From contig JAJPHN010000029.1 in NCBI GenBank assembly GCA_021325235.1, positions 186,001 to 250,000 on the forward strand: a DNA stretch of 64,000 bases. Reading direction: 5' to 3'. Below the pieces are notes generated by a model. That model worked only from the letters and a program-made list of their open reading frames with translations, had not been told where the DNA came from and did not search any database. This stretch comes from Terriglobia bacterium (GTDB lineage Bacteria; Acidobacteriota; Terriglobia; Bryobacterales; Bryobacteraceae). The translations under genes and the position numbers were made by a program. The number at the start of each line of letters is the position of its first letter. The first letter of the stretch is position 1. Shown piece after piece: positions 1-64,000 of this stretch.

Positions 1-507
1 CACCACAAAGGAAGGCGTGACATTCGCATATAGCGACGAATACAGCACCTTGAATGGCCGGTGCGGTGGGACGTCTTCTTCGAGGCGCTTCAATCCGGAC
101 AAGAAGCACGCTTCGTACGCAATCTCGCAGGCGCGGTAATGATCCGGATGGCGTCCGCTCCAGTAGGGAAGAATTACTGTCCGCGGGCGAATCCGCCGGA
201 TCACTCCGGCGAGAGTCATGCGAGCTCCGATATTGTTTTCCAGCCGCGCGTCCGGCCAGCGCAGATTTTGACGCCAGGCAAGGAGCATCTCCCCGGCGGC
301 GCGCTTCGATTCTTCGATGCGCAGGTCCGGCGTGCCACGCGTGCCCATGTCGCCCGCCGTCAGATCGAGGACGCCCGTGCGATAGCCCTGCTCCGCCATG
401 CGAATCAGCGTGCCGCCGCACGTTTGTTCGACATCGTCCGGATGAGCGGCGATTGCCAGAATGTCCAGTGGGCGCAGATTTTCAAACGGCTCGTTCGGAT
501 CACGCAT
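1..507 (-). CDS. bshB1: BshB1-type N-acetylglucosaminylmalate deacetylase (PIG-L family), C-terminus beyond the window
   Basis: The protein belongs to the PIG-L/LmbE zinc deacetylase family. Members of this branch remove acetyl from GlcNAc-malate during bacillithiol synthesis in the cytoplasm. The reading frame on the minus strand is open from the ATG at 507 to the window edge (169 codons). It shows the zinc-binding AHPDD motif near residues 20-24, a TAGDMGTRGT segment, and the BshB1-like PYWSGRHPDHYRA segment around residues 112-124. The last part of the protein lies left of base 1. A TTG six bases upstream is an alternative start. The gene starts 13 bp after the rhomboid stop and is probably co-transcribed with it. 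The assignment to BshB1 rather than another PIG-L enzyme rests on these motifs. Confidence 0.88.
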   Translation of the reverse strand, partial: MRDPNEPFENLRPLDILAIAAHPDDVEQTCGGTLIRMAEQGYRTGVLDLTAGDMGTRGTPDLRIEESKRAAGEMLLAWRQNLRWPDARLENNIGARMTLAGVIRRIRPRTVILPYWSGRHPDHYRACEIAYEACFLSGLKRLEEDVPPHRPFKVLYSSLYANVTPSFVV

Positions 508-520
508 GTTCAATGGGCAA

Positions 521-1183
521 TCAGTAGGTGCGATACCGATAGCGCGGCCGGTTGAGCGCGAACACGCGAACCAGCAACAAGCCGGCGAGAAAGCCGCCCA
601 CGTGCGCAAACCAGGCAATCCCCTGTGCAGCGTGGCTGACCGCAGCCAGCGACCCGAGACCGCTCAGCAACTGTAGTGCGAACCAGTAGAGCAAGAGCAG
701 CGCTGCCGGCAATTCAGTTGTGGTGATGAAAATCACGATAAATATGAGCGTGACCACCCGGACGCGCGGATAGAGGATCAGAAACGCGCCCATAACTCCT
801 GCAATGGCGCCGCTCGCCCCTATTGTCGGCACCGGGCTTCCGAGGCTTATGGCGAATTGCATCATCGCGGACGCGATCCCCGAGATCAGATAGAACACCA
901 GAAATCGACCCGAGCCCATTGCATCCTCGATATGCGATCCGAAGACCCAGAGGAACCACATGTTCCCGATCAGATGCAGCCATCCGCCGTGCAGAAACAT
1001 CGAGGTCACAAAGGACGGAAGATAGAGGCGGTCCGGAATGAGCGCGTAATGTTGAATGAAGGCATCGCGCGCGTAGGGCCCGAGGCCAAGTTCGATCAAG
1101 AAGCAAAAGACGTTAGCCGCGATGAGCACCAGCGTCATCACGGGTGTGGAATTTCTCAATAACAGCGCGCGCAGCGGGATCAT
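521..1183 (-). CDS. Rhomboid family intramembrane serine protease
   Basis: This 220-residue polytopic protein has about six hydrophobic segments and the rhomboid signatures. These are H70 with a GN pair at 73-74 (the HxxGN motif), the nucleophile motif GASG with Ser124, and a histidine at 194 in AHVGG in the last helix. Rhomboids cleave transmembrane segments of membrane proteins inside the inner membrane. The Ser/His dyad is complete, so the enzyme should be active. Its substrate cannot be read from the sequence. The ATG overlaps the stop of the upstream kinase gene by 4 bp (ATGA), which indicates translational coupling. The bshB1 gene follows 13 bp downstream. Confidence 0.9.
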   Translation of the reverse strand: MIPLRALLLRNSTPVMTLVLIAANVFCFLIELGLGPYARDAFIQHYALIPDRLYLPSFVTSMFLHGGWLHLIGNMWFLWVFGSHIEDAMGSGRFLVFYLISGIASAMMQFAISLGSPVPTIGASGAIAGVMGAFLILYPRVRVVTLIFIVIFITTTELPAALLLLYWFALQLLSGLGSLAAVSHAAQGIAWFAHVGGFLAGLLLVRVFALNRPRYRYRTY

Positions 1184-2190
1184 GCTTTTCGGAGTGCGGC
1201 GGCAGCGCTGGCGGAACCTGCTTCTCGCTCGATATCCTCGTCGCCGCGCCGCTGAACTTTGCCGGCACGGGCATCACTCAACAGCTTTTGTACTTCCGCC
1301 AGGGATGGGACGTGACCGCGTGCTCCGATGGCCGTGCAATTCAGCGCTGCCGCGGCATTGGAGAACTCGAGCGCTTCCGCCAGGCCCACTTTCTGCAGCA
1401 TGGCGTAGCAGAATGCACCGTGAAAAACATCGCCCGCCCCGGTTGTATCGGCGCACGGAACATCGAAAGCTGCCGAGTAGTACCAGATGCCGCGCGAGAA
1501 CGCCAGCGAGCCGCGATTGCCGAGCGTCATGGCTGTTACCGGATTACGATATTCCCGGTGCAAGCTCCGCAACGCGGCAAACGGATCGTGTTCGCCTGTC
1601 CACTTGGAAGGCCACGCCGATCCAGCCACCAGGTAATCGACATTCCGCAGCACGTTCTCAAAGCGCGGATACACGGTGTCAACGTCGAGCGACACCGGAA
1701 TGCCATGCGAGCGTGCGATTCGGGCCGCGCGCCCGGCAGCTTCTGTGTCGTATCCATCGATGTGCAGCAGCCGGGTGTTGGCGATATCCTCCTCGCGAAT
1801 CTCCGCCGCCTGCAGGCGCAGACATGAGGCCCGCTGCCAGAGCACCGTGCGCTCACCGGTTCGCTCATCGATCAGAATGTACGCCGTCTGATTGGCGCAC
1901 GCTTTACGCACGATCAGACCGCTCGTATCCACACCGGTTCCGGCGAGACTTTCGCGTTGCACATCGCCGCGCATATCATCGCCAATGGTGCCGATATAGC
2001 GTGAGCGCAGCCCAAGCCGGGCGCAGGCAACCACAGCTGTCGCCACCTGTCCACCTGGGCTCAGCATTTCACGATCGAACGCAACTTTGCCGGCGTATGG
2101 AGGAAACTCTTTAAGCAGAATGAGCGTGTCGGTCGCATTCAGACCGATGCCGAGCACATCGAAACCTTGGGCGCTCGCGGAATGACTCAC
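1180..2190 (-). CDS. PfkB family carbohydrate or nucleoside kinase
   Basis: This is a ribokinase-fold sugar kinase of 336 residues, the usual family length. An N-terminal GGQVATAVVACARLG segment (about residues 46-60) matches the first PfkB signature, with the substrate-binding glycine pair. The second signature DTTGAGDVFHGAF begins at residue 248 and contains the anion-hole GAGD with catalytic base Asp254. The family phosphorylates ribose, fructose, adenosine or similar substrates with ATP in the cytoplasm; the substrate here cannot be specified. The start is ATG at 2190. The stop overlaps the rhomboid start by 4 bp, and the next upstream gene ends 9 bp before the start, so the cluster reads as one operon. 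Confidence 0.85.
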   Translation of the reverse strand: MSHSASAQGFDVLGIGLNATDTLILLKEFPPYAGKVAFDREMLSPGGQVATAVVACARLGLRSRYIGTIGDDMRGDVQRESLAGTGVDTSGLIVRKACANQTAYILIDERTGERTVLWQRASCLRLQAAEIREEDIANTRLLHIDGYDTEAAGRAARIARSHGIPVSLDVDTVYPRFENVLRNVDYLVAGSAWPSKWTGEHDPFAALRSLHREYRNPVTAMTLGNRGSLAFSRGIWYYSAAFDVPCADTTGAGDVFHGAFCYAMLQKVGLAEALEFSNAAAALNCTAIGARGHVPSLAEVQKLLSDARAGKVQRRGDEDIEREAGSASAAAALRKA

Positions 2191-2199
2191 CGCGGGAGC

Positions 2200-2802
2200 C
2201 TACTTTTTGATTGAATCCGGAACCCGGTAAAGATAGATGACGTGGACATCGCCCAGGTGGCCGGACATTTTCCACGTATTGAGCGGGCTCCAGCCATCGA
2301 TTGGATAATCGTAGGATACAACCCGGGTATTGGGTTTCAGTTCCCGCTCGAGGTTCGGCCGAAGCGCGTCGTTGGCCGTAGGCGCCAGATAGAGGGTGAC
2401 CACATTCGCGGCGCTCAGGTCGGTTTTGAGGAAGTTGCCATGGATTACCTTCACCTGATCTTCCAGGCCTTTCTTCCGCACATCTTCGGCCGCCTGCTCA
2501 GCCAGATCGCGCGAGATCTCGATGCCTACCGCCTTAACCTTATATTTCTTGGCGGCTTTCACCAGGATGCGGCCGTCGCCACAGCCCAGATCGTATAGGG
2601 TCTCGCCGGGCTTGAGCTGCGCCGCTTCGAGCATCTTGTCGACAGCGTGTTCGGGCGTGCCGACAGAAGGCGCAAGTTTCTTGGTAAAGTAATCCGATTC
2701 CTGCGCCAAGCCGGCGCGGGGTGAAACCAAACCAGCCGAGACTAGTACGGCGGCCGCACAGATCGAATGGAACCTGGCGCGGCGTAATGCACGCAAACTC
2801 AT
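2200..2802 (-). CDS. Exported class I SAM-dependent methyltransferase-like protein
   Basis: The 200-residue product starts with a basic region and a hydrophobic stretch ending near GLAQES (residues 31-36), which reads as a Sec signal peptide. A Rossmann methyltransferase core follows, with the SAM-binding motif DLGCGDGR at residues 71-78 and an acidic residue in VGIEIS after strand 2. The ATG at 2802 is preferred over the GTG at 2811 because an AGGGAG sequence lies 8 bases before the ATG and would abut the GTG. The fold is clear, but the substrate is unknown. An export signal on a SAM-binding fold is unexpected, because SAM is a cytoplasmic cofactor. The hydrophobic segment might instead anchor the enzyme on the cytoplasmic side. 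Confidence 0.75.
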   Translation of the reverse strand: MSLRALRRARFHSICAAAVLVSAGLVSPRAGLAQESDYFTKKLAPSVGTPEHAVDKMLEAAQLKPGETLYDLGCGDGRILVKAAKKYKVKAVGIEISRDLAEQAAEDVRKKGLEDQVKVIHGNFLKTDLSAANVVTLYLAPTANDALRPNLERELKPNTRVVSYDYPIDGWSPLNTWKMSGHLGDVHVIYLYRVPDSIKK

Positions 2803-2860
2803 GACCGGCACTCCCTTTTGCGTACAGTGTATCGTTTTACGCGGGCTCGCGCGACAGCCT

Positions 2861-4135
2861 TCAGCGCGATCCGGCGGAAACCGGCTGCAAAGTCGCCACC
2901 CGGTTGTGTTTGCTGCGCAGAATCCGGTTCACCATCTCGCTGGTCGAGAACCAGAGATCGCGCGGCCGGGAAATCGTGTATTCGGTCCCGCGAAACGCTT
3001 TGATCGCATGGCTGATTGAATCCTTCCACGGTACGGCTTGCGGATTCAGGTTGTAGTTCATGTAGAACACCGGACACTCTACATCTCCGATGCGGCGCAG
3101 GTCGTCCTGGGGTACGTCGTTCTTCAGCATCGCCTTGGGCCCGGCGAAAATCACCGCGTCCGGATGACCGTTCGACGCGACTTCTTTCTCGATCAGCCCC
3201 TCCAGAAAATTCGTCTCGCCCTGCCTTTCTCCCAGCCGGCTTACGCTGACCGTTCCCAGCTTCATCCCTTCGAGCGCCTTCCCAAGCGCCGGGAAATCGA
3301 TCTGGTCCGCGGTCTCCTGACGATAAACGATTCGCTCTTCAGACATGTTGAAGGCAACCAGCGAAATCTTGCCGATATGGCTGTCCCTTTGAATGGCTTT
3401 CAGAATACTCACGAGCGCATCCGTGTCCATTCTTTGAAGGGTCGCCGAATCAGCATCTTGCGGAGAAAAATTGACCAGCAGCTTCACGTTTATCGAGTCC
3501 CCGCCGAGAGACGGACGCCGCACCGCTGTGTCGTTCAGAAAAGGCTGTGGCGCGGTCTCGGCCACCGCGTTGGGGGGCAAGAAAAGATCGATCGGCTTGT
3601 CCTTCGGATTGAGCTCGGCCTCAAGATCCCACGAGGAGGAACAGATATGCTCCGAGCGGTCGCGCATGAGCCAGTCCACGTGATAGGAACCCTCACCCAG
3701 GTCGACGGTGCCGTCCAGAAGCGCATCTCCTTTAGCATCATCCGCTACGGCGGGAACATTGAAGTGCTGGACAAAGTACGAAGGGTGCTCGGAATCATTA
3801 CCGGATCTCACTCGGAAGACGACGGTTAGCAGACCACCATCTCCCGAGATCTCGCTTAAGGGAACGGCCACCTCGTACCCGGCGTGAAACCGCAAATCGA
3901 AGCCGAGATCCGCTTTTCTCGGCGTCACCGTACACGGAATCTCCTTACGGGCCTCGCCGGATTCGAAGATCGCCATGTCGGAAGGCAGAATCGTGACCGG
4001 ATCGCCGGGTTCAGCCGGTTTGATCAGAATCTGTGAGCGCGCAGGAAGAGCAATTGAGACGGTGAGAAGGAGTCCCAGGACACCCGCCTGGAACCTCGTA
4101 CTTACGGGCGAACACGACCGAAATCGCGATGCCAT
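2861..4135 (-). CDS. Secreted protein of unknown function with a possible C-terminal von Willebrand A-like fold
   Basis: I do not recognise this 424-residue protein by name. It begins with a signal peptide: a hydrophobic run around residues 17-31, with likely cleavage after PARSQ. The N-terminal half is rich in beta-strand-like segments. The C-terminal half, from about residue 215, alternates strands and helices (VNVKLLVNFSP, KISLVAFNM, PDAVIFAGP). This resembles the acidobacterial VWFA-related secreted proteins, but no MIDAS DxSxS motif is visible. The ATG at 4135 has a GGGGGA run a few bases upstream. It is the first gene of the minus-strand run 4135-1. Location outside the cytoplasm is supported; function is not. 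Confidence 0.6.
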   Translation of the reverse strand: MASRFRSCSPVSTRFQAGVLGLLLTVSIALPARSQILIKPAEPGDPVTILPSDMAIFESGEARKEIPCTVTPRKADLGFDLRFHAGYEVAVPLSEISGDGGLLTVVFRVRSGNDSEHPSYFVQHFNVPAVADDAKGDALLDGTVDLGEGSYHVDWLMRDRSEHICSSSWDLEAELNPKDKPIDLFLPPNAVAETAPQPFLNDTAVRRPSLGGDSINVKLLVNFSPQDADSATLQRMDTDALVSILKAIQRDSHIGKISLVAFNMSEERIVYRQETADQIDFPALGKALEGMKLGTVSVSRLGERQGETNFLEGLIEKEVASNGHPDAVIFAGPKAMLKNDVPQDDLRRIGDVECPVFYMNYNLNPQAVPWKDSISHAIKAFRGTEYTISRPRDLWFSTSEMVNRILRSKHNRVATLQPVSAGSR

Positions 4136-4156
4136 TCATCCCCCAACGGATAAGGA

Positions 4157-4184
4157 AGAGGAGGCTTCGGCAGAGGCCTCCTCT
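4157..4184 (-). other. Nine-base-pair inverted repeat in the leader of the secreted-protein gene
   Basis: AGAGGAGGC (4157-4165) and its exact complement GCCTCCTCT (4176-4184) flank a 10-base loop. On the minus strand the hairpin lies about 22 bases upstream of the ATG at 4135. No T-run follows on either strand, so it is not a canonical terminator. A leader hairpin or protein-binding site is possible. Confidence 0.4.
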
Positions 4185-4223
4185 GGTTTCATAATTATCA
4201 CTCAAACCAGGCGACGCAACCGG

Positions 4224-4246
4224 AAATTTTTCGCAAAATTTTTCGC
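4224..4246. repeat. Two tandem copies of an 11-bp AT-rich unit upstream of ssb
   Basis: AAATTTTTCGC occurs at 4224-4234 and again at 4236-4246. This is an AT-rich island in a GC-rich region, about 55 bp upstream of the ssb start and within the divergent intergenic region 4136-4300. An A/T-rich promoter element or a binding site is possible; only the repeat itself is seen. Confidence 0.4.
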
Positions 4247-4300
4247 GCCCCGGTTTTGGTACCAGCAGCGGGCCTGTTGCGTGTTACAGTGCGATTGACT

Positions 4301-4774
4301 ATGGCAACGCGCAGTGTAAACAAGGTGCTGCTGATCGGCAATCTGGGACGGGATGCGGAGACAAAGTTTACGCCGTCGGGCGCGGCTGTTACCCGCTTTT
4401 CGGTCGCCACCACGCGCAGCTGGAAGGACCAGCAGACGAACGAGTGGAAAGAAGAGACGAACTGGACCAATGTCGTCCTCTGGCGCCAGGAGAATCTCGC
4501 GAACTATCTCACCAAGGGCAAGCAGGTTTATGTCGAAGGCCGGTTGCAGACGCGCAGTTATGACGATAAGGATGGGAAGAAAGTCTACGCCACGGAAGTT
4601 GTCGCGGATGAAGTGATTCTGCTCGGCGGACGCGGCGAAGGAGCTTTTGAGGGTGGCGCACCCGCTGCTTCTCGTTCGACCGGCGCTCCGCAGCGTGGGC
4701 GAGGTGCTACGCAAAGCGCCCCCGATGATGATTTCGGCGGCATGCAGATCACCGACGACGACGTTCCGTTCTAA
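4301..4774 (+). CDS. ssb: Single-stranded DNA-binding protein SSB
   Basis: This 157-residue protein binds single-stranded DNA and recruits repair and replication partners. The N-terminal OB fold covers about residues 1-108, with typical segments SVNKVLLIGNLGRDAE and KQVYVEGRL. A low-complexity glycine- and serine-rich linker follows. The protein ends in the acidic tip DDDVPF, which in known SSBs is the protein-interaction site. The start is ATG at 4301, where the OB fold begins; an in-frame ATG 45 bp upstream would add an atypical extension. The length matches ordinary bacterial SSBs. A zinc-ribbon membrane protein gene follows after 9 bp. Confidence 0.95.
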   Translation: MATRSVNKVLLIGNLGRDAETKFTPSGAAVTRFSVATTRSWKDQQTNEWKEETNWTNVVLWRQENLANYLTKGKQVYVEGRLQTRSYDDKDGKKVYATEVVADEVILLGGRGEGAFEGGAPAASRSTGAPQRGRGATQSAPDDDFGGMQITDDDVPF

Positions 4775-4783
4775 GACGCGCGG

Positions 4784-5344
4784 ATGATTTACTGCTCGAA
4801 GTGCGGTACGCAAGCCGACGAGAACGCCGCTTTCTGTCCGAATTGCGGCACGTCGCTTGCAGCGCAGGCGGCGACACCCGTCACGAGTGCCGTACCGGTT
4901 GCGGCGGTAGTACCTCCGCCGCCTTCGTCGTACTCAGGGCAAACCGAAGACGCCGGGCGGCGTGTCCTGGCCTTCCTCATCGACGTTGTCCCGTTGCTCG
5001 TTCTCGCCGTTCTGCACTTTCTGCCGGTATTTGGCTGGATGCTTTACGGGCTTGTCCATGCTCTCTACTGGCTGTTGCGCGACATCAATGGATCGAGCCC
5101 AGGTAAAGCCGTTCTCGGGAGCTACGTGGCGAGTACGACCGGCGCTCCCTCCACCAGCGGTCAACGAATGCTGCGCAATCTTCCCCTCGCGATTCCCGGA
5201 TTCATCGGCATGATCCCGTTTATCGGCATCGTGCTCGAATTTTTCCTGGCCCTCGCGATTTTCGGCTTTGAAGGATTGATGCTGCTTACCACCGGAAAGC
5301 GTATTGGCGACCGGCTCGCGGGCACGACCGTGCTGCGCAAGTAA
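4784..5344 (+). CDS. Zinc-ribbon RDD family membrane protein
   Basis: The 186-residue protein opens with a zinc ribbon formed by two CxxC pairs (CSKCG at residues 4-8 and CPNCG at 18-22). A proline-rich linker follows, then an RDD-type membrane domain from about residue 57 beginning RRVLAFLIDVVPL. There are three or four hydrophobic segments, and the domain ends with KRIGDRLAGTTVLRK, a common RDD ending. RDD proteins are inner-membrane proteins of mostly unknown role, with some linked to ion transport. The gene lies 9 bp after ssb and is probably co-transcribed with it. No function can be assigned beyond a metal-binding head on a membrane domain. Confidence 0.8.
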   Translation: MIYCSKCGTQADENAAFCPNCGTSLAAQAATPVTSAVPVAAVVPPPPSSYSGQTEDAGRRVLAFLIDVVPLLVLAVLHFLPVFGWMLYGLVHALYWLLRDINGSSPGKAVLGSYVASTTGAPSTSGQRMLRNLPLAIPGFIGMIPFIGIVLEFFLALAIFGFEGLMLLTTGKRIGDRLAGTTVLRK

Positions 5345-5361
5345 CTCTTACCCCGGACTTG

Positions 5362-5403
5362 TATTCCGGATCCGATGCCCGCTATTCCGGATCCGATGCC
5401 CGC
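5362..5403. repeat. Perfect 21-bp tandem duplication
   Basis: Two identical head-to-tail copies occupy 5362-5382 and 5383-5403; each begins TATTCCGGATCC and ends GATGCCCGC. They lie just after the RDD gene in the only gap over 300 bp (5345-5652). The unit length is a multiple of three and carries no stop in the frame of the downstream GNAT-like remnant. Perfect identity suggests a recent duplication. Confidence 0.85.
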
Positions 5404-5529
5404 GAAATCGTCATCCGCCGCGCCAGGCCTGATGAAAACGGGCCGATACACGCATTCGTGCAGGCCATCGGCGGTGGGACATTTGCGTCCGCATGTTCGA
5501 AAGCGCGAACGTACTGCTCGGGGCGATGA
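5404..5529 (+). pseudogene. Possible N-terminal remnant of a GNAT acetyltransferase
   Basis: In the gap 5345-5652 one frame reads EIVIRRARPDENGPIHAFVQ. This resembles the start of GNAT acetyltransferases, where IRRA is the first strand followed by helix 1. The frame then loses similarity and meets TGA at 5527-5529. A shifted frame continues with MFESANVLLG, which also looks GNAT-like, suggesting decay by frameshift. No start codon with a ribosome-binding site is evident. The call rests on a short motif only. Apart from this and the tandem duplication, I see nothing else in the gap. Confidence 0.28.
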
Positions 5530-5652
5530 GGAGTGTGCGTGAGCTCGCCTCGCGCTTCAATACAGCGCGCCGGAATGCTGCCATCGTGAGTGAGCGTTCC
5601 CGGCGCGGCTGATCGACCCTGTGATACATTCGGCTCGAGGAGAGGCAAACGC

Positions 5653-6537
5653 ATGAAACAGTGCTCCCGACGCGAATTCTTCAAGACGGGGCTGGCCGCG
5701 ACTGCGCTCGCCGGCGCCGGATCTCTTACTGCTTTCCCCGAAACGAAGGCGAGCGCCACGGATTGGGTGACGCTTGGCAAGTCCGACGTCAAAGTCACAC
5801 GACTTGCTTTTGGCACCGGCACCATGAGCGGCAAAGTGCAGCGCGATCTCGGGCAGGAGCAGTTCACGCGGCTGGTACGCTACGCCTACGACCGCGGCAT
5901 CCGCTTCTTCGAAACCGCCGAATCCTATGGCGAGATGCACAAGATGCTCGGCATCGCGCTCCAGGGCATTCCGCGCGATAGCTATCGCCTGATGTCGAAG
6001 GTGACCACCAACACCGACAACCCTCAGGAGAAGATCGATGAGCTGCGCAAGCTCGCCAAGACCGACTACTTCGATATCATGCTGCTCCACTGGCAGCACA
6101 CGACCACCTGGCCCACCGACAGCCGGCGCTGGCAGGACGGCATTCAGGAAGCGCAGCATCGGCAGGCAGTGATCGCGCGCGGCGCTTCGGTTCATGGTCT
6201 CCCGGCGCTCCGCCAGGTCCCCGATATGAGCTGGCTTCAGCTCGCCATGATCCGCATGAACCACAAAGGTGTGGCGATGGATGCCGAAGACTATGCGACA
6301 CAAGGCCTCGGAAATGTAAATGAGGTCGTCGAGCATGTGCATCAGGCCCGGCAGGCCGGCATGGGTGTTATCAGCATGAAGCTGGTGGGGGAGGGCCGGT
6401 TCACCAATCGCGAAGATCGCCAGGCCGCCATGCGCTACGCTTTTCGCCACGCGGGCGTCAACGCGGTCACGGTTGGTTACAAGAACACTGCCGAGGTCGA
6501 CGAAGCGATCGAAAACCTGAATCTCGCGCTCGCCTGA
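5653..6537 (+). CDS. Tat-signal aldo/keto reductase family protein
   Basis: The 294-residue protein begins with a twin-arginine-type leader, CSRREFFKTG followed by an alanine-rich hydrophobic stretch, which suggests export of a folded protein. The rest is an aldo/keto reductase barrel. By alignment with the usual FDTAxxYG motif, the tetrad positions are occupied by Glu87 (normally Asp), Tyr92, Lys116 (in MSKVTT) and His146 (in LLHWQ). The Asp-to-Glu change and the periplasmic destination make ordinary NADPH-dependent activity uncertain. The ATG at 5653 puts the RR motif at residues 6-7. The stop overlaps the next start by one base (TGATG), so the two genes are coupled. Confidence 0.8.
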   Translation: MKQCSRREFFKTGLAATALAGAGSLTAFPETKASATDWVTLGKSDVKVTRLAFGTGTMSGKVQRDLGQEQFTRLVRYAYDRGIRFFETAESYGEMHKMLGIALQGIPRDSYRLMSKVTTNTDNPQEKIDELRKLAKTDYFDIMLLHWQHTTTWPTDSRRWQDGIQEAQHRQAVIARGASVHGLPALRQVPDMSWLQLAMIRMNHKGVAMDAEDYATQGLGNVNEVVEHVHQARQAGMGVISMKLVGEGRFTNREDRQAAMRYAFRHAGVNAVTVGYKNTAEVDEAIENLNLALA

Positions 6538-7175
6538 TGGAGTGTTTTTCACTCCAGGGCAACCATATCCGTCTCGATCCTTTGCAGCCATCGCACGCCG
6601 AGCCCTTTGCCCGGGCGATTGCAGAGGATCCTTCCTTGTACGAGTGGAGTGCTGTGCCTCGCACCGAGGAGCAGATCGCGGCATACATCCAGTCCGCGCT
6701 CGCGGGCCGCGCCGCGAACACGGCTGCTCCCTTTGCTATCGTCCGGCTGGCCGATGAACGCGTGATCGGTTCCACGCGCTTTTTCGATCTCGAGCGCTGG
6801 TCCTGGCCTCCCGGTCATGCACGCTGCGGCGCAAACGTTATTGACGGATGCGAGATCGGCTATACATGGCTGGCCGCCAGCGCCATTCGCACGGCAGCGA
6901 ATACAGAGGCCAAGCTGCTCCTGCTCAGGCACGCCTTCGAGGTCTGGCAGGTGTTCCGCGTCTGTCTGCATACGGATGCGCGCAACCGGCGCTCAGCTGC
7001 AGCTATCGAGCGGATCGGCGGGAAATTCGAAGGCGTATTGCGCTCGCATCGGCTTGCCGTCGACTTCATACCCCGCGATTCGCTTCGTTATTCCATTCTT
7101 GCCTCCGAGTGGCCCGAGGCAAAGCAGAAACTCACGGATCGGCTGCAACGGCCGGAGTTCAGCGCGCCGCGTTAA
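6537..7175 (+). CDS. GNAT family N-acetyltransferase (RimJ/RimL type)
   Basis: This 212-residue protein has the layout of RimJ/RimL-like acetyltransferases, which transfer acetyl from acetyl-CoA to protein N-termini or small amines. It starts with a strand of the type NHIRLDPLQPSHAEPFARA. Mid-protein segments include FAIVRLADERVIGSTRF and EIGYTWLA, and DARNRRSAAAIERIGGKFEG near residues 145-165 corresponds to the conserved acetyl-CoA-proximal helix and turn. The ATG overlaps the stop of the aldo/keto reductase gene by one base. The substrate is not predictable. The gene is convergent with the ADOP permease gene, 11 bp away. Confidence 0.85.
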   Translation: MECFSLQGNHIRLDPLQPSHAEPFARAIAEDPSLYEWSAVPRTEEQIAAYIQSALAGRAANTAAPFAIVRLADERVIGSTRFFDLERWSWPPGHARCGANVIDGCEIGYTWLAASAIRTAANTEAKLLLLRHAFEVWQVFRVCLHTDARNRRSAAAIERIGGKFEGVLRSHRLAVDFIPRDSLRYSILASEWPEAKQKLTDRLQRPEFSAPR

Positions 7176-7186
7176 GCGGCTTCCCG

Positions 7187-9820
7187 TCACTCTGCGCGCA
7201 ATGCGCGAATCGGGTCCACTCTGGTGGCCCGCACGACTGGGAACCAGGCTGCGGCGAGTGCTGAAAGGATCAGAATCACGCTCGCCAGTATTTCGATTCT
7301 CGGGTCGTTCACCCGGATTTGGAAGACGAGCGCGCGCACAAACCGCGTGAGCACGTTCGCCGCAGCTCCGCCGATCAGCAATCCAAAACCAAGCATCTGT
7401 ACCGCCTGATACAGGATCACCTTCGCCACATCAGCTCGCTGCGCACCGAGCGCGCTGCGAATGCCGATCTCGCTTCGGCGCCGGGCGACGTCGTAGGAGA
7501 GCAAACCGTAGATACCCGCCGAAGCGAGCAGCAGCGCAAGTCCGCCGAAGGTCCAGCCGAGAACGGCGAGTAGCCGATCAGTTTCGAGGGTCGCATTCAG
7601 AAGCTCATCGACGCTCTTTGCGCTGGCAATCTCCACTCTCGGATCTTCCTCCGCAAGCGCTGCTCGGACGGCGGGCAAAATGACTGCCCGCGGCCGCGCG
7701 ATTCGCAGGAAAAATTGCGTGCTGAACGGATGTACTCGATGCTGGTTGGCGGCCAGATACCAAGTCAACCTGCTTACGCGCAGATTGTCCCGGACGTCGC
7801 GAACGACCCCAATGATCTGATACCTCTTTCTCCCGCCGGGCTCGGGCATGTAAAAGTCATGCCCGACAGGACTCTCGTTTCCAAAGAAGCGTTTGGCCAG
7901 GGTTTGATTCACGATCACGACGGGCAGCGAGGATGCCGTGTCGCGCTCGCTGAAATCTCGGCCGGCAAGAATCGTCGTCCCGAGCGTGTGAAAAAAGTTC
8001 GGTCCTACATAGTCGTAATACCCGTAGCGCTCGGTGGCGCTGGGCGTAACGTGATCGACGTCAAAGCCATTGCTAGAATTTCGGCCCAGGTAAATGCCGT
8101 TTTCTGAAAAGCTTGCGCTTTCGACGCCGGCAACTGAAGCAAGCCGGGTACGCAAACGGTCATCGAGCAGCACAGCCTTCGCCTCGGTGTATCCGCCGGC
8201 TGACGAGTCGATTTCCACGTCGAGCAGGCCCGTACGCCGCACGCCGCCATCGAAATTCCGCAATGCGCGCAGGTTCAGCGCGAAAAGACAGGTGCCCGTA
8301 ATGAGCACCAGTGAGATCGCGACCTGCAAAATACCAGCCAGACGTAGCAGCGGTGCGCCGCGTCCATTTCCAGCAATGGCGCTCGATGCAGCCGACAGTC
8401 CGGCACGCAGATTCTGCCGCGTGGCGTAGATGGCAGGAAGCAGCCCGCAGACAAGCGTGACGGTTACCCCTGCTACCAGCACAAACCAGGCAAGCCGTAT
8501 GTCTGTGCGGACCGCGAGATTCGCCGGCACGTCGCCCCAGACGCTCATCATCGAGATCACTGCGCTTGCCAGCGGCCTGTAGAGCAGCAGAGCCGCCGCC
8601 GCGCTCGCGGCTGCCAGGACGAACATTTCGGTAAGACACTGCCGCGCCACGCGCCAGCGCCCCGCACCAATGGCAAGCCGGGTAGCAAACTCCTTGCGGC
8701 TTTCATCCGCGCGGGCAAGCTGAAGACTGATCACGTTCACACAAGCAAGCAGCAGGCCGATTGCAAGCATGGCGAAGATCACATGCAGCGGCTGCGAAAA
8801 GCGCTCCCGCAACTCCGAGACTCCCTTACTTGCCGGAATGAGCCGGATGGCGTTCTGGGCCATGGCCCGCCTCACGGATTCGCTCGGCGAGATCCTGCTG
8901 CGGATGATGTCGATATCTACCGAAATGGGCGTGAGTATGGCTTGCGCGCGCCGGATGCTTACTCCAGACCGCAATCTCCCAAAGATCTCGAGCCAGTTGT
9001 TGTTTTTGCCATCGAGCCAGGCCGAGCCGCTGCCCGGAAACACAAATTGATACGCCGTGAGCGGTAGCCATACATCGGGTGCTTCCCCGACACTCAATCC
9101 AAAGAACTCCGGAACGGCGACACCGGCAATTTCAAACTTCGTTTTTCCGACATAGAGAGCGTGGCCGACTACTTCGCCTGCGCCAAAAGCTCGCCGCCAG
9201 TAGGCGTCGCTCAGTACAACCACGCGCGATGGATGGCCGCGATCGTCATCGTACGGCTGGATTGTTCTTCCCAGCGCCGCTTGTACTCCGAGCGCCTGGA
9301 AGTAGTTTCCACTGACGAACGAGATCTGGCCCTTCTGATCCGAATTGCTCTGGGCGCTCAGAGATACAGCCGTCACGTCCGATTGTGCGAGTACATCTTC
9401 GAGAGCAACACCTGCGCGGAGGGCAAATTCGGTATAGCCGAAGTAAGAGCGCGACGTATTTTCGAAGCTGACCAGTTGTTCCGGAGCCCGGATCGGAAGC
9501 TCGCGCCAGAGCAGGGCGTCCATCAGACCGAAGATCGCAATGTTCCCCGCCAAGCCGATCGAAAGAGAGAGGAACGCAACCGCTGTAAACGCTTTGTCGC
9601 GCCGGAGCGAGCGAATCGCGTAGCGAAAATCGGCGGCAAGACCGTCGAGCAGAGGAAAACCCATAACCGCTCGGGCCTCTTCCGCCGCTCGCGTGAGATT
9701 TCCCATCTCTCGTCGGGGAGCGAATTGTTCGAGCGCGGCCAGCTCCTCCTCCATCTCGTGCTCCTGAGCGTTTCGGTAACTCGGAAGCAGAAATTTGAGC
9801 CGCCGCAGAAGAGCTTTCAT
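7187..9820 (-). CDS. ADOP-type permease (duplicated FtsX/MacB-like domains)
   Basis: This 877-residue inner-membrane protein has two copies of the MacB periplasmic domain plus FtsX transmembrane unit. Hydrophobic clusters lie around residues 80-105, 340-370, 395-465 and 505-525, and again near the C-terminus. The second unit ends in the typical VRATRVDPIRALRAE. Proteins of this shape are called acidobacterial duplicated orphan permeases. No ABC ATPase gene is adjacent, which fits the orphan label. The N-terminal 60 residues are a short soluble region, also common in this family. The start overlaps the PadR stop by 4 bp. The transported substrate, if any, is unknown; mechanotransmission or lipoprotein or peptide export are family-based guesses. 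Confidence 0.9.
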   Translation of the reverse strand: MKALLRRLKFLLPSYRNAQEHEMEEELAALEQFAPRREMGNLTRAAEEARAVMGFPLLDGLAADFRYAIRSLRRDKAFTAVAFLSLSIGLAGNIAIFGLMDALLWRELPIRAPEQLVSFENTSRSYFGYTEFALRAGVALEDVLAQSDVTAVSLSAQSNSDQKGQISFVSGNYFQALGVQAALGRTIQPYDDDRGHPSRVVVLSDAYWRRAFGAGEVVGHALYVGKTKFEIAGVAVPEFFGLSVGEAPDVWLPLTAYQFVFPGSGSAWLDGKNNNWLEIFGRLRSGVSIRRAQAILTPISVDIDIIRSRISPSESVRRAMAQNAIRLIPASKGVSELRERFSQPLHVIFAMLAIGLLLACVNVISLQLARADESRKEFATRLAIGAGRWRVARQCLTEMFVLAAASAAAALLLYRPLASAVISMMSVWGDVPANLAVRTDIRLAWFVLVAGVTVTLVCGLLPAIYATRQNLRAGLSAASSAIAGNGRGAPLLRLAGILQVAISLVLITGTCLFALNLRALRNFDGGVRRTGLLDVEIDSSAGGYTEAKAVLLDDRLRTRLASVAGVESASFSENGIYLGRNSSNGFDVDHVTPSATERYGYYDYVGPNFFHTLGTTILAGRDFSERDTASSLPVVIVNQTLAKRFFGNESPVGHDFYMPEPGGRKRYQIIGVVRDVRDNLRVSRLTWYLAANQHRVHPFSTQFFLRIARPRAVILPAVRAALAEEDPRVEIASAKSVDELLNATLETDRLLAVLGWTFGGLALLLASAGIYGLLSYDVARRRSEIGIRSALGAQRADVAKVILYQAVQMLGFGLLIGGAAANVLTRFVRALVFQIRVNDPRIEILASVILILSALAAAWFPVVRATRVDPIRALRAE

Positions 9821-10149
9821 GTGTTACTCCCGGGGAGCGGTCCCATGATCGCTGCCACCGCTCGCACAAACTCCGTCCATTGGGAGTGTTCGGCCTGAAG
9901 CTGCCGCCGTCCAGCCGGAGTCAGGCGGTAAAATTTCGCGCGGCGCTTCGAATCCGATGTCTCCCAACTCGAACTCACCCATCCTTTTTGCTCAACTCGT
10001 TTGAGCGCCGGATAGAGCGAGCCGAATTCAATATCGAGCTTCCCGCCAGAGCCGGTCTCGATCGCCTTGGCAATACCGTAGCCATGCAGCGGACCGAAGA
10101 CGAGAGTGCGCAAAACGAGCATATCGAGCGTGCCTTGCACCACGTCCAT
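9817..10149 (-). CDS. PadR family transcriptional regulator
   Basis: The 110-residue winged-helix regulator starts MDVVQGTLDMLVLRTL, the typical PadR opening. It continues with HGYGIAKAIE and EFGSLYPALKRVEQKGW (recognition helix and wing) and KFYRLTPAGRRQL. It corresponds to the short PadR class that accompanies ADOP permeases. Its stop overlaps the permease start (ATGA), so the two form one operon and the regulator probably controls it. A 7-bp inverted repeat spans the start codon at 10148-10166, which suggests autoregulation. No SD sequence lies upstream of the ATG and a -10-like TATAGA overlaps the repeat, so translation from a very short leader is possible. Confidence 0.92.
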   Translation of the reverse strand: MDVVQGTLDMLVLRTLVFGPLHGYGIAKAIETGSGGKLDIEFGSLYPALKRVEQKGWVSSSWETSDSKRRAKFYRLTPAGRRQLQAEHSQWTEFVRAVAAIMGPLPGSNT

Positions 10150-10166
10150 ATAGAGCCATTCTATAT
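10148..10166. promoter_or_regulatory. Inverted repeat over the padR start, candidate operator
   Basis: ATATAGA (10148-10154) and its exact complement TCTATAT (10160-10166) are separated by 5 bases. The repeat overlaps the padR start codon (10147-10149) and sits between divergent padR and dprA. A PadR dimer binding here would block its own promoter or start. The same bases may serve as a -10 element on the minus strand. The repeat is seen; its role is inferred. Confidence 0.45.
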
Positions 10167-10228
10167 AAAGGAGGCCTGGATGTAAACCGGCCCGAGAAAT
10201 ACGCCAGCCTTATCCCACTCTTTCCGAA

Positions 10229-11404
10229 GTGGTACGCTCGCCCTCCTATCAACTCACGGCTGAAGAAGCCCTCCACTGGCTGGCTCTGCGGATGGTCCCC
10301 GGAGTCGGCACGCTCGGTACGGTCAAGCTGCTAAGAAAGCTGCAGTCCCCGCAGGCGATCTTTCGCGCCTCGGCCAGCGAACTCGAAGGAGCCGGACTGA
10401 GCCCTACCCAGGCCCGCAATATCGCGACAGGCTCCTCGTTTGAAGATGCGGTTCACCAACAGGAGCGGATGATGGCAGCCGGAGCACAGCTGCTCACTTT
10501 TCACGATCCGGCCTACCCCTCGCATCTGCGTGAGATCTTCGACCCCCCGCTACTACTTTTCGCCATCGGCCGGACTGAACTGCTGCAGACCCACAGCATC
10601 GCCGTGGTCGGGACCCGTAACCCGAGTCCCTATGGTCTGGCTGCCGCCGAACGGCTGAGCACCGACCTGTCGCAGGCCGGACTGACGATCGTCAGCGGCA
10701 TGGCACGAGGCATTGACACTGCGGCTCACCGGGCCACGCTCGCAGCCAAAGGAAGCACCATTGCCGTGCTCGGCTGCGGGGTGGATGTCCTTTACCCTTC
10801 GAGCAATCGTAAGCTCTACGAGCAGATTGCGCGCGACGGTCTGCTGCTTTCCGAATTTCCCATGGAAGCCCCGGCCTTCCCGCAGAATTTTCCCGTACGG
10901 AACCGGATCGTGAGCGGTCTTTCGGCAGGGGTGGTCATCATTGAGGGTGCGCAATACAGCGGCTCGGGTATCACGGCCCGGCTGGCAGCCGATCAGGGCA
11001 GGGAAGTGTTTGCCGTTCCGGGCAACATCACCTCCAAAATGAGCTGGGGACCCAATCTGCTCATCAAGCAAGGGGGCGCGAAGCTGGTTCAGGAGTGGAG
11101 CGACATCACAAACGAGCTGCCAGCGCAGATCCGGCGCGACCTGCTGGTCCGGGCGCAGCAGCAATTATTGGGTGCACAGACGCCGCTCCCAGGCACGGCG
11201 AACGTCACACCCGAGGAGCCTCTGCAGGTGCTCGCACGGAAGCTTCTGAACTACTTGCAAGTCGATGCTCCTCAACAACTTGAGACCATAATTGAAACTT
11301 TTGAGGGAGTCTCGTCATCAGAGCTAATCGCAGCGCTCTTTGACCTGGAGATGTCCGGCCTGGTCCGGCAGCTCCCCGGGAAAAACTTCGTCAAGGTGTG
11401 GTAA
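10229..11404 (+). CDS. dprA: DNA processing protein DprA
   Basis: DprA binds incoming single-stranded DNA during transformation and loads RecA. The 391-residue product has three parts. The N-terminal helical region (about 10-80) includes helix-hairpin-helix-like MVPGVGTLGTVKLL. The Rossmann-like core (about 85-300) has VVGTRNPSPYG, GMARGIDTAAH and the YSGSGITARLA turn. A C-terminal winged helix (about 325-391) follows. The start is GTG at 10229; the first in-frame ATG would remove part of the HhH region. No strong SD is visible. The gene is divergent from padR and followed by topA after 76 bp, a common dprA-topA order in bacteria. Confidence 0.95.
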   Translation: MVRSPSYQLTAEEALHWLALRMVPGVGTLGTVKLLRKLQSPQAIFRASASELEGAGLSPTQARNIATGSSFEDAVHQQERMMAAGAQLLTFHDPAYPSHLREIFDPPLLLFAIGRTELLQTHSIAVVGTRNPSPYGLAAAERLSTDLSQAGLTIVSGMARGIDTAAHRATLAAKGSTIAVLGCGVDVLYPSSNRKLYEQIARDGLLLSEFPMEAPAFPQNFPVRNRIVSGLSAGVVIIEGAQYSGSGITARLAADQGREVFAVPGNITSKMSWGPNLLIKQGGAKLVQEWSDITNELPAQIRRDLLVRAQQQLLGAQTPLPGTANVTPEEPLQVLARKLLNYLQVDAPQQLETIIETFEGVSSSELIAALFDLEMSGLVRQLPGKNFVKVW

Positions 11405-11480
11405 AAGAGTAGCGTTCCGACGCCGGAATCCTTTCAAGGGGTCCGGGAATCTATTCGTAAGGTAAATCACTCTCGCAGTT

Positions 11481-13910
11481 ATGGCTAAATCGCTCGTCAT
11501 CGTCGAATCCCCGGCGAAGGCGAAAACTATTGGGAAATATTTAGGTAAGCAGTACGTCGTCAAGGCCTCGCTGGGTCACGTCAAGGACCTGCCGAAGAAG
11601 GACCTGGCGGTGGATGTGGAGCGCGATTTCACGCCCCGCTACGAAGTCATCGAAGGCAAGAAGAAGCTCATCGCCGAGCTCAAGGCTGCTGCGAAGACTG
11701 TCGATTCCGTGTATCTGGCGGCCGACCCCGATCGCGAGGGCGAAGCAATCTGCTGGCATTTAAAAGAAGAGCTGGAACCGAAAAAGAGCGACAAGCCGGC
11801 CATTTTTCGGGTAATGTTCAACGAGATCACGGCCAACGCGGTCAAGAAAGCGTTCGAAAAACCGCTCTCGGTGAACGTGAATCTGGTGGAGGCGCAGCAG
11901 GCCCGGCGGGTGCTCGACCGGCTGGTCGGCTATAAAATCTCACCGCTGCTGTGGGACAAAGTGCGGCGCGGTCTTTCCGCCGGGCGTGTGCAGACTGTTG
12001 CGCTGCGCCTGATCGTCGATCGCGAGCGCGAGATCAAAGCCTTCCAGAAGCAGGAATACTGGACCATCGATGTCGAGCTGAACGCGAAGAAGCCGCCGGT
12101 CCTGAGCGCGCGCCTGAACAAGATCGCGGATAAGGCTCCCGAAATCCCGAACGAGCAGACTTCCTCGGGCATCGTCTCCGATCTGGAAGGTGCTGCTTAC
12201 ACCGTCGATTCCGTCGCGACGCGCGAGAAGAAGCGCAACCCGGTTCCGCCGTTCATCACATCGACTCTGCAGCAGGAGTCTTCCCGCAAGCTGCGTTTCA
12301 GCGTGAAGCGCACCATGATGCTCGCGCAGGGCTTGTACGAAGGTAAGGAACTCGGTAAGGAGGGCGCGGTCGGTCTGATCACTTACATGCGTACCGACTC
12401 GACCCGCGTCTCGGAAGATGCCCTGGCCGAAGTGCGCGGCATGATTACCGAACGCTACGGAGCGGATTATCTGCCCGGGTCCCCCAACGTCTACAAAACG
12501 AAAAAGGACGCCCAGGATGCTCACGAAGCCATTCGCCCGACCTCGGTTCTGCGCACGCCCGAGTCGCTCGAGAAGTTTCTTGCCGAAGATGAGCTCAAAC
12601 TGTACCGCCTCATCTGGATGCGTTTTGTCGCCTCGCAGATGAATCCGGCGCTGTTCGATCAGACGACCATCGACATCAATGCCACAGGCAAGAGCGGCAC
12701 GCGGTACGTCTTCCGCGCTACTGGCAGCGTTCAGAAATTCGACGGCTTCCTCAAGGTCTACGAAGAGGGGAAGGACGTCAAAGACGAAGACGACGAGGAT
12801 CTGAAGCATAAGCTGCCCGCCGTAGTCAAAGGCGAAGCACTGCGCTTTAAACAGATTCTGCCGGAGCAGCATTTTACGGAGCCGCCGCCGCGCTACAACG
12901 AAGCGACTCTGGTGAAGAAACTCGAATCGGACGGAGTTGGAAGGCCCTCAACTTACGCATCGATTCTTTCGACGATCCAGGAGCGCGAGTACGTCAAGAA
13001 AGAAGGCGGCAAGTTTATCCCAACGGAACTTGGCACCATCGTTACCGACCTGCTGCTCGAGAGCTTTAACGATCTTTTCGACGTGAAATACACGGCGCGC
13101 ATGGAAGAGGAGCTTGACGAGATCGAGGAAGGCAAGCTCGAATGGCGCGCCGCGATGGCCGAGTTCTACGAGCGTTTCCAGAAGGACCTCGACCACGCTG
13201 CCCGGCACATGACCGACATCAAGCGCATGGAGGAGCCGACCGATCTGGTCTGCGAAAAATGCGGCAAGCCGATGGTCATCAAGTGGGGCAAGCACGGCCG
13301 TTTCATCGCCTGTACCGGTTATCCCGAGTGCAGCAACACGCGCGAGGTCGCGATGGAGACATCCGACGGCGAGGGCAATCTGGGCGAACAGGATGAAGCC
13401 GAGTATTGCGAAAACTGCGGTCGCCCCATGGTCCTCAAAAAGGGACGGTTCGGCCAGTTTTTTGCCTGCTCCGGTTATCCCGATTGCAAGACGACCAAGC
13501 AAATTGGCGGCGAGCAGCGCAAGGATGTTCCGCTCGAAGAGAAATGCCCCCAGTGCGGCAATAACTTAGTTCAGAAATTTGGCCGGTACGGCGAGTTTGT
13601 CGCCTGCAGCAATTACCCGAAATGCAAATTCGTCAAGCAGAAGACGATCGGCGTGCCGTGTCCGAACTGCTCGGAAGGCGAAATTGTGGAGCGGCGCTCG
13701 AAACGTGGAAAGACGTTCTACGGGTGTAATCGCTATCCCGATTGCGATTTCGTGGCCTGGGGCAAGCCGATCGCAGAGAAGTGTCCCGAGTGCGGCAGCA
13801 GTTACTTGATTGAGAAATATCTCAAGGCCGGCGCTTTCGCCCAGTGTCCAAACGGGGAATGCAAATACAAACGGCCGCTGGAAGTACCGGCGGAAACCAG
13901 CGTCGCTTAA
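11481..13910 (+). CDS. topA: DNA topoisomerase I (type IA)
   Basis: This 809-residue enzyme relaxes negative supercoils by cutting one strand through a 5'-phosphotyrosine. The Toprim domain at the N-terminus has Glu9 and the ADPDREGEA motif (residues 81-89) for magnesium. The active-site tyrosine is Tyr302 in GLITYMRTDS. The C-terminal third carries five cysteine-pair units (starting near residues 590, 635, 680, 720 and 760) that resemble topoisomerase zinc ribbons, each of the form CxxC plus a second Cys pair. That count is at the upper end of the usual range. The start is ATG at 11481. The gene follows dprA and converges on the trmJ-like gene. Confidence 0.97.
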   Translation: MAKSLVIVESPAKAKTIGKYLGKQYVVKASLGHVKDLPKKDLAVDVERDFTPRYEVIEGKKKLIAELKAAAKTVDSVYLAADPDREGEAICWHLKEELEPKKSDKPAIFRVMFNEITANAVKKAFEKPLSVNVNLVEAQQARRVLDRLVGYKISPLLWDKVRRGLSAGRVQTVALRLIVDREREIKAFQKQEYWTIDVELNAKKPPVLSARLNKIADKAPEIPNEQTSSGIVSDLEGAAYTVDSVATREKKRNPVPPFITSTLQQESSRKLRFSVKRTMMLAQGLYEGKELGKEGAVGLITYMRTDSTRVSEDALAEVRGMITERYGADYLPGSPNVYKTKKDAQDAHEAIRPTSVLRTPESLEKFLAEDELKLYRLIWMRFVASQMNPALFDQTTIDINATGKSGTRYVFRATGSVQKFDGFLKVYEEGKDVKDEDDEDLKHKLPAVVKGEALRFKQILPEQHFTEPPPRYNEATLVKKLESDGVGRPSTYASILSTIQEREYVKKEGGKFIPTELGTIVTDLLLESFNDLFDVKYTARMEEELDEIEEGKLEWRAAMAEFYERFQKDLDHAARHMTDIKRMEEPTDLVCEKCGKPMVIKWGKHGRFIACTGYPECSNTREVAMETSDGEGNLGEQDEAEYCENCGRPMVLKKGRFGQFFACSGYPDCKTTKQIGGEQRKDVPLEEKCPQCGNNLVQKFGRYGEFVACSNYPKCKFVKQKTIGVPCPNCSEGEIVERRSKRGKTFYGCNRYPDCDFVAWGKPIAEKCPECGSSYLIEKYLKAGAFAQCPNGECKYKRPLEVPAETSVA

Positions 13911-13932
13911 ATCAGGCGGCTCGCGAATTAGT

Positions 13933-14640
13933 TCAGTCGGAATCGCTGCGCTTGACCTGCCACAAGATCTGGCGCAGAATGCCAAGCCAGGTCTCGATGT
14001 CGCTGGCCGGAATGCCCAGCCTCCTGACCAGCCTTCGTAATTTCAACTCGGTCGATGCGGCGGTGCGCTCCTGGGTGTAACCGGAACGAGTCAAAATCTC
14101 GCTGAGCAATTGCGTGAGTCGCTCGTTATCTTCGGCGGCCGCGAGTGCGGGCGGCGGAAACCGTTCCGTCTCGAGTGCAGATTCGCGCCGCAGCTCGTAC
14201 AGGCAAATCGCCACCGATTGTCCGAGATTCATCGAGCCATGTTCTTTGCGCGTCGGAATGCGCAGGAGCCAGTGGCAGTGGCTCATATCTTCGTTCGACA
14301 AACCGAATTTTTCCGAGCCGAACAGAAGCGCTACGCTCGATTGCGCCAGATGCTCTCGGATCAGAGATGCCGCCGATTCTAACCGGTGAAGCGGAATGCG
14401 GAGATCGCGGTTTTCAGCCGCCGTTGTGCCGACCACCAGCGTGCAGCCGGCGACCGCCTCGGCCACATTGTCACAGACTCGCCCCTGCTCGAGCACATAG
14501 CGCGATCGCACCGCCGATCTCGCTTCACGAAACGCGAGGTCGTAAGGCTTCACCAGGCGCATATCGGAAAAACCGAAATTGCTCATGGCACGAGCCGCTG
14601 CGCCGATGTTTAGCGGATTTCGCGGCTCCACCAGAACCAC
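13933..14640 (-). CDS. trmJ: TrmJ-like tRNA/rRNA 2'-O-methyltransferase (SpoU/TrmH superfamily)
   Basis: The protein has the three SPOUT motifs: NIGAAARAMSNFG near the N-terminus, the SAM-knot ALLFGSEKFGLSNEDM in the middle, and SMNLGQSVAICLYELRRE. A C-terminal helical tail of about 70 residues is typical of TrmJ, which methylates the ribose at position 32 of tRNAs. The start is uncertain. The frame is open upstream into speA, but the fold begins at VVLVEPRNPLN. I chose the GTG at 14640, giving 235 residues, because farther starts would overlap speA by over 100 bp. The gene lies 16 bp downstream of speA on the same strand. rRNA methylation is an alternative activity. Confidence 0.8.
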   Translation of the reverse strand: MVLVEPRNPLNIGAAARAMSNFGFSDMRLVKPYDLAFREARSAVRSRYVLEQGRVCDNVAEAVAGCTLVVGTTAAENRDLRIPLHRLESAASLIREHLAQSSVALLFGSEKFGLSNEDMSHCHWLLRIPTRKEHGSMNLGQSVAICLYELRRESALETERFPPPALAAAEDNERLTQLLSEILTRSGYTQERTAASTELKLRRLVRRLGIPASDIETWLGILRQILWQVKRSDSD

Positions 14641-14656
14641 CGCGAGACCCGGAGCG

Positions 14657-16594
14657 CTACTGCTCGAGATAGGTGTAACCTTGCAGGCCCTCTTCGTAAA
14701 ACTTGAGCAGGCGTCCTGATTCCTCGTAGCCGATGCGCTGCTCGCGCACGGCCAACTCCACATCGCGGCGGAACTGATCCAGTAACGTCTGCGAGTTGTA
14801 CTGCACGTAGTCGAGCACTTCGCGCACGGTATCGCCCTTCACTACCGTTTCGAGCACGACATCGCCGTGGCTGTCGAGCGCCACATGTACTGCGTTGGTA
14901 TCGCCGAAGAGGTTATGGAGATCGCCCAGTATCTCCTGATATGCGCCAAGCAGAAAGGCGCCCAGGATGTACGTGCTGCCGTTGAAATTATGCAGCGGAA
15001 GTGTCTTCTTGACATCGTGGCGATCGATGAACTGGTCTACTTTACCGTCCGAATCGCAGGAGATATCGCCGAGTACGGCGTGACGCGTAGGTGGCTCCTC
15101 GAGCCGGTGGATCGGCATGATGGGAAAAAGCTGCTTCACGGCCCAGCTATCTGGCATGCTCTGGAACAACGAAAAGTTGCAAAAGTAGGTATCCGAAAGC
15201 AGCCCGTTCAAGCCCTCGAGTTCCTCGGGGAAAAAATCGAGTTCGCTCGCCAGGCGAAGCGTCTTCCGGCAAATCGCCCAGTACAGGTTCTCGGAAAGGC
15301 TGCGCTGTGCGAGCGAAAGATATCCGAGGCTGAAAAGATTCAGCGCCGAATCGAGCGCCTGCTGCGCATCGTGGTAGCTCTCGAGCAGATTCTTCTTGCT
15401 GAGCGAGCGATAGGTCTCCCAGAGATCGATCAGCGGCTGCTCGGCGTCTTCCGGCAGAGATTCCGGCAATTCCTCTTCGCCGAAACCGCTCACGCCCAGC
15501 ACATTGAAGACGAGCAGACTGTGATAGGCTGCCACAGCGCGCCCGCTTTCAGTAATGATCGTCGGATGCGGCACTTCGGCCTCATCGCAGATGCTTTGAA
15601 TGTGATAGACGATATCGCGCGCGTATTCTTCCAGTGTGTAGTTGACACTCGATTCGAAGTCGGTTTGCGAGCCGTCGTAATCGATGCCTAGGCCGCCACC
15701 CACATCCATGTAGCAGAGTCCGGTGCCGATCTTTTTCAGATCGACATAGATCCGCGCCGCTTCGACCACGGCAGCCTTGATCTGGCGGATGTTGGTGATC
15801 TGACTGCCGAGATGGAAATGTAGCAGCTGCAGACAATCTTCCATGCCGAGATCCTTCAAATATTTCACTGCCTGAAGAGCCTCGGTAACAGTCAGTCCGA
15901 ACTTCGAACGGTAGCCGCCTGATGATTTCCAGCGGCCGGAGCCGCGGCTGGCGAGCTTCACACGCAGGCCGATAACCGGCTTAACGCCGATCTCGCGAGC
16001 GTGCTTGGTGATGAGCTCGAGTTCAGTGTACTTCTCGACCACCGGAATGATCCGCCGCCCGATCTTCTTGGCGAGCATGACCATCTCGATGTATTCGTCG
16101 TCTTTGAAACCGTTGCAGATGATGGGCGTGTCGTTATCGGCAATCGCGAGTACAGCGAGCAACTCGGGTTTTGAACCTGCTTCAAGACCAAACCGGTATT
16201 CTTTTCCGAAGTTGAAAACCTCTTCGACAACCTGCCGTTGCTGGTTGACTTTAATCGGATAAACGCAGCAGTAACCGCCGTTGTAACCGTGCTCCCGGAT
16301 GGAATTATCGAAGGCTTGATGCATTTCCCCGAGCCGGTGCCGGATGATGTCGGCAAAGCGGATCAGAATCGGGAGCGAAATGCCGCGCCATTCAAGTGAA
16401 TCGACCAGTTGTTTGAGGTCGATGCTACGATCCGGTTCTTTCGTGGGATGAACGAAGAGATGGCCGTTCTCTCCAACCGAGAAATAACCCTTGCCCCAGC
16501 TGGCAACGTCGTAGAGCTCGGCTGCATCGGTCGGGGTCCAGCGGTCGGCGGGCTCGCGAACCTGCGTAGTGACAGAAGCAACTTTCGTATTCAG
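14657..16594 (-). CDS. speA: Biosynthetic arginine decarboxylase SpeA
   Basis: SpeA is a cytoplasmic PLP enzyme that makes agmatine from arginine for polyamine synthesis. The protein has the alanine-racemase-type barrel with the PLP lysine in YPIKVNQQ (Lys115), a glycine-rich GGGLGIDYDG phosphate-binding loop, and the C-terminal SpeA domains ending EEGLQGYTYLEQ. The start is probably CTG at 16594. A perfect AAGGAG lies 7 bases upstream (16602-16607 on the complement), and no in-frame ATG, GTG or TTG has comparable spacing. This gives 645 residues, the normal SpeA length. A GTG at about 16648 would add 18 residues. The gene is divergent from the TonB-receptor-like gene and followed by trmJ. 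Confidence 0.93.
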   Translation of the reverse strand: MNTKVASVTTQVREPADRWTPTDAAELYDVASWGKGYFSVGENGHLFVHPTKEPDRSIDLKQLVDSLEWRGISLPILIRFADIIRHRLGEMHQAFDNSIREHGYNGGYCCVYPIKVNQQRQVVEEVFNFGKEYRFGLEAGSKPELLAVLAIADNDTPIICNGFKDDEYIEMVMLAKKIGRRIIPVVEKYTELELITKHAREIGVKPVIGLRVKLASRGSGRWKSSGGYRSKFGLTVTEALQAVKYLKDLGMEDCLQLLHFHLGSQITNIRQIKAAVVEAARIYVDLKKIGTGLCYMDVGGGLGIDYDGSQTDFESSVNYTLEEYARDIVYHIQSICDEAEVPHPTIITESGRAVAAYHSLLVFNVLGVSGFGEEELPESLPEDAEQPLIDLWETYRSLSKKNLLESYHDAQQALDSALNLFSLGYLSLAQRSLSENLYWAICRKTLRLASELDFFPEELEGLNGLLSDTYFCNFSLFQSMPDSWAVKQLFPIMPIHRLEEPPTRHAVLGDISCDSDGKVDQFIDRHDVKKTLPLHNFNGSTYILGAFLLGAYQEILGDLHNLFGDTNAVHVALDSHGDVVLETVVKGDTVREVLDYVQYNSQTLLDQFRRDVELAVREQRIGYEESGRLLKFYEEGLQGYTYLEQ

Positions 16595-16728
16595 CGCAAA
16601 ACTCCTTGGGAAATAGAATGCGACGTCGGCAACGTCACTCGGGAACACCGAAAGGCAGGGGCCTTCACGATCATTAAAACACGAATAAATGGCGCTTCGC
16701 GTGAAATTTAGGTTGCACAACTTCCAGC

Positions 16729-16759
16729 TGGCAACAATTCTTTGCCTGCTTGATATACT
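16729..16759 (+). promoter_or_regulatory. Candidate extended -10 promoter for the TonB-receptor-like gene
   Basis: TATACT at 16754-16759 is preceded by TG at 16751-16752, an extended -10 arrangement. A weak -35 (TGGCAA, 16729-16734) lies 19 bp upstream. The -10 is 25 bp before the ATG at 16785, with an AGGGAG ribosome-binding site at 16773-16778. This is a pattern match only. Confidence 0.4.
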
Positions 16760-16784
16760 CCCAATCAGACTCAGGGAGATTTCT

Positions 16785-19700
16785 ATGAAGAAATTGCTTT
16801 GTACCCACCTGCTTGCAGGCTGGGTCGCCTTGACCTGCCTGGCCTCGTTTGCCAATGCGCAAACTACTTTCGGCTCGGTGGTCGGAAACGTGACCGATGT
16901 CTCCGGTGCTGCAGTTCCCAGCACCGATGTCGTGCTCACAAACCTAGGAACTAATGAAAAACGAACCGAAACCACCAATGCCGATGGTCTCTATCAGTTT
17001 GTTAACGTGGCGCCGGGCGAGTACTCGGTGGAAGTGGCCAAACCGGGTTTCAAGCGTGTGCTGCGTTCGCCGGTAACGGTGCAAACCGGAACTACCAGCA
17101 AAATCGACCTCGCGCTCGAAGTGGGCGCGGTGAACCAGACCGTGGAAGTGACGGCCCAGACGCCGCTGCTTGCGCCGGAATCCTCCTCGCTTGGGCAGGT
17201 GATCGATGAGCGCAAGACGGTGGAATTGCCGCTGAACGGACGCAATCCGCTGAACCTGGTTGCACTCGTTCCCTCCGTCGTCCCGCAGGGCGGTTCGATG
17301 TCGAATCCGAACGGTCAGAACCCGTTTGCCTGGGGCAATTATCAGATCGGCGGCGGCATGGCCAACCAGAGCATGGTCTGGCTCGACGGCTCGCCGGTGA
17401 ATGGAAGCTACATCAACATCACCGCGCTGATTCCGACGCAGGATTCGCTGCAGGAATTCAAGGTCGCAACGAACAACCTCTCGCCGGAGTATGGACGCTT
17501 CGCGGGCGGCGTCGTGAACTTCACAACCAAATCGGGTACCAACGAACTCCACGGAACGGCCTATGAGTTTCTGCGCAACAAGGTGCTCGATGCGAACACG
17601 TTTTTCAACAACCTGAACGGAACCCCGCGCGGCGCCTTTACCCAGAATCAGTTCGGTTTCAATCTGGGCGGACCGGTAATCATTCCGAAACTCTACAACG
17701 GCAAGAACAAGACATTCTTTTTCGTAAACTACGAGGGCTTCCGGCTGCGACAGGGCGCTTCGTACACCGAGACGGTTCCGACTGCGCAGGAGCGCACGGG
17801 CGATCTTTCGGCACTGGCGAGTTCGCTGGGCGTGAATATTTACGATCCTTTGACCACCTGCGGTCCTGCGGGGACGGCCGGTTATCCGCGCGTCTGCGGA
17901 CCCGGCGAAGCTGCCGGCACTCGCCTGCAGTTTCCTGGAAATGTGATTCCGGCCACTCGCATCAACCCTACTTCTCTGAAGCTGCTGCAACTTTACCCCG
18001 CGCCAAATGCGCCGGGCGGTCCTAACGGCGTGAATAACTGGGTTTCGAATTCGAGCCAGGGTGGGAATGGGAATCAAACCGTGGTGCACATCGATCAGAA
18101 CGTCTCTGATAAGCAGCACATCACGGCCCGCTACACCTACTGGGGCAATCTGAATTTGCCGACCGATCCCTTCCATAACGGCGTCTGCCAGGATCGCTGC
18201 ACGGAAATCTTCAACACCAATAACTTCGTGCTCGGAGATACTTACTCGTTCAGCCCGACCACGATCATGGAAATCCGGCTGAGCTATCAGCGTTTCAATT
18301 ACGACCGCACCCCGGTGACGCTGGGCTACGATCTCACACAGCTCGGCTGGCCGTCGTCGCTTAATACGGAAGCAGTGTTTCGTGATCTGCCGGTGCCGGT
18401 GATCAACGGTTTCGATACGGCGAACACGTTTGGCAGCCAGGGCGCGGGCAGCGTGATTATCGATCGCAACGACAATTATCGTGCGGCGGCCACACTGACG
18501 AAAATCTCCGGCAACCATACCTTTAAGTTCGGCGCCGAGTTCCTGCGCATGACGCACAATTATGCGCAGACGAATACGCCGACCGGCATCTTCAACTTCG
18601 ACCCGAGCATGACAGCAAGCAACGGTATCACGCCGGGCAACAACGGCCTCGGCCTGGCCACTTTCCTTCTTGGCTATCCCGACGGGGGCAGCGCCAACAG
18701 CCCGGCGCTGGTAGCGGGACAGCAGCTCTATCCGGCCGTATTTGGCAACGACGACTGGCACGTCACGTCCAAGCTCACTTTGAACCTCGGCGTGCGCTGG
18801 GAACACGCCGGGCCCTGGACAGAGCGCTTCAATCGTATTTCGTTCTTCAACCCAGCGTGGCCGAATTCGGTCCTGTTAGCGCACGGCATCACACAGCCGG
18901 GCGATCTGCAATTGGTGAACTCCGAATTCGATCCGTATCGCAGCGGGATCTATCCAAACTGGATGCAGTTTTCTCCGCGCGTCGGACTGGCCTACCAGAT
19001 TACCGAGAAGACGGTGTTCCATGCCGGGTACGGTATCTTCTGGCTACCGAACGACGTGGCCTGGGATACGAGCCCGAATAACGATCCGCTGAACGGCTAC
19101 TCCACTCCGGTGCTGACTTCGGTCTATGCGGGCGTTCCGGCCTGCTACACCGCAGGAACGTGCAGCGCGGGTGCGGCTGTGGTTGGCAACGGAGCGAACA
19201 CGATCGCGAACCCGTTCCCGGGCGGAATCATTGCTCCTCCGGGCCGCAGCGCGAACTACGCACAGGCGCTGCTCGGGCAGGGTATTGGCGGCAACGTGCT
19301 GAACAATCCTTACGGTTACGCGCAGCAGTGGAATGCCGATATCCAGCGCCAGCTCGGCAACGGATTCCTGATCGATGTCGCCTATGCCGGTGCAAAGGGC
19401 ACGCATCTGCCGATCGATTCTCCACAGCTGGATCAGCTGCCGGATCAATACCTCTCAATGGGGCAATCTCTGCTGCAGAATGTGCCGAACCCATATTACG
19501 GAATCGTCACTGCCCCGGGTTCCTCGCTGGCGCAGCCGACGGTAACGCGCGAACAGCTGCTCTTGCCGTATCCGCAGTACACGGGCGTAAGCTACCGCGG
19601 CGGTGGTGTGGGCGATTCGACGTATGAATCGCTGCAGGTCAAAGCGGAGAAACGCTTCTCCGGCGGTAACTCGATTCTGGTCGCCTATACGCACGCAAAA

Positions 19701-20369
19701 CTGATCAGCGATACGGATACGATCACCAGCTGGCTCGAAGCGGGGGGCGCCGGTGGCGTGCAGGATTGGAATAACCTGCGCAACGAAAAATCCCTGGCCT
19801 CGTTCGACGTTCCGGATCGCCTGGTTGTGAGCTACGTGCTCGACATCCCGGTCGGAAAAGGGCGCAAGTACATGGCCAATGCGAACGCCTTCACCAATGG
19901 AGTTCTGGGTGGCTGGGGCGTGCAGGGAGTCACTACTGTGCAGAGCGGTTTCCCGCTGCACATCACGACCAACAACAACACGTCGCACTCTTACAACAGC
20001 GGCAGCCAGCGGCCCAATGTTGTGCAGGGCTGCGATGCCTCGACTTCGGGTTCCATCCAGTCGAGACTGAACGATTACATCAATGCTGCCTGCTTCACGC
20101 AGCCGGCCGATTTCACCTTCGGGAATGAAGGCCGTACGGATCCAAAACTCCGCGCTCCCGGAATCGCCAACTGGGACTTCTCGGCATTCAAGAGCTTCCC
20201 GGTTACGGAAAGGGCGAACATCCAGTTCCGCGCCGAGTTCTTCAACATCTTCAACCGGGTACAGTTCGGGTATCCGGGACAGAGTTGGGGATCGTCGTCG
20301 TTCGGCGTAATCAGTTCACAGGTGAACACGCCGCGGCTGGTGCAATTGGCGCTTCGGTTCTCGTTCTAA
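16785..20369 (+). CDS. TonB-dependent receptor-like outer-membrane protein with N-terminal carboxypeptidase-regulatory domain
   Basis: The 1194-residue product has a Sec signal peptide (MKKLLCTHLL, cleaved near ANAQ). A carboxypeptidase-regulatory-like beta domain follows (about 30-110, with GVVxxVTDVSGAAVP-type sequence and ADGLYQFVNVAPGEY). A plug-like region with PLNGRNPLNLV and a long beta-barrel end in LVQLALRFSF, whose final aromatic residue is typical of outer-membrane barrels. Acidobacteria carry many such Oar-like receptors, presumed to import glycans, peptides or siderophores. I see no clear TonB box. The ATG at 16785 is supported by an AGGGAG site 6-8 bases upstream. The gene ends at a terminator shared with the convergent TPR gene. 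The substrate is unknown. Confidence 0.88.
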   Translation: MKKLLCTHLLAGWVALTCLASFANAQTTFGSVVGNVTDVSGAAVPSTDVVLTNLGTNEKRTETTNADGLYQFVNVAPGEYSVEVAKPGFKRVLRSPVTVQTGTTSKIDLALEVGAVNQTVEVTAQTPLLAPESSSLGQVIDERKTVELPLNGRNPLNLVALVPSVVPQGGSMSNPNGQNPFAWGNYQIGGGMANQSMVWLDGSPVNGSYINITALIPTQDSLQEFKVATNNLSPEYGRFAGGVVNFTTKSGTNELHGTAYEFLRNKVLDANTFFNNLNGTPRGAFTQNQFGFNLGGPVIIPKLYNGKNKTFFFVNYEGFRLRQGASYTETVPTAQERTGDLSALASSLGVNIYDPLTTCGPAGTAGYPRVCGPGEAAGTRLQFPGNVIPATRINPTSLKLLQLYPAPNAPGGPNGVNNWVSNSSQGGNGNQTVVHIDQNVSDKQHITARYTYWGNLNLPTDPFHNGVCQDRCTEIFNTNNFVLGDTYSFSPTTIMEIRLSYQRFNYDRTPVTLGYDLTQLGWPSSLNTEAVFRDLPVPVINGFDTANTFGSQGAGSVIIDRNDNYRAAATLTKISGNHTFKFGAEFLRMTHNYAQTNTPTGIFNFDPSMTASNGITPGNNGLGLATFLLGYPDGGSANSPALVAGQQLYPAVFGNDDWHVTSKLTLNLGVRWEHAGPWTERFNRISFFNPAWPNSVLLAHGITQPGDLQLVNSEFDPYRSGIYPNWMQFSPRVGLAYQITEKTVFHAGYGIFWLPNDVAWDTSPNNDPLNGYSTPVLTSVYAGVPACYTAGTCSAGAAVVGNGANTIANPFPGGIIAPPGRSANYAQALLGQGIGGNVLNNPYGYAQQWNADIQRQLGNGFLIDVAYAGAKGTHLPIDSPQLDQLPDQYLSMGQSLLQNVPNPYYGIVTAPGSSLAQPTVTREQLLLPYPQYTGVSYRGGGVGDSTYESLQVKAEKRFSGGNSILVAYTHAKLISDTDTITSWLEAGGAGGVQDWNNLRNEKSLASFDVPDRLVVSYVLDIPVGKGRKYMANANAFTNGVLGGWGVQGVTTVQSGFPLHITTNNNTSHSYNSGSQRPNVVQGCDASTSGSIQSRLNDYINAACFTQPADFTFGNEGRTDPKLRAPGIANWDFSAFKSFPVTERANIQFRAEFFNIFNRVQFGYPGQSWGSSSFGVISSQVNTPRLVQLALRFSF

Positions 20370-20387
20370 ACTGAGCCGATTCAAACC

Positions 20388-20423
20388 AAAGGAGCAGCTC
20401 CGAAAAGGTGCTGCTCCTTTTTT
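20388..20423 (+). terminator. Rho-independent terminator after the TonB-receptor-like gene
   Basis: AAAGGAGCAGC (20388-20398) pairs with GCTGCTCCTTT (20410-20420) around an 11-base loop, and the right arm runs into a T-run to 20423. It lies 19 bp after the stop at 20369. On the other strand it immediately follows the stop of the TPR gene (20423-20425), with a weaker T-rich tail, so it may work in both directions. Confidence 0.88.
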
Positions 20424-21466
20424 CATGGCTTTCTTGCCGCCTTGTAGGCTTCCAGTTCGCGTGCTGCCTCGGTTGACTTGCCTTCTTTGCGATAAATCGA
20501 GGCCAGCCCAAAGTGAGCATTGACTGCAAGCGGTCCCGTGGATTCGATGGAAAGAAGCTTCTTGAAAAACTGTTCCGCGGCGGTGGAATCGCCATCGAGC
20601 GATGCGGCCCGGCCGAGAGCATCGAGCGTCTGTGGCATGTTCGGCCGCAAGCGATCGGCGTGTTCCAGTTGCGTCCGCGCTTCTTTCAGTTTTCCTTCTT
20701 CGAGCAGGGTAGTGCCAAGCCAGTAAGCCGATTCCGCATCTTCGGGCTGAAGCTTCGTTTCCGCCCGAAACTCCTGCTCGGCTCGCGGCCAGTCGGGAAT
20801 TTTCGCGTACATCTCGCCCAGTGCCAGATGCACTCCGCGCGCTTCCGGATCGATTCGCAATGCCTCGCGATATTCCTTCTCGGCTTCCGCGACTTGCCGT
20901 AAAGCGGCATAGTTTTCGCCGAGCGAAGCATGCGCGCGGGCCGCATCCGGGTAATTTGCCTCCAGCGTATCCATTGCTTCTTTCGACAACAATCCGCTTG
21001 CCCGGCCGAGATAATACAGCAGATTGGGATCTCCGGGGTGCTGGGCGAGCGCGGCATTCAGGTTTGCGATCGCATCCACCAGTTGACCCGTCTTTACCTG
21101 CGCAATCCCGAGCGCGCCCTTGTCGCCAGCTTTGCTGAGGTGGGGAATCGCAGCCGAAGCATTACCGACTGCAAGGAGCGCGTAACCGAGCAATTGTTCG
21201 GCGCCGATGAGATCCGGCTTTAATTCGAGCGCCTTTTCGAGCGGTGCGACTGCTTGCTCGTACTGATGCGCCTGCACATACACGGCCCCGAGATTCATAA
21301 AAGCAGCAGGCAACGAGGGTGCCAGCTCGGTCACCTTGTGGAATTCGACGATGGCGGTCTTCAGATCGCCCTGTTTCTGTGCAGCGATTCCGGCCTGCGC
21401 GTGCTGGATCGCTTCCGGCGAGAGCGCCTGCCACGCGAGCCCAAGGGCGATGAAGGCCGTGACCAT
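20423..21466 (-). CDS. TPR-repeat protein, membrane-anchored or exported
   Basis: The 347-residue protein has an N-terminal hydrophobic segment (MVTAFIALGLAW) that serves as a signal or anchor, followed by about eight tetratricopeptide repeats. Recognisable units include AAFMNLGAVYVQAHQYEQAV, AHASLGENYAALRQ and AYWLGTTLLEEGKLKEA. TPRs mediate protein-protein contacts. The ATG at 21466 overlaps the stop of the CRTAC1 gene by one base (TGATG), with GGAG eight bases before it, so the pair is translationally coupled. A longer version would reach 81 bp further upstream into the preceding gene and lacks this support. A joint role with the CRTAC1 protein outside the cytoplasm is likely but undefined. 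Confidence 0.85.
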   Translation of the reverse strand: MVTAFIALGLAWQALSPEAIQHAQAGIAAQKQGDLKTAIVEFHKVTELAPSLPAAFMNLGAVYVQAHQYEQAVAPLEKALELKPDLIGAEQLLGYALLAVGNASAAIPHLSKAGDKGALGIAQVKTGQLVDAIANLNAALAQHPGDPNLLYYLGRASGLLSKEAMDTLEANYPDAARAHASLGENYAALRQVAEAEKEYREALRIDPEARGVHLALGEMYAKIPDWPRAEQEFRAETKLQPEDAESAYWLGTTLLEEGKLKEARTQLEHADRLRPNMPQTLDALGRAASLDGDSTAAEQFFKKLLSIESTGPLAVNAHFGLASIYRKEGKSTEAARELEAYKAARKP

Positions 21467-23085
21467 CAACGCTGCTCCGGCTCGGTCACGCTTAGAAACT
21501 GATCGGCTCGCACATTCGGCAGGGACTGATGCGTGCCCGATGGCCATCGGATTTCCACGTTTGCCGTTTGCGCCGCTCCTAAGCCAAAGTGAACTCGCTT
21601 ATCGCTGGCCGAAAGATAGCTGCCGGCCGAAGTAACTTCCTGCCATTGATCGTTGACCCGCACGCGAGCGCCGAACCCGTCGCGATTACTGCGTGTGCCG
21701 CGCAGCGAAATGGTCAGCCAGTGGGCGTTTCCGCCGCGGTTTCGAAAAAGGAGGGGCCGTCCGCCCAGAACACTTACGATCACATCCGGCCAACCGTCGT
21801 TATCGATGTCTCCGAATGCCGCGCCGCGTCCCGCCATGGGTTGCGTTGTCCCGGGGTCGGCACGTTCGAACCGGCCGGCCTGATTTAACGCGAACATGGG
21901 CGGTTCCAGATAGTGCAGCGAGGGATCGATTGCCTCCACGTTATCCATGACATGACTCTGAGCAATGAACAAATCCTTCCAGCCATCATTATTAAAGTCG
22001 ACCAGCCGCATACCCCAGCCCGAACTTGCTGCTGAGAGTACGCCGAGTCCCGTCTGCAGACTGCGATAGCTGAAAGAGCCGTTGGCGTCATTGTGATAAA
22101 CGGCATAGATCTGGCGCGCAAGATTGGTGACCACGATATCTGGGCGGCCATCGTTATCGTAATCCCGGAAATCCACTCCCATACCGGCAAATGGCTTTCC
22201 GTTATCCGAAAGCGCCACCCCTGCTTCGAGGCCACGCTCGCTGAATGTGCCGTCGCCGTTGTTGTGCAGAAGAAACTGCTCCATGCCGTCGTTTGCCACG
22301 AAGACGTCCGGCCATGAATCGTCGTCGTAGTCGGCGAACGCAACGCCCAGACCGTGTCCTTTGAGCTTGGAAAGGCCGGCGCGTGTGCTGACGTCTTCGA
22401 ATGTGCCATCGCCGCGATTGCGATAGAGCAGATTAGTAGCGGCCGGGAATTCACCCGGTAGGCAGTACGTCTCACGCGCGCATACCTTGCTGCGGGCGAA
22501 ATCCCAATCGAGGTAGCGGGTCACGAACAGGTCGAGCTTGCCGTCCTTATCGTAATCGAAGAAGCCAGCCGATGCCGACCAGCCGCCGCCGGCGACACCC
22601 GCTCTTTCCGTTACGTCGGTGAACGTACCGTTGCCATTGTTGTGGTACAGAACGTTGCGGCCATAATTGGTCACATACAGGTCGGTATAGCCGTCATTGT
22701 CGTAGTCGGCTGCTGCAACGCCCATACCGTAATTGCCGTCGCCCGCGTGGGCCAGGCCTGCCGCTTCGGTCACGTCGGTGAAGGTGTGGTCGCGATTCTG
22801 GCGATAAAGCCGGTTCCAATACTTTGGCTCGCCCCGGTGAAAATTGGCCGGCTGCGGCATGGGATCGGTGAGAGCTCCGCCGTTCACCAGAAAGACGTCC
22901 AATAATCCGTCGTTATTGTAGTCGAGCAGGGCCACGCCGCCGGTCATCGTCTCGATGAGATATTTTCGCCGGGTCGGCGAATTTCGCTGAACGAAGCCAA
23001 TTCCAGCGGGAGTGCTCACCTCAAAGAAAGCGGCCGAGCCCAGCAAGAGACAGGCAAACATGCTGAACAGGACGGCAAGGCGCAA
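21466..23085 (-). CDS. CRTAC1-type secreted FG-GAP/VCBS repeat protein with C-terminal ASPIC/UnbV domain
   Basis: The 539-residue exported protein has a signal peptide (hydrophobic residues about 3-20). It carries at least seven calcium-binding-type loops of the form DxNxDGxxD or DxDxDGxxD, such as DYNNDGLLD, DYDNDGYTD, DYDKDGKLD, DFNNDGWKD and DIDNDGWPD. These mark an FG-GAP/VCBS beta-propeller. The last 90 residues (WLTISLRGTRSNRDGFGARVRV to the end) match the ASPIC/UnbV domain. The start is probably TTG at 23085, because the first ATG (23061) would leave too short a leader. The gene is coupled to the TPR gene. Such pairs are frequent in acidobacteria; binding of carbohydrate or surface ligands is a guess. 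Confidence 0.88.
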   Translation of the reverse strand: MRLAVLFSMFACLLLGSAAFFEVSTPAGIGFVQRNSPTRRKYLIETMTGGVALLDYNNDGLLDVFLVNGGALTDPMPQPANFHRGEPKYWNRLYRQNRDHTFTDVTEAAGLAHAGDGNYGMGVAAADYDNDGYTDLYVTNYGRNVLYHNNGNGTFTDVTERAGVAGGGWSASAGFFDYDKDGKLDLFVTRYLDWDFARSKVCARETYCLPGEFPAATNLLYRNRGDGTFEDVSTRAGLSKLKGHGLGVAFADYDDDSWPDVFVANDGMEQFLLHNNGDGTFSERGLEAGVALSDNGKPFAGMGVDFRDYDNDGRPDIVVTNLARQIYAVYHNDANGSFSYRSLQTGLGVLSAASSGWGMRLVDFNNDGWKDLFIAQSHVMDNVEAIDPSLHYLEPPMFALNQAGRFERADPGTTQPMAGRGAAFGDIDNDGWPDVIVSVLGGRPLLFRNRGGNAHWLTISLRGTRSNRDGFGARVRVNDQWQEVTSAGSYLSASDKRVHFGLGAAQTANVEIRWPSGTHQSLPNVRADQFLSVTEPEQR

Positions 23086-23259
23086 CGGGATAGACCGGTC
23101 ACTTGCGAGTGTACACGATCGACTATGGCCAAATGCCGGCGGAGGACATCGGGGTTAAGGAATTTGACTAGTACGAAAGGCACCCAAACGGGTCCGAATT
23201 GGATCAGAAATTCTAAGCTTGCGCCACACATTAGTCGATAGAAACTCAGAACGCATTTT

Positions 23260-24444
23260 ATGGCTTCAGCTGTGTACCACGATTTCCCCGAGCGCCCCCG
23301 ACCGCCGGCGCGCCATTCCGAAGCAGCTGAGTTGTCCGTGGTGGCACGCGCCGCGCGTATCCTTTTGGTCGATTCTTCGCCGGAAAATACGGCGACGGTT
23401 CGCGACGCCCTGCGCGGCTTCGGGCACGAAATCATCGCCCGCTGCACGTCGACCGATGCGCTTTCGGCTCTTGGACAGTTTTCCATCGACCTCGTGCTCA
23501 TCGATATGGCGGGGCACAGCCATAGCGGCCTGGATCTGTGCCGTACCCTCAAGAGGAGCCTGCCCACCCAGCTTCTGCCCGTCTACGTGATGGGCCGCAG
23601 CGACGATCCCGAAGATGAGGTGCTGGCGATCGAAGCGGGAGCGGATGAGTATCTTTTACAGCCGCTGCGCCCCCGTACTTTTCAGGCGAGAATTCAAGCC
23701 AGCCTCCGCCACCGTGCCATGATCGATTCGCTCGACGACTCGGAAGCCGTACTTTTCTCGCTGGCGCAGTCGGTCGAGGAGCGCGATCCGGATCTCGGTC
23801 AGCACTGTCACCGGCTGGCGCTGATGGGAGCCGCGATGGGGCTGACGCTGGGCCTGCCCGGCAGCGACATTCTGGCGCTGCAACGCGGCGGCTACCTGCA
23901 CGACATCGGGAAAGTGGCTGTCCCCGATCACGTGCTCTTTAAGCCCGGTTCGCTGAGCACGGAAGAATGGGAGATCATGAAGGGCCACGCGGATAAAGGT
24001 GCGCGCATCTGCTCCGGCATGAAGACGCTCGCCCCGGTTCTGCCGATCATTCGCCATCACCACGAGCGTTGGGATGGTTCGGGTTATCCGGACGGGCTGC
24101 GGGGTGAAAATATCCCGCTGCTCGCGCGCATCCTGCAACTGGCCGATATCTACGACGCGCTGACGACGGAGAGACCGTACAAGAAAGCCATGACCCCGGA
24201 AGAGGCGCTCGCAACCGTGCGCGAGGAAGCCCGACGAGGATGGCGCGATCCCAGACTGGTCGAGATGTTTGCCGATATTCTGCCGACTTTTCGCTCCACG
24301 CCTTTTTCGAACGATCATTCGCATTTTTCGTTGCATGCGCTGGCCGCTTCCGTCGAGCGTTTCCGCAGCCAGCCGGAGAAACAGCGGGCCAGTCTCGAAG
24401 AGATCCGGAGATCGCACGAATTCCGGCTCGTCAGCGGATTTTAA
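23260..24444 (+). CDS. HD-GYP domain phosphodiesterase with a degenerate receiver domain
   Basis: The 394-residue protein combines a receiver-like domain (about 33-150) with a complete HD-GYP domain (about 160-350). HD-GYP residues are intact: HDIGK at 214-218, the KPG segment, HHHERWDGSGYP and the ADIYDALTTERPYK tail. It should hydrolyse cyclic di-GMP in the cytoplasm. The receiver keeps Asp38 and Asp82, but the usual switch Thr/Ser position reads VMG and the invariant Lys before Pro is Gln134 (LLQPL). Phosphorylation control is therefore doubtful. The start is ATG at 23260, and no strong SD is visible. No kinase is adjacent. The gene converges on pgsA. Confidence 0.9.
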   Translation: MASAVYHDFPERPRPPARHSEAAELSVVARAARILLVDSSPENTATVRDALRGFGHEIIARCTSTDALSALGQFSIDLVLIDMAGHSHSGLDLCRTLKRSLPTQLLPVYVMGRSDDPEDEVLAIEAGADEYLLQPLRPRTFQARIQASLRHRAMIDSLDDSEAVLFSLAQSVEERDPDLGQHCHRLALMGAAMGLTLGLPGSDILALQRGGYLHDIGKVAVPDHVLFKPGSLSTEEWEIMKGHADKGARICSGMKTLAPVLPIIRHHHERWDGSGYPDGLRGENIPLLARILQLADIYDALTTERPYKKAMTPEEALATVREEARRGWRDPRLVEMFADILPTFRSTPFSNDHSHFSLHALAASVERFRSQPEKQRASLEEIRRSHEFRLVSGF

Positions 24445-24477
24445 AGTCGCATTATCGGCAGCGTGAGCAGGGCGTAA

Positions 24478-24501
24478 GCCGCAACTAAACCGGCTTGCGG
24501 C
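24478..24501 (-). other. Seven-base-pair inverted repeat at the pgsA stop
   Basis: GCCGCAA (24478-24484) and TTGCGGC (24495-24501) flank a 10-base loop that includes the pgsA stop codon. It lies between the convergent HD-GYP and pgsA genes. No T-run follows, so a terminator role is weakly supported. Confidence 0.28.
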
Positions 24502-25042
24502 GGGCCATCCGAATGCCGATCTCAACGTAGTCGAGACCGCTCGCGGCGGTGAAGAATGCGCTCAGGACCAGGGCTGTCAGCTTCAACCAGCGGACAATTT
24601 CGTAGGGAAGCGCGGCGTACGAAAGCGCCAGCAGCACGAGCATAATCTGGAAAAAAGTGCTGACTTTGCCCCACATCGTCGGCGTAAATTTGCGAACACC
24701 GCGGAACACCCGAATCAGCGCCGCACCGATTACAATCACCAGGTCCCGCCCGATGGCAAGCGCCAGCATCCAGAGCGGAATCATTCCGAGCACACTAAGC
24801 GCAACAAAAACAACGACCAGCAATACCTTATCGGCGAGCGGATCGAGCACAACTCCAATTTGCCCGGAGACGTTAAGCTTCCGCGCGCTGTAGCCGTCAA
24901 GCCAGTCGCTGAGCCCGGCGAGGATTGTCCAGGCGAGCGCCGACGTGTACTTGCGCTCAACCAGGAGCCAGACGATCACAGGAGCGCTAAAGAGGCGAAA
25001 GAGCGTGATCAGGTGCGGCAGCGCGCGCAGGAGCGAAGTCAC
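24485..25042 (-). CDS. pgsA: CDP-diacylglycerol--glycerol-3-phosphate 3-phosphatidyltransferase
   Basis: This 185-residue inner-membrane enzyme of the CDP-alcohol phosphatidyltransferase family makes phosphatidylglycerol phosphate. The family signature DG-x2-AR-x8-G-x3-D-x3-D is present, with Asp46, Asp49-Gly50, Ala53-Arg54, Asp67 and Asp71. The N-terminal ITLFRLFSAP segment and four or five more hydrophobic segments fit PgsA. The start is GTG at 25042. The lpxC gene lies 13 bp upstream on the same strand, so two envelope-lipid genes may be co-transcribed. A related CDP-alcohol transferase specificity cannot be excluded from sequence alone. Confidence 0.88.
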   Translation of the reverse strand: MTSLLRALPHLITLFRLFSAPVIVWLLVERKYTSALAWTILAGLSDWLDGYSARKLNVSGQIGVVLDPLADKVLLVVVFVALSVLGMIPLWMLALAIGRDLVIVIGAALIRVFRGVRKFTPTMWGKVSTFFQIMLVLLALSYAALPYEIVRWLKLTALVLSAFFTAASGLDYVEIGIRMARRKPV

Positions 25043-25055
25043 GAGAGCGAGCGTG

Positions 25056-25934
25056 TCAGGCCACGGCGCCCGAGCGGCGCGGAATTGTCACCAGGTCGTA
25101 AAGAGAAGAGTCGGACATCAGCTTCTTGACCAGCGCTACGTGCATCGCGTGACCGGCTTTCTCGGCCACAACACACCCGAGCAGCGGCCTGCCGATGAGA
25201 GCCAGATCCCCGATCAGGTCGAGTGCCTTGTGGCGGCAGCATTCATCCGGGAAACGCAAGCCGCCCGGATTCGCAACGCCCGTCCGGGTAAAACAGACGG
25301 CGTTTTCGAGGGTCGCACCGCGAATCAGGCCCATATCCCGCATCGCATCCAGCTCATATTCAAAGCCGAAGGTGCGTGCGGGTGCGATTTCGCGGGCATA
25401 AGTTTCCGGCGTTACCTCGAGCGAAAGCGTCTGTTCGCCCACCAGTGGATGGTCGAAGAAATTGCGGCAGCGCAACTCGAAGCAATCGCTGGGTAGAATG
25501 GTCACCTTCTTGCCGGGGGCTTCCACTGTGACCGGCTTCAGGATGCGCAGATAGCGGCGGGGTTGAGCCAATTCCTGTACCCCCGCTTCGCTCAGCAACT
25601 CGACGAAGGGCAATCCGCTGCCGTCCAGAATGGGCAACTCCAGGTTGTCCAGCTCGATGAAAGCGTTGTCGATGCTCATGCTGTAAAGCACGCTGAGCAG
25701 GTGCTCCGTCGTTGAGATGAAGATGCCTTTCGGGTGCATCAGGCTGGTGGCGTAGCTGACGCGTTCCACGAGCTTCCAGCTGGCGCGGATCCGAGTGCCG
25801 TCCAGATCGGTTCGGCGAAATACGATGCCGGTGTTGGGCGGGGCAGGAAGAATGCGCAGCCGCACCGGGGCACCATGGTGCAGCCCGGTTCCGGAAGTCT
25901 CCACCATACGCCGGACGGTCGTTTGGGAATACAT
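25056..25934 (-). CDS. lpxC: UDP-3-O-acyl-N-acetylglucosamine deacetylase LpxC
   Basis: LpxC catalyses the committed step of lipid A synthesis in the cytoplasm using zinc. The 292-residue protein shows the N-terminal SGTGLHHG segment, the STTEHLLS motif with general base Glu77 and zinc ligand His78, and RHKALDLIGDLAL with the other zinc ligands (His and Asp). The late EKAGHAMHVALVKKL carries the catalytic histidine. Length and order are normal, so the organism should make lipid A. The start is ATG at 25934. pgsA follows 13 bp downstream. The 207-bp divergent spacer to hslV shows no further gene. Confidence 0.96.
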   Translation of the reverse strand: MYSQTTVRRMVETSGTGLHHGAPVRLRILPAPPNTGIVFRRTDLDGTRIRASWKLVERVSYATSLMHPKGIFISTTEHLLSVLYSMSIDNAFIELDNLELPILDGSGLPFVELLSEAGVQELAQPRRYLRILKPVTVEAPGKKVTILPSDCFELRCRNFFDHPLVGEQTLSLEVTPETYAREIAPARTFGFEYELDAMRDMGLIRGATLENAVCFTRTGVANPGGLRFPDECCRHKALDLIGDLALIGRPLLGCVVAEKAGHAMHVALVKKLMSDSSLYDLVTIPRRSGAVA

Positions 25935-26141
25935 GTGAGAAGTCCCAGAATATCAGGCGCCGGTCAGTCGCGGCAGCTAATTCTTTGAAAGCAAGAGACT
26001 TATGCGCCTGTACCTGTGGCGAAAAGGACACATCCCCGGTTATCGATGCCCAATTTCGTGGCGTTTCAGCCGCAATCCACAGAATCGGCTGGCTTCGTTC
26101 CGCAAAACCGTGTGTTGAAATGAAAGTGCAAAATCCCAGCT

Positions 26142-26681
26142 ATGAAGCAGAAAATCCGGTCGACGACGATCCTCTGCGTGCGTCGGAACGGCAAAGTGGT
26201 GGTGGCAGGGGATGGTCAGGTCACCATGGGAAGCGAGGTTTTGAAGGGTACCGCGAAGAAGCTGCGGCGGCTGCTGAACGGGAAGATCGTTTCCGGATTT
26301 GCAGGCGCAACAGCGGACGCGTTCGCACTTTTCGCGAGATTGGAATCAAAGCTCGAGCAGCACGGCGGAAATCTTCCCCGGGCGGTGGTAGAGCTGGCGA
26401 AGGAGTGGCGAACGGATCGCATGCTGCGGCATCTGGAAGCGCTGTTGCTCGTGGCCGACGCAAAAGACATTTTTATCGTCAGCGGTACGGGCGACGTCAT
26501 CGAACCCGACAGCAATGTGGCTGCAATCGGCTCGGGCGCTGCATTTGCCAAGTGCGCGGCGCTAGCGCTGCTGGAAAATACGAACCTGGGTGCGCGCGAA
26601 ATCGTCGAAAAAGCGATGAAAATCGCCGGCGACGTCTGCATCTACACCAATAACAACGTGACGATTGAGGAGTTGGCCTGA
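26142..26681 (+). CDS. hslV: ATP-dependent protease proteolytic subunit HslV
   Basis: HslV is the threonine protease of the HslUV (ClpYQ) complex and degrades misfolded proteins. The 179-residue product has a short propeptide, MKQKIRS, before [10 protein letters not shown]. By family knowledge, the first threonine of TTI (Thr8) becomes the N-terminal nucleophile. [12 protein letters not shown] and the C-terminal [12 protein letters not shown] are typical. The start is ATG at 26142. The stop overlaps the hslU start by one base (TGATG). The gene leads an operon with hslU and a FN3 lipoprotein gene. Confidence 0.97.
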
Positions 26682-28039
26682 TGGTCATTTATCTGCCGCA
26701 GCAATCCTCGGACGAAACGCCGCTGCTCGACGAACTGACGCCGCGGGAAATCGTCGGCGAACTGGACAAGCATGTGGTCGGCCAGGCGGATGCGAAACGC
26801 TCGGTGGCGATCGCGCTGCGCAATCGGGTGCGGCGGCAGAAACTCGATCCCGATATGGCCGAAGAGGTCATGCCGAAGAACATCCTGATGATCGGGCCGA
26901 CTGGCGTGGGAAAGACGGAAATCGCGCGCCGGCTGGCGAAGCTCGCCAATTCGCCATTCCTGAAGGTGGAGGCGAGCAAGTTCACCGAAGTCGGGTACGT
27001 CGGGCGCGACGTCGAGTCGATCATTCGCGATCTGGTGGATGTGGCTATCGACATGGTGCGGGAAGAAAGGTTGGACCAGGTGGCGGACCGGGCCGAGCAG
27101 CAAGCCGAAGAACGCCTGCTGGATCTGCTGATGCCGCCGCAACCGGAAGGCGCCGAGAGCGTGGAGCGGACGCGGGAAAAACTGCGGGAGAAACTGCGCG
27201 CCGGCAAGCTGGACGACCGGATGGTTGAAGTAGATGTCAAAGAGCGCGGGCCAACGTTCGAGGTTTCAACCAACGGGAATCTGGAGGAGATGGACATCAA
27301 CCTGAAAGATGTCATTCCAGGGCTGTTCGGGCCGCGCACTCGCAAGCGCAATATGCGGGTTTCGGAAGCGCTGGAATATCTGATTCAGGAAGAGGAACAG
27401 AAGCTGGTCGATATGGACCAGGTTACGCGTGTGGCGCTGGAACGCGTCGAGCGCAACGGAATTGTGTTCCTGGATGAAATCGATAAAATCGCGGGCCGGG
27501 AAGGCGGCCATGGGCCGGACGTGAGCCGCGAAGGCGTGCAGCGCGACATTCTGCCGATCGTAGAGGGAACGACAGTTAATACACGGCATGGCTTCGTACG
27601 CACCGATCATATTCTGTTCATCGCAGCCGGCGCCTTCCACGTTTCAAAACCTGCGGATCTGATTCCCGAGCTGCAGGGGCGTTTCCCAATCCGGGTCGAG
27701 CTGAAGAACCTGTCGGAAGCGGATTTCATTCGCATTTTGAAAGAGCCGAAATCGGCGCTGGTCAAGCAGTATACGGCGCTGCTCGAGACCGAAGGCATCA
27801 AGCTCAGCTTCAGCGACGACGCGCTCACGGAAATCGCGCGCATTGCGGCGCAGGTGAACGAGACATCGGAAAACATCGGCGCGCGGCGGCTGCATACGAT
27901 TATGGAAAAGCTGCTCGAAGAGATTTCTTTCGAAGGTCCGGACCTCAAGAAGAAAACAGTGCGAATTGATGCGGCCTATGTCCGGAAGCAGCTGGCCGAG
28001 ATTGTGAAAGACCAGGATCTGAGCAGGTACATCCTTTAG
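26681..28039 (+). CDS. hslU: ATP-dependent protease ATPase subunit HslU
   Basis: This 452-residue AAA+ unfoldase feeds substrates to HslV. The N-terminal [17 protein letters not shown] is the standard HslU opening. Walker A is GPTGVGKT (residues 72-79), the pore-loop GYVGRD follows shortly, and Walker B is [11 protein letters not shown]. The I domain lies between the two Walker motifs and is charged and helical. The C-terminus ends LSRYIL, matching the HslU tail that docks into HslV. The ATG is coupled to the hslV stop (TGATG), and the TAG stop overlaps the next start. Confidence 0.97.
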
Positions 28040-29034
28040 TGCGGCTGCGGGTCGGAATCCTTTCCGCATTGGTGAGTTTGCTGTGCGGGTGCGGCTACGT
28101 TGGCCCCGTTCTGCCGCCTTCTCCGATGCTGCCGCAGGCGATCACGGATCTTTCGGTTGTCGAGCAGGGCGATCAGCTGGTGATTCGTTTCACCGTGCCG
28201 GTACGGACGAGCGACAATCTTGTGATTCGCGATTTTGACAGCATCGATCTGAGAATCGGAGAAGCCCCGACTCCATTTGATTTTGACCGCTGGGCGGCGA
28301 AAGCCACGCCCGTCAAGACCGAACTGCCACCGGAGACGGATCCGGACAATCCATTGCCCGCATCCATGTCCGCCACGGTCCCAGCAAAGGATTGGATTGG
28401 CAAACGGGTTGTCGTTGCGGTTCGGACCTCCGTTCGCAAGAAAGATCATTTTTCTGCATGGTCCAATCGAGGACTACTGAACGTGCTGCCGCCGCTCCCG
28501 GCTCCGGTTGTCAGCTATGAATCGACCGCTCAGGGTGTTCTGCTGAAATGGCCGGATCAGGGAGATGAGATTCAGTATCGCGTGTATCGCAAGCAAGGAG
28601 CCGATACCAGCCCGCTCCTGCTTGGGACCTCTTCGAAACCGGAGTACCTGGACACCAGCTCACAATACGAAACGCCGTACGATTACACGGTCGTAGCGTT
28701 CAAAGGCAAGGTGGAAAGTCTTGAGTCCGCGCCTCAGCATGTTGTGACGATCGACAAATTTCCGCCATCGATCCCGACCGGCGTGACCGCCCTCGCCGGG
28801 CCTAATTCGATCGAAGTCTCGTGGCAGCGCAGTCCCGAATCGGATTTGAAGGGCTACTACGTTTATCGTTCGGTCGACGGCGGTCCCTATCAGCAGGTCG
28901 GCGATTTGCTGACTGTGCCCACCTACAGCGATCGCGACGTGCAGCATGGCAAAACCTACCGCTATCAGATCAACGCCGTCGATCAAAAAGGCAACCCGAG
29001 CGATCGATCGGTGCCGATTCAGGTCAGCTACTGA
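28039..29034 (+). CDS. Lipoprotein with two fibronectin type III domains
   Basis: The 331-residue protein starts with a short hydrophobic leader ending LLCGCGYVGP. Cys18 is a plausible lipidation site, and the CGYVGP start of the mature protein followed by PLPP-like sequence is typical of lipoproteins. Two FN3-like domains follow, at about 145-238 and 240-331; both contain the Y-x-V/I-Y-R pattern (YRVYRKQG and YYVYRSVDG). The region between the leader and the first domain is uncharacterised. The start is GTG at 28039, overlapping the hslU stop by one base (TAGTG), so expression may be coupled to the protease. A surface-binding role is inferred; the link to HslUV is unexplained. Confidence 0.8.
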   Translation: MRLRVGILSALVSLLCGCGYVGPVLPPSPMLPQAITDLSVVEQGDQLVIRFTVPVRTSDNLVIRDFDSIDLRIGEAPTPFDFDRWAAKATPVKTELPPETDPDNPLPASMSATVPAKDWIGKRVVVAVRTSVRKKDHFSAWSNRGLLNVLPPLPAPVVSYESTAQGVLLKWPDQGDEIQYRVYRKQGADTSPLLLGTSSKPEYLDTSSQYETPYDYTVVAFKGKVESLESAPQHVVTIDKFPPSIPTGVTALAGPNSIEVSWQRSPESDLKGYYVYRSVDGGPYQQVGDLLTVPTYSDRDVQHGKTYRYQINAVDQKGNPSDRSVPIQVSY

Positions 29035-29537
29035 GCGATCAGCTCCCATATTGCGGCCAGATGATGATCGTCGTGCTCGGCCACGAAGAACAGATGGTCG
29101 ACCAGACGCATCGGCTGCTGCAAGCGCGGGTGTACGAGGGAACGCTCGAAGAGATGCGGCTCGAGATGGTCCACTTTCGCCAGCAATTCTGAGCGAGCCT
29201 GGCGGAAGGCGGATAAGAGCTCGCTCAGATTTTGCGCGTTATGATTGGCTTCGTCAGTGCGTCGGTTGGTCAGGTCCGCAACGGTCAGCGTCCCGGCCCC
29301 TAGTAGAAAGTCGTCGACGCGGGCTCGCCACAGCGGCTCCATATCAAGCAGATGTCCGGCGTGCTCCTGGGCAGACCACTTTTGTGGTGGTTTGCGGATC
29401 AACACTTCGCGCTGGGACCGGCGCAGGATCTCTTCGATCCGCGCCGGTGTTCCGCGAAGACGGATCAGGACATTCGGAAATTGCTCGACGGGAAAATGGA
29501 AATCAAACTTTCGTTCGAACCAGGGCGCCACGCTCAT
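29028..29537 (-). CDS. DinB family putative metal-dependent enzyme (first of a divergent pair)
   Basis: This 169-residue protein resembles the DinB/YfiT four-helix-bundle superfamily, where three histidines bind a divalent metal. Candidates are His in AQEHAGHLLDMEP and in the C-terminal EHDDHHLAAIWEL. Proteins of this family act as thiol S-transferases, including some that use bacillithiol, which the partial bshB1 suggests this organism makes; this link is inference. The ATG at 29537 is chosen because upstream sequence is unlike the family. It converges on the FN3 lipoprotein gene with a 7-bp overlap and is divergent from another DinB gene 31 bp away. Confidence 0.78.
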   Translation of the reverse strand: MSVAPWFERKFDFHFPVEQFPNVLIRLRGTPARIEEILRRSQREVLIRKPPQKWSAQEHAGHLLDMEPLWRARVDDFLLGAGTLTVADLTNRRTDEANHNAQNLSELLSAFRQARSELLAKVDHLEPHLFERSLVHPRLQQPMRLVDHLFFVAEHDDHHLAAIWELIAQ

Positions 29538-29568
29538 CACAGCTATAGTAATCGTGAATCCCGAGACC

Positions 29569-30033
29569 ATGAACATCGCATCAGTTTTCCGCGAGCAAAT
29601 TGCCGAAATTGCGGATCGGCTCTCACGAGTGTCGGAGGAGAAATCTCGGTCGCGACATCGCGAGGGCGGCTGGTCGAAGAAACAAATCCTTGGGCATCTC
29701 ATCGATTCGGCGCTGAATAATCATCAGCGGTTCGTTCGCGCGTCGCTCGAGGGCAAATATGAAGGACCAGGCTATTCACAAGAGGCGTGGGTGGCGCTGC
29801 ACGGGTATGACGCGATGCCTTGGAGTAAGTTGATCGAACACTGGCGGCACCAGAACGAACTCTTGTGCGAAGTGGTGGACCGCATTCCGCAGGAGCGGCT
29901 GAGCGCGCCCTGCCAGATCGAAAACAACGCACCCGTCACCTTGAAGTTCCTGATCATCGATTACCTGAGCCACCTGCAGCACCACACGGATCAAATAGCG
30001 GATCCGGTGCCGGCGCGCCCCAACTCCAGCTGA
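29569..30033 (+). CDS. DinB family putative metal-dependent enzyme (second of a divergent pair)
   Basis: The 154-residue product is a DinB-superfamily four-helix protein. The family pattern is visible in WSKKQILGHLIDSALNNHQR (residues about 33-52) and DYLSHLQHHTDQIAD near the C-terminus, which supply the likely metal-binding histidines. The ATG at 29569 starts MNIASVFREQ; a GTG 15 bp upstream is possible. It differs from the neighbouring DinB protein in length and sequence, so the two are not a recent duplication. A bacillithiol- or other thiol-dependent transferase role is a family-based possibility only. Confidence 0.8.
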   Translation: MNIASVFREQIAEIADRLSRVSEEKSRSRHREGGWSKKQILGHLIDSALNNHQRFVRASLEGKYEGPGYSQEAWVALHGYDAMPWSKLIEHWRHQNELLCEVVDRIPQERLSAPCQIENNAPVTLKFLIIDYLSHLQHHTDQIADPVPARPNSS

Positions 30034-30066
30034 AATTGCTCTGGCAAATTTCCGTCTAAAAGAGTG

Positions 30067-30957
30067 ATGGAACTTGCCCCGCTTGCACCCGTTATCGAAC
30101 GCATCCGGGACGGGCGGTTCCAGCGATCACTCGCACTCGTAACGGCCGGATCGAGCCTGGTAAGCGGATTGGAAGTTGCCTACGAACATTACAAAGGCAG
30201 CTATAGCAATCTGATTATGTACACGCCAGTGCTGCTGAGCGGAGCGGTGACCGCGGCGAGCACGAGCGCGATCTTCAGCCGTCGCGCGGCCGAGACCTGG
30301 ATGCGCTGGACGTGCGCGATTACGCTGCTCGATGGTGTGATCGGCTTTGGATTTCACATCCGCGGCATCTGCCGGAAGCCCGGCGGCTGGAGCATTCCCA
30401 TCACGAACCTTATCATGGGGCCGCCGGTTTTCGCGCCGCTGCTCTTCGGCACTGCGGCCTATCTCGGCTTCATGGCTTCGTATCTGAGGCGCGAAGAGGA
30501 TAGCCGTATCGCGATTTTGCAGAAGAAGCCGGCGAGAGGATGGCGGCGCGAGATCCACGAAGGCCGGTTTCAAAAGCATCTCGCAGCGGTGGCGGCGATA
30601 TGGACTGTGCTTTCGGGTCTGGAGGCGTGGTATTCGCATTACAAAAGCCGCTTTCGGATCTGGGCGCAATGGACGCCGGTTCTGCTTACGCCAATACAGT
30701 TTGGCGCCTGCGTGGCGGCGATTTTCAGCGAGAATGCCGCGCGGAAATTTCTTCCGGCGACCTCGACTCTGGCCATGATCGACGGGGCAGTCGGCTTTGG
30801 CTATCACGTGCGCGGTATTGCACGGCGACCGGGCGGCAAAAAGACCTGGCTCTACAACATACTCTACGGTCCGCCCATTTTCGCACCGCTGCTGTTTGCC
30901 GCGTGCGGAGCATTGGGATTGCTCGCGAGCGTCTTACGGAGAGAAAAGCGTGGCTGA
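30067..30957 (+). CDS. Membrane protein made of two 150-residue repeats with conserved histidines, first gene of a redox operon
   Basis: I do not recognise this 296-residue protein by name. It is an internal duplication with a constant offset of 150 residues: GRFQ at 16 and 166, HYK at 41 and 191, LDGVIGFGFHIRG at 88 and IDGAVGFGYHVRG at 238, GPPxFAPLLF at 118 and 268, and RRE at 141 and 291. Each repeat has about four hydrophobic segments, so roughly eight in all. Two histidines per repeat are conserved (His41/His191 and His97/His247), at the ends of helices predicted to face the same side. The start is ATG at 30067, with a GTG three bases upstream. It overlaps the gluconate-dehydrogenase subunit-3 gene by 8 bp, so a role as electron-transfer membrane anchor is inferred. 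Confidence 0.8.
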   Translation: MELAPLAPVIERIRDGRFQRSLALVTAGSSLVSGLEVAYEHYKGSYSNLIMYTPVLLSGAVTAASTSAIFSRRAAETWMRWTCAITLLDGVIGFGFHIRGICRKPGGWSIPITNLIMGPPVFAPLLFGTAAYLGFMASYLRREEDSRIAILQKKPARGWRREIHEGRFQKHLAAVAAIWTVLSGLEAWYSHYKSRFRIWAQWTPVLLTPIQFGACVAAIFSENAARKFLPATSTLAMIDGAVGFGYHVRGIARRPGGKKTWLYNILYGPPIFAPLLFAACGALGLLASVLRREKRG

Positions 30958-31711
30958 GGATCAGGAACTGCTGCCGGTGGACCCGCAGAGCGGTAAGCCG
31001 ATTCCACGCACGAAACAGCCCGGGTACTATCCGCGGTACAGCACGCTTTCGCAGAAGAAATTCTGGGATGCGACCACCCGCAAGCTGATCGAAGAACGAG
31101 TCGCGAACATACCCCCTATTCGCTTTTTCACGCAGGCCGAGCTGCCGCTGATCACAGCCGTTACAAGCCGGGTACTTCCGCAGGACGACCGTTTGGCTGA
31201 ATACCGAATCCCGATTGTCCCCTGGATCGACCATCGATTGTTCGAAAACGAGATCGATGGGTACAGGTTTGAAGATATGCCGGACGACCGCGAAGCGTAC
31301 CGGCTGGGATTGCAGGCCATCGAGCAAACTGCGCATGCCATGTACGCAAAACTCTTTGTCGAGTTAGAGCCGCTCGATCAGGACGCGGTGCTCAAGACCA
31401 TCCATGACGGGGAAAAACGTGCGGCCCACGAGATTTGGAGCCGAATGTCGGTCGACCGGTTCTGGCATCTGCTGGTGCAGGATTGCGTCAGCGCTTACTA
31501 CTCGCACCCGTGGGCGTGGGACGAGATTGGCTATGGCGGTCCCGCCTACCCGCGCGCGTATACACGGCTGGAAAACGGTTTGCCGGAGCCGTGGGAAGTC
31601 GATGAGCAGCGATATGAATGGCAAGCGCCCGCATCTTCGCTTTCAGGTGCATACGATCAGCAGGCGGGGGCAACCGACAAACCCGTGCACGGGCAAGGTG
31701 GTACGCATTGA
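30950..31711 (+). CDS. Gluconate 2-dehydrogenase subunit 3 family protein
   Basis: The 253-residue protein resembles the small subunit (subunit 3 or gamma) of membrane flavoprotein dehydrogenases such as gluconate 2-dehydrogenase and FAD-glucose dehydrogenase. It has FFTQAELPLITAVTSRVLPQDD near residues 60-80 and a C-terminal WAWDEIGYGGPAYPRAY. In known complexes this subunit partners the GMC flavoprotein and usually carries the Tat signal for both. Here the N-terminus (MAEDQELLPVD) shows no signal peptide. The start is GTG at 30950 with GGAG eight bases upstream, inside the preceding gene. The stop overlaps the TTG start of the GMC gene by 3 bp. Confidence 0.82.
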   Translation: MAEDQELLPVDPQSGKPIPRTKQPGYYPRYSTLSQKKFWDATTRKLIEERVANIPPIRFFTQAELPLITAVTSRVLPQDDRLAEYRIPIVPWIDHRLFENEIDGYRFEDMPDDREAYRLGLQAIEQTAHAMYAKLFVELEPLDQDAVLKTIHDGEKRAAHEIWSRMSVDRFWHLLVQDCVSAYYSHPWAWDEIGYGGPAYPRAYTRLENGLPEPWEVDEQRYEWQAPASSLSGAYDQQAGATDKPVHGQGGTH

Positions 31712-33444
31712 AGGAGCCTCTTTTCGGCGCATTCCGGCAGGCGCGCAGCGATGTTCACAATCTGGGCCCATTGCAGCGCATCGCGAAAGGCACGAAGCAG
31801 TATCGCGATGACGAGGAGGTCGATTACGTCATTGTCGGCCTCGGCTCGGCGGGGGGCGTGCTGCTGCAGCGGCTGGCGAAAGCCGGTTTCAAAGTTGTCG
31901 GAATCGAAGCCGGGCCGTTCTGGGACACCGAACTCGATTGGGTAAGCGACGAAAAGGGTTCGCATAAGCTTTACTGGAACGATCTGCGCATAACCGGCGG
32001 AACGGATCCGCTTTCACTTGGCGAAAACAACAGCGGAAAAGGCGTGGGTGGTGGTTCGGTACACTGGGCCGCATTTGCGCCGCGCTTTCATCCCTCTGAC
32101 TTTCGTGTTTACACCGAAGACGGTGTCGGGGCGGACTGGCCTATTTCTTACGACGAGCTGAAGCCGTACTACGAACTGCTCGAGCGCGAGATTCCAGTTG
32201 CCGGGCCAGCATATTTTCCGTGGGGCGATCCGCACGGCTATCCGTATGGGCCGCATCCGCTAGGCGCGGTGGGTGATGTGCTGGTGAAAGGCTGCACCAA
32301 GCTGGGGATTCGCGTGTGCGCCGGCGGCCCCGTTGCGATTCTCTCCGGTTCGCACGGCAACCGCCCGCACTGCATTTATCGCGGATTCTGCATACAGGGC
32401 TGCAAAGTCGGGGCAAAAGCGAGCACACTGATTACACATGTGCCGGAAGCGATTCGCTACGGTGCCGAAGTTCGCGAGCTCTCGATGGTATCGCGGGTTT
32501 CCATGCGGAATCGCGATCGTGTGAATGGCGTTTTCTACTTCGATCGCGAGGGCCGGGAGCATTTTCAAAAGGCCAAGGCCGTGATCGTGAGCGGCTACGC
32601 CATCGAGACGCCCCGTTTGCTGCTGAATTCAGCGTGTCCGGGCCATGAGCACGGGCTTTCAAACGGTAGCGGTACGCTTGGACGCTATCTGATGGCGCAA
32701 GCCGGAAACGTCGTGCTCGGACGTTTTGCGGATCTGATTCGCATGTACAAGGCCCCGCCGGCGCACGCGCTCTCGGAGGAGTTTTACGAGACCGATCCGA
32801 GACGCGGTTTCGCGAGAGGTTTTGCCATTCAGACGGTGGCGCCTTTGCCGATTGCTTTCGCCAAGCAGATGATGGCCGCCAAGGGTGCCTGGGGCTGGGG
32901 CATGCGGCGCGTATTGATGGACTACAACCACTGGGCAACGCTCGGCGTGCTGGGCGAGATCCTTCCGTGGGAAGACAATCGCGTCGAGATCGCAAACGAA
33001 AAGGACCAGTTCGGTATCCCGGTCGCGAAAGTAACGTTCAATCTGCATGAGAACGATAAGAAGATGATTGCGTTCGGAGTGAAGAAAGTGACGGAAATCA
33101 TGCGCGCCGCGGGTGCGGAGGAAGTGGTGCAGGAGTCGCGGTACGCGCATCTGGTGGGTGCCTGCCGCATGGGAAGCGATCCGCGCGATTCGGTGGTGGA
33201 CAAATTTGGACGCACGCACGAGATTGCGAATCTGTTTGTCTGCGACGGAAGTATTCTGCCGACGCAAGGCTCGGCCAATCCAGGACTGACGATTCAGGCT
33301 CTTGCCGCGCGTACGGCCGATTACCTCATCTCGCAGGGAGAACGCATTTTTACATCGGATCGGCGGGATATGACAACTCCGCCTATTCGGTACTCACTGG
33401 CGGTGGAGGATAGTTTCACCAAAGGCGTGCCGCGGTTCGTTTGA
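31708..33444 (+). CDS. GMC family FAD-dependent oxidoreductase (gluconate/glucose dehydrogenase-type large subunit)
   Basis: This 578-residue flavoprotein has the FAD-binding GLGSAGG loop at residues 44-50 after strand VDYVIV. It also has a GGGSVHWAAF segment and the C-terminal GMC signature with a histidine in HLVGACRMG and an Asn in GSANPGLTIQA. A cysteine cluster, C222-x5-C228-x3-C232, lies where related FAD-glucose dehydrogenases bind an Fe-S cluster. The family oxidises sugars, gluconate or alcohols and passes electrons to a membrane carrier. The TTG at 31708 overlaps the subunit-3 stop, with AAGGTGG upstream; this removes an unrelated extension. No signal peptide is visible and no cytochrome c gene follows. 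Confidence 0.88.
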   Translation: MKEPLFGAFRQARSDVHNLGPLQRIAKGTKQYRDDEEVDYVIVGLGSAGGVLLQRLAKAGFKVVGIEAGPFWDTELDWVSDEKGSHKLYWNDLRITGGTDPLSLGENNSGKGVGGGSVHWAAFAPRFHPSDFRVYTEDGVGADWPISYDELKPYYELLEREIPVAGPAYFPWGDPHGYPYGPHPLGAVGDVLVKGCTKLGIRVCAGGPVAILSGSHGNRPHCIYRGFCIQGCKVGAKASTLITHVPEAIRYGAEVRELSMVSRVSMRNRDRVNGVFYFDREGREHFQKAKAVIVSGYAIETPRLLLNSACPGHEHGLSNGSGTLGRYLMAQAGNVVLGRFADLIRMYKAPPAHALSEEFYETDPRRGFARGFAIQTVAPLPIAFAKQMMAAKGAWGWGMRRVLMDYNHWATLGVLGEILPWEDNRVEIANEKDQFGIPVAKVTFNLHENDKKMIAFGVKKVTEIMRAAGAEEVVQESRYAHLVGACRMGSDPRDSVVDKFGRTHEIANLFVCDGSILPTQGSANPGLTIQALAARTADYLISQGERIFTSDRRDMTTPPIRYSLAVEDSFTKGVPRFV

Positions 33445-33503
33445 GCCTCAGCGAAAGAAGAAACCTGCATATCTGAGCAAAATCTTAAGAGGTGCGCATC
33501 CGC

Positions 33504-33532
33504 TTGCCTTTCGAGGCGCCTCCCGCTATTCT
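33504..33532 (+). promoter_or_regulatory. Candidate sigma-70-type promoter upstream of the small secreted protein gene
   Basis: TTGCCT (33504-33509) and TATTCT (33527-33532) are separated by exactly 17 bp. This would give a leader of about 140 bases before the ATG at 33682. The palindrome at 33555-33570 would lie near the beginning of the transcript. It is a pattern match only. Confidence 0.35.
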
Positions 33533-33554
33533 GAAGTTGTCCCCGCCTCTCTGT

Positions 33555-33570
33555 TGAGTAGACCTACTCA
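33555..33570. promoter_or_regulatory. Perfect 16-bp inverted repeat, candidate operator
   Basis: TGAGTAG (33555-33561) and CTACTCA (33564-33570) flank AC. The site lies just downstream of the candidate promoter at 33504-33532 and about 110 bp before the small secreted protein gene. It fits a dimeric regulator site. A second weaker repeat (GTCTT/AAGAC, 33574-33586) follows directly. Confidence 0.45.
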
Positions 33571-33595
33571 TCTGTCTTCGTAAGACTTATTCCCT

Positions 33596-33620
33596 GAGTT
33601 AGCTGATTGTGTCTTAACTC
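33596..33620 (+). other. Six-base-pair hairpin in the leader of the small secreted protein gene
   Basis: GAGTTA (33596-33601) pairs with TAACTC (33615-33620) around a 13-base loop. Together with the repeats at 33555-33586 it makes the 5' leader unusually rich in inverted repeats. No family of RNA element is recognised. Confidence 0.3.
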
Positions 33621-33681
33621 TTGGTGCCTCGTTCGCGCCTTCACGTAGTTCCATAAACAATCCTGAAGGAGAACAACACCT

Positions 33682-34050
33682 ATGAAAATGTTTAAAACGT
33701 TGGGTTTGATGCTTGTCATCGCTTCCGGCGGTCTGGTTGAAGCCGCGGATTACAGCCACTCCATGCACGTCAACGTTCCGTTTGCGTTTGCCGTGAATGG
33801 AGAGCACTTTGCTGCGGGTCAATACGATGTTCGTGAAACGTCGAACGGCATCATCCTGCTGCAGGGCGGGGGAAAAGCGATTGCAGTGATCGGTACTCCG
33901 GCGGCGCTGCCGAAAGCCGGTGAAGCTTCCTCGCTGCACTTCCTGAACACCCCCGCACGCGATCTCCAAACAGTGGCGATCGAGGGAGAAGTGAGCCGCG
34001 ACGTTCCGATTCACGACAAGGAGCGGAAGCTGATTTTCGCCTCCCGATAG
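33682..34050 (+). CDS. Small secreted protein of unknown function
   Basis: This 122-residue protein has a signal peptide (MKMFKTLGLMLVIASGG, cleaved near VEAAD). The mature part of about 100 residues consists of short beta-strand-like stretches such as NVPFAFAVNGEHFAAGQYDV and NGIILLQGGGKAIAVI. Similar exported proteins of this size, starting with a VPFAF-type strand, are frequent in acidobacteria, and none has a known role to my knowledge. The ATG at 33682 has AAGGAG 11 bases upstream (33665-33670). The 237-bp upstream region holds a candidate promoter and several inverted repeats, so this gene is probably its own regulated transcription unit. Confidence 0.75.
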   Translation: MKMFKTLGLMLVIASGGLVEAADYSHSMHVNVPFAFAVNGEHFAAGQYDVRETSNGIILLQGGGKAIAVIGTPAALPKAGEASSLHFLNTPARDLQTVAIEGEVSRDVPIHDKERKLIFASR

Positions 34051-34110
34051 CCGCGTTCTTGGGCTGGCCATGTTGCCAGCTCTTTATTCAGCAAAGCACT
34101 TCTTTTCCGC

Positions 34111-34116
34111 TATACT
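34111..34116 (+). promoter_or_regulatory. Candidate -10 element TATACT just upstream of the membrane protein gene
   Basis: TATACT lies only 8 bases before the ATG at 34125. If used, transcription would start at or next to the start codon, giving an almost leaderless mRNA. An AAAGG at 34118-34122 argues instead for an ordinary ribosome-binding site and a promoter further upstream. No good -35 is seen. Confidence 0.3.
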
Positions 34117-34124
34117 CAAAGGCG

Positions 34125-34733
34125 ATGGCTTCGGTGCAAGGCGCGCGTGCATGGAAAACCCCGGTTGCCATTGACAGGCACGCGGCGGCCAATCTCCGGT
34201 TCATTCGCGACACGATGGAGCGCGCGGCCTCGTTCACCGCGGTTCCGGGGTGGGGCGGAGTTGCTGTGGGGTGCACAGCCGTGGCAGCCGGCCTGGTTTC
34301 GGCAGGCAGACCGATGCAGCAGGCCTTCTTCATCTGGCTCGCGGAAGCTGTACTAGCCTTGGCGCTCGCAGCGGTTGCGGTCCGGCTCAAATCAAAACGC
34401 CTCGATCTTTCGTTGCACACCCGCGCGGCACGCCGGGCGCTGCTGAGTTTTGTGCCTCCGCTGTTTGCCGGAGCCGTACTGACGGCCGTACTATTTCGCA
34501 GCGGCGATCTCGGGATCCTGCCCGGCCTGTGGCTTTTGCTTTACGGTGCGGCAGTGGTCACCGGCGGAGCCTTCTCGGTGCGTATTGTGCCCGTGATGGG
34601 CTTGTGCTTCATGTTGACCGGCGCGCTTGCACTTGCCTTACCCGCATCCTGGGGAAACTGGTTGCTGCTGGCGGGATTTGGCGCGCTTCACATCGGTTTT
34701 GGGTTAGCGATCGCAAGGAGGCATGGTGGCTAG
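34125..34733 (+). CDS. Polytopic membrane protein of unknown function, coupled to a wHTH regulator
   Basis: The 202-residue protein has a soluble N-terminal region of about 40 residues (with NLRFIRDTMERAASFTAVPG) and six or so hydrophobic segments from residue 43 onward. I recognise no catalytic motif. The ATG at 34125 is preceded by AAAGG; an in-frame ATG further upstream would add an unlikely extension. The gene overlaps the next one, a winged-helix regulator, by 11 bp. A membrane protein and small MarR-like regulator pair of this type is common in acidobacteria. It may be a sensor or transport partner whose expression the regulator controls, but this is inference. Confidence 0.72.
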   Translation: MASVQGARAWKTPVAIDRHAAANLRFIRDTMERAASFTAVPGWGGVAVGCTAVAAGLVSAGRPMQQAFFIWLAEAVLALALAAVAVRLKSKRLDLSLHTRAARRALLSFVPPLFAGAVLTAVLFRSGDLGILPGLWLLLYGAAVVTGGAFSVRIVPVMGLCFMLTGALALALPASWGNWLLLAGFGALHIGFGLAIARRHGG

Positions 34734-35124
34734 ACCGGCCATGGCTCGCGCCGCAACAACTCCGCCGGAACCGAAGAGTATCAGCACCGATACGCCGCGT
34801 CCCGAGCAAGCGACTCTCGAAAACGCCCTACCGCATCTGGATCGCATTATTCATGAACGCATGCGGCTCGGAATTGTCAGCGCGCTGGCGGTAAACGAGT
34901 CGCTCACGTTCAACGAACTCAAGAAACTGCTGCAGACCACCGACGGCAATCTCAGCGTCCATGCCCGCAGGCTGGAAGAGGTCGAATACGTCGAATGCAC
35001 GAAGCGTTTCGAAGGCCGGATGCCGAAGACAGAATATCGTCTGACTGCACTCGGGCGTAAAGCCTTTGAGCGCTACCTGGATCACATGGAAGCTCTGATC
35101 CAGGCGATGCGCGAGAGCTCCTGA
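34723..35124 (+). CDS. Winged-helix transcriptional regulator
   Basis: This 133-residue protein contains a winged helix-turn-helix between about residues 45 and 115, with LTFNELKKLLQTTDGNLSVHARRLEEVEYVECTK and a wing ending TEYRLTALGRKAFERYL. It resembles ArsR/MarR-like single-domain regulators of the transcriptional-regulator family with the GNLSVHxRRLE recognition helix. A Pro/Thr-rich N-terminal tail of 40 residues precedes it. Possible starts are ATG 34723, GTG 34726 and ATG 34741; AAGGAGG at 34715-34721 fits the GTG best, and I list the longest form. It overlaps the membrane protein gene by 11 bp and probably regulates it. Confidence 0.85.
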   Translation: MVARPAMARAATTPPEPKSISTDTPRPEQATLENALPHLDRIIHERMRLGIVSALAVNESLTFNELKKLLQTTDGNLSVHARRLEEVEYVECTKRFEGRMPKTEYRLTALGRKAFERYLDHMEALIQAMRESS

Positions 35125-35131
35125 ACAACAG

Positions 35132-35578
35132 CTAGCGGCACAAGCAAACGCCGGGGAAGCAACGGCGAAACGCCTGCGTCAGATAAGCGGCCATTTCCCG
35201 GGGAGAAAAACTGCGTCCTTCGTCGAAGATCGCGATGATTGAGCCGTCTGCATCGACGGCGATTGGCATCTCGCACTCTTCCGGGAAGAATTCAGAATCG
35301 TGCGTCTGCTGGCCCGTGATGGCGACGCTCAGCATCGGGCCCCAGCTGTAGAACCCGAGCAATACTTTCACCAGCGTGGAAGGGGTTCCGGCTTTGAACA
35401 TGCGCAATTCGCGGCCCCCGGTGCAGTGCACGCACTGATCGGGGCTGAGGCCCTTTTCGGAGACGACGGCGTTGATATCTTCCACCTGCCGGCGGCATTC
35501 CTCGGTTAGTTGCTGCCAGAACTGATTTCCTTCTTGAACAAGAGGAGCGGATGGGGAAAGGGCGGCGGCTGCGCTCAT
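35132..35578 (-). CDS. Conserved-looking small protein of unknown function with a CxxC motif
   Basis: I do not recognise this 148-residue protein. It has no signal peptide and no membrane segment. The N-terminal region is helical (FWQQLTEECRRQVEDINAVV), followed by a DQCVHCTGG motif near residue 49 that could bind a metal or be redox-active, then mixed strand segments (GSIIAIFDEGRSFSPREMAAYL). The ATG at 35578 has AGGAG seven bases upstream, which decides the start against an upstream in-frame ATG. It converges on the winged-helix gene with a 7-bp gap and diverges from the glycosyltransferase gene across 187 bp without further genes. Confidence 0.65.
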   Translation of the reverse strand: MSAAAALSPSAPLVQEGNQFWQQLTEECRRQVEDINAVVSEKGLSPDQCVHCTGGRELRMFKAGTPSTLVKVLLGFYSWGPMLSVAITGQQTHDSEFFPEECEMPIAVDADGSIIAIFDEGRSFSPREMAAYLTQAFRRCFPGVCLCR

Positions 35579-35765
35579 GCTGGTTCTCCTGCTGATCTTT
35601 TCGCCTGGCAACCCGGACAGGCAGAACGTGAAGCTAGTTTACCGCCTTTTTGCTCGATCCGGTCAAGCTTTTAAGCGGAAATTCCTGCCAGGTACTTCCG
35701 CGTCGCGCGAGCCACACAAACCGGTTCGATTGCCAGCAACGTTGATGGTTGGGGAGAATTGAGCT

Positions 35766-37088
35766 ATGGGGCTGAACACGCAGGCGGATACGCTTGTCTC
35801 GAAACGCTCGCAACGCTTTTTGTGGATAAGCGTTGCCGGAATCTTCGTTATTGCTTTAGGACTTCGAATCGTTCTGTGGCCCCATCAAACCAACCGCGAA
35901 ACGTTCGACGAAGTCGAAGTGGTGCAAACCGCAATGTCTTTCGCGCACCGTGGCTACCTGGGTGACCCGTACGTCCTGCCAACCGGGCCGAGCGCACATG
36001 TTACACCGGCATTTCCGTTTCTGATCGGTCTCGCTTACCGGTATGCACCCGATCTTCCCACCGGCGAGGCATGGAAGAACGCGATCACGATGACGATTGC
36101 CTGCCTGCAGTTTGCGCTCCTTCCGCTGGTGGCGCGATCGGCCGGCCTCGGGATACTGCCGGGCGTTGTGGCTGGATTGCTCGGAGCGGGCATACCGATG
36201 GTTTACCTGGATTGCTCGGGAGATTTCGAGGCGCCGTTGGTGGGACTGGCGCTCGTCGCTGCCATTATCGTTGTGCTTGGCTTGCAACGCTGGCGCCGGC
36301 AGAGAGTGGCGGCTCTGCTGACCGGTTTGATGTGGGGCTTAACAGCCTTGATCTCAGCCCAGCTGCTGCTTTGCGGGGTCATTTACGAGCTCGTTTTGGC
36401 TGTTCTTTCCAAATCGCCGATACGGCTTCGGGCGAGCCGTCTGGGATTGGTCGCTGCCGGGGTCATTTTAGGAGTTCTGCCGTGGACGGTACGCAACTAC
36501 ATACAACTAGGCGCGCCGGTTATCTCGCGCGACAATGCCGGACTCGAGCTGGACATTTCCAATAGCGATGAATCCGCTGTCTCGTTTGATGAGAATCTCA
36601 AGAAAGGCGTTCTGCTGCGGCATCATCCGCATGTCAGCGCCGCCGAAGCCATGCGCGTCCGCCAACTCGGCGAGATCCGGTACAACCAGCAAAAGAAAGC
36701 TGAAGCGATGCGGTGGATTCAAACGCATCCCGGCCGGTTTGCCTGGCTGACTGCTCATCGCATCGCGGCGTTCTGGTTCCCACCGGGACTGGGAACCATT
36801 CGTCTTTACCTGCGCACCATTGTTCTTCTTGGATTGATTGGTTTATGGCTTTCCCGAACCCTTGTCAAGAACTCGCTTCTGCTGTTCGTGGTGCTGCTGG
36901 TTGCGTATCCATTACCCCACTACATCGTGCAGGCGAGCGAACGCTACCGCTATCCGCTGGATCCCGTTCTGCTGCTGTTTACCGGTGTCACGCTGGTTCG
37001 ATTGGCGGTCCTGTTACCGCTTCCGCGATTCACCGAACGGCTACAGCCGTACTTAGCTCCTTCACAATACTTCCGACAAACGCCTTAG
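35766..37088 (+). CDS. GT-C-like (GT39/ArnT-type) membrane glycosyltransferase
   Basis: The 440-residue inner-membrane protein has about ten hydrophobic segments. After the first one comes an acidic FDEVEVVQTAMSFAHRGYLGDPY segment. This resembles the first periplasmic loop of GT-C enzymes, where an Asp/Glu binds the lipid-linked sugar donor. Such enzymes transfer sugars from polyprenyl phosphate to proteins or lipids on the periplasmic face. The ATG at 35766 has GGGGAGA about eight bases upstream. The 3' end overlaps the convergent pntB gene by 59 bp. The exact donor and acceptor are unknown, and I cannot separate PMT-like from ArnT-like activity. Confidence 0.72.
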   Translation: MGLNTQADTLVSKRSQRFLWISVAGIFVIALGLRIVLWPHQTNRETFDEVEVVQTAMSFAHRGYLGDPYVLPTGPSAHVTPAFPFLIGLAYRYAPDLPTGEAWKNAITMTIACLQFALLPLVARSAGLGILPGVVAGLLGAGIPMVYLDCSGDFEAPLVGLALVAAIIVVLGLQRWRRQRVAALLTGLMWGLTALISAQLLLCGVIYELVLAVLSKSPIRLRASRLGLVAAGVILGVLPWTVRNYIQLGAPVISRDNAGLELDISNSDESAVSFDENLKKGVLLRHHPHVSAAEAMRVRQLGEIRYNQQKKAEAMRWIQTHPGRFAWLTAHRIAAFWFPPGLGTIRLYLRTIVLLGLIGLWLSRTLVKNSLLLFVVLLVAYPLPHYIVQASERYRYPLDPVLLLFTGVTLVRLAVLLPLPRFTERLQPYLAPSQYFRQTP

Positions 37089-38406
37089 CATCGCCAAAGA
37101 GCATGAGAGTCTTGTCAAGATAGTAGAGCTCATTGTCGATTCCGGCAAATCCGGGACTCATACTGCGTTTCACAACCATTACGGTCTGAGCCTCGTAGGC
37201 GTGGAGAATAGGCATCCCGGCTATTGGGCTGTTCTTGACATTGCGCGCGGCCGGATTCACTACATCGTTCGCGCCGATCACGAGTGCAACGTCGGTACGA
37301 GGGAAATCGGCGTTGATTTCTTCCATCTCGAACAGGCGGTCGTAGGGCACATCCGCCTCCGCCAACAGAACATTCATGTGGCCCGGCATCCGACCGGCTA
37401 CCGGATGAATCGCGAACCGTACGTCGACACCGCGTTTGCTCAGAACGTCGTATAGCTCGCGCAATTTGTGCTGGGCCTGTGCCACCGCCATTCCGTATCC
37501 CGGGATAATAATGACGCCGCGCGCAGCGTCCAGGATTTCCGCGGCTTCTTCAGCCGAAGCAGATCGCACCGGGCGTGGAGCATTCTCAGTCGTGCTGGTC
37601 TGAATCGTACCGAAAGCTCCGAAAAGCACATTGCTGAAAGAGCGATTCATCGCGCGGCACATGATGATGGAAAGAATGAAACCGGAAGATCCGTCGAGTG
37701 CGCCTGCGACGATCAGGAGCTTGTTGTCCAGGGCAAAGCCCATGGCGCAGGCCGATAGTCCCGCATAAGAATTGAGCAGCGCGATCACGGTCGGCATATC
37801 AGCCCCGCCTATCGGGATGATCAGTAGTACGCCGAAGATGAGCGCCAGGGTCATGAAGACCGGATAGATCCAGGTCTGTTCCGGATGGAAGATCAGCGCA
37901 ATGCCGAGTACCACCGCGAGTGCAAAAACGCCGAGATTGACGTAATTTTGTCCGCGGTAGGTTATCGGCCGCGTGGGAAGAATCTCCTGCAGTTTGCCGA
38001 ATGCCATCACGCTTGCGGTGCAGGTGAGAAAGCCGAGCAGTGTTTCAAGCACGAGCGCTCCCATTACGAATCCATGCGGGAGCCGTTTGTAGTATTCAGC
38101 GGTGCCGATCAATGCTGAAGCGAGAGCGCCGCAAGCATGAGATATTGCGGTGCGCTGCGGAACGGCCGTCATCGGCATGTAATAAGCGATCGGAACGCCG
38201 ATTGCCGAACCGACAAAAAACGCAACCAGTATCCATTGATACGTAACGACCTCATGCCGCAGGAGCGTTCCGACGACCGCCAGCAGCATCCCGAGTTCGC
38301 CGATGAGAACACCCCGCCGCGCCGTAACCGGCGAGTTCATCCACTTAATGGCCAGAATGAAACTGGCAGCCGCCAGGATGTAAAGCGCAGGGAAGAGGCT
38401 TTCCAT
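37030..38406 (-). CDS. pntB: NAD(P) transhydrogenase subunit beta
   Basis: This 458-residue subunit has nine or so membrane helices in its first 280 residues (ending around SIIMCRAMNRSFSNVLFGAFG) and the NADP(H)-binding domain dIII in the last 170. In dIII the fingerprint VIIIPGYGMAVAQAQH, RFAIHPVAGRMPGHMNVLLAEA and GANDVVNPAA are typical. The complex couples hydride transfer between NADH and NADP+ to proton entry across the inner membrane. The ATG at 38406 overlaps the stop of the preceding pntA2 gene (TGATG). The order pntA1-pntA2-pntB is the split-alpha form known from many bacteria. Confidence 0.95.
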   Translation of the reverse strand: MESLFPALYILAAASFILAIKWMNSPVTARRGVLIGELGMLLAVVGTLLRHEVVTYQWILVAFFVGSAIGVPIAYYMPMTAVPQRTAISHACGALASALIGTAEYYKRLPHGFVMGALVLETLLGFLTCTASVMAFGKLQEILPTRPITYRGQNYVNLGVFALAVVLGIALIFHPEQTWIYPVFMTLALIFGVLLIIPIGGADMPTVIALLNSYAGLSACAMGFALDNKLLIVAGALDGSSGFILSIIMCRAMNRSFSNVLFGAFGTIQTSTTENAPRPVRSASAEEAAEILDAARGVIIIPGYGMAVAQAQHKLRELYDVLSKRGVDVRFAIHPVAGRMPGHMNVLLAEADVPYDRLFEMEEINADFPRTDVALVIGANDVVNPAARNVKNSPIAGMPILHAYEAQTVMVVKRSMSPGFAGIDNELYYLDKTLMLFGDAKAFVGSIVKELSTAVAVR

Positions 38407-38702
38407 CACTTCCTCTCGTCGCCGCGCTTCTTGAACATTTTCAGCATCCGGTCGGTTATCAGGTAACCGCTCACGACATTTGTTACGGACGCCACAACTG
38501 CAATGAAGCCGAGCACCCGACTGAGTGTGCTGGCGTTCTTTTCTCCCGTGATCAGGATCGCGCCGACCACCGCAATCGCCGAGATGGCGTTGGTGAGCGA
38601 CATGAGCGGTGTATGCAGGAGCGGCGACACACGGCGGATCAGCTCAAAGCCGAGAAATGCCGCGAGCATGAAGACCCAGATCGCGATCTCGTAATTGTTC
38701 AT
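38406..38702 (-). CDS. pntA2: NAD(P) transhydrogenase subunit alpha part 2 (membrane helices)
   Basis: The 98-residue protein is the membrane part of the alpha subunit. It has about three hydrophobic helices (IAIWVFMLAAFLGFELI, TNAISAIAVVGAILI, VLGFIAVVASVTNVVSGYL) and the SPLLHTPLMSLTNAISA segment that is highly conserved in transhydrogenases. It anchors the NAD-binding part to the proton channel. The ATG at 38702 overlaps the stop of pntA1 by 4 bp and its own stop overlaps the pntB start, so the three genes are coupled. Confidence 0.94.
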   Translation of the reverse strand: MNNYEIAIWVFMLAAFLGFELIRRVSPLLHTPLMSLTNAISAIAVVGAILITGEKNASTLSRVLGFIAVVASVTNVVSGYLITDRMLKMFKKRGDERK

Positions 38703-39871
38703 GCTGTGACCGCGCTTTCTGCCGCGAGCAGCTCGCTTATCCGCGTGTGCACAATCTTTCCGTCGTGAGTGACCAGTGTTTCGCGGATGATTTCATCGTC
38801 TGTATTTAGCGAGAGTGCGCCGCCTGCGACGATCAATTTCAAAAATGCCGTGATATTGGAAGAGAGCAGCTGGCTGGCATGAAACGGTGCGTCGGACGGG
38901 ATGTTGACGGGCCCCAGAATCTTCACGCCGCGATGGGAAACAACCTCGCCCGCGCGGGTCAGCTCGCAGTTTCCACCGCGTTCTGCGGCAATATCTACAA
39001 TCACTGATCCGGGCTGCATGGCATCGACCATCTCGCGCGTGATCAGGATTGGCGATTTGCGTCCGGGTACGGCAGCGGTGGTAATTACGACATCCTGCTC
39101 TCGCAGAACATCGGTCATCAACTCGCGCTGACGCCGATAGAAGGCTTCGTCCATGGCTTTCGCGTAGCCGCCTTTATCCTGAGAATTCTGGGCGTCGACT
39201 TCGAGGGTGACGAACTTCGCGCCAACGCTTTCCACCTGTTCTTTCACGGCGGGCCGGACATCGTAAGCACAGACGACGGCGCCCAGACGGCGCGCGGTGG
39301 CGATCGCCTGCAGACCCGCAACTCCTGCTCCGAGAACAAATGCTTTAGCCGGGGTGATGGTGCCGGCTGCGGTCATCAGCATGGGGAACAATTTGGGCAG
39401 ATGTGTGGCGGCGAGCAGGACAGCGCGGTAGCCGGCGATCGTCGCCATGGACGATAAGGCGTCCATACTCTGCGCACGCGTGATGCGCGGCATCAGCTCG
39501 AGTGCGCAAAATGAAACGCCGCGGCCCGCGAGATCGTTGGCTTCCTTCAGAGCCGTGAGTGGCTCGCCGAAGCCAAGCAGGGCGTGCCGGGGACGAAAAA
39601 GGGGGAGGTCGGCGCGGCCGTGGTCCGGGTTTGCTCCCAGCGTGCGCACCTGCACAATGATCTGGGCCTCTCGAAAAAGATCGCTGCGTTCAACACAGCG
39701 CACACCGCGCGCAGTATAAATCTCGTCCGGCAGGCCGGCTTCGGTCCCGGCGCCATGCTCGATTAGAAGTTCAACTCCGCACTTGCGCAGAGCTTCCGCA
39801 TGACGCGGGACGATAGCAACGCGGCGCTCACCGGGGAACGTCTCGCGCGGTACTCCGACCGTAACAGGCAA
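38699..39871 (-). CDS. pntA1: NAD(P) transhydrogenase subunit alpha part 1 (NAD-binding)
   Basis: This 390-residue soluble domain (dI) binds NAD(H). The N-terminus VGVPRETFPGERRVAIVP is the alanine-dehydrogenase/PNT opening. The Rossmann segment AFVLGAGVAGLQAIATARRLGA carries the nucleotide-binding glycines, and the RPAVKEQVESVGAKFV and AQNSQDKGGYAKAM segments match the PntA mobile loop. The start is TTG at 39871, supported by GGAGG six bases upstream. It is divergent from the GltD-like gene across 107 bp. As the first gene of pntA1-pntA2-pntB it sets expression of the transhydrogenase. Confidence 0.94.
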   Translation of the reverse strand: MPVTVGVPRETFPGERRVAIVPRHAEALRKCGVELLIEHGAGTEAGLPDEIYTARGVRCVERSDLFREAQIIVQVRTLGANPDHGRADLPLFRPRHALLGFGEPLTALKEANDLAGRGVSFCALELMPRITRAQSMDALSSMATIAGYRAVLLAATHLPKLFPMLMTAAGTITPAKAFVLGAGVAGLQAIATARRLGAVVCAYDVRPAVKEQVESVGAKFVTLEVDAQNSQDKGGYAKAMDEAFYRRQRELMTDVLREQDVVITTAAVPGRKSPILITREMVDAMQPGSVIVDIAAERGGNCELTRAGEVVSHRGVKILGPVNIPSDAPFHASQLLSSNITAFLKLIVAGGALSLNTDDEIIRETLVTHDGKIVHTRISELLAAESAVTA

Positions 39872-39941
39872 ACGAGGCCTCCGTCGTCAATAATTATCTA
39901 ATCGGACGGGCCAGCGCAACTCCAGGTTGCGGCTGTGTGTA

Positions 39942-39947
39942 TATAAT
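39942..39947 (+). promoter_or_regulatory. Consensus -10 element TATAAT before the GltD-like flavoprotein gene
   Basis: A perfect TATAAT lies 31 bp before the GTG at 39979, in the divergent region between pntA1 and the flavoprotein gene. No convincing -35 is seen at 16-18 bp. The start has no clear SD sequence. Confidence 0.4.
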
Positions 39948-39978
39948 GTGAACCAAATCTCCCTAGCGCCACGACAGC

Positions 39979-41757
39979 GTGCAGCCGACGAACACTCACA
40001 ATCCGGATTATTTTCATCGCGTCGTTGATTGCCAGTGGGCGTGTCCGGCGCATACGAACGTTCCCGAGTATATCCGGCTGATCGCGCAAGGCCGGTATGC
40101 AGAATCCTACATGCTCAACCGGAGCTCAAACGTCTTTCCAGGCGTTCTGGGCCGGACCTGCGATCGCCCTTGTGAACCGGCCTGCAGGCGTGGCCGGGTA
40201 GACGGGAAACCCGTTGCTATCTGCCGTTTGAAGCGTGTTGCGGCGGATCTGAAAGGCGAGATCGGGCACCTGCTGCCCAAAATTCCCGAACGGAAGAATG
40301 GGAAGCGAGTGGCATGCATCGGGGCGGGTCCGGCATCCCTGACCGTTGCCAACGATTTAATGCCGCTCGGCTACCAGGTCACAATTTTTGAGAAACAGGA
40401 TCAGCCGGGCGGCCTCATGCGGTCGAACATTCCCTCGTTCCGGCTGCCCGAGCAGGTGCTGCGCGAAGAGATCGACATGATTCTGGACATGGGTGTCGAA
40501 GTACGCTTCAGTACACCTATTACCAGTTTGAAAGAGCTGCTCGGGGAGGGGTTCGACGCCATCTTTGTCGGTTCGGGCGCGCCTCGCGGTAAAGATTTGG
40601 ACATTCCGGGCCGCGTTGAAGCCGCCGCAAACATCCACATCGGCATTGACTGGCTCGAATCGATTGCTTTTGGACACATCGATTCCATCGGCGAGCGAGT
40701 GTTGATCATTGGCGTGGGGAATACGGCCATGGATTGCTGCCGGTCCTCGCGAAGGCTGGGCGGCCGCGACATCAAAGTGATGGCCCGGCGGCCCCGCGCG
40801 TTCTTCAAAGCCTCTCCGTGGGAACTCGATGATGCCGAAGAAGAAGGTGTCCAGATACTCGTCAACTACGCGCCGAAAGAGTTCGTCGTGGAGAACGGCC
40901 GGCTGCGAGGGATAAGGTTTGAGCAACTGGAATGGGACGAGGGCGCCAGGAAGTCGCGCGTGCTCGAGGACGTGTTTCTGCCTGCCGATGACGTGATCCT
41001 GGCTATCGGTCAGGAGAATGCATTTCCCTGGATCGAGCGGGATCTCGGTATCGACTTCGGTAAATGGGACATGCCCGTCGTAGATGAGAAAACGTTCCAG
41101 TCGACGCGGCCCGGCATTTTCTTCGGCGGAGATGCGGCGTTCGGCCCCAAGAACATTATCTGGGCGGTTGAGCATGGTCACCAAGCGGCGATTTCGATTC
41201 ACAACTACTGCGAAGGCTTGGCGGTGAGCGAGCGCCCCGCGGCGGGAATGAACCTGATCAGCCAGAAGATGGGTATCAGCGAGTGGAGCTATCACAACGA
41301 TTACAATCCCGTACCGCGGCAGAAAATGCGGCATGTCGAGCTCGTTCAGCGCTTCGAAAGACTAAATATCGAAGTGGAACTCGGGTTTACGGCCGAGCAG
41401 ACCGCGCATGAAGTCGAACGCTGTCTCAATTGCGACATGGAGACCGTCTTTTCGGCCCCGCGCTGTATTGAATGTGATGCGTGCGTCGACATTTGCCCGG
41501 TGCAGTGCCTGACGATTACGCGGAACGGCGACGAGCTGGAACTTCGAACCCGTCTCTCTGCTCCCGCGAATAATCTCGATCAGCCGCTATTTGTCTCCGA
41601 GCTGCTTCCCCAAACCGGACGAATTATGGCGAAGGATGAAGATATTTGTGTGCACTGCGGTCTCTGCGCGGAACGGTGCCCGACCGCGGCCTGGGATATG
41701 CAGCGATTCGATCTTGAACTTCCTTATGCAGGCGCAACGGCGTGCGTACACGCGTAA
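39979..41757 (+). CDS. GltD-like NAD(P)-dependent flavoprotein with C-terminal double [4Fe-4S] ferredoxin domain
   Basis: The 592-residue protein has an N-terminal cysteine domain (CQWACPAH at 18-25 and CDRPCEPACRRG near 61-72) of the glutamate-synthase small-subunit type, probably binding Fe-S clusters. An FAD-binding Rossmann fold (CIGAGPASLTVAND) and an NAD(P)-binding fold (IIGVGNTAMDCCRS) follow. The C-terminal ferredoxin domain has two CxxCxxCxxxCP-like motifs (CIECDACVDICP and CVHCGLCAERCP). It probably shuttles electrons between NAD(P)H and the oxidoreductase encoded downstream; it is not a plain GltD, because no large glutamate synthase subunit is nearby. The start is GTG at 39979, and it overlaps the next gene by 16 bp. 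Confidence 0.85.
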   Translation: MQPTNTHNPDYFHRVVDCQWACPAHTNVPEYIRLIAQGRYAESYMLNRSSNVFPGVLGRTCDRPCEPACRRGRVDGKPVAICRLKRVAADLKGEIGHLLPKIPERKNGKRVACIGAGPASLTVANDLMPLGYQVTIFEKQDQPGGLMRSNIPSFRLPEQVLREEIDMILDMGVEVRFSTPITSLKELLGEGFDAIFVGSGAPRGKDLDIPGRVEAAANIHIGIDWLESIAFGHIDSIGERVLIIGVGNTAMDCCRSSRRLGGRDIKVMARRPRAFFKASPWELDDAEEEGVQILVNYAPKEFVVENGRLRGIRFEQLEWDEGARKSRVLEDVFLPADDVILAIGQENAFPWIERDLGIDFGKWDMPVVDEKTFQSTRPGIFFGGDAAFGPKNIIWAVEHGHQAAISIHNYCEGLAVSERPAAGMNLISQKMGISEWSYHNDYNPVPRQKMRHVELVQRFERLNIEVELGFTAEQTAHEVERCLNCDMETVFSAPRCIECDACVDICPVQCLTITRNGDELELRTRLSAPANNLDQPLFVSELLPQTGRIMAKDEDICVHCGLCAERCPTAAWDMQRFDLELPYAGATACVHA

Positions 41758-43553
41758 ACGATTTCGCGATTAAGCTCGCTAACGTCAACGGAACCGGCTC
41801 TGCCAGTGCGAACGGACTGCTGATGCAGGCGATCTTCCGGATGGGCATTCCGGTTTCCGGCAAGAATCTGTTCCCTTCGAACATTCAGGGGCTTCCGACG
41901 TGGTACGAGATACGGGTTAACAAGGACGGCTACACGGCCCGCGCTCTCGATTACGATCTGATGGTTGCAATGAACGCGCAAACCTATGCGCGCGATATTC
42001 AGGAAGTGCGGTCGGGCGGTTACGTTCTTTACGATTCGAGCTGGCCGCTCGAGCGGTCGCTTCACCGGGAAGATGTGAGCTTTCTGCCCGTACCGCTTGC
42101 GCGCCTCTGTAATGAGCAGTTTGAAGGCGCACGCGAGCGGGTTCTGCTGAAGAATATCGCGTATTCGGGCGTGCTTGTAGCACTCCTTGATGCTGATATG
42201 CAGATCGTGGAGGAACTGCTGGCCGAGACGTTTGCCAGCAAGAAATCTCTGCATGATGCAAACCGCAGAGCGCTCCACATTGGTATCGATTACGCGCGCG
42301 AGCACTTTGAGTGTCCGCTGCCCTTTCGTCTCGAAAAGACGGATGCGAATGCTGGAAAGATACTGATTGACGGCAATACGGCCACGGCGCTTGGCTGTCT
42401 CTATGCCGGCGCGACGGTCGCTGCCTGGTATCCGATTACGCCCGCCACGTCCGTGATGGATGCGTTTCGCGGCTTTTGCGAGAAGTATCGCCGCGACCCC
42501 GAAACGGGCGCGAACAACTGCTGCATCATTCAGGCGGAAGATGAGTTGGCCGCGATCGGAATGGTGATCGGGGCCGGCTGGATGGGCGCGCGAGCCTTCA
42601 CTTCCACCGCCGGTCCGGGCATTTCGCTGATGAATGAGCTGCTCGGGCTGGCATACTACGGCGAAATTCCAGCCGTTGTCATCGATGTGCAGCGTGTGGG
42701 GCCGTCTACCGGCATGCCGACACGCACGCAGCAGGGCGATCTTCTCGAGTGTGCCTATGCCTCCCATGGCGACACCAAGCACATTTTGCTCCTCCCGGCG
42801 AACCCGGCCGAGTGCTTCGAATTTGCGGTGAACGCATTCGATCTGGCGGAAAGATTTCAGACACCCGTTCTCATGCTTTCTGATTTGGACATCGGCATGA
42901 ACGACTGGGTTGTGCCGCAGCTCGAATGGGATGACGCGTACACGCCGGATCGCGGGCGCGTGCTTGGCGAAGATGCGCTGCGTGGGCTGAGTGTATTTCA
43001 GCGATTCACGAATGAGGACGAGAATGCCGTTGCGGCGCGCACGCTTCCCGGTGTGAATTCGAACGGCGCTTACATGCTGCGCGGCTCGGGCCACAACAAA
43101 TACGGCGGCTACACCGAACAGCCGCATGAATATCAGGAAGTCGTTGACCGGCTGCTTGCAAAGCACCGCGCAGCAGCGCGGTTTGTGCCCCCGCCAGAGA
43201 TCGTCCGCATGACCGATGCACGCATTGGTGTGATCACAACGGGAGGCTGTGATGCGGCAGTGCGCGAGGCGCTCGATGTGCTTGGGGGCCAGGGCCTGGC
43301 TGCCGATTATCTGCGAATTCGAGCGTTTCCGTTTGCGAAGATTGTGGCCGATTTCATCGAAGAGCACGAGTATTGTTTCGTGGTGGAGCAAAATCGGGAC
43401 GCGCAGCTAAGATCGCTGTTACTTCTGGAGACTTCCGCGCCAAAGGAGAAGCTGATCTCGGTGCTGGTTTATGGAGGCTTTCCGTTGAGTGCCGCGCAGG
43501 TGGTTCAAGGCGTGACCGAGAAGCTGGGGGTGGTGAGTGCCGTCCATCGTTAA
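41742..43553 (+). CDS. 2-oxoacid:ferredoxin oxidoreductase, fused gamma-alpha subunit
   Basis: The 603-residue protein is a fusion. Residues 1-190 form the gamma (POR_gamma) domain, with NVNGTGSASANGLLMQAIFRMG. From about residue 205 comes the alpha pyrimidine-binding domain with GNTATALGCLYAGATVAAWYPITP (YPITP at 230-234), EDELAAIGMVIGAGWMGARAFTSTAGPG and domain II. These enzymes oxidatively decarboxylate 2-oxoacids to acyl-CoA and reduce ferredoxin, or run in reverse. Substrate (2-oxoglutarate, pyruvate or branched 2-oxoacid) cannot be decided. The start is GTG at 41742 inside the 3' end of the flavoprotein gene; the beta-subunit gene overlaps by 17 bp. Confidence 0.9.
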   Translation: MRTRVNDFAIKLANVNGTGSASANGLLMQAIFRMGIPVSGKNLFPSNIQGLPTWYEIRVNKDGYTARALDYDLMVAMNAQTYARDIQEVRSGGYVLYDSSWPLERSLHREDVSFLPVPLARLCNEQFEGARERVLLKNIAYSGVLVALLDADMQIVEELLAETFASKKSLHDANRRALHIGIDYAREHFECPLPFRLEKTDANAGKILIDGNTATALGCLYAGATVAAWYPITPATSVMDAFRGFCEKYRRDPETGANNCCIIQAEDELAAIGMVIGAGWMGARAFTSTAGPGISLMNELLGLAYYGEIPAVVIDVQRVGPSTGMPTRTQQGDLLECAYASHGDTKHILLLPANPAECFEFAVNAFDLAERFQTPVLMLSDLDIGMNDWVVPQLEWDDAYTPDRGRVLGEDALRGLSVFQRFTNEDENAVAARTLPGVNSNGAYMLRGSGHNKYGGYTEQPHEYQEVVDRLLAKHRAAARFVPPPEIVRMTDARIGVITTGGCDAAVREALDVLGGQGLAADYLRIRAFPFAKIVADFIEEHEYCFVVEQNRDAQLRSLLLLETSAPKEKLISVLVYGGFPLSAAQVVQGVTEKLGVVSAVHR

Positions 43554-44592
43554 ACCGGCAGCGCGGCATCCGAGTCTGCAGCGCAATGAACTCGGGCTTA
43601 CGATTCGCGATTATGAAGGCTCGATGTCGACGCTCTGCGCAGGTTGTGGGCACGATTCGATCACGGCCGCCCTGGTGCGCGCACTCTGGGAAGTTTCCAT
43701 GCCGCCGCATATGCTGGCGAAAATGAGCGGCATTGGCTGTTCTTCCAAAACCCCCGCGTATTTCGTCAGCGGCGCGCACGGCTTCAATTCAGCTCATGGG
43801 CGAATGCCGGCGATTACGACCGGTGCAGCCGCAGCGAATCGAGCGATGACGTATGTCGGCATCTCGGGCGACGGCGACTCGCTTTCGATCGGCATCGGGC
43901 ATCTTTGCCACGCGATCCGGCGGAATGTGAAGATGCTCTACCTGATCGAGAACAACGGCGTCTACGGACTTACCAAGGGGCAGTTTTCCGCCTCGGCCGA
44001 TATCGGCTCGAAGAGCAAGAAGGGCGAACCCAACCGGATGCAGCCGATTGATCCCGTTTTGCTGGGGCTGAGTCTCGGCGCGACTTTTGTGGCGCGCGGA
44101 TTCTCGGGAGATAAGGAGCAGCTTGTACCGATTTTCAAGGCGGCGCTCAGGCATCGCGGATTTGCGCTGGTGGATGTGATCTCCCCCTGCGTCACTTTCA
44201 ATGACCATAGCGGTTCGACCAAGAGCTATCTGAACACCCGCAAACGCGGCATTCGCGCCACCGAGGCGGATTTTGTTATGCCGCAGCAGGAAATTCTCAC
44301 CAATATCGCGGACGAAGGCGTAACCAGCGTTGCGATGCACGATGGCAGCATTCTTCGCTTTCGAGTTGTACCGGAGGGATACGATCCTTCCGACCGGGAG
44401 CGTGTTCTGAGCTATCTGCTCGAACAGCAACAAGCGGGCCATATTGTCACGGGTATTCTTTTCCTCGACGAAAACGTCCCGGACATGCACGAGGCGAATA
44501 ACACCACGCAGATGCCCTTGACGCAAGTGCCGTACGCGAAGCTCTGTCCGGGTGCGGCCGAATTAGCGCGACTGCAGGAAGCGTTTCAGTAA
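43537..44592 (+). CDS. 2-oxoacid:ferredoxin oxidoreductase beta subunit (TPP-binding)
   Basis: The 351-residue beta subunit binds thiamine diphosphate. It shows CAGCGHDSITAAL near residues 34-46, a GIGCSS segment, HGRMPAITTGAAAANR, and the TPP motif GDGDSLSIGIGHLCHAIRRN ending in LIENNGVYGLTKGQ. CVTFNDH near residue 220 is also typical. A beta subunit without its own ferredoxin domain relies on an external electron acceptor, which here may be the GltD-like protein. The start is GTG at 43537 within the alpha gene. The 3' end overlaps the convergent ICMT-like gene by 30 bp. Confidence 0.93.
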   Translation: MPSIVKPAARHPSLQRNELGLTIRDYEGSMSTLCAGCGHDSITAALVRALWEVSMPPHMLAKMSGIGCSSKTPAYFVSGAHGFNSAHGRMPAITTGAAAANRAMTYVGISGDGDSLSIGIGHLCHAIRRNVKMLYLIENNGVYGLTKGQFSASADIGSKSKKGEPNRMQPIDPVLLGLSLGATFVARGFSGDKEQLVPIFKAALRHRGFALVDVISPCVTFNDHSGSTKSYLNTRKRGIRATEADFVMPQQEILTNIADEGVTSVAMHDGSILRFRVVPEGYDPSDRERVLSYLLEQQQAGHIVTGILFLDENVPDMHEANNTTQMPLTQVPYAKLCPGAAELARLQEAFQ

Positions 44593-45144
44593 GCCGGGAA
44601 TGACGGCCGGAACACTTCGTTTGTAGTTGGTGAACTCGGCTCCGAAGCGATCCGCGAGAAGCCTGTTTTCCACCTGCATGCGAATGCCGGCTCCGGCCAG
44701 AAAGACAACGAGCGCGATGCCGAACAAAAGCCAGTTGGTAACGAGCAGCCCCGTTCCGAGCAGAACGCAGAGCATGGATGTATAGATCGGATGGCGCACA
44801 ATCGCGTACGGGCCGGAGCGAACGAGCGCGTGGTCCGCATTGATACCTGCGTCAACGCGCCATTGGCGGCCGAGCGCGCGCACGCTGGTCCAGGAGAGTA
44901 CAGACGCGACGATAAAAAACAAAGTGCCAAGCGTGATGCGCCACACGGCGGGCCGAAACAGCCAGAAGTGACCTTGCCAGAGTAACGCGTAGGCGATCAT
45001 CTGCAGCACAACGCCCCAGCGGGCGCGCGGATCGACTCGCTGCGCCTTCTGGGAGCGATTAGCCAGGAAGAAGAATGGGAAGAGCCACGCAACCCATCCG
45101 CAGAACAGGATCAGATAGATGTATCCCGGCATGAACGCCGGCAT
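44563..45144 (-). CDS. Isoprenylcysteine carboxyl methyltransferase-like membrane protein
   Basis: This 193-residue protein has about five hydrophobic segments and the C-terminal ICMT/PEMT core. ALVRSGPYAIVRHPIYTSMLCVLLGTGL (around residues 106-133) holds the RHPxYTS motif that binds SAM, and ENRLLADRFGAEFTNYKRSVPAVIPG follows. Bacterial members methylate unknown lipid or small-molecule targets. The likely start is ATG at 45144, with another ATG four codons later. It overlaps the convergent beta-subunit gene by 30 bp. The YncE-like gene lies 4 bp upstream on the same strand. Confidence 0.85.
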   Translation of the reverse strand: MPAFMPGYIYLILFCGWVAWLFPFFFLANRSQKAQRVDPRARWGVVLQMIAYALLWQGHFWLFRPAVWRITLGTLFFIVASVLSWTSVRALGRQWRVDAGINADHALVRSGPYAIVRHPIYTSMLCVLLGTGLLVTNWLLFGIALVVFLAGAGIRMQVENRLLADRFGAEFTNYKRSVPAVIPGLLKRFLQSR

Positions 45145-45148
45145 TGTA

Positions 45149-46150
45149 TCACTGGCTGACGATCAGCACTTTGAAACTGCCTGGTTTAACGCTTGGGCGC
45201 GGGCGAGGATTGTCGGCAGTAGGAGCAGGAGCAGGACCGAATTCGGCAGCCGAAAGATAGATCTTATGCGTGAGAGTATCGAGCGCCATGGTGCGTGCTC
45301 CACGGTTCGTCGTGACGTTTTCGACAACTTCGTAGGTATCTTTATCTTTCTGGCGGATGACCGTTAAGGTACCCTCGCCATTGGACGAAAACGCGAGCTT
45401 TTTGCCGGGATCGTACGCAGCGGCATCGGGGCCTTCGCCGATTGCCGGAGTGGCGACGACTTTGCCTGAATCTGCATCCACGACGGCCATTTTCTTTTCA
45501 TCGCAAACTGCGAACAAACGGCGATTCTCTTTATCGATCGCCAGTCCCGAGGGCGATTCGCAGGGCGCAATGGACCAGTGCGCTTTGACCGTCAGATTCT
45601 TCGAGTCGATCTGGACAATCTCATTCTTGTCCTCGATATTGTCGTAAACATTGCCTTGGCCGTCGCTCACAGGAAACTCGGGTTTGCCGCCCAGAGCGAT
45701 GGTTCCGTCGACTTTGCCGGTCCGGGCATCGATGGCGGTTGCATTCTGACTCCGTCCGTTAAATGCGAACACGCGCTGGGATGCAGGGTCGTACACAATG
45801 CCGTCCGGATTTGTGCCTGCCTGAACCTTCGTCTTGATGCTGTTTGTTTTCAGGTCGAATAGAACTACTTCATTACTGCCGCCGTCGCTGATGAATCCGG
45901 TATTGAGATCGTCCGCGATTGCGATACCGTGAATTCGATTCATGCCGGAGATTGTGCCGACCAGCTTGTCCGTTTGTAAATCGATCACTTCGACCTGGCC
46001 TGCATGAGAAACGTAGAGCCGGTGGTTGTTGCTGTCGGCTGTGAGATAGTCCCAACCTCCGGAGCCGCCGACCGGGATAGATCCAGTCACCCGATACTGC
46101 TGTGAAAACGCGAGCGCCGGTGCCAGCGCGGCAAGCACAAGGAAACGCAT
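45149..46150 (-). CDS. Secreted YncE-like beta-propeller protein
   Basis: The 333-residue exported protein has a signal peptide (MRFLVLAALAPALAFSQ). Repeated 40-residue blades of the YVTN/YncE type follow, for example HRLYVSHAGQVEVIDLQTDKLVGTI, NTGFISDGGSNEVVLFDLKT and RRLFAVCDEKKMAVVDADSGKVV. The repeats form a seven-bladed propeller by family analogy. Such proteins are periplasmic or surface proteins of unknown binding specificity. The C-terminus is proline-rich (PAPAPTADNPRPRPSVKPG) before the last strand. The start is ATG at 46150. It lies 42 bp downstream of the DsbD-like gene and 4 bp upstream of the ICMT-like gene. Confidence 0.82.
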   Translation of the reverse strand: MRFLVLAALAPALAFSQQYRVTGSIPVGGSGGWDYLTADSNNHRLYVSHAGQVEVIDLQTDKLVGTISGMNRIHGIAIADDLNTGFISDGGSNEVVLFDLKTNSIKTKVQAGTNPDGIVYDPASQRVFAFNGRSQNATAIDARTGKVDGTIALGGKPEFPVSDGQGNVYDNIEDKNEIVQIDSKNLTVKAHWSIAPCESPSGLAIDKENRRLFAVCDEKKMAVVDADSGKVVATPAIGEGPDAAAYDPGKKLAFSSNGEGTLTVIRQKDKDTYEVVENVTTNRGARTMALDTLTHKIYLSAAEFGPAPAPTADNPRPRPSVKPGSFKVLIVSQ

Positions 46151-46192
46151 GATCGAGAAAGTAGCAGCTGAATCTGAAGGGTTTCTGAAGAC

Positions 46193-48280
46193 CTAGAGAT
46201 TCGCGCGGTGAAGACTGTCCAAAAATACGCCGGGGGTGAGTAAGCCATCGGGCAGTGTGACCGGCGCGGCCTCCGGTTTTGACCCATAGACCACATAAAA
46301 TGGAATTCCGCTGCGCCCAAAGCTGGCGAGGAAGTCCGTGATCTTGGGGTCGTATGAGGTCCAGTCAGCCCTCAGCAGTGCGATGTCGGACTTGTTCAGA
46401 TAACTCTCGACCTGAGGTGAATGGAAAACCACCCGGTCGTTCACCTGGCAGGTCAAACACCAGGCGGCCGTGAAGTCGATGAGAACCGGTTTGCCGGATG
46501 CCCGGTAAGCGGCCAGTTTCTCTGGAGTGAAGGCTTCCCATTTGAGATTGCTGGGCAGCGCGCTGGAGCGGGTTATATTGGCCTCGGCATGTGTAAGCGC
46601 GACCGAACTGTACGAGACCGCAGCGATTCCGAGCAGGAGCGCAGCCGTTTTCGTCATTCGGCTTTGCGGCCAACGGCCAGCCATCCACGCTGCAATAGAA
46701 AGCACGAGCAGAACGACGAGGAGTGCGGCTATATCGTTTATTCCAACCTGCTGGCCGAGTACCCACAGCAGCCAGATCACAGTAAGAAACAGCGGGAACG
46801 CGAGCACTTGTTTGATCGTTTCCATCCAGGCGCCCGGGCGCGGTAGATAGCGGCTCAGACTCGGAAAGAGCGAGAGCAAAAGAAACGGAAATGCCAGGCC
46901 GAGAGCCATGGAAGTGAAAACGAGAGTGCAGATCACTGCGGATTGCGCGAGTGCAAACCCAACGGCAACACCCATGAGAGGCGCCGTGCAGGGTGTGGCG
47001 ACGACGGTCGCGAGCACGCCGGTAAAGAAGGAGCTCGAATACTTGCCGCGCGTAGTGAGCCCGCCCCCCGCGCTCATCAGCGAGGCGCCGATTTCAAAGG
47101 TGCCGATCAGACTCAACCCCAGCACGAAAAGCAGGCAAATGAGGAAAGCGACAAAGCCCGGCGATTGCAGTTGGAAACCCCACCCTAGATTGCGCCCCGC
47201 CCCGCGCAGGCCCAGTAGAACCGCCACCAATACCCAGAACGAGACAAGTACGCCGAGCGTGTAAAGCACGGCGCTGGTTTGAATAGTTTTGCGTTCTCCG
47301 TGCGCGTGATCGATGAGCCCGATCACCTTAATCGAGAGAACAGGGAAGACGCATGGCATCAGGTTGAGAATGATCCCGCCGCCGAATGCCAGAATCAGAA
47401 CAGCCGGAATCGTGGGATTGCTCTTCGGTTGTGAGACACGCGCCGGCGCTGGAGACTGGGCCGCCATCGCGACAGGAGTTTCGACCGTGTAAGCGACCGT
47501 GCGGTCGCCCTCTTCGGTTACGAGCAGACCGGCGAGGCTCTGTACTCTGCCGGCCGCATCCTCCGGGCGCTTCAGTGTGAGATGCAGCGATCCGTTTCGC
47601 GTTTCAAGATGCTGAGGAGCGGCATTGCGGATCAGGCCATTTTGCGCCGGGATAAAGCTGGGTGCTGCGCTTTCCGGTACGCCCTTGAGAACCAGTTCGA
47701 TTTGTGAAGCATCGGCTACGGGCTCGACTTTCCAGTCGGCCGGCAGCGGTTTCGGCTGCGCTGCTTTCGCTTCCGCAAAAAGCGCTGCATGCTCGCGCGC
47801 GGATTCGGGTGATGTGGCGCGAACCGGCAGAGTCAGCGTAAGATTTGCTTTCCCGGGGATGCAGCTCTCGCGGCAGACCAGAACGCGCAGGTTGGCGCTC
47901 AAGGTCTGCGGTTGCAGCGGCAGCTTGTGATCCGATTCGATCGGAATCGGGAGCAGTACCGTGCCGTCGTACCCGTAATCGAGAAGGGACCCGACGGGAA
48001 GACGTTTCGGCGCGGGCCACGCTATCTCGCCTGTCTTGAGCCCTTCCGGAAGGCGCCAGGAGAGACGAGGTGGCAAACCAGAATCGCCGGGATTTTTCCA
48101 ATAGATGTGCCAGCCCGGTTCGAGCTTGAAGAGCAGGCCGGCTTGGAATGGTGTGCCGGGCTGGATGGAGTTGACGCTGGAGATGAGTTCGACCGTGCCG
48201 TGCGGAATTTTCGCCGGCTGGGAACTCGCGGACAGGGCGAGTACGGCCAGACACGCGCAGGTTCTGGCGATGTGCGACAT
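46193..48280 (-). CDS. DsbD-like thiol:disulfide interchange protein
   Basis: DsbD moves electrons from cytoplasmic thioredoxin to periplasmic partners. This 695-residue version starts with a signal peptide, then an alpha-like periplasmic domain with the cysteine pair C136-x3-C140 (CRESC). The membrane domain has about eight helices and the transport cysteines C310 (LMPCVFP) and C431 (ATPCTAP). The C-terminal thioredoxin-like domain contains CLTC at 608-611. The start is ATG at 48280; a longer in-frame form adds 59 residues without a signal and is rejected. The neighbouring genes are an unrelated-looking phosphatase and YncE-like protein. Cytochrome c maturation is a possible use, as ccmC/ccmD occur further along. 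Confidence 0.9.
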   Translation of the reverse strand: MSHIARTCACLAVLALSASSQPAKIPHGTVELISSVNSIQPGTPFQAGLLFKLEPGWHIYWKNPGDSGLPPRLSWRLPEGLKTGEIAWPAPKRLPVGSLLDYGYDGTVLLPIPIESDHKLPLQPQTLSANLRVLVCRESCIPGKANLTLTLPVRATSPESAREHAALFAEAKAAQPKPLPADWKVEPVADASQIELVLKGVPESAAPSFIPAQNGLIRNAAPQHLETRNGSLHLTLKRPEDAAGRVQSLAGLLVTEEGDRTVAYTVETPVAMAAQSPAPARVSQPKSNPTIPAVLILAFGGGIILNLMPCVFPVLSIKVIGLIDHAHGERKTIQTSAVLYTLGVLVSFWVLVAVLLGLRGAGRNLGWGFQLQSPGFVAFLICLLFVLGLSLIGTFEIGASLMSAGGGLTTRGKYSSSFFTGVLATVVATPCTAPLMGVAVGFALAQSAVICTLVFTSMALGLAFPFLLLSLFPSLSRYLPRPGAWMETIKQVLAFPLFLTVIWLLWVLGQQVGINDIAALLVVLLVLSIAAWMAGRWPQSRMTKTAALLLGIAAVSYSSVALTHAEANITRSSALPSNLKWEAFTPEKLAAYRASGKPVLIDFTAAWCLTCQVNDRVVFHSPQVESYLNKSDIALLRADWTSYDPKITDFLASFGRSGIPFYVVYGSKPEAAPVTLPDGLLTPGVFLDSLHRANL

Positions 48281-48347
48281 ATAGCCTATCTCTATTGTTG
48301 CTGAAGCGCCGGATCCGTTGTTGGACCCGCTCTGCGGAACCGCGAAA

Positions 48348-49493
48348 CTAAATCGAAACCGTGGTGTTTTCGGGAAGATATTGAGCCGATGCCGGATAGG
48401 AAAACGAATCAATCTGGCTGTTGCCGGACTCCCCGGAATTCGGGACGGTGGTGGCAATACCCGAAATTGTTTTCGCGTCTACCGTGAGCGTTACGTAGCC
48501 CCAGTGCTGATCGTCGGCCGCAATAAGTTTGGCTCCGGTGGTCGAGTCGGTTGTTCCGGGGCTGGCATTAAGCTTGTGCAGGTTGTAATAACCGCCCAGA
48601 CCGGCGACAAGGAACGGGGTCGGAGATGCGCCGGTGAGCACTTTTTCGACGCGCTGATAGTTATGCACGTGCCCGGTGAGGACGAGATTGGGCAATCGGC
48701 GCGAGTCATTGATCGCCAGTTGAACCGCATCGGCCATACGCGCGCTTCCGCTATGGAAATTGTCGAAAGAAAAGATCGGGTGGTGGAGCGCGACGATTAG
48801 CGCTTTGTCCGCCGGCGCGGTAGCGAACTCGTTCGTGAGCCACTGCTGCTGAACCGAATCGATGGAACCGCCCTCGGGAACGTTGGTGTACATCCCGACG
48901 ATCGTGACAAACGGCGCATCCAGGGTCCAGTAAACATTAGGCAGCGACAAGGTCACCCGCGGCGCATCATGCGAATTGGGATCCACGTGCGGAGTGGCTT
49001 GCATGAAGTAGGCAACCCAGCCGTCCAGCGAAGTCTGTGAGCTATTGATTGGGTCGCCGTCGTGATTGCCCGGAATGCTCAGAATGGGCGCTGTGTAATG
49101 CGCATACGGCTCGTAAAATTGAGCGTAATAGTCCGCGACCTGACCATTGAAGTAGACAACGTCGCCGAGATGGTAGAAGAATGTGGGACGCTCGTCATCG
49201 GCAAGCGAAAGATCGGCCGCCATGGCATCGGCAACGGCCGTCTGATGCGTGGGAATGTTCACGCCACCTGTATCTCCCACGACGTGGAACACGAGCTTGC
49301 CCAACTGAGCGGCGCTGTCGTCGATGCCGGGAACGACTGTTTCGAGCGTGTAATGATACGGCGGTTGGCCGAGCGGCGTCGGAAGCGGCTCGAATTTCTG
49401 CGCGTGTGTGAAAACGGAAAGTGGAAAGACGCCGGGATGCGCCTGCGACAGGCCGTGACGTGGAATGCGAGGAAGAACGGAGCCAGGGATCAT
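48348..49493 (-). CDS. Purple-acid-phosphatase-like metallophosphoesterase
   Basis: The 381-residue protein has the calcineurin-type five-block metal site: GDTGG, LGDVVYF, GNHDGD, LHHPIFS and GHVHNYQR. This order and the Tyr after GDVV fit purple acid phosphatase-like enzymes that use two metals to hydrolyse phosphoesters. No clear N-terminal signal peptide is visible, although homologues are often exported. The N-terminus MIPGSVLPRIPRH is not hydrophobic. The ATG at 49493 is 5 bp after the stop of the glycosidase gene, so the two are probably co-transcribed. The physiological substrate is unknown. Confidence 0.83.
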   Translation of the reverse strand: MIPGSVLPRIPRHGLSQAHPGVFPLSVFTHAQKFEPLPTPLGQPPYHYTLETVVPGIDDSAAQLGKLVFHVVGDTGGVNIPTHQTAVADAMAADLSLADDERPTFFYHLGDVVYFNGQVADYYAQFYEPYAHYTAPILSIPGNHDGDPINSSQTSLDGWVAYFMQATPHVDPNSHDAPRVTLSLPNVYWTLDAPFVTIVGMYTNVPEGGSIDSVQQQWLTNEFATAPADKALIVALHHPIFSFDNFHSGSARMADAVQLAINDSRRLPNLVLTGHVHNYQRVEKVLTGASPTPFLVAGLGGYYNLHKLNASPGTTDSTTGAKLIAADDQHWGYVTLTVDAKTISGIATTVPNSGESGNSQIDSFSYPASAQYLPENTTVSI

Positions 49494-49498
49494 TTCAC

Positions 49499-51499
49499 TT
49501 ATCTTGCCGCAGTCATGTTACATTGCGCTTTCTGTCGCAGCTGAGGGAACGCTGTGACGCGCAATTTAGCCGCACCGTACGGCACCAGCGTCAGGTTCTC
49601 GACCGGCTCATTGGAAGCCACAGGGCTGATGGGTACGGGACCAGCCGAGTTCAGCTGTTCGGTCCACTGTGGCAGCAGCTTGCCCTTGATTTGAAGCGTA
49701 ACGGCCGGATGTTCGACATCGAAAGGAAGATCGCCGACCGGGTGCTCTTCGACTCTGGCCGCGCACTCACCCGTCTCCACGGCGTAGTTCCATTTCCGAT
49801 CGGTCGTAATCTGCCAGTCCGCCGATTTCTCGGCGTATTTCCGCAACTCTTGCCATTTGCCGTTCAACGGTAAGGAAAAAACGAGCGCGCCGCGGTCGAA
49901 AACTGCCGAACCGCGATAACTCGTTTCGGTGCGTGGTTCGAGATTCATTCGCACGAGCACGCTGTCGCCGTCCTTCCAGGTTCGGCGCAGCGTTACGAAG
50001 CCGTTTTCGTTTCGGAGAGCCTGGGATTTGCCGTTCAAAACGACATCTCCGGTAACCGCCCAACTCGGAATGCGTAGCACAATGGGAAAAGCACCCGCAG
50101 AGTGAATCAGCAAATGCACTTGCCCGCGGAACGGGTAATCCGTTTCTTCCGTGATTCGAATGCGCTTCCCGTTAATCACGGTGTCAACCTGGTTCGGAGC
50201 GTAAGCGGTTGTCACGAGACCGCCGTCGGGTGTCGCCATCCAAAGCGCTGAGACGAATTTCGGCCAGCCCTGGTGCAGATTCGCAGTACAGCAACCGAAA
50301 TTTGGTTCCAGGCCGAAAAGATTCGAATCGGGTCCATTCGTTGACCACTGCCGGTGCGCGCGCGTACAGGCGATCTGATTGGGCTGCTGATCGTACTGGT
50401 GCGACCACATATCGGGCGAAAGGGTCGCGGGCAGCGCGTTGTAAGTGATCTTCTCCAACCGGTCGGAGAGAGAAGCATGACCCAGAATTGCGAAATCCTC
50501 TTCGAGCGAAAACATGCTTTCCACAACGGCGCAGAGCTCGATTCCCTGCGATGGATCAAGCCCGGCAAAGTGTTCGTCGCCGCTGAACATCCCGTTTGGA
50601 AGGCCGTGATATTTGTACAGCTCGTCCAACTGATGCCTTAAGGCCGCGCGATCACTCGATTGCCCTGAGATCAGCCACCAGATGGGTGCGGCCTTGAGCG
50701 CCATAGCGTTGTTCACGCCGTGCGTCTGCATCGCCTTATCGGGAATCGGTTTGTCCTTTCCGAGACCGAGCTCCTCGGCATTCTGCTTCTCTGTGTATTG
50801 GAAATGCGCGAACTGCGCCTCCCAGTCATAGCCTTGGTCGTGCAGCAGGCGTGCAAGCTGCAGCAGATCTTTCTGTCCGGTCCGGTTGTATAGCCAGAGA
50901 ACGGTGTAGACGTTGTCCTGCCATCGATATTTGCCCCAATCGCGCAGCGGACGGTGTGGCAGCTCGCGCAGTTCGTAGGCAAAATACTTCTGCATAAAGG
51001 GGATTACACGCTTGTGGCCTGAAACTTCTTCGTATTGCATCAGCACTTTAAGCATCACCATCCGCGGCCACCAATCGTCGTTCTTGCGAGGGCCGAATTG
51101 TCCGTCGGCCTGCTGGCTCGAGAGAGTCCAATCCACCCAGCGTTTCGCTTTGGCGATCAGAGCCGCGTCATTCAGCTGATAGGCAAGAGGAAGAAGGCCG
51201 TCGAGATAGTAAGGGCCGCGCTCCCACGACTCGCCCGTCCCGCCAAGCCACCCGCTATTCGGGCCCACATCGTTCCAGAACTCGTCGAGATGGCCGGTCA
51301 GGCCGTCAGCCTGAATCCGTTCCTGACGCTGCAGCCAGCCGAGGGGCCGAACGGCGCCGAGCGGCAGAGGATTGAAGGCGTTCTGCTGAAGAGGTGCGCG
51401 GTTGGCAACTGGCGAACCTTCCTGCGCTGAACCTAATTGGGCCAGGGAAAGCGCGAGAGCGAAAACGAATAGCTTCTGCATTCCACTGATAAGCATCAC
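49499..51499 (-). CDS. GH127/DUF1680-like secreted glycoside hydrolase (beta-L-arabinofuranosidase type)
   Basis: The 666-residue exported enzyme has a signal peptide (hydrophobic residues about 9-24, cleaved near GSAQE) and an (alpha/alpha)-barrel-type sequence. The family pattern of GH127 is present: ELCAVVE with Glu321 and Cys323, and FGCCTANLHQG with Cys403-Cys404. In characterised members, such cysteines and a glutamate form a zinc-linked catalytic site. Related enzymes release L-arabinofuranose from plant or glycoprotein glycans; exact specificity is not readable. A start at ATG 51481 is equally compatible with the signal. The gene is followed after 5 bp by the phosphatase gene. Confidence 0.82.
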   Translation of the reverse strand: MMLISGMQKLFVFALALSLAQLGSAQEGSPVANRAPLQQNAFNPLPLGAVRPLGWLQRQERIQADGLTGHLDEFWNDVGPNSGWLGGTGESWERGPYYLDGLLPLAYQLNDAALIAKAKRWVDWTLSSQQADGQFGPRKNDDWWPRMVMLKVLMQYEEVSGHKRVIPFMQKYFAYELRELPHRPLRDWGKYRWQDNVYTVLWLYNRTGQKDLLQLARLLHDQGYDWEAQFAHFQYTEKQNAEELGLGKDKPIPDKAMQTHGVNNAMALKAAPIWWLISGQSSDRAALRHQLDELYKYHGLPNGMFSGDEHFAGLDPSQGIELCAVVESMFSLEEDFAILGHASLSDRLEKITYNALPATLSPDMWSHQYDQQPNQIACTRAHRQWSTNGPDSNLFGLEPNFGCCTANLHQGWPKFVSALWMATPDGGLVTTAYAPNQVDTVINGKRIRITEETDYPFRGQVHLLIHSAGAFPIVLRIPSWAVTGDVVLNGKSQALRNENGFVTLRRTWKDGDSVLVRMNLEPRTETSYRGSAVFDRGALVFSLPLNGKWQELRKYAEKSADWQITTDRKWNYAVETGECAARVEEHPVGDLPFDVEHPAVTLQIKGKLLPQWTEQLNSAGPVPISPVASNEPVENLTLVPYGAAKLRVTAFPQLRQKAQCNMTAAR

Positions 51500-51650
51500 A
51501 CAGAGGCAGTACCCAGAACGAGCACCGCATCGGGAACACGCGCGAGATCTGCTCGCAGGCCAGCCTGAGACAAGGAGCGCGCCAGGCCCGCTTGCTCTTG
51601 TCCATAGCCGCAGCGCTTCTCTGGTTGCGTCTGCGATGGCGCCCGGCGAA

Positions 51651-52535
51651 CTAACAGCCCGGCGAGTTGATCACGCAGTCACGCGCCGCAGAGATACCTG
51701 CGTGTGCCTGGGTGAGGGTGGAGGACACGCTTGTGCGAAATTTTTCGAGAGTCGTTGTCAGCACCTGTCGCGAAAAGCGCTCCACAAGCGGAGCGACCGC
51801 CCATCGCACTGCCCCCGGAATGTCGCGGCTTAGGCTCATCGCCTCCACTTCCACGAAGACGCCGCCGTCTGCTTCCGTATAGCGAACGATCGTAAACATG
51901 CGCTGAATGTAGCCGTGCGCTTCCTCGGGCGCGAGCTCGCGCTCGCTCGGCGTTCCTGGGTTGGCGAGTTCAACCAGTCGAATCGCTTCGGTTGTGCTGT
52001 AGTTGTGCTGCGCGTCGGGAGTCCAGTAAGACGACTCAAAATCGCCGCGCAGTCCGGCTTTGATTCCGAAGCTGTCGGATTGAAATTTGAGCCGGTATCG
52101 AAACTCGTTTCCACGGCTCGCAATCAAGTGCGATTCGCTTACAGCTGGCCTATAAGTCGCCGCGTAAGCGTCGTAGTTTTGCAACCCCGCCGTCACGTCG
52201 GCTGCATGTGCACCCGGGATGAACACGGCCCCAGTCCAGTCGTGGATCAGTCCGTTCGGGACGTGCAAGATGCCGCCGCCGGCCGTATGGGTCACGACGA
52301 TCCGGCCCTCGCGCACTCGCTGCTCCACCGCATCCTTTCGAGCGATCAGCAAAAGCGAGTCATTTGCTTGAGCGCACTGATTGAGAGCGGTGCGAGCCTG
52401 TGCGACATGCGCCTTCCACGCGGCCAGCGATTCTGCTGTCGGCTGCGCGCCTCGTACCAAAGAACTGAACAGCAGCGCGAAAGCGATCAGCATCAGCCTG
52501 CCCGCCAGAAACCGCACTGTATGCTTGAAGCTCAC
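51651..52535 (-). CDS. Secreted protein of unknown function, START/SRPBCC-like segment possible
   Basis: The 294-residue protein begins with a signal peptide (hydrophobic residues about 13-30, AQPTA cleavage region) and has no recognised catalytic motif. A middle segment, HDWTGAVFIPGAHAADVTAGLQNYDAYAATYRP, resembles exported acidobacterial proteins with a START/polyketide-cyclase-like fold. A conserved pattern with SLSRDIPGAVRWAVAPLVERFSRQVLTTTLE follows near the C-terminus. The start is GTG at 52535. The short spacer 51500-51650 shows no gene. Binding of a hydrophobic ligand would fit the fold but is inference. Confidence 0.58.
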   Translation of the reverse strand: MSFKHTVRFLAGRLMLIAFALLFSSLVRGAQPTAESLAAWKAHVAQARTALNQCAQANDSLLLIARKDAVEQRVREGRIVVTHTAGGGILHVPNGLIHDWTGAVFIPGAHAADVTAGLQNYDAYAATYRPAVSESHLIASRGNEFRYRLKFQSDSFGIKAGLRGDFESSYWTPDAQHNYSTTEAIRLVELANPGTPSERELAPEEAHGYIQRMFTIVRYTEADGGVFVEVEAMSLSRDIPGAVRWAVAPLVERFSRQVLTTTLEKFRTSVSSTLTQAHAGISAARDCVINSPGC

Positions 52536-52612
52536 AATTGCCCACCGCTGTAATTTCGATGTGCGCGAGAGCAGCTCGGGTGCGAGTTTCTCGATTTTGA
52601 TATTTTGCTGAC

Positions 52613-53875
52613 TTATTCGAACGGAAGCGTCACTTCGAAGACTGTTCCTTTGCCGCGTTCGCTTGAGACGTGGATGCGCCCGCCGTGCTCGTCCACAATC
52701 TTGGCCACCAGCGCGAGCCCGAGCCCGACGCCCTTCGGCTTGGTTGTGAAAAACGGATTGAAGATACTTTCCAGATGTTCGCGCGCAATTCCTTCGCCCG
52801 AGTCGCGCACGAAAATGTTTACCTCGCCATTGCTTTGTTGTGCTGCCAGCCGAACTTCCTGCCCGGGCAAGCTGGCCTGAAGCGCGTTCTGTACGAGATT
52901 GGATAAGGCGACGCGTAAGAGATTCCGATCGAACGCAAAAGCGGGTACAAACTCGGCTCCGCCGGTTAGCAATCGAACGTTACGCGAGGCAGCGAGGTCC
53001 GCTTGTTCGCGGGTGACTTCCTCAAAGACGGTACGTAATTCGGCAATCGCCGGATGCAACTCGAGCGGGCGAGCAAAATCGAGGAAGCTCGTCACCAGCC
53101 CGTTCATCCGATCCACTTCGCTGGTGATGTTAGCCGCCATTTCGTCCATCACTTCCGGATTGGTTTTGGCGCTGCGCCGGTGCAGCATTTCAGCCGAAGC
53201 TCTGATGGTGCCGAGCGGGTTACGCAGTTCGTGTGCCAGACCGGCTGTTAACTGTCCCAGCGCCGCCAGCCTTTCGCTGCGGCGTAAAGAAGCCTGTGTC
53301 TCGCGCAGTTCCCGATTGGTCTCCGCCAGCCGCTGAGCAGCCTCTTCGGTGCGCCGCATCTGGTCGCGCTTCGCTTTGGCCTGCTGATATACAAGGAAGG
53401 CGATGATCGCGAAGAACGACGCGCGCAGCCCCATGACGTCGAGGTAATCGGGCGGTAATTGAAAATCTCCGATAAAGACCGGCAGAAGAAACGAAAAATA
53501 CGCAGCGCAGGCGACGGCCGTCACCAGTACGACACCCGGTAATTCAAAGATGGCCGCTGCCGATACAACCGGAATGAGAAAAATCGAGTAATAAAGACTG
53601 CTTACGCCGTGCGACCAGCCCACAAGGAGATAGCTCAAAAGTAGTTTGAGCGCGACGGACACAACTTGCCCGCGTGTGGAAGAAAACAACGTGAGGCGCG
53701 GCTCGATGATCTGGAATGCGCCGATGACAATCACCAGAATCGTGTAGTTATAGTTCGTCTCCGGAATGGTCAGAATCAGCGCGGCAACGAAAATGAGCCA
53801 GGCGACATCCTGCGCCTGTAAGCGCCAGAAGTGACCGGCGGCGGGGCGGGGAAGAGCTTCCGTATGCTCAGGCAT
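52613..53875 (-). CDS. Membrane sensor histidine kinase
   Basis: This 420-residue kinase has about five or six hydrophobic segments in the first 170 residues, then a coiled-coil linker (EEAAQRLAETNRELRETQASLRR). The HisKA box LAHELRNPLGTIR follows with the phospho-acceptor His215. An HATPase domain has an N box (NLVQNALQAS), G1 (DSGEGI), an F box (FNPFFTTK) and G2 (GVGLGLALV). It resembles NtrB/AtoS-type kinases. No response regulator is adjacent, so it is an orphan kinase here. The start is ATG at 53875, 45 bp from the divergent rpsA start. Confidence 0.93.
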   Translation of the reverse strand: MPEHTEALPRPAAGHFWRLQAQDVAWLIFVAALILTIPETNYNYTILVIVIGAFQIIEPRLTLFSSTRGQVVSVALKLLLSYLLVGWSHGVSSLYYSIFLIPVVSAAAIFELPGVVLVTAVACAAYFSFLLPVFIGDFQLPPDYLDVMGLRASFFAIIAFLVYQQAKAKRDQMRRTEEAAQRLAETNRELRETQASLRRSERLAALGQLTAGLAHELRNPLGTIRASAEMLHRRSAKTNPEVMDEMAANITSEVDRMNGLVTSFLDFARPLELHPAIAELRTVFEEVTREQADLAASRNVRLLTGGAEFVPAFAFDRNLLRVALSNLVQNALQASLPGQEVRLAAQQSNGEVNIFVRDSGEGIAREHLESIFNPFFTTKPKGVGLGLALVAKIVDEHGGRIHVSSERGKGTVFEVTLPFE

Positions 53876-53920
53876 CGGGCGTTAAGTCTCTATGCCAGAA
53901 TAAGGTGATTCCCCGCAGTC

Positions 53921-55621
53921 ATGAGTAACCAGCATTTCGATCCCTCTCTGACGCCTGAGGAAACGTCCTCACGCGAGGAGACAAATTTTGGCGACATTCT
54001 CTCGAATTTCGAGCAACAACATCGCGACGCAGCTTCCGGTGAGACGGTTTCCGGCATCATCGTTTCCGTGCGTCCGGACGGCATAGTTGTTGATATCGGA
54101 CGCAAAATTGAGGGCTTTCTACCGCTGACGAAGTGGACGGAAACTGAGTCGGGCGATCCGGCCGTGGGTTCGCCCATCACGGTCTCCATCGGGCCGCGCA
54201 ACGAAGAGGGGTATTACGAGCTTTCAACCATCAAAGTGGAGCGCCCCAAAGATTGGACCGGGCTTCAGCGCGCATTCGAAGAGAAACACAATATCGCGGG
54301 TACCGTGACCGAGCAGGTCAAAGGAGGCTTCCGTGTCGATATCGGCGTGCAAGCTTTTATGCCCGCTTCGCGCAGCGGTATCCGCGAGATGAGCGAAATG
54401 CCGGCGCTTGTCGGCCAGGAAATTCAGTGCCGCATTACCAAGCTCGACACCGAGAAAGAAGATGTTGTGGTCGATCGCCGGGTGGTACTTGAAGAGGAGA
54501 GCGCGAAAAAGCGCGAGCAGGCCTTCGCCGACTTGAAAGACGGCGCGATCGTTCGCGGCCGCGTGCGCAACGTGATGGACTTCGGAGCATTTGTCGACCT
54601 GGGCGGTGTTGATGGTCTGCTGCACGTGGTGGACATGTCGTTCACACGAGTTGCAAAAGCCTCCGATGTGGTGAAGCCGGGCGATGAACTGGAGGTCAAA
54701 ATACTCAGAATTGACCCGGCAACCAAGAAGATCTCGCTGGGCCTGAAGCAGCTGCAGGAAGATCCCTGGTCCGTGGCGGCGCGCAGCTTTCAGGTTGGCG
54801 ATCGCGTCTCGGGTACCGTTTCGCGGCTGGCGGATTTCGGCGCGTTTGTGGAATTGCTGCCGGGCGTTGACGGGCTGATTCACGTCTCCGAACTGTCCTG
54901 GAACAAGCGCGTGCGCAAGCCGGGCGATCTGCTGAAAGTGGGCGAGCGCGTCGATGCCGTGATCCTGCAAATCGATCCGGCGCAGCGGCGCATCGGACTG
55001 GGTTATAAGCAGGCGCTCGGCGATCCCTGGGAAAAGGTGGAAGAGCGATTCCCGGTCGGCTCGACGGTCGAGGGCACAATAACGAATCTCACCCAGTTCG
55101 GCGCTTTCGTTGAATTGGCCGAAGGCGTTGAAGGAATGGTGCACATTTCGGACATCACCAACGAAAAGCGCCTTGACCATCCGAGAGAGAAACTTGCCAA
55201 AGGACAGAAAGTACGAGGCGTCGTGCTCGAAGCCGATCGCGAGAAGCGGCGTATCCGGCTCGGTATGAAGCAGCTCGAGCCCACTACGGTCGATACCTTC
55301 ATCTCCGAGCATCAGGCTGGGCAGACCGTCAGCGGACGGCTGGTCGAAGTCCGCGGCGATCGAGCTAAGGTCGAGCTCGGCGAGGGCGTGATTGCAGATT
55401 GCCAGCTTCGTCCCAAAGAGGAGCAGCCCGCGGCTGCCGAACGGCCTCCAGTGGCTTCGGATGTCAATTCACTCAGCGCGATGCTGGCCGCCCGCTGGAA
55501 ACAGGGCATCGAGCCCAATGTAAAAACAAAGCCAACCGCCCGGGCAGGCGAAGTCCGATCCTTTCGGATTGCCCATCTCGACCCCGCCAAGCGATTGATA
55601 GAATTGGAGTTAGCCAGCTAG
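53921..55621 (+). CDS. rpsA: 30S ribosomal protein S1
   Basis: Protein S1 helps mRNA bind the ribosome. The 566-residue product contains five complete S1/OB domains (about 40-105, 122-190, 205-277, 290-363 and 378-450). A sixth, shorter or divergent one lies around 462-500, against six in the typical long form. Segments such as RGRVRNVMDFGAFVDLGGVDGLLH and GTVSRLADFGAFVELLPGVDGLIH mark the repeats. The start is ATG at 53921 with AAGGTGA 12 bases upstream. The C-terminal 60 residues (with SDVNSLSAMLAARWKQG) are low-complexity and variable. It is followed after 84 bp by an ECF sigma factor gene. Confidence 0.93.
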   Translation: MSNQHFDPSLTPEETSSREETNFGDILSNFEQQHRDAASGETVSGIIVSVRPDGIVVDIGRKIEGFLPLTKWTETESGDPAVGSPITVSIGPRNEEGYYELSTIKVERPKDWTGLQRAFEEKHNIAGTVTEQVKGGFRVDIGVQAFMPASRSGIREMSEMPALVGQEIQCRITKLDTEKEDVVVDRRVVLEEESAKKREQAFADLKDGAIVRGRVRNVMDFGAFVDLGGVDGLLHVVDMSFTRVAKASDVVKPGDELEVKILRIDPATKKISLGLKQLQEDPWSVAARSFQVGDRVSGTVSRLADFGAFVELLPGVDGLIHVSELSWNKRVRKPGDLLKVGERVDAVILQIDPAQRRIGLGYKQALGDPWEKVEERFPVGSTVEGTITNLTQFGAFVELAEGVEGMVHISDITNEKRLDHPREKLAKGQKVRGVVLEADREKRRIRLGMKQLEPTTVDTFISEHQAGQTVSGRLVEVRGDRAKVELGEGVIADCQLRPKEEQPAAAERPPVASDVNSLSAMLAARWKQGIEPNVKTKPTARAGEVRSFRIAHLDPAKRLIELELAS

Positions 55622-55705
55622 GCGAACTGGCGCTCTGAGCGCTCGAATGATCGCGGCTCTTCGAACCGGCAAGACGAAACAGCTCGGCGTACGTCCATCA
55701 GTTTG

Positions 55706-56332
55706 GTGGAAACGCAAGCCCAAGCCGTCGGTCTCCTAGCCGTGGGTGCCGCCAACGCCCGAACCGACGAGCGCTCTCTGATCCGTGCGGCGCAGCGCGG
55801 CGACAGCGAAGCTTTCGAACAGCTGGTTCGCAGCTACGATACGAATGTTCTCCGGATGGCGTACAACCTGCTTCATTCGGAGGAGGACGCCCGCGATATC
55901 TATCAGGAGGCGTTCCTCCGGGTTTTCAAGAAGCTGCCGGAGTTTCGCTTCGATTCTGCATTTTCGACCTGGCTTTACCGGATCGTCGCCAATCTTTGTC
56001 TCGATCAGATCCGAAAGCGAAAAGTTCGCAAAGAAGAGAATCCGTCCGTCGAGACGTCCTCGGGGGAAGTGGACCGGCTGCAGTTCGTGCCGGAGAGCCG
56101 CGCGGACGTGGATCCCCAGCGCCAGCTGCTGAGCAACGAGGTCAATACCCGCATTCACGAGGTGCTGAACAGCCTTTCACCGCGCGAGCGGCTGGTTTTT
56201 GAGATGCGGCATTACCAGGGGATGCGCCTGCGGGCTATCGGAGAGGCGCTGGGAGTGACCGAAGAAGCCGCTAAGAATTGCTTATTCCGCGCAACGCAGA
56301 AAATGCGGGCCGCCCTGGGAGATTTTATATGA
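55706..56332 (+). CDS. ECF-type RNA polymerase sigma factor
   Basis: The 208-residue protein has sigma-2 and sigma-4 regions. Region 2 runs through RAAQRGDSEAFEQLVRSYD, RDIYQEAFLRVFKKLPEF and FSTWLYRIVANLCLDQIRK. Region 4 covers LSPRERLVFEMRHYQGMRLRAIGEALGVTEEAAKNCLFRA. A charged linker of about 45 residues separates them, as in ECF or SigW-like sigma factors. The start is uncertain: GTG at 55706 is preferred, TTG at 55703 is adjacent and another GTG exists at 55742, with no SD for any. Its stop overlaps the anti-sigma start (ATGA), indicating co-translation with its regulator. Confidence 0.92.
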   Translation: METQAQAVGLLAVGAANARTDERSLIRAAQRGDSEAFEQLVRSYDTNVLRMAYNLLHSEEDARDIYQEAFLRVFKKLPEFRFDSAFSTWLYRIVANLCLDQIRKRKVRKEENPSVETSSGEVDRLQFVPESRADVDPQRQLLSNEVNTRIHEVLNSLSPRERLVFEMRHYQGMRLRAIGEALGVTEEAAKNCLFRATQKMRAALGDFI

Positions 56333-57270
56333 GCTGCCACGACGCGCAAACGAAACTGTCGTTTTATCTTTATGGCGAACTCGATTTCGCCGAAGAAGAA
56401 GCGGTCGAGCAGCATCTGGCCGAGTGCGCCTTTTGTCAGCAGGCGCTCGCACGGGAAAAAACCTGGCATACGGCAGCAAGCGCCGGTTACCGGGATGTGC
56501 CGCTGGACCTTTTGGCGGAGTGCCGCGAAGATCTGCGCCATACGCTTCGAGCCGAGGCGGCGGCCGAGTCTCCTCGACGGCGGTTTTCGTTTGATTGGGG
56601 TTCGCTGTTCCGGATCACCCCGAATCGCTGGTCGTACCAGCTTGCGTTGGGTTCGTTTCTCGTTTTTCTGGGCTTTGCCGGTGGGCGGCTGGTGAACCGG
56701 ATGCCGGATCTGAATTTCGGTTCTGGCCCGAATACGGCCAGTCTGCTGGGCGGAGCCCATATTCGCGACATTCAGCCGAGCGGCGACGGGCAGGTGCGCA
56801 TTCTGGTGGATCATGTCGATCAGCGCGAGGTGGTCGGCACCCTGCGCGATGAAAATGTGAAGCGCTGGGTGCTGGCTGCCGTGCAGGATCCGAACGATCC
56901 CGGCATACGCGTCGATTCGGTGGAGATTCTGGCGAACGACGGAGGCAACGATGTGCGCGATGCCTTGCTCGATCGAGTGGAGCACGATCCGAATGCGGCG
57001 GTGCGGCTGAAAGCGCTAGAAGCCTTACAGCATTTTTCGGACGATCCGGTGACGCGTAACGCGATTGTCTCCGTGCTGCAGCGCGATTCCGAGCCGGCGC
57101 TCCGGGCGGCGGCGGTGGATGTGCTGGCCTCGGCCAACGGCAAGCTGGTCTTAACTCCCGAAGCCGCGGCCACGCTTCGTCAACTGGCGCGCTCCGAACG
57201 GGACGACTATCTGCGGCTGCGTTGTCTGCAGATTCTGCAGGCCGATCACGATGCCTTCGGGATTTATTAA
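56329..57270 (+). CDS. Anti-sigma factor with ZAS motif, one membrane helix and HEAT-like repeats
   Basis: This 313-residue protein is the likely partner of the preceding sigma factor. The N-terminal cytoplasmic part has the zinc anti-sigma motif His29-x3-Cys33-x2-Cys36 (HLAECAFC). A single transmembrane helix spans about residues 103-122. The outer part, from residue 165, consists of HEAT-like alpha repeats, such as GIRVDSVEILANDGGNDVRDALL and AVRLKALEALQHFSDDPVTRNAI, which could sense an extracytoplasmic ligand or protein. Fusing HEAT repeats to a ZAS anti-sigma is less usual. The ATG at 56329 overlaps the sigma stop by 4 bp. It overlaps the PDZ gene by 20 bp. Confidence 0.87.
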   Translation: MSCHDAQTKLSFYLYGELDFAEEEAVEQHLAECAFCQQALAREKTWHTAASAGYRDVPLDLLAECREDLRHTLRAEAAAESPRRRFSFDWGSLFRITPNRWSYQLALGSFLVFLGFAGGRLVNRMPDLNFGSGPNTASLLGGAHIRDIQPSGDGQVRILVDHVDQREVVGTLRDENVKRWVLAAVQDPNDPGIRVDSVEILANDGGNDVRDALLDRVEHDPNAAVRLKALEALQHFSDDPVTRNAIVSVLQRDSEPALRAAAVDVLASANGKLVLTPEAAATLRQLARSERDDYLRLRCLQILQADHDAFGIY

Positions 57271-58012
57271 GGCGATGCGCTGGCTGTTCGGGGTTCTGTG
57301 CGCCTTGTTGGTCGCCGGGCTGATCTTTGCACAGGACTTCGTTCCGACCGGCAGCCATCTCGGCGTCAGGCTGACCCCGATAACCGCCGACCGGGCGAGC
57401 GCGCTCCGGCTGGGCGAACCGCGCGGGGTGGAAGTGCAGTTTGTGCAGCCCGAGAGCCCCGCGGCAAAAGCGGGCATCCGAGTGGGCGACGTGCTGCTGA
57501 CCTACAACAACGAAGAAATTCTGAGCCCGCAGCAAGTGGGGCGGCTGGTTGCCGAAACCCCTCCCGGCCGCAAGATCAAAATTCAGTGCTGGCGCGAAGG
57601 CAAGAGTCATACGCTGGTCGTGACTCCCGAAGCGGAAGACCCGCGCAACGCGGATTCCTCTGCTCCGGTGCTCGATGAACAGGCATTGCACGTTGTCGAC
57701 ATTCCGCGCCCGCTGGTGGTTTGGGAAAACCTGGCGCTCGGCATTGAATGCGAGCCGCTCGACTCACAGCTGGCGGAATTTTTCGGCGTACCCACCGGCG
57801 GTATCCTGATCCGGCGTGTAGAAAAAGGAATGATCGGCGAGCGTGCGGGTCTGAAGGCGGGCGACGTCATCCAGAGCGTGGACACCCGAACCGTGGCGGG
57901 ACCGAAAGATTTGATCTCGTATCTGAGGACTCGCAACGAGCCCGGTCGCGCGCTCGTGATTCGGATTATGCGGGATCATAAGCCGAAGACGATGACCATC
58001 TCGCTGCAATAA
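57251..58012 (+). CDS. Exported protein with two PDZ domains
   Basis: The 253-residue protein has a signal peptide or anchor (WLFGVLCALLVAGLIFAQ) and two PDZ domains, at about 35-125 (GVRLTPI, AKAGIRVGDVLLTYNNEE) and 160-253 (GIECEP, ERAGLKAGDVIQSVDT). There is no protease domain, so unlike HtrA or RseP it can only bind. The most likely role is to recognise C-termini of misfolded or specific envelope proteins. The ATG at 57251 overlaps the anti-sigma gene by 20 bp; ATG at 57275 gives a cleaner signal peptide and is an alternative. The order sigma, anti-sigma, PDZ suggests an envelope-stress response unit. Confidence 0.85.
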   Translation: MPSGFIKAMRWLFGVLCALLVAGLIFAQDFVPTGSHLGVRLTPITADRASALRLGEPRGVEVQFVQPESPAAKAGIRVGDVLLTYNNEEILSPQQVGRLVAETPPGRKIKIQCWREGKSHTLVVTPEAEDPRNADSSAPVLDEQALHVVDIPRPLVVWENLALGIECEPLDSQLAEFFGVPTGGILIRRVEKGMIGERAGLKAGDVIQSVDTRTVAGPKDLISYLRTRNEPGRALVIRIMRDHKPKTMTISLQ

Positions 58013-58043
58013 CGCACCTGGCCTCGCCGGAATCGAAGGTATC

Positions 58044-60983
58044 CTACTGGTCTGCGCTAAGCGGCTCCTGCTTCGTCTTCTCGAGATACGGGATGCCGTT
58101 CATCATCCAGTCAGGTTCCGGCGCGCCTTTCAGGTAATAGTCAAAATACTCCTTGAGGCGTTCGGTGAAGTCTTTCTGATTGGCGCGCCGGCGAAGATTA
58201 TGCGGCTCGCCATTGTAGTTGAAGAGATAGACCTCTTTATCCAGCCGCCGCAGCGCCAGGTAGAATTCAATGCCCTGGTACCACGGCACCGCATCGTCGG
58301 CATCGTTGTGCATCATGAGCAGCGGAGTCTTCACGCGGTCGGCGGCGAAGATGGGCGAATTTTCGATGTAGCGCAGCGGGTACTGCCAGAGAGTGCCGCC
58401 GATACGGCTTTGCGTGTGCTCGTACTGGAATTGGCGCGGGATGCCGGGACCCCAGCGGATTGCGTCGTAGGAACTGATCATGTCGGCCACAGGCGCGCCC
58501 GCCGCAGCCGCACGGAAACGATTCGTGCGCGTGATCATATAGGCGATCTGATAGCCGCCCCAGCTATGACCCTGGATGCCGATGGCGGCTTCATTCACAA
58601 AACCGCGGTTCACGACGGTCTGAAGAGCCGGGAGCACGCAATTGAGCGCGCTCTCGCCCGGATATCCGATCTTGTATGCGATGTCGGGCTCGAGCACGAG
58701 ATAGCCGTTGCTCGCGTAATAACTCGGATTGATGATGTTGGCCGGCTTTGGCTCGATGAAGTTGTTGAAGTTCTGCGTGAGCCGCTCGTAGAGATAAACA
58801 ATCAGCGGATACTTCTTGTGCGGATCGAAATTGGCCGGCTTATACAGAATGGCCTGCAGTTGCTGACCGTCCGTATTGGTGAACGGGACGAGTTCGGCCG
58901 TGCCCCAGAGCAATTTGGAAAGTTGCGGGGCCGCATCCGTGACCTTTGTCAACTGGCGGAAGGAAGCATCGGTGGCGAGCAAGTCCGGATATTCGCTGAA
59001 GGTTGAGGCTGCTGTAACGTAGACCTCAGCATCGCGCGCTTTGATCGGCACGGCATAATTCCTGGCGGCGAAGATCAGCTTGCGCGGGGGCCCCTGAGCA
59101 TCCAGGCTCGTTCCATAGAAACCGGAATCGCGCGTCTGGTCGTTTTCAGCGCGCAGCAGCAGGCGCTCCGAAGGATCGATCCAGCGCGACTCGGGATCGT
59201 CAGTGACGAAACGCACAACGCGGAATTCGAGGTGGTTTCGACGCCCGGTTCCCTGCGTCAGATTCACCGCCGATGAACCGTCCGGAGCACAGCGCCAGAT
59301 ATCGTAGCGATCGTAGAGCAGTACGTAACGGGCATCGCGCGTCCAGCCCGCCAGACGATAGGAGGCGGGCAGCCCAGGCGTATCGTTCAGCTCGTTAGCG
59401 AATGGGACGCCCAGTTTCGCGGTCAGATTGATCGCGCGTCCGGTGGGCACATCGAGACTGATCCAGTCCTTGCCGTCGAAGTAGATGGCGTAGCGCGACG
59501 AGGGGGACCAGGAGAGGCGATTGGCATGTTTCGGCAAGACCAGTCGGCGTTCGCCCGTCTCGACGTTCACCACGTAGGAATCGACATAGTCCGCATCGTA
59601 CTCGGCCATCCGGCGATAAGCACGATCGTCATTTCCGATGGCCCACAGCCCGTCATCGCTCGGCAGAAGGTCATTCATCTCCGGGTCGGAGAGCTGCAGG
59701 CATTTCTTTGTGCCTAGATCGTAGACGGCTCTATAGGTACGCGCACGCTCGCTGCGAGCGCGGATCTTTTGCATGGGCTGAATGTAATCGTCTTTCCAGG
59801 ACCAGAGATCAACCGATACGCGCTCGTCGTCCAGCAGCTGATCAGCGGGGTTTTCGGCTTTATTGGACGCCGGCGAAACAACCGGCGCAGTGCCGAAGAA
59901 GATTCGCTGGCCGCCCTTGCTGATGCTCAGGTTGGCCTTGCCCGAAATCTGCCACTTGTCCGGAATGCCGGGCGCATTACTTGCGAGCAGCTTTGTCGCG
60001 CGCGCGCCCTGGCCGTCCCAACTGTACAGATCGAGCCCGAGGCCCGGGTTCTTCGCGTGATCGTGATCACTCAGGAAAGCCAGCCGGGTCTGGTCTTCGT
60101 CCCAGGCGAGTTTTTCATAGCGGCCCCCGCCGGAGAGAAGCGCCGCCGGGTCCTCGTCTTCGTCTTCTCCGGGGTGCACCAGAAAAACGCCATTGCTGTT
60201 CTCGCCGCGCACGCTGACCGAATAAACCAGCGCCCGTCCATTGCGCAGAAACGTGTACTCGCCCACCTGCGCGAAACGCCGCTCGGTTGCGTTTTCCAGG
60301 TTGCGCAGCAGAAGGTCGCCGGCCGATGGCCTGCGGCGCGGCTTGTCGTGATCTTCCGCCTGCGGCGGACGTTCGTTAGCGGGCGTATCTTCCGGTAATT
60401 GCACATAGGCAACGTAGTCAACGGCGGCGGTAGGTAACTGGAAATTGCGCACGCGCGGAATGCGCAGCGTCTTTGGCGCTGCCAGACGGATGACGACGAG
60501 ATCGCCGGGCGGCAGTTCGGCGGCGGGATTGCGCCGGGACGGCTCGGCGCGCGCAGGTTGCGGTTCGAGCCGGGCCTTTTGCGCTTTGGCGCGCTCCCGT
60601 TTGGCCAGCTCGACCGCCTCGTGGGTGGGAAACGTTGAGGCAACAAGAAAACGGCTGTCGGCGCTGAATTTGATCGCGATCCCGGGCGGCTCCGGCGGCG
60701 GTTCTTCCCGCTGGGGATGAGAATAGTCGGGCGGAGGAGGCGGCGGCAGTTCGCCGATGTTTTCGCGCGTTTCGCGGCCGGTCTTCAGATCTCGCACGAC
60801 CAGCTCGCCGTTTCCTTCCTGCGGAAAAAGAGCGTAAGCAAGATAGCGCCCGTCGTTCGAGAGAACCTGGTTCTGGATGTGCCGCCAGCTATCGAAATCG
60901 GCCAGCGTCAAGGCGCGCTTCTGGCCGGCTGCCGCGACGGCGAGCACCAGCAGCGCGAACTTGCTAGCGTACGCGATCTTCAA
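58044..60983 (-). CDS. S9 family peptidase (prolyl-oligopeptidase-like), secreted
   Basis: The 979-residue protein has a signal peptide (residues about 1-20), a long N-terminal beta-propeller (WD/DPP-like), and a C-terminal alpha/beta-hydrolase domain. Its catalytic triad is Ser807 in GHSWGG, Asp896 in NDADDAVPW and His928 in GEPHN. These peptidases cleave peptides, often after proline or at N-terminal dipeptides. A charged, proline-rich insertion of about 80 residues (with PPPPPP) lies in the N-terminal part. The start is TTG at 60983, overlapping the ccmD gene by 20 bp. It converges on the PDZ gene with a 31-bp gap. Confidence 0.9.
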   Translation of the reverse strand: MKIAYASKFALLVLAVAAAGQKRALTLADFDSWRHIQNQVLSNDGRYLAYALFPQEGNGELVVRDLKTGRETRENIGELPPPPPPDYSHPQREEPPPEPPGIAIKFSADSRFLVASTFPTHEAVELAKRERAKAQKARLEPQPARAEPSRRNPAAELPPGDLVVIRLAAPKTLRIPRVRNFQLPTAAVDYVAYVQLPEDTPANERPPQAEDHDKPRRRPSAGDLLLRNLENATERRFAQVGEYTFLRNGRALVYSVSVRGENSNGVFLVHPGEDEDEDPAALLSGGGRYEKLAWDEDQTRLAFLSDHDHAKNPGLGLDLYSWDGQGARATKLLASNAPGIPDKWQISGKANLSISKGGQRIFFGTAPVVSPASNKAENPADQLLDDERVSVDLWSWKDDYIQPMQKIRARSERARTYRAVYDLGTKKCLQLSDPEMNDLLPSDDGLWAIGNDDRAYRRMAEYDADYVDSYVVNVETGERRLVLPKHANRLSWSPSSRYAIYFDGKDWISLDVPTGRAINLTAKLGVPFANELNDTPGLPASYRLAGWTRDARYVLLYDRYDIWRCAPDGSSAVNLTQGTGRRNHLEFRVVRFVTDDPESRWIDPSERLLLRAENDQTRDSGFYGTSLDAQGPPRKLIFAARNYAVPIKARDAEVYVTAASTFSEYPDLLATDASFRQLTKVTDAAPQLSKLLWGTAELVPFTNTDGQQLQAILYKPANFDPHKKYPLIVYLYERLTQNFNNFIEPKPANIINPSYYASNGYLVLEPDIAYKIGYPGESALNCVLPALQTVVNRGFVNEAAIGIQGHSWGGYQIAYMITRTNRFRAAAAGAPVADMISSYDAIRWGPGIPRQFQYEHTQSRIGGTLWQYPLRYIENSPIFAADRVKTPLLMMHNDADDAVPWYQGIEFYLALRRLDKEVYLFNYNGEPHNLRRRANQKDFTERLKEYFDYYLKGAPEPDWMMNGIPYLEKTKQEPLSADQ

Positions 60984-61143
60984 GGCGCGGTGCAGATTCC
61001 GACTGCGCGACCAGGTTCTTGACGTTTTCCAGTTCCTTCTTCAACCGGGCATTCCGGCGCGCCAGGCTGAGCACGTACAGAAGCACGATCAGCCAGGCTG
61101 CCAGAAAACCGTAGAAGAGAAACGTGAGATTGCGAGCGTCCAT
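60964..61143 (-). CDS. ccmD: CcmD-like small membrane protein
   Basis: This short 59-residue frame from ATG 61143 to TAG 60964-60966 has one hydrophobic helix (LTFLFYGFLAAWLIVLLYVLSL) followed by a basic and charged tail (ARRNARLKKELENVKNLV). That layout matches CcmD, a small subunit that stabilises the heme exporter in system I cytochrome c maturation. It sits 12 bp downstream of ccmC, as is usual. Its stop lies inside the 5' end of the S9 peptidase gene (20-bp overlap). No ccmA or ccmB is in the window. The call depends on context and topology, as CcmD sequences are poorly conserved. Confidence 0.75.
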   Translation of the reverse strand: MDARNLTFLFYGFLAAWLIVLLYVLSLARRNARLKKELENVKNLVAQSESAPRLEDRVR

Positions 61144-61155
61144 TGCAACCTTTGA

Positions 61156-61845
61156 TTATGCGGCAGCGTTGGCGAAGCGCCGGAGCGAATCGATTTCGCG
61201 CGCCATGGTCTCCTGCCGAGTCCGTATCAGAACCAGGGCTGAAGCAATCATCAAAATCGCGAGCAGCATCCAGTAGAACATGTGCTCCATGGCCGGGTCC
61301 ATATGACCCCCGCCGGTGCGGATGCTCAGCACGGGAGAAGGATGTTGGGTTCGGAACCAGTCAATCGACTTCCACACGATCACTACATCCACGCAGCCGA
61401 AGATACACAGCGCAGCCGAAAGACGCGCACGCTGGGTCGGCTCATCAATGGCACGCCGCATCATGACGTACGCGGCAAAGATCAGCACGCAGACCAGCGC
61501 CGAGGTTAGCCGCGCATCCCAGGTCCACCAGATGCCCCAGATAACGCGAGCCCAGATGCTGCCCGTCACGATATTGACCAGCGAGAAAATGACTGAAACC
61601 TCGACCACCGAGGCCGCGAGCGAATCGTAGCGGAAATTCCTCGTCATCAGATACGAGATGCTCAACCCCAGGGCGACAAAGTAGCCGATCATGCCGGTGA
61701 TCGCAGCCGGCACGTGGATGAAGAGGATGCGATAGATCGGCCCCTGCAGCGCATCGTCAGGCAAAACCTTGAAGATGTGGTAAAAGTTGTAGCTCAGCAG
61801 CAGGGCGGCGGCAATGATCAGACCGCCGGCGATCTTTTCGCGCAT
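61156..61845 (-). CDS. ccmC: Heme exporter/chaperone CcmC
   Basis: CcmC loads heme onto CcmE during cytochrome c maturation at the inner membrane. The 229-residue protein has six hydrophobic segments, the tryptophan-rich signature WGIWWTWDARLTS in the middle, and periplasmic histidines in FIHVP and near MEHMFYW. These match the heme-handling family, which also includes CcsA. The start is ATG at 61845 with AAGGA about eight bases upstream. Directly downstream is ccmD. The rest of the system I genes are not in the window, so they should lie elsewhere or follow on other contigs. Confidence 0.93.
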   Translation of the reverse strand: MREKIAGGLIIAAALLLSYNFYHIFKVLPDDALQGPIYRILFIHVPAAITGMIGYFVALGLSISYLMTRNFRYDSLAASVVEVSVIFSLVNIVTGSIWARVIWGIWWTWDARLTSALVCVLIFAAYVMMRRAIDEPTQRARLSAALCIFGCVDVVIVWKSIDWFRTQHPSPVLSIRTGGGHMDPAMEHMFYWMLLAILMIASALVLIRTRQETMAREIDSLRRFANAAA

Positions 61846-61942
61846 AGATGTTTCCTTTATTGTGACCTAAAAGAAACAGGGAAGAATAGTTTGCATCGGG
61901 CGCGGGCGTAAGTTCTCCGCGCCGGCCGCGTTCAACGGACTG

Positions 61943-64000
61943 CTATGCAGGCGGGCGACCCTCGCGTGCCTCGCCAAACAGCACCGCCGAATGCGGAATC
62001 ATCTCGTACGCTTCACCGGCTCGAACCTGCGAATTGCTCCCATCCTGTGCGTTGCGGGTGTCGAGAATCACTTCCCAGCGGCAGGCCGTGCTACAGGGCG
62101 GCAGGAAGAAGCGGATCGATTCATGATGCGGATTGAGACAGAATAGAAACGATTCGTCCTGTATCGGTTCGCCATTACGATCCACATCGTCGAGCGTTCT
62201 CCCGCTGAGCCGCATACCGAGGCAGCGGACCCACCCCGCTTTCCACTCGTCTTCCGTCATCTCCTGACCGTCGGGCCGGTACCAGCAGATGTCGCGCTCC
62301 TCCAGACCGTCGATGTGGCGCTTGCCCGCTTCGGCAGGGCTGATCTTGCGATCCTGAAAAAATTTGCGCCGGCGCAGATTCGGATGCTTCTTTCGCAATT
62401 CGATCAGCCGCGCCGTGAAGAGATACAGCGCGCGTTCGCGCTCGGTAAGGTTCCAGTCCGTCCAGCTGATTTCGTTGTCCTGGCAGTAGGCGTTGTTGTT
62501 TCCTTGCTGCGTGCGCCCGATCTCGTCGCCGCCACAGATCATCGGTACACCCTGCGAAAGCAGGAGCGTCATCAGGAAATTGCGCTTCTCACGCTCGCGC
62601 AGCTCGACAATTTTTTCATCGTCAGTCGGGCCCTCGACGCCATGGTTCCAGGAATGGTTATCGTTAGCCCCGTCCTTGTTGTCTTCCCCGTTTGCCTCGT
62701 TGTGTTTGTGGTCGTAGCTGACCAGATCTTCGAGCGTGAAGCCGTCGTGTGCGACCACGAAGTTGATGCTGGCCGAGGGGCGCCGTCCATCGCGCTGATA
62801 CAGATCGCTGCTGCCGGTAAGCCGGTATCCAAGCTCTGCCAGTTGCCCGTCGTCGCCTTTCCAGTAGCGCCGGACAACATCGCGATACTTGCCGTTCCAC
62901 TCCGCCCATAACGCGGGAAACCGGCCGACCTGATAGCCGCCTTCACCCACATCCCAGGGCTCGGCGATGAGCTTCACCTGCGAAAGCACCGGATCCTGGT
63001 TGATCACATCGAAGAAGGCCGAGAGCCGGTCGACATCGTGCAGTTCTCGCGCCAGCGCCGAAGCCAGATCAAAGCGGAAGCCGTCAACATGCATCTCCTG
63101 CACCCAGTAGCGCAAGCTATCCATGACCAGCTTGATGACCTGCGGCTGGCGCATGTTGAGCGTGTTGCCGGTACCCGTGTAGTCCATGTAGTAACGGGGA
63201 TTGTCTTGCGTCAGGCGGTAGTAAGTAGGATTGTCGATGCCGCGGAAACTGAGCGTCGGCCCCATCTGGTTTCCCTCGGCGGTGTGGTTGTAGACGACGT
63301 CGAGGATCACCTCGATCCCGGCGCGGTGCAATTCGCGCACCATGGTCTTGAATTCGCCGATCTGCTGCCCGCGATCGCCGCTGCTCGAGTAGCGCGCCGA
63401 GGGGGCGAAGTAGTTGATCGTGTTATAGCCCCAGTAATTGTGCAGCCCCTTGTCGAGCAGATGCTTGTCATCAAGAAATTCGTGGACCGGCATGAGCTCG
63501 AGCGCCGTGATGCCGAGCTTTTTGAAGTAATCGAGCATGGGCGCGCTGGAAAGCCCCAGATACGTTCCGCGCAAATTCTCGGCCACATCGGGGTGGCGAA
63601 TGGTTGTCCCTTTTACATGCGCTTCGTAGATCACCGATTCGTGCATCGGAATGCCAGGCAAGCGGTCGCTCTGCCAGTCGAAGTGCGACGCAGTTACGAT
63701 TCCCTTGGGCACTCCGGGCGCATCGTCGTTGGGATCGCAGCTCAGGTCCTGCGCCGGATCTTCCAGCCGGTAAGCAAAAACCGAATAGTCCCAGTCGACG
63801 CGGCCGCTTAGCGCCTTGGCGTAGGGATCGATCACCAGTTTCGCCGGATTGAAACGGAGCCCTTTCTCCGGTTCGTACGGGCCGTGAACCCGATAACCGT
63901 AACGCTGGCCGATACTCAGGTTCGGGATATAGCCGTGCCAGACGAATCCGGCGCACTCCGGCAGGTCGACCGACTCCTGCTCATCGGAGTCGTCGAATAG
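61943..64000 (-). CDS. glgX: Glycogen debranching enzyme GlgX (N-terminus beyond the window)
   Basis: GlgX removes branch chains from glycogen. The visible 685 residues lie in one open frame to the window edge and include the tail of the N-terminal CBM48-like domain ([13 protein letters not shown]) and the GH13 barrel. GH13 regions are [10 protein letters not shown] (region I), GFRFDLASA with the nucleophile Asp (II), AEPWDVG with the acid Glu (III) and NDNHSWNHG (near IV). A C-terminal domain ends the protein. Only the first 30-40 residues are missing beyond base 64000. A 97-bp spacer separates it from ccmC. Isoamylase-type family members are the alternative reading. Confidence 0.92.

Follow-up and report, generated by a model that had tools for sequence, protein, structure and literature searches.

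Respiratory chains are usually described with few membrane anchors that join soluble enzymes to quinone. FAD-glucose dehydrogenase (FAD-GDH) and fructose dehydrogenase (FDH) are periplasmic enzymes with biosensor use. Their complexes contain a Tat-exported small subunit, a tri-haem cytochrome c and a disulfide Cys between the gamma and alpha subunits. According to PMC6719666, Cys212, Cys218 and Cys222 of the Burkholderia FAD-GDH are the ligands of a 3Fe-4S cluster, and the GDH complex is likened there to fumarate reductase with its dihaem cytochrome b anchor.

The locus described here lies in a 64,000-nucleotide stretch of DNA, the whole of which is called the window in the following. It comprises three genes, A, B and C. 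While its flavoprotein C resembles the enzymes above, the locus has no Tat hitchhiker, the disulfide Cys is missing, and an eight-helix membrane protein, A, is found where the known complexes have the tri-haem cytochrome c.

The three-gene locus and its flavoenzyme

All three genes are on the + strand, with start codons that we picked by hand. A (30067–30957, ATG to TGA) encodes a membrane protein of 296 aa with two four-helix repeats, B (30950–31711, GTG to TGA) a small subunit of 253 aa and C (31708–33444, TTG to TGA) a GMC flavoprotein of 578 aa. A and B overlap by 8 nt and B and C by 4 nt. The three-gene redox set proposed in an earlier note on this DNA is borne out. The protein families named there were recovered by Pfam as well: C matches PF00732 and PF05199, and B, taken to be of the gluconate 2-dehydrogenase subunit-3 type, matches the Gluconate_2-dh3 family PF13618 with 92.3 bits against a gathering score of 23.4 (E = 4.3e-26), a family it shares with complexes of the gluconate 2-dehydrogenase type. 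Profile and fold comparison of B with the PDB gave no match, including none to the gamma-subunit fold of the Burkholderia FAD-GDH; the model of B reached a pLDDT of only 74.5 from 17 rows, its alignment (A4) covering 16 of 80 loci.

These 80 kept GTDB loci form the base sample of A homologues. B adjoins A in all of them and C is present in 77, the other three being contig ends before C. The order is A-B-C wherever all three genes occur, except for locus L067 (B-C-A). Gaps of at most 20 nt, given the hand-made start choices, separate A from B in 66/79 and B from C in 63/76 cases. In a phylum-wide sample, seven of the eight genomes with an A protein of this branch (in the following the GMC branch) carried both partner genes. 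In the exception (G460) only repeat 1 of A is present, next to the ThDP and enolase-type genes, and both B and C are missing. Among 150 genomes of the order, the seven with a close C homologue are the same seven that hold a GMC-branch A. Homologues of A found mainly away from such partners had been named by the earlier note as evidence against its view; the close homologues, with G460 as the one exception, lie with their partners.

The nearest PDB relatives of C are the large subunit of fructose dehydrogenase (8k6k) and glucose dehydrogenase (6a2u). The C sequences longer than 500 aa (the window and 67 of the 77 loci) were aligned. Cys222, Cys228 and Cys232 (C-x5-C-x3-C; 32371–32403, + strand), which had been placed at the Fe-S position of FAD-glucose dehydrogenases, indeed align with the three cluster ligands of the Burkholderia enzyme and are unchanged in 68/68 sequences. 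Equally invariant are His481 (33148–33150, + strand) and Asn524 (33277–33279, + strand), the catalytic pair that aligns with His476 and Asn519 of the Burkholderia cepacia enzyme (BcGDH). His119 is also found in 68/68 sequences and was equated by motif position with the FAD-bound His105 of BcGDH. By this residue equivalence C would carry a 3Fe-4S cluster on its three Cys. The enzyme is probably sugar-oxidising.

A clue to the substrate comes from the neighbouring genes. In the 63 loci with more than 3.5 kb of upstream sequence, a pyruvate-oxidase-like ThDP gene is found upstream of A in 51 and an enolase-superfamily gene in 45, which suggests a sugar-acid pathway and points to a sugar as substrate. 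In the window no sugar-acid genes lie near A-B-C; their homologues are found on other contigs. Genes for cyclase, GH15 and KDPG aldolase also occur as neighbours, but their numbers (8, 9 and 5, and 1 of the 80 loci) were too small for a substrate to be named from them.

The earlier note had also reported the lack of a cytochrome c gene, and this was confirmed at a larger scale. CxxCH is absent from every A, B and C row of the 80 loci, and no cytochrome c gene was found on the same strand within 1.5 kb in 77 loci. Same-strand ORFs of at least 70 aa with CxxCH occur within this distance in 7 of the 77 loci, with one motif each, and were judged to be chance frames.

Repeats and invariant histidines of the membrane protein

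Comparison of the two halves of A by blastp aligned residues 13–144 (30103–30498, + strand) with residues 163–294 (30553–30948, + strand) without gaps, with 61/132 identical (46%) and 85/132 similar positions (E = 9e-43). The repeats at an offset of 150 residues, as well as the noted motif positions (G16/166, H41/191, G93/243, G118/268), were correct. An AlphaFold model (pLDDT 92.3) has four long helices in either repeat, at residues 19–44, 49–70, 72–103 and 123–137 and at residues 169–194, 199–220, 222–252 and 273–289.

Four histidines, two per repeat, are present in 80/80 homologues: His41 (codon 30187–30189), His97 (30355–30357), His191 (30637–30639) and His247 (30805–30807, all + strand). 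Their loss in homologues, which the earlier note would have counted against itself, was not seen in any locus. They were scored on all 80 loci, including those outside the A alignment (A2), which holds the window and 62 of the 80 loci; the 18 omitted ones are L060, L100 and 16 others that are mostly near-copies. In L100 the two repeats are two separate ORFs, with His97 found in that of repeat 1, and in L083 a stop and one unknown base lie between the repeats. Unlike the four invariant histidines, His164 and His171 vary among homologues. Acidic residues near the histidines are conserved, too: residue 36 is Glu in 61/63 and Asp in 2/63 rows, and Glu186 is found in 63/63.

A had no match above cut-off in Pfam and NCBIfam and none among PDB sequences; the sub-threshold Pfam names Sulf_transp and OAD_beta were dismissed as noise. 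A Foldseek search of the PDB with the model, a method that can miss remote membrane folds, gave none that reached E = 0.001 among the matches listed (50 of 195). Within the same limits neither sequence nor fold linked A to cytochromes b (b561, NarI, FrdC). No account of A was found in the literature searched, including the accessible parts of PMC6719666 and PMC11636273, a scope outside which most subscription journals lie. Judged from its sequence, A is a member of an undescribed family, whose unit would be four helices with two histidines on the same side.

A distant branch beside an octahaem cytochrome

A distant branch of the A family carries all four histidines in 16/16 proteins. Profiles of the two branches matched with a probability of 98.7 (E = 3.8e-16) and with the histidines in register. 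Of 18 loci inspected, 13 have the distant protein after an ORF with eight CxxCH motifs. Among the other five, a contig end accounts for one and fragments for two; the last two (L146, L147) are outlying two-repeat relatives without an adjoining haem ORF. Three of the eight-motif ORFs were scanned and belong to the HAO-type family PF13447 (E = 7e-25 to 1e-29); one matches PDB 4qo5 (E = 2e-37). These octahaem cytochromes are the partner of the distant branch and not of A in the window. No report of this membrane partner of HAO-family octahaem cytochromes was found in the accessible parts of the literature searched. The octahaem-branch alignment (A3) holds 8 of the 16 proteins; in repeat 2 an Asp is found at position -1, i.e. 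the acid is placed differently from the GMC branch. Searching the genomes of 14 GMC-branch loci with the octahaem-branch profile gave weak matches only, in 8/14, with E-values like that of the GMC-branch protein's own.

Half-size relatives of A keep both histidines in 19/19 cases (alignment A6 holds 14 of the 19) and adjoin genes that are not clearly redox-related, e.g. for helix-hairpin-helix proteins. A single ancestral duplication was probed with a tree of single repeats, built from every third row of the A alignment and nine octahaem-branch proteins. The GMC-branch repeats cluster together (97/96), and the data reject a pairing of first repeats with each other (p = 0.013), both to be read with a warning of long branches.

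Proposed electron path and cellular side

With moderate confidence we favour A-B-C as a membrane-attached, probably cytoplasmic dehydrogenase whose substrate is a sugar or a derivative of one and whose electrons reach the quinone pool via A. C would oxidise the substrate with its FAD and the His481/Asn524 pair and hand the electrons to the 3Fe-4S cluster on Cys222/228/232, while B would hold C as its small subunit. A would stand in for the tri-haem cytochrome c of the known relatives and take the electrons into the membrane, each histidine pair most likely holding one b-type haem beside a quinone site. The order of cofactors proposed here (flavin, Fe-S, membrane b-haem, quinone) is shared with the Wolinella quinol:fumarate reductase, to whose anchor A shows neither a PDB sequence match nor a significant fold match. 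For the quinone-reducing dehydrogenase with a new anchor of the earlier note, the conserved histidines, the partner genes, the octahaem link and the kin of C speak in its favour; its b-type haem and the quinone are parts that we infer.

Several observations count against this reading: the missing PDB fold match of A, the half-size kin beside genes that are not clearly redox-related, L146 and L147 without haem ORF, the repeat 1 of G460 without B and C, the outward histidine face (57/63), which fits a cytoplasmic enzyme badly, and the lack of sugar-acid genes near A-B-C in the window.

Neither B nor C of the window shows a Tat motif, in agreement with the earlier note. Inspection of the translations showed that, of the nine PF13618 proteins in the genome, B is the only one without a Tat signal, the other eight having one. 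As B is the lone such protein, the B-C enzyme is probably cytoplasmic. A Tat pattern search matched 0/77 C and 11/80 B homologues. Ten of the latter matches are 'TRR' within a conserved helix, and the remaining one (L037) lies close to the start; a hydrophobic stretch follows none of them. Counts of K and R per residue, on the other hand, put the histidine loops of A outside in 57/63 GMC-branch and 8/8 octahaem-branch rows. The two inferences, a periplasmic histidine face from the loop charges and a cytoplasmic enzyme from the missing Tat signal, are in conflict. It is possible, if doubtful, that B and C reach the periplasm as their relatives do, through a route that is not recognised, and that A faces the periplasm in both branches, which would suit A with or without haem. 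This would accommodate the K+R counts but not readily the lack of Tat in B and C next to eight PF13618 proteins that have it, nor the Ile that replaces the disulfide Cys of BcGDH in 68/68 C sequences. The charges of the histidine loops moreover differ between the branches: 12.9 K+R and 0.2 D+E in the GMC branch, 4.1 K+R and 5.0 D+E in the octahaem one.

Rather unlikely, in our estimate, is that A serves as a haem-free quinone anchor like NrfD/PsrC. The histidines would then be quinone ligands or proton relays, and a quinone that A binds directly would be reduced or oxidised by the 3Fe-4S cluster of C or, in the other branch, by the octahaem cytochrome. Two four-helix bundles are a feature of NrfD-type anchors as well, and the conserved acids near the histidines would suit proton handling. 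However, it is the two histidines per unit that are kept from the half-size relatives to the octahaem branch, while the acids shift position. In addition, A gave no Pfam match to NrfD at E up to 1 and nothing NrfD-like among the Foldseek matches listed (50 of 195). Least probable is a metal- or substrate-handling protein, e.g. a sugar transporter, in place of an electron carrier: the half-size relatives without obvious redox partners and several weak sub-threshold Pfam matches with transporter names would agree with it, but a sugar transporter would not explain why the A family accompanies two unrelated redox enzymes, the GMC flavoprotein (77/80) and the octahaem cytochrome (13/18).

Given its four unchanged histidines and its distant relatives next to a multihaem cytochrome, an enzyme unrelated to C, A may be a new kind of respiratory-chain plug. 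A wider proposal, which we put forward tentatively and hold to be improbable as a whole, is that A is a branch of a new superfamily of four-helix redox units with two haem-binding histidines. The units would be single, two in tandem genes, or double, with the doubles separately duplicated or homogenised. The double units would link the quinone pool to two enzymes that are unrelated to each other, the GMC dehydrogenase in the cytoplasm and the octahaem cytochrome in the periplasm. With partners on opposite sides, the same fold would be required in opposite membrane orientations.

Being found across phyla, with no solved fold found and with two unrelated redox partners, the A family would lengthen the list of quinone anchors and supply a membrane partner for the octahaem cytochromes of Acidobacteriota. 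A-B-C would represent a cytoplasmic counterpart of the periplasmic FAD-GDH and FDH. Its carriers are soil bacteria of several phyla, and loci are found in cultured strains of Acidicapsa, Silvibacterium, Acidipila, Occallatibacter, Dictyobacter and Ktedonobacter, such that the system is open to testing.

A three-gene operon with a repeat membrane protein

Three overlapping genes on the plus strand encode a membrane protein (A, 30067-30957), a Gluconate_2-dh3 (PF13618) small subunit (B, 30950-31711, GTG start, overlapping both A and C) and a GMC flavoprotein (C, 31708-33444, TTG start). The earlier note had described a three-gene operon in which a repeat membrane protein replaces the cytochrome, which was right and holds more strongly than it was put. 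While Burkholderia FAD-glucose dehydrogenase (FAD-GDH) and fructose dehydrogenase (FDH) employ a cytochrome c subunit and Tat export, the A-B-C complex has neither. A-B-C is a new form of the FAD-GDH/FDH type, with A, whose family is undescribed, in the place of the cytochrome.

For B the match to PF13618 reached 92.3 bits (cut-off 23.4), and C matched both GMC domains. Among solved structures C is closest to the FDH large subunit (8k6k, E 2.5e-55) and to FAD-GDH of Burkholderia (6a2u, E 6.2e-55). According to PMC6719666, three cysteines ligate the 3Fe-4S cluster of the latter enzyme. Cys222, Cys228 and Cys232 of C align with these ligands, and His481 and Asn524 with the catalytic pair given in the same source. 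All five residues as well as Cys196 are invariant in 68/68 C sequences, as is His119, equated by motif with the FAD-bound His105 of FAD-GDH. An extra cysteine of FAD-GDH forms a disulfide to the small subunit, whereas the C family has isoleucine at this position (68/68).

The halves of A share 46% identity across 132 gap-free residues (E 9e-43), and the matched repeat motifs listed in the earlier note all lie where it had placed them. A confident AlphaFold model of A from a 63-row alignment (mean pLDDT 92.3, pTM 0.89) contains four long helices per repeat. In this model His41 precedes the end of helix 19-44 by three residues and His97 that of helix 72-103 by six; for the repeat 2 histidines the distances are three and five residues. 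Provided that consecutive helices span the membrane in alternating directions, the first and third helix of each repeat would be parallel and both histidines of the repeat would lie on the same side, a placement taken from the predicted helix list and not from coordinates. A PDB fold search found no solved fold for A, and the family is undescribed.

A DinB-family gene (29245-30033, plus strand; PF12867, E 3.9e-12) ends 33 nt before the start of A, with which it might have a common transcript. Another gene of DinB-family appearance on the minus strand (29028-29702) was recognised from its translation only. At 26142-28039 and 37030-38409 the translations, judged by eye, resemble those of hslV/hslU and of the beta subunit of a pyridine nucleotide transhydrogenase.

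Linkage and relatives of the membrane protein

Scanning genome contigs with a seven-row alignment yielded 91 relatives of A, of which 80 loci were kept. His41, His97, His191 and His247 are retained in all 80, such that the histidine conservation expected from the earlier note was found; His164 and His171 of the window's A are not conserved. B adjoins A in 80/80 loci and C in 77/80, the contig ending in B or just after it in the other three (L063, L068, L080). The gene order is A-B-C throughout, with the sole exception of L067 (B-C-A). In the Chloroflexota locus L100 (5881-6914) the two repeats form separate ORFs before B and C: the first, containing the His97 equivalent, stops at 6421-6423, and the second starts with an ATG at 6474 in a different frame. 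Either the gene has split naturally to encode two single-unit proteins, or the assembly is wrong here; the arrangement looks as if single units acted as a pair.

The tree of 68 C proteins comprises Acidobacteriota (39), Chloroflexota (12), Verrucomicrobiota (8), Vulcanimicrobiota (Eremiobacterota; 3), Pseudomonadota (3), Binatota (1), Myxococcota (1) and the window. Its phylum labels require 10 changes compared to a least possible 6, an excess that may be due to transfer, paralogues or wrong bins. In a set of 150 genomes from the window's order, 7 contain a close C (E up to 1e-150, 70-100% identity), and these are exactly the 7 that carry an A of this GMC-linked branch. In the phylum sample (396 genomes) such an A was found in 8, with A-B-C in the window's genome and six others. 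The exception, G460 (L123 9259-12714), retains only repeat 1 of A (64% identical), directly 3' of ThDP and enolase-type genes; repeat 2 is missing, and neither B nor C lies within 19 kb. We read it as a decayed copy; even so, a close homologue here stands apart from the partner genes. The proposed association of A homologues with the partner genes thus stood in all kept loci and in 7/8 genomes of the phylum sample, but not in G460. In G460 the repeat 1 copy is followed, on the opposite strand, by a glycoside hydrolase-like gene (by eye).

Profiles of A also found distant two-repeat relatives in Acidobacteriota, here called the octahaem branch. The profiles of both branches align with the four histidines in register (probability 98.7, E 3.8e-16), the octahaem-branch profile picks up the window's A at E 2e-11, and the four histidines are present in 16/16 members. 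In 13 of 18 loci examined (L117 4512-6569, L121 8773-10972, L144 5857-8074 and ten more, all Acidobacteriota), the membrane protein gene is immediately preceded, on the same strand, by an ORF that contains eight CxxCH motifs. No haem ORF was counted for L020, which starts at a contig end; L151 (5949-6215) and L152 (6200-6694) contain fragments of membrane proteins of this branch, perhaps decayed genes. The outlying relatives L146 (6233-7264, minus strand) and L147 (6661-7698, minus strand) have two repeats and keep all four histidines, and a few hundred bases of upstream sequence contain no haem ORF; an efflux pump-like gene set (by eye) follows further downstream on the same strand. Three of the 13 eight-CxxCH ORFs were scanned and all matched PF13447 (E 7e-25 to 1e-29), i.e. 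these three are HAO-type octahaem cytochromes. One ORF compared with the PDB matched first 4qo5 (E 2e-37), which we take to be the Ignicoccus multihaem protein, and then hydroxylamine oxidoreductases.

A profile of ten single repeats, run against 386 genomes of the phylum, matched 19 short proteins (L200-L218), the contexts of which were all examined. For seventeen hits the surrounding open frame measures 144-196 aa, L207 and L212 are found at the end of longer ones, and all 19 carry both histidine motifs. Their alignment matched both branches, the octahaem branch with probability 96.7 (E 3.3e-10), the GMC branch with 87.8 (E 3.3e-6); four members scanned gave no Pfam match above cut-off. The neighbours are not clearly redox genes; a rough pattern search placed a helix-hairpin-helix protein beside at least 9/19. 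DUF3500, FG-GAP/UnbV or phosphodiesterase genes were seen in single cases. Judged from these sequences, the A family is wider than two redox settings, with paired histidines wherever examined.

Proposed electron path and side of the membrane

By residue equivalence, the substrate would be oxidised by FAD with His481/Asn524 of C, and the electrons would be relayed via a predicted 3Fe-4S cluster. The near-exclusive linkage and the second redox partner suggest that they would pass from C to A. There the histidine pairs may hold haem b: each unit has two invariant histidines and GxxGxxxH, and in the GMC branch the second histidine is followed by Arg/Lys, features that suit haem with its propionates and make haem on A plausible at sequence level. 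Possibly these pairs form a quinone or metal site instead. Quinone reduction is suggested by the fumarate reductase analogy that PMC6719666 draws for glucose dehydrogenase.

The window's genome encodes nine PF13618 proteins (contigs C5, C14, C22, C33, C41, C42, C44, C48). Inspection of the translations revealed a twin-arginine motif plus hydrophobic stretch in eight of them, B being the only one without; several exported dehydrogenases of this type probably exist besides A-B-C. No twin-arginine signal was seen by eye in the window's A or C, nor by pattern search in 77 C homologues, in agreement with the operon having been described as free of Tat signals. A folded enzyme with FAD and Fe-S cluster is expected to remain cytoplasmic without such a signal. 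Since, in addition, the neighbouring pathway enzymes (see below) are of cytoplasmic kinds, the B-C enzyme is probably cytoplasmic.

The loop charges stand against this location. In the octahaem branch the histidine side carries 4.1 K+R and 5.0 D+E and the other side 11.9 and 6.2, with denser positive charge on the non-histidine side in 8/8 rows; the positive-inside rule clearly predicts the histidine side outside. For the GMC branch (12.9 K+R and 0.2 D+E on the histidine side, 20.3 and 8.9 on the other; denser positive charge on the non-histidine side in 57/63 rows) the same orientation is weakly predicted, the histidine side itself being strongly positive. There are three possible readings: the GMC branch may have an inverted fold, its positive charge may be there for haem propionates or for docking, or the B-C enzyme may be exported despite lacking a Tat signal.

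Neighbouring genes and likely metabolism

Two kinds of neighbour were counted in the 63 loci that contain over 3.5 kb of sequence before A. A ThDP gene is present in 52 of them, in 51 upstream of A and in 49 of these also on the strand of A; for an enolase-superfamily gene the corresponding numbers are 48, 45 and 40. One scanned ThDP example is a PRK08273-type enzyme similar to pyruvate oxidases; an enolase-superfamily example is nearest to sugar-acid dehydratases, with scores below their cut-offs. Cyclase-family genes occur in 8/80 loci, two kinds of GH15 genes in 9 and 5, and KDPG aldolase in 1. Such a gene set fits a pathway that turns a sugar into an aldonic acid by oxidation and then dehydrates and cleaves the product, with electrons delivered to quinone at C and perhaps also at the ThDP enzyme. 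The ThDP and enolase-superfamily genes beside A-B-C across phyla (L021-L100) possibly represent an undescribed sugar-acid route. In the window A-B-C is without nearby ThDP, enolase-type or sugar-acid genes; homologues of these neighbours are found on contigs C15 and C22 of the same genome.
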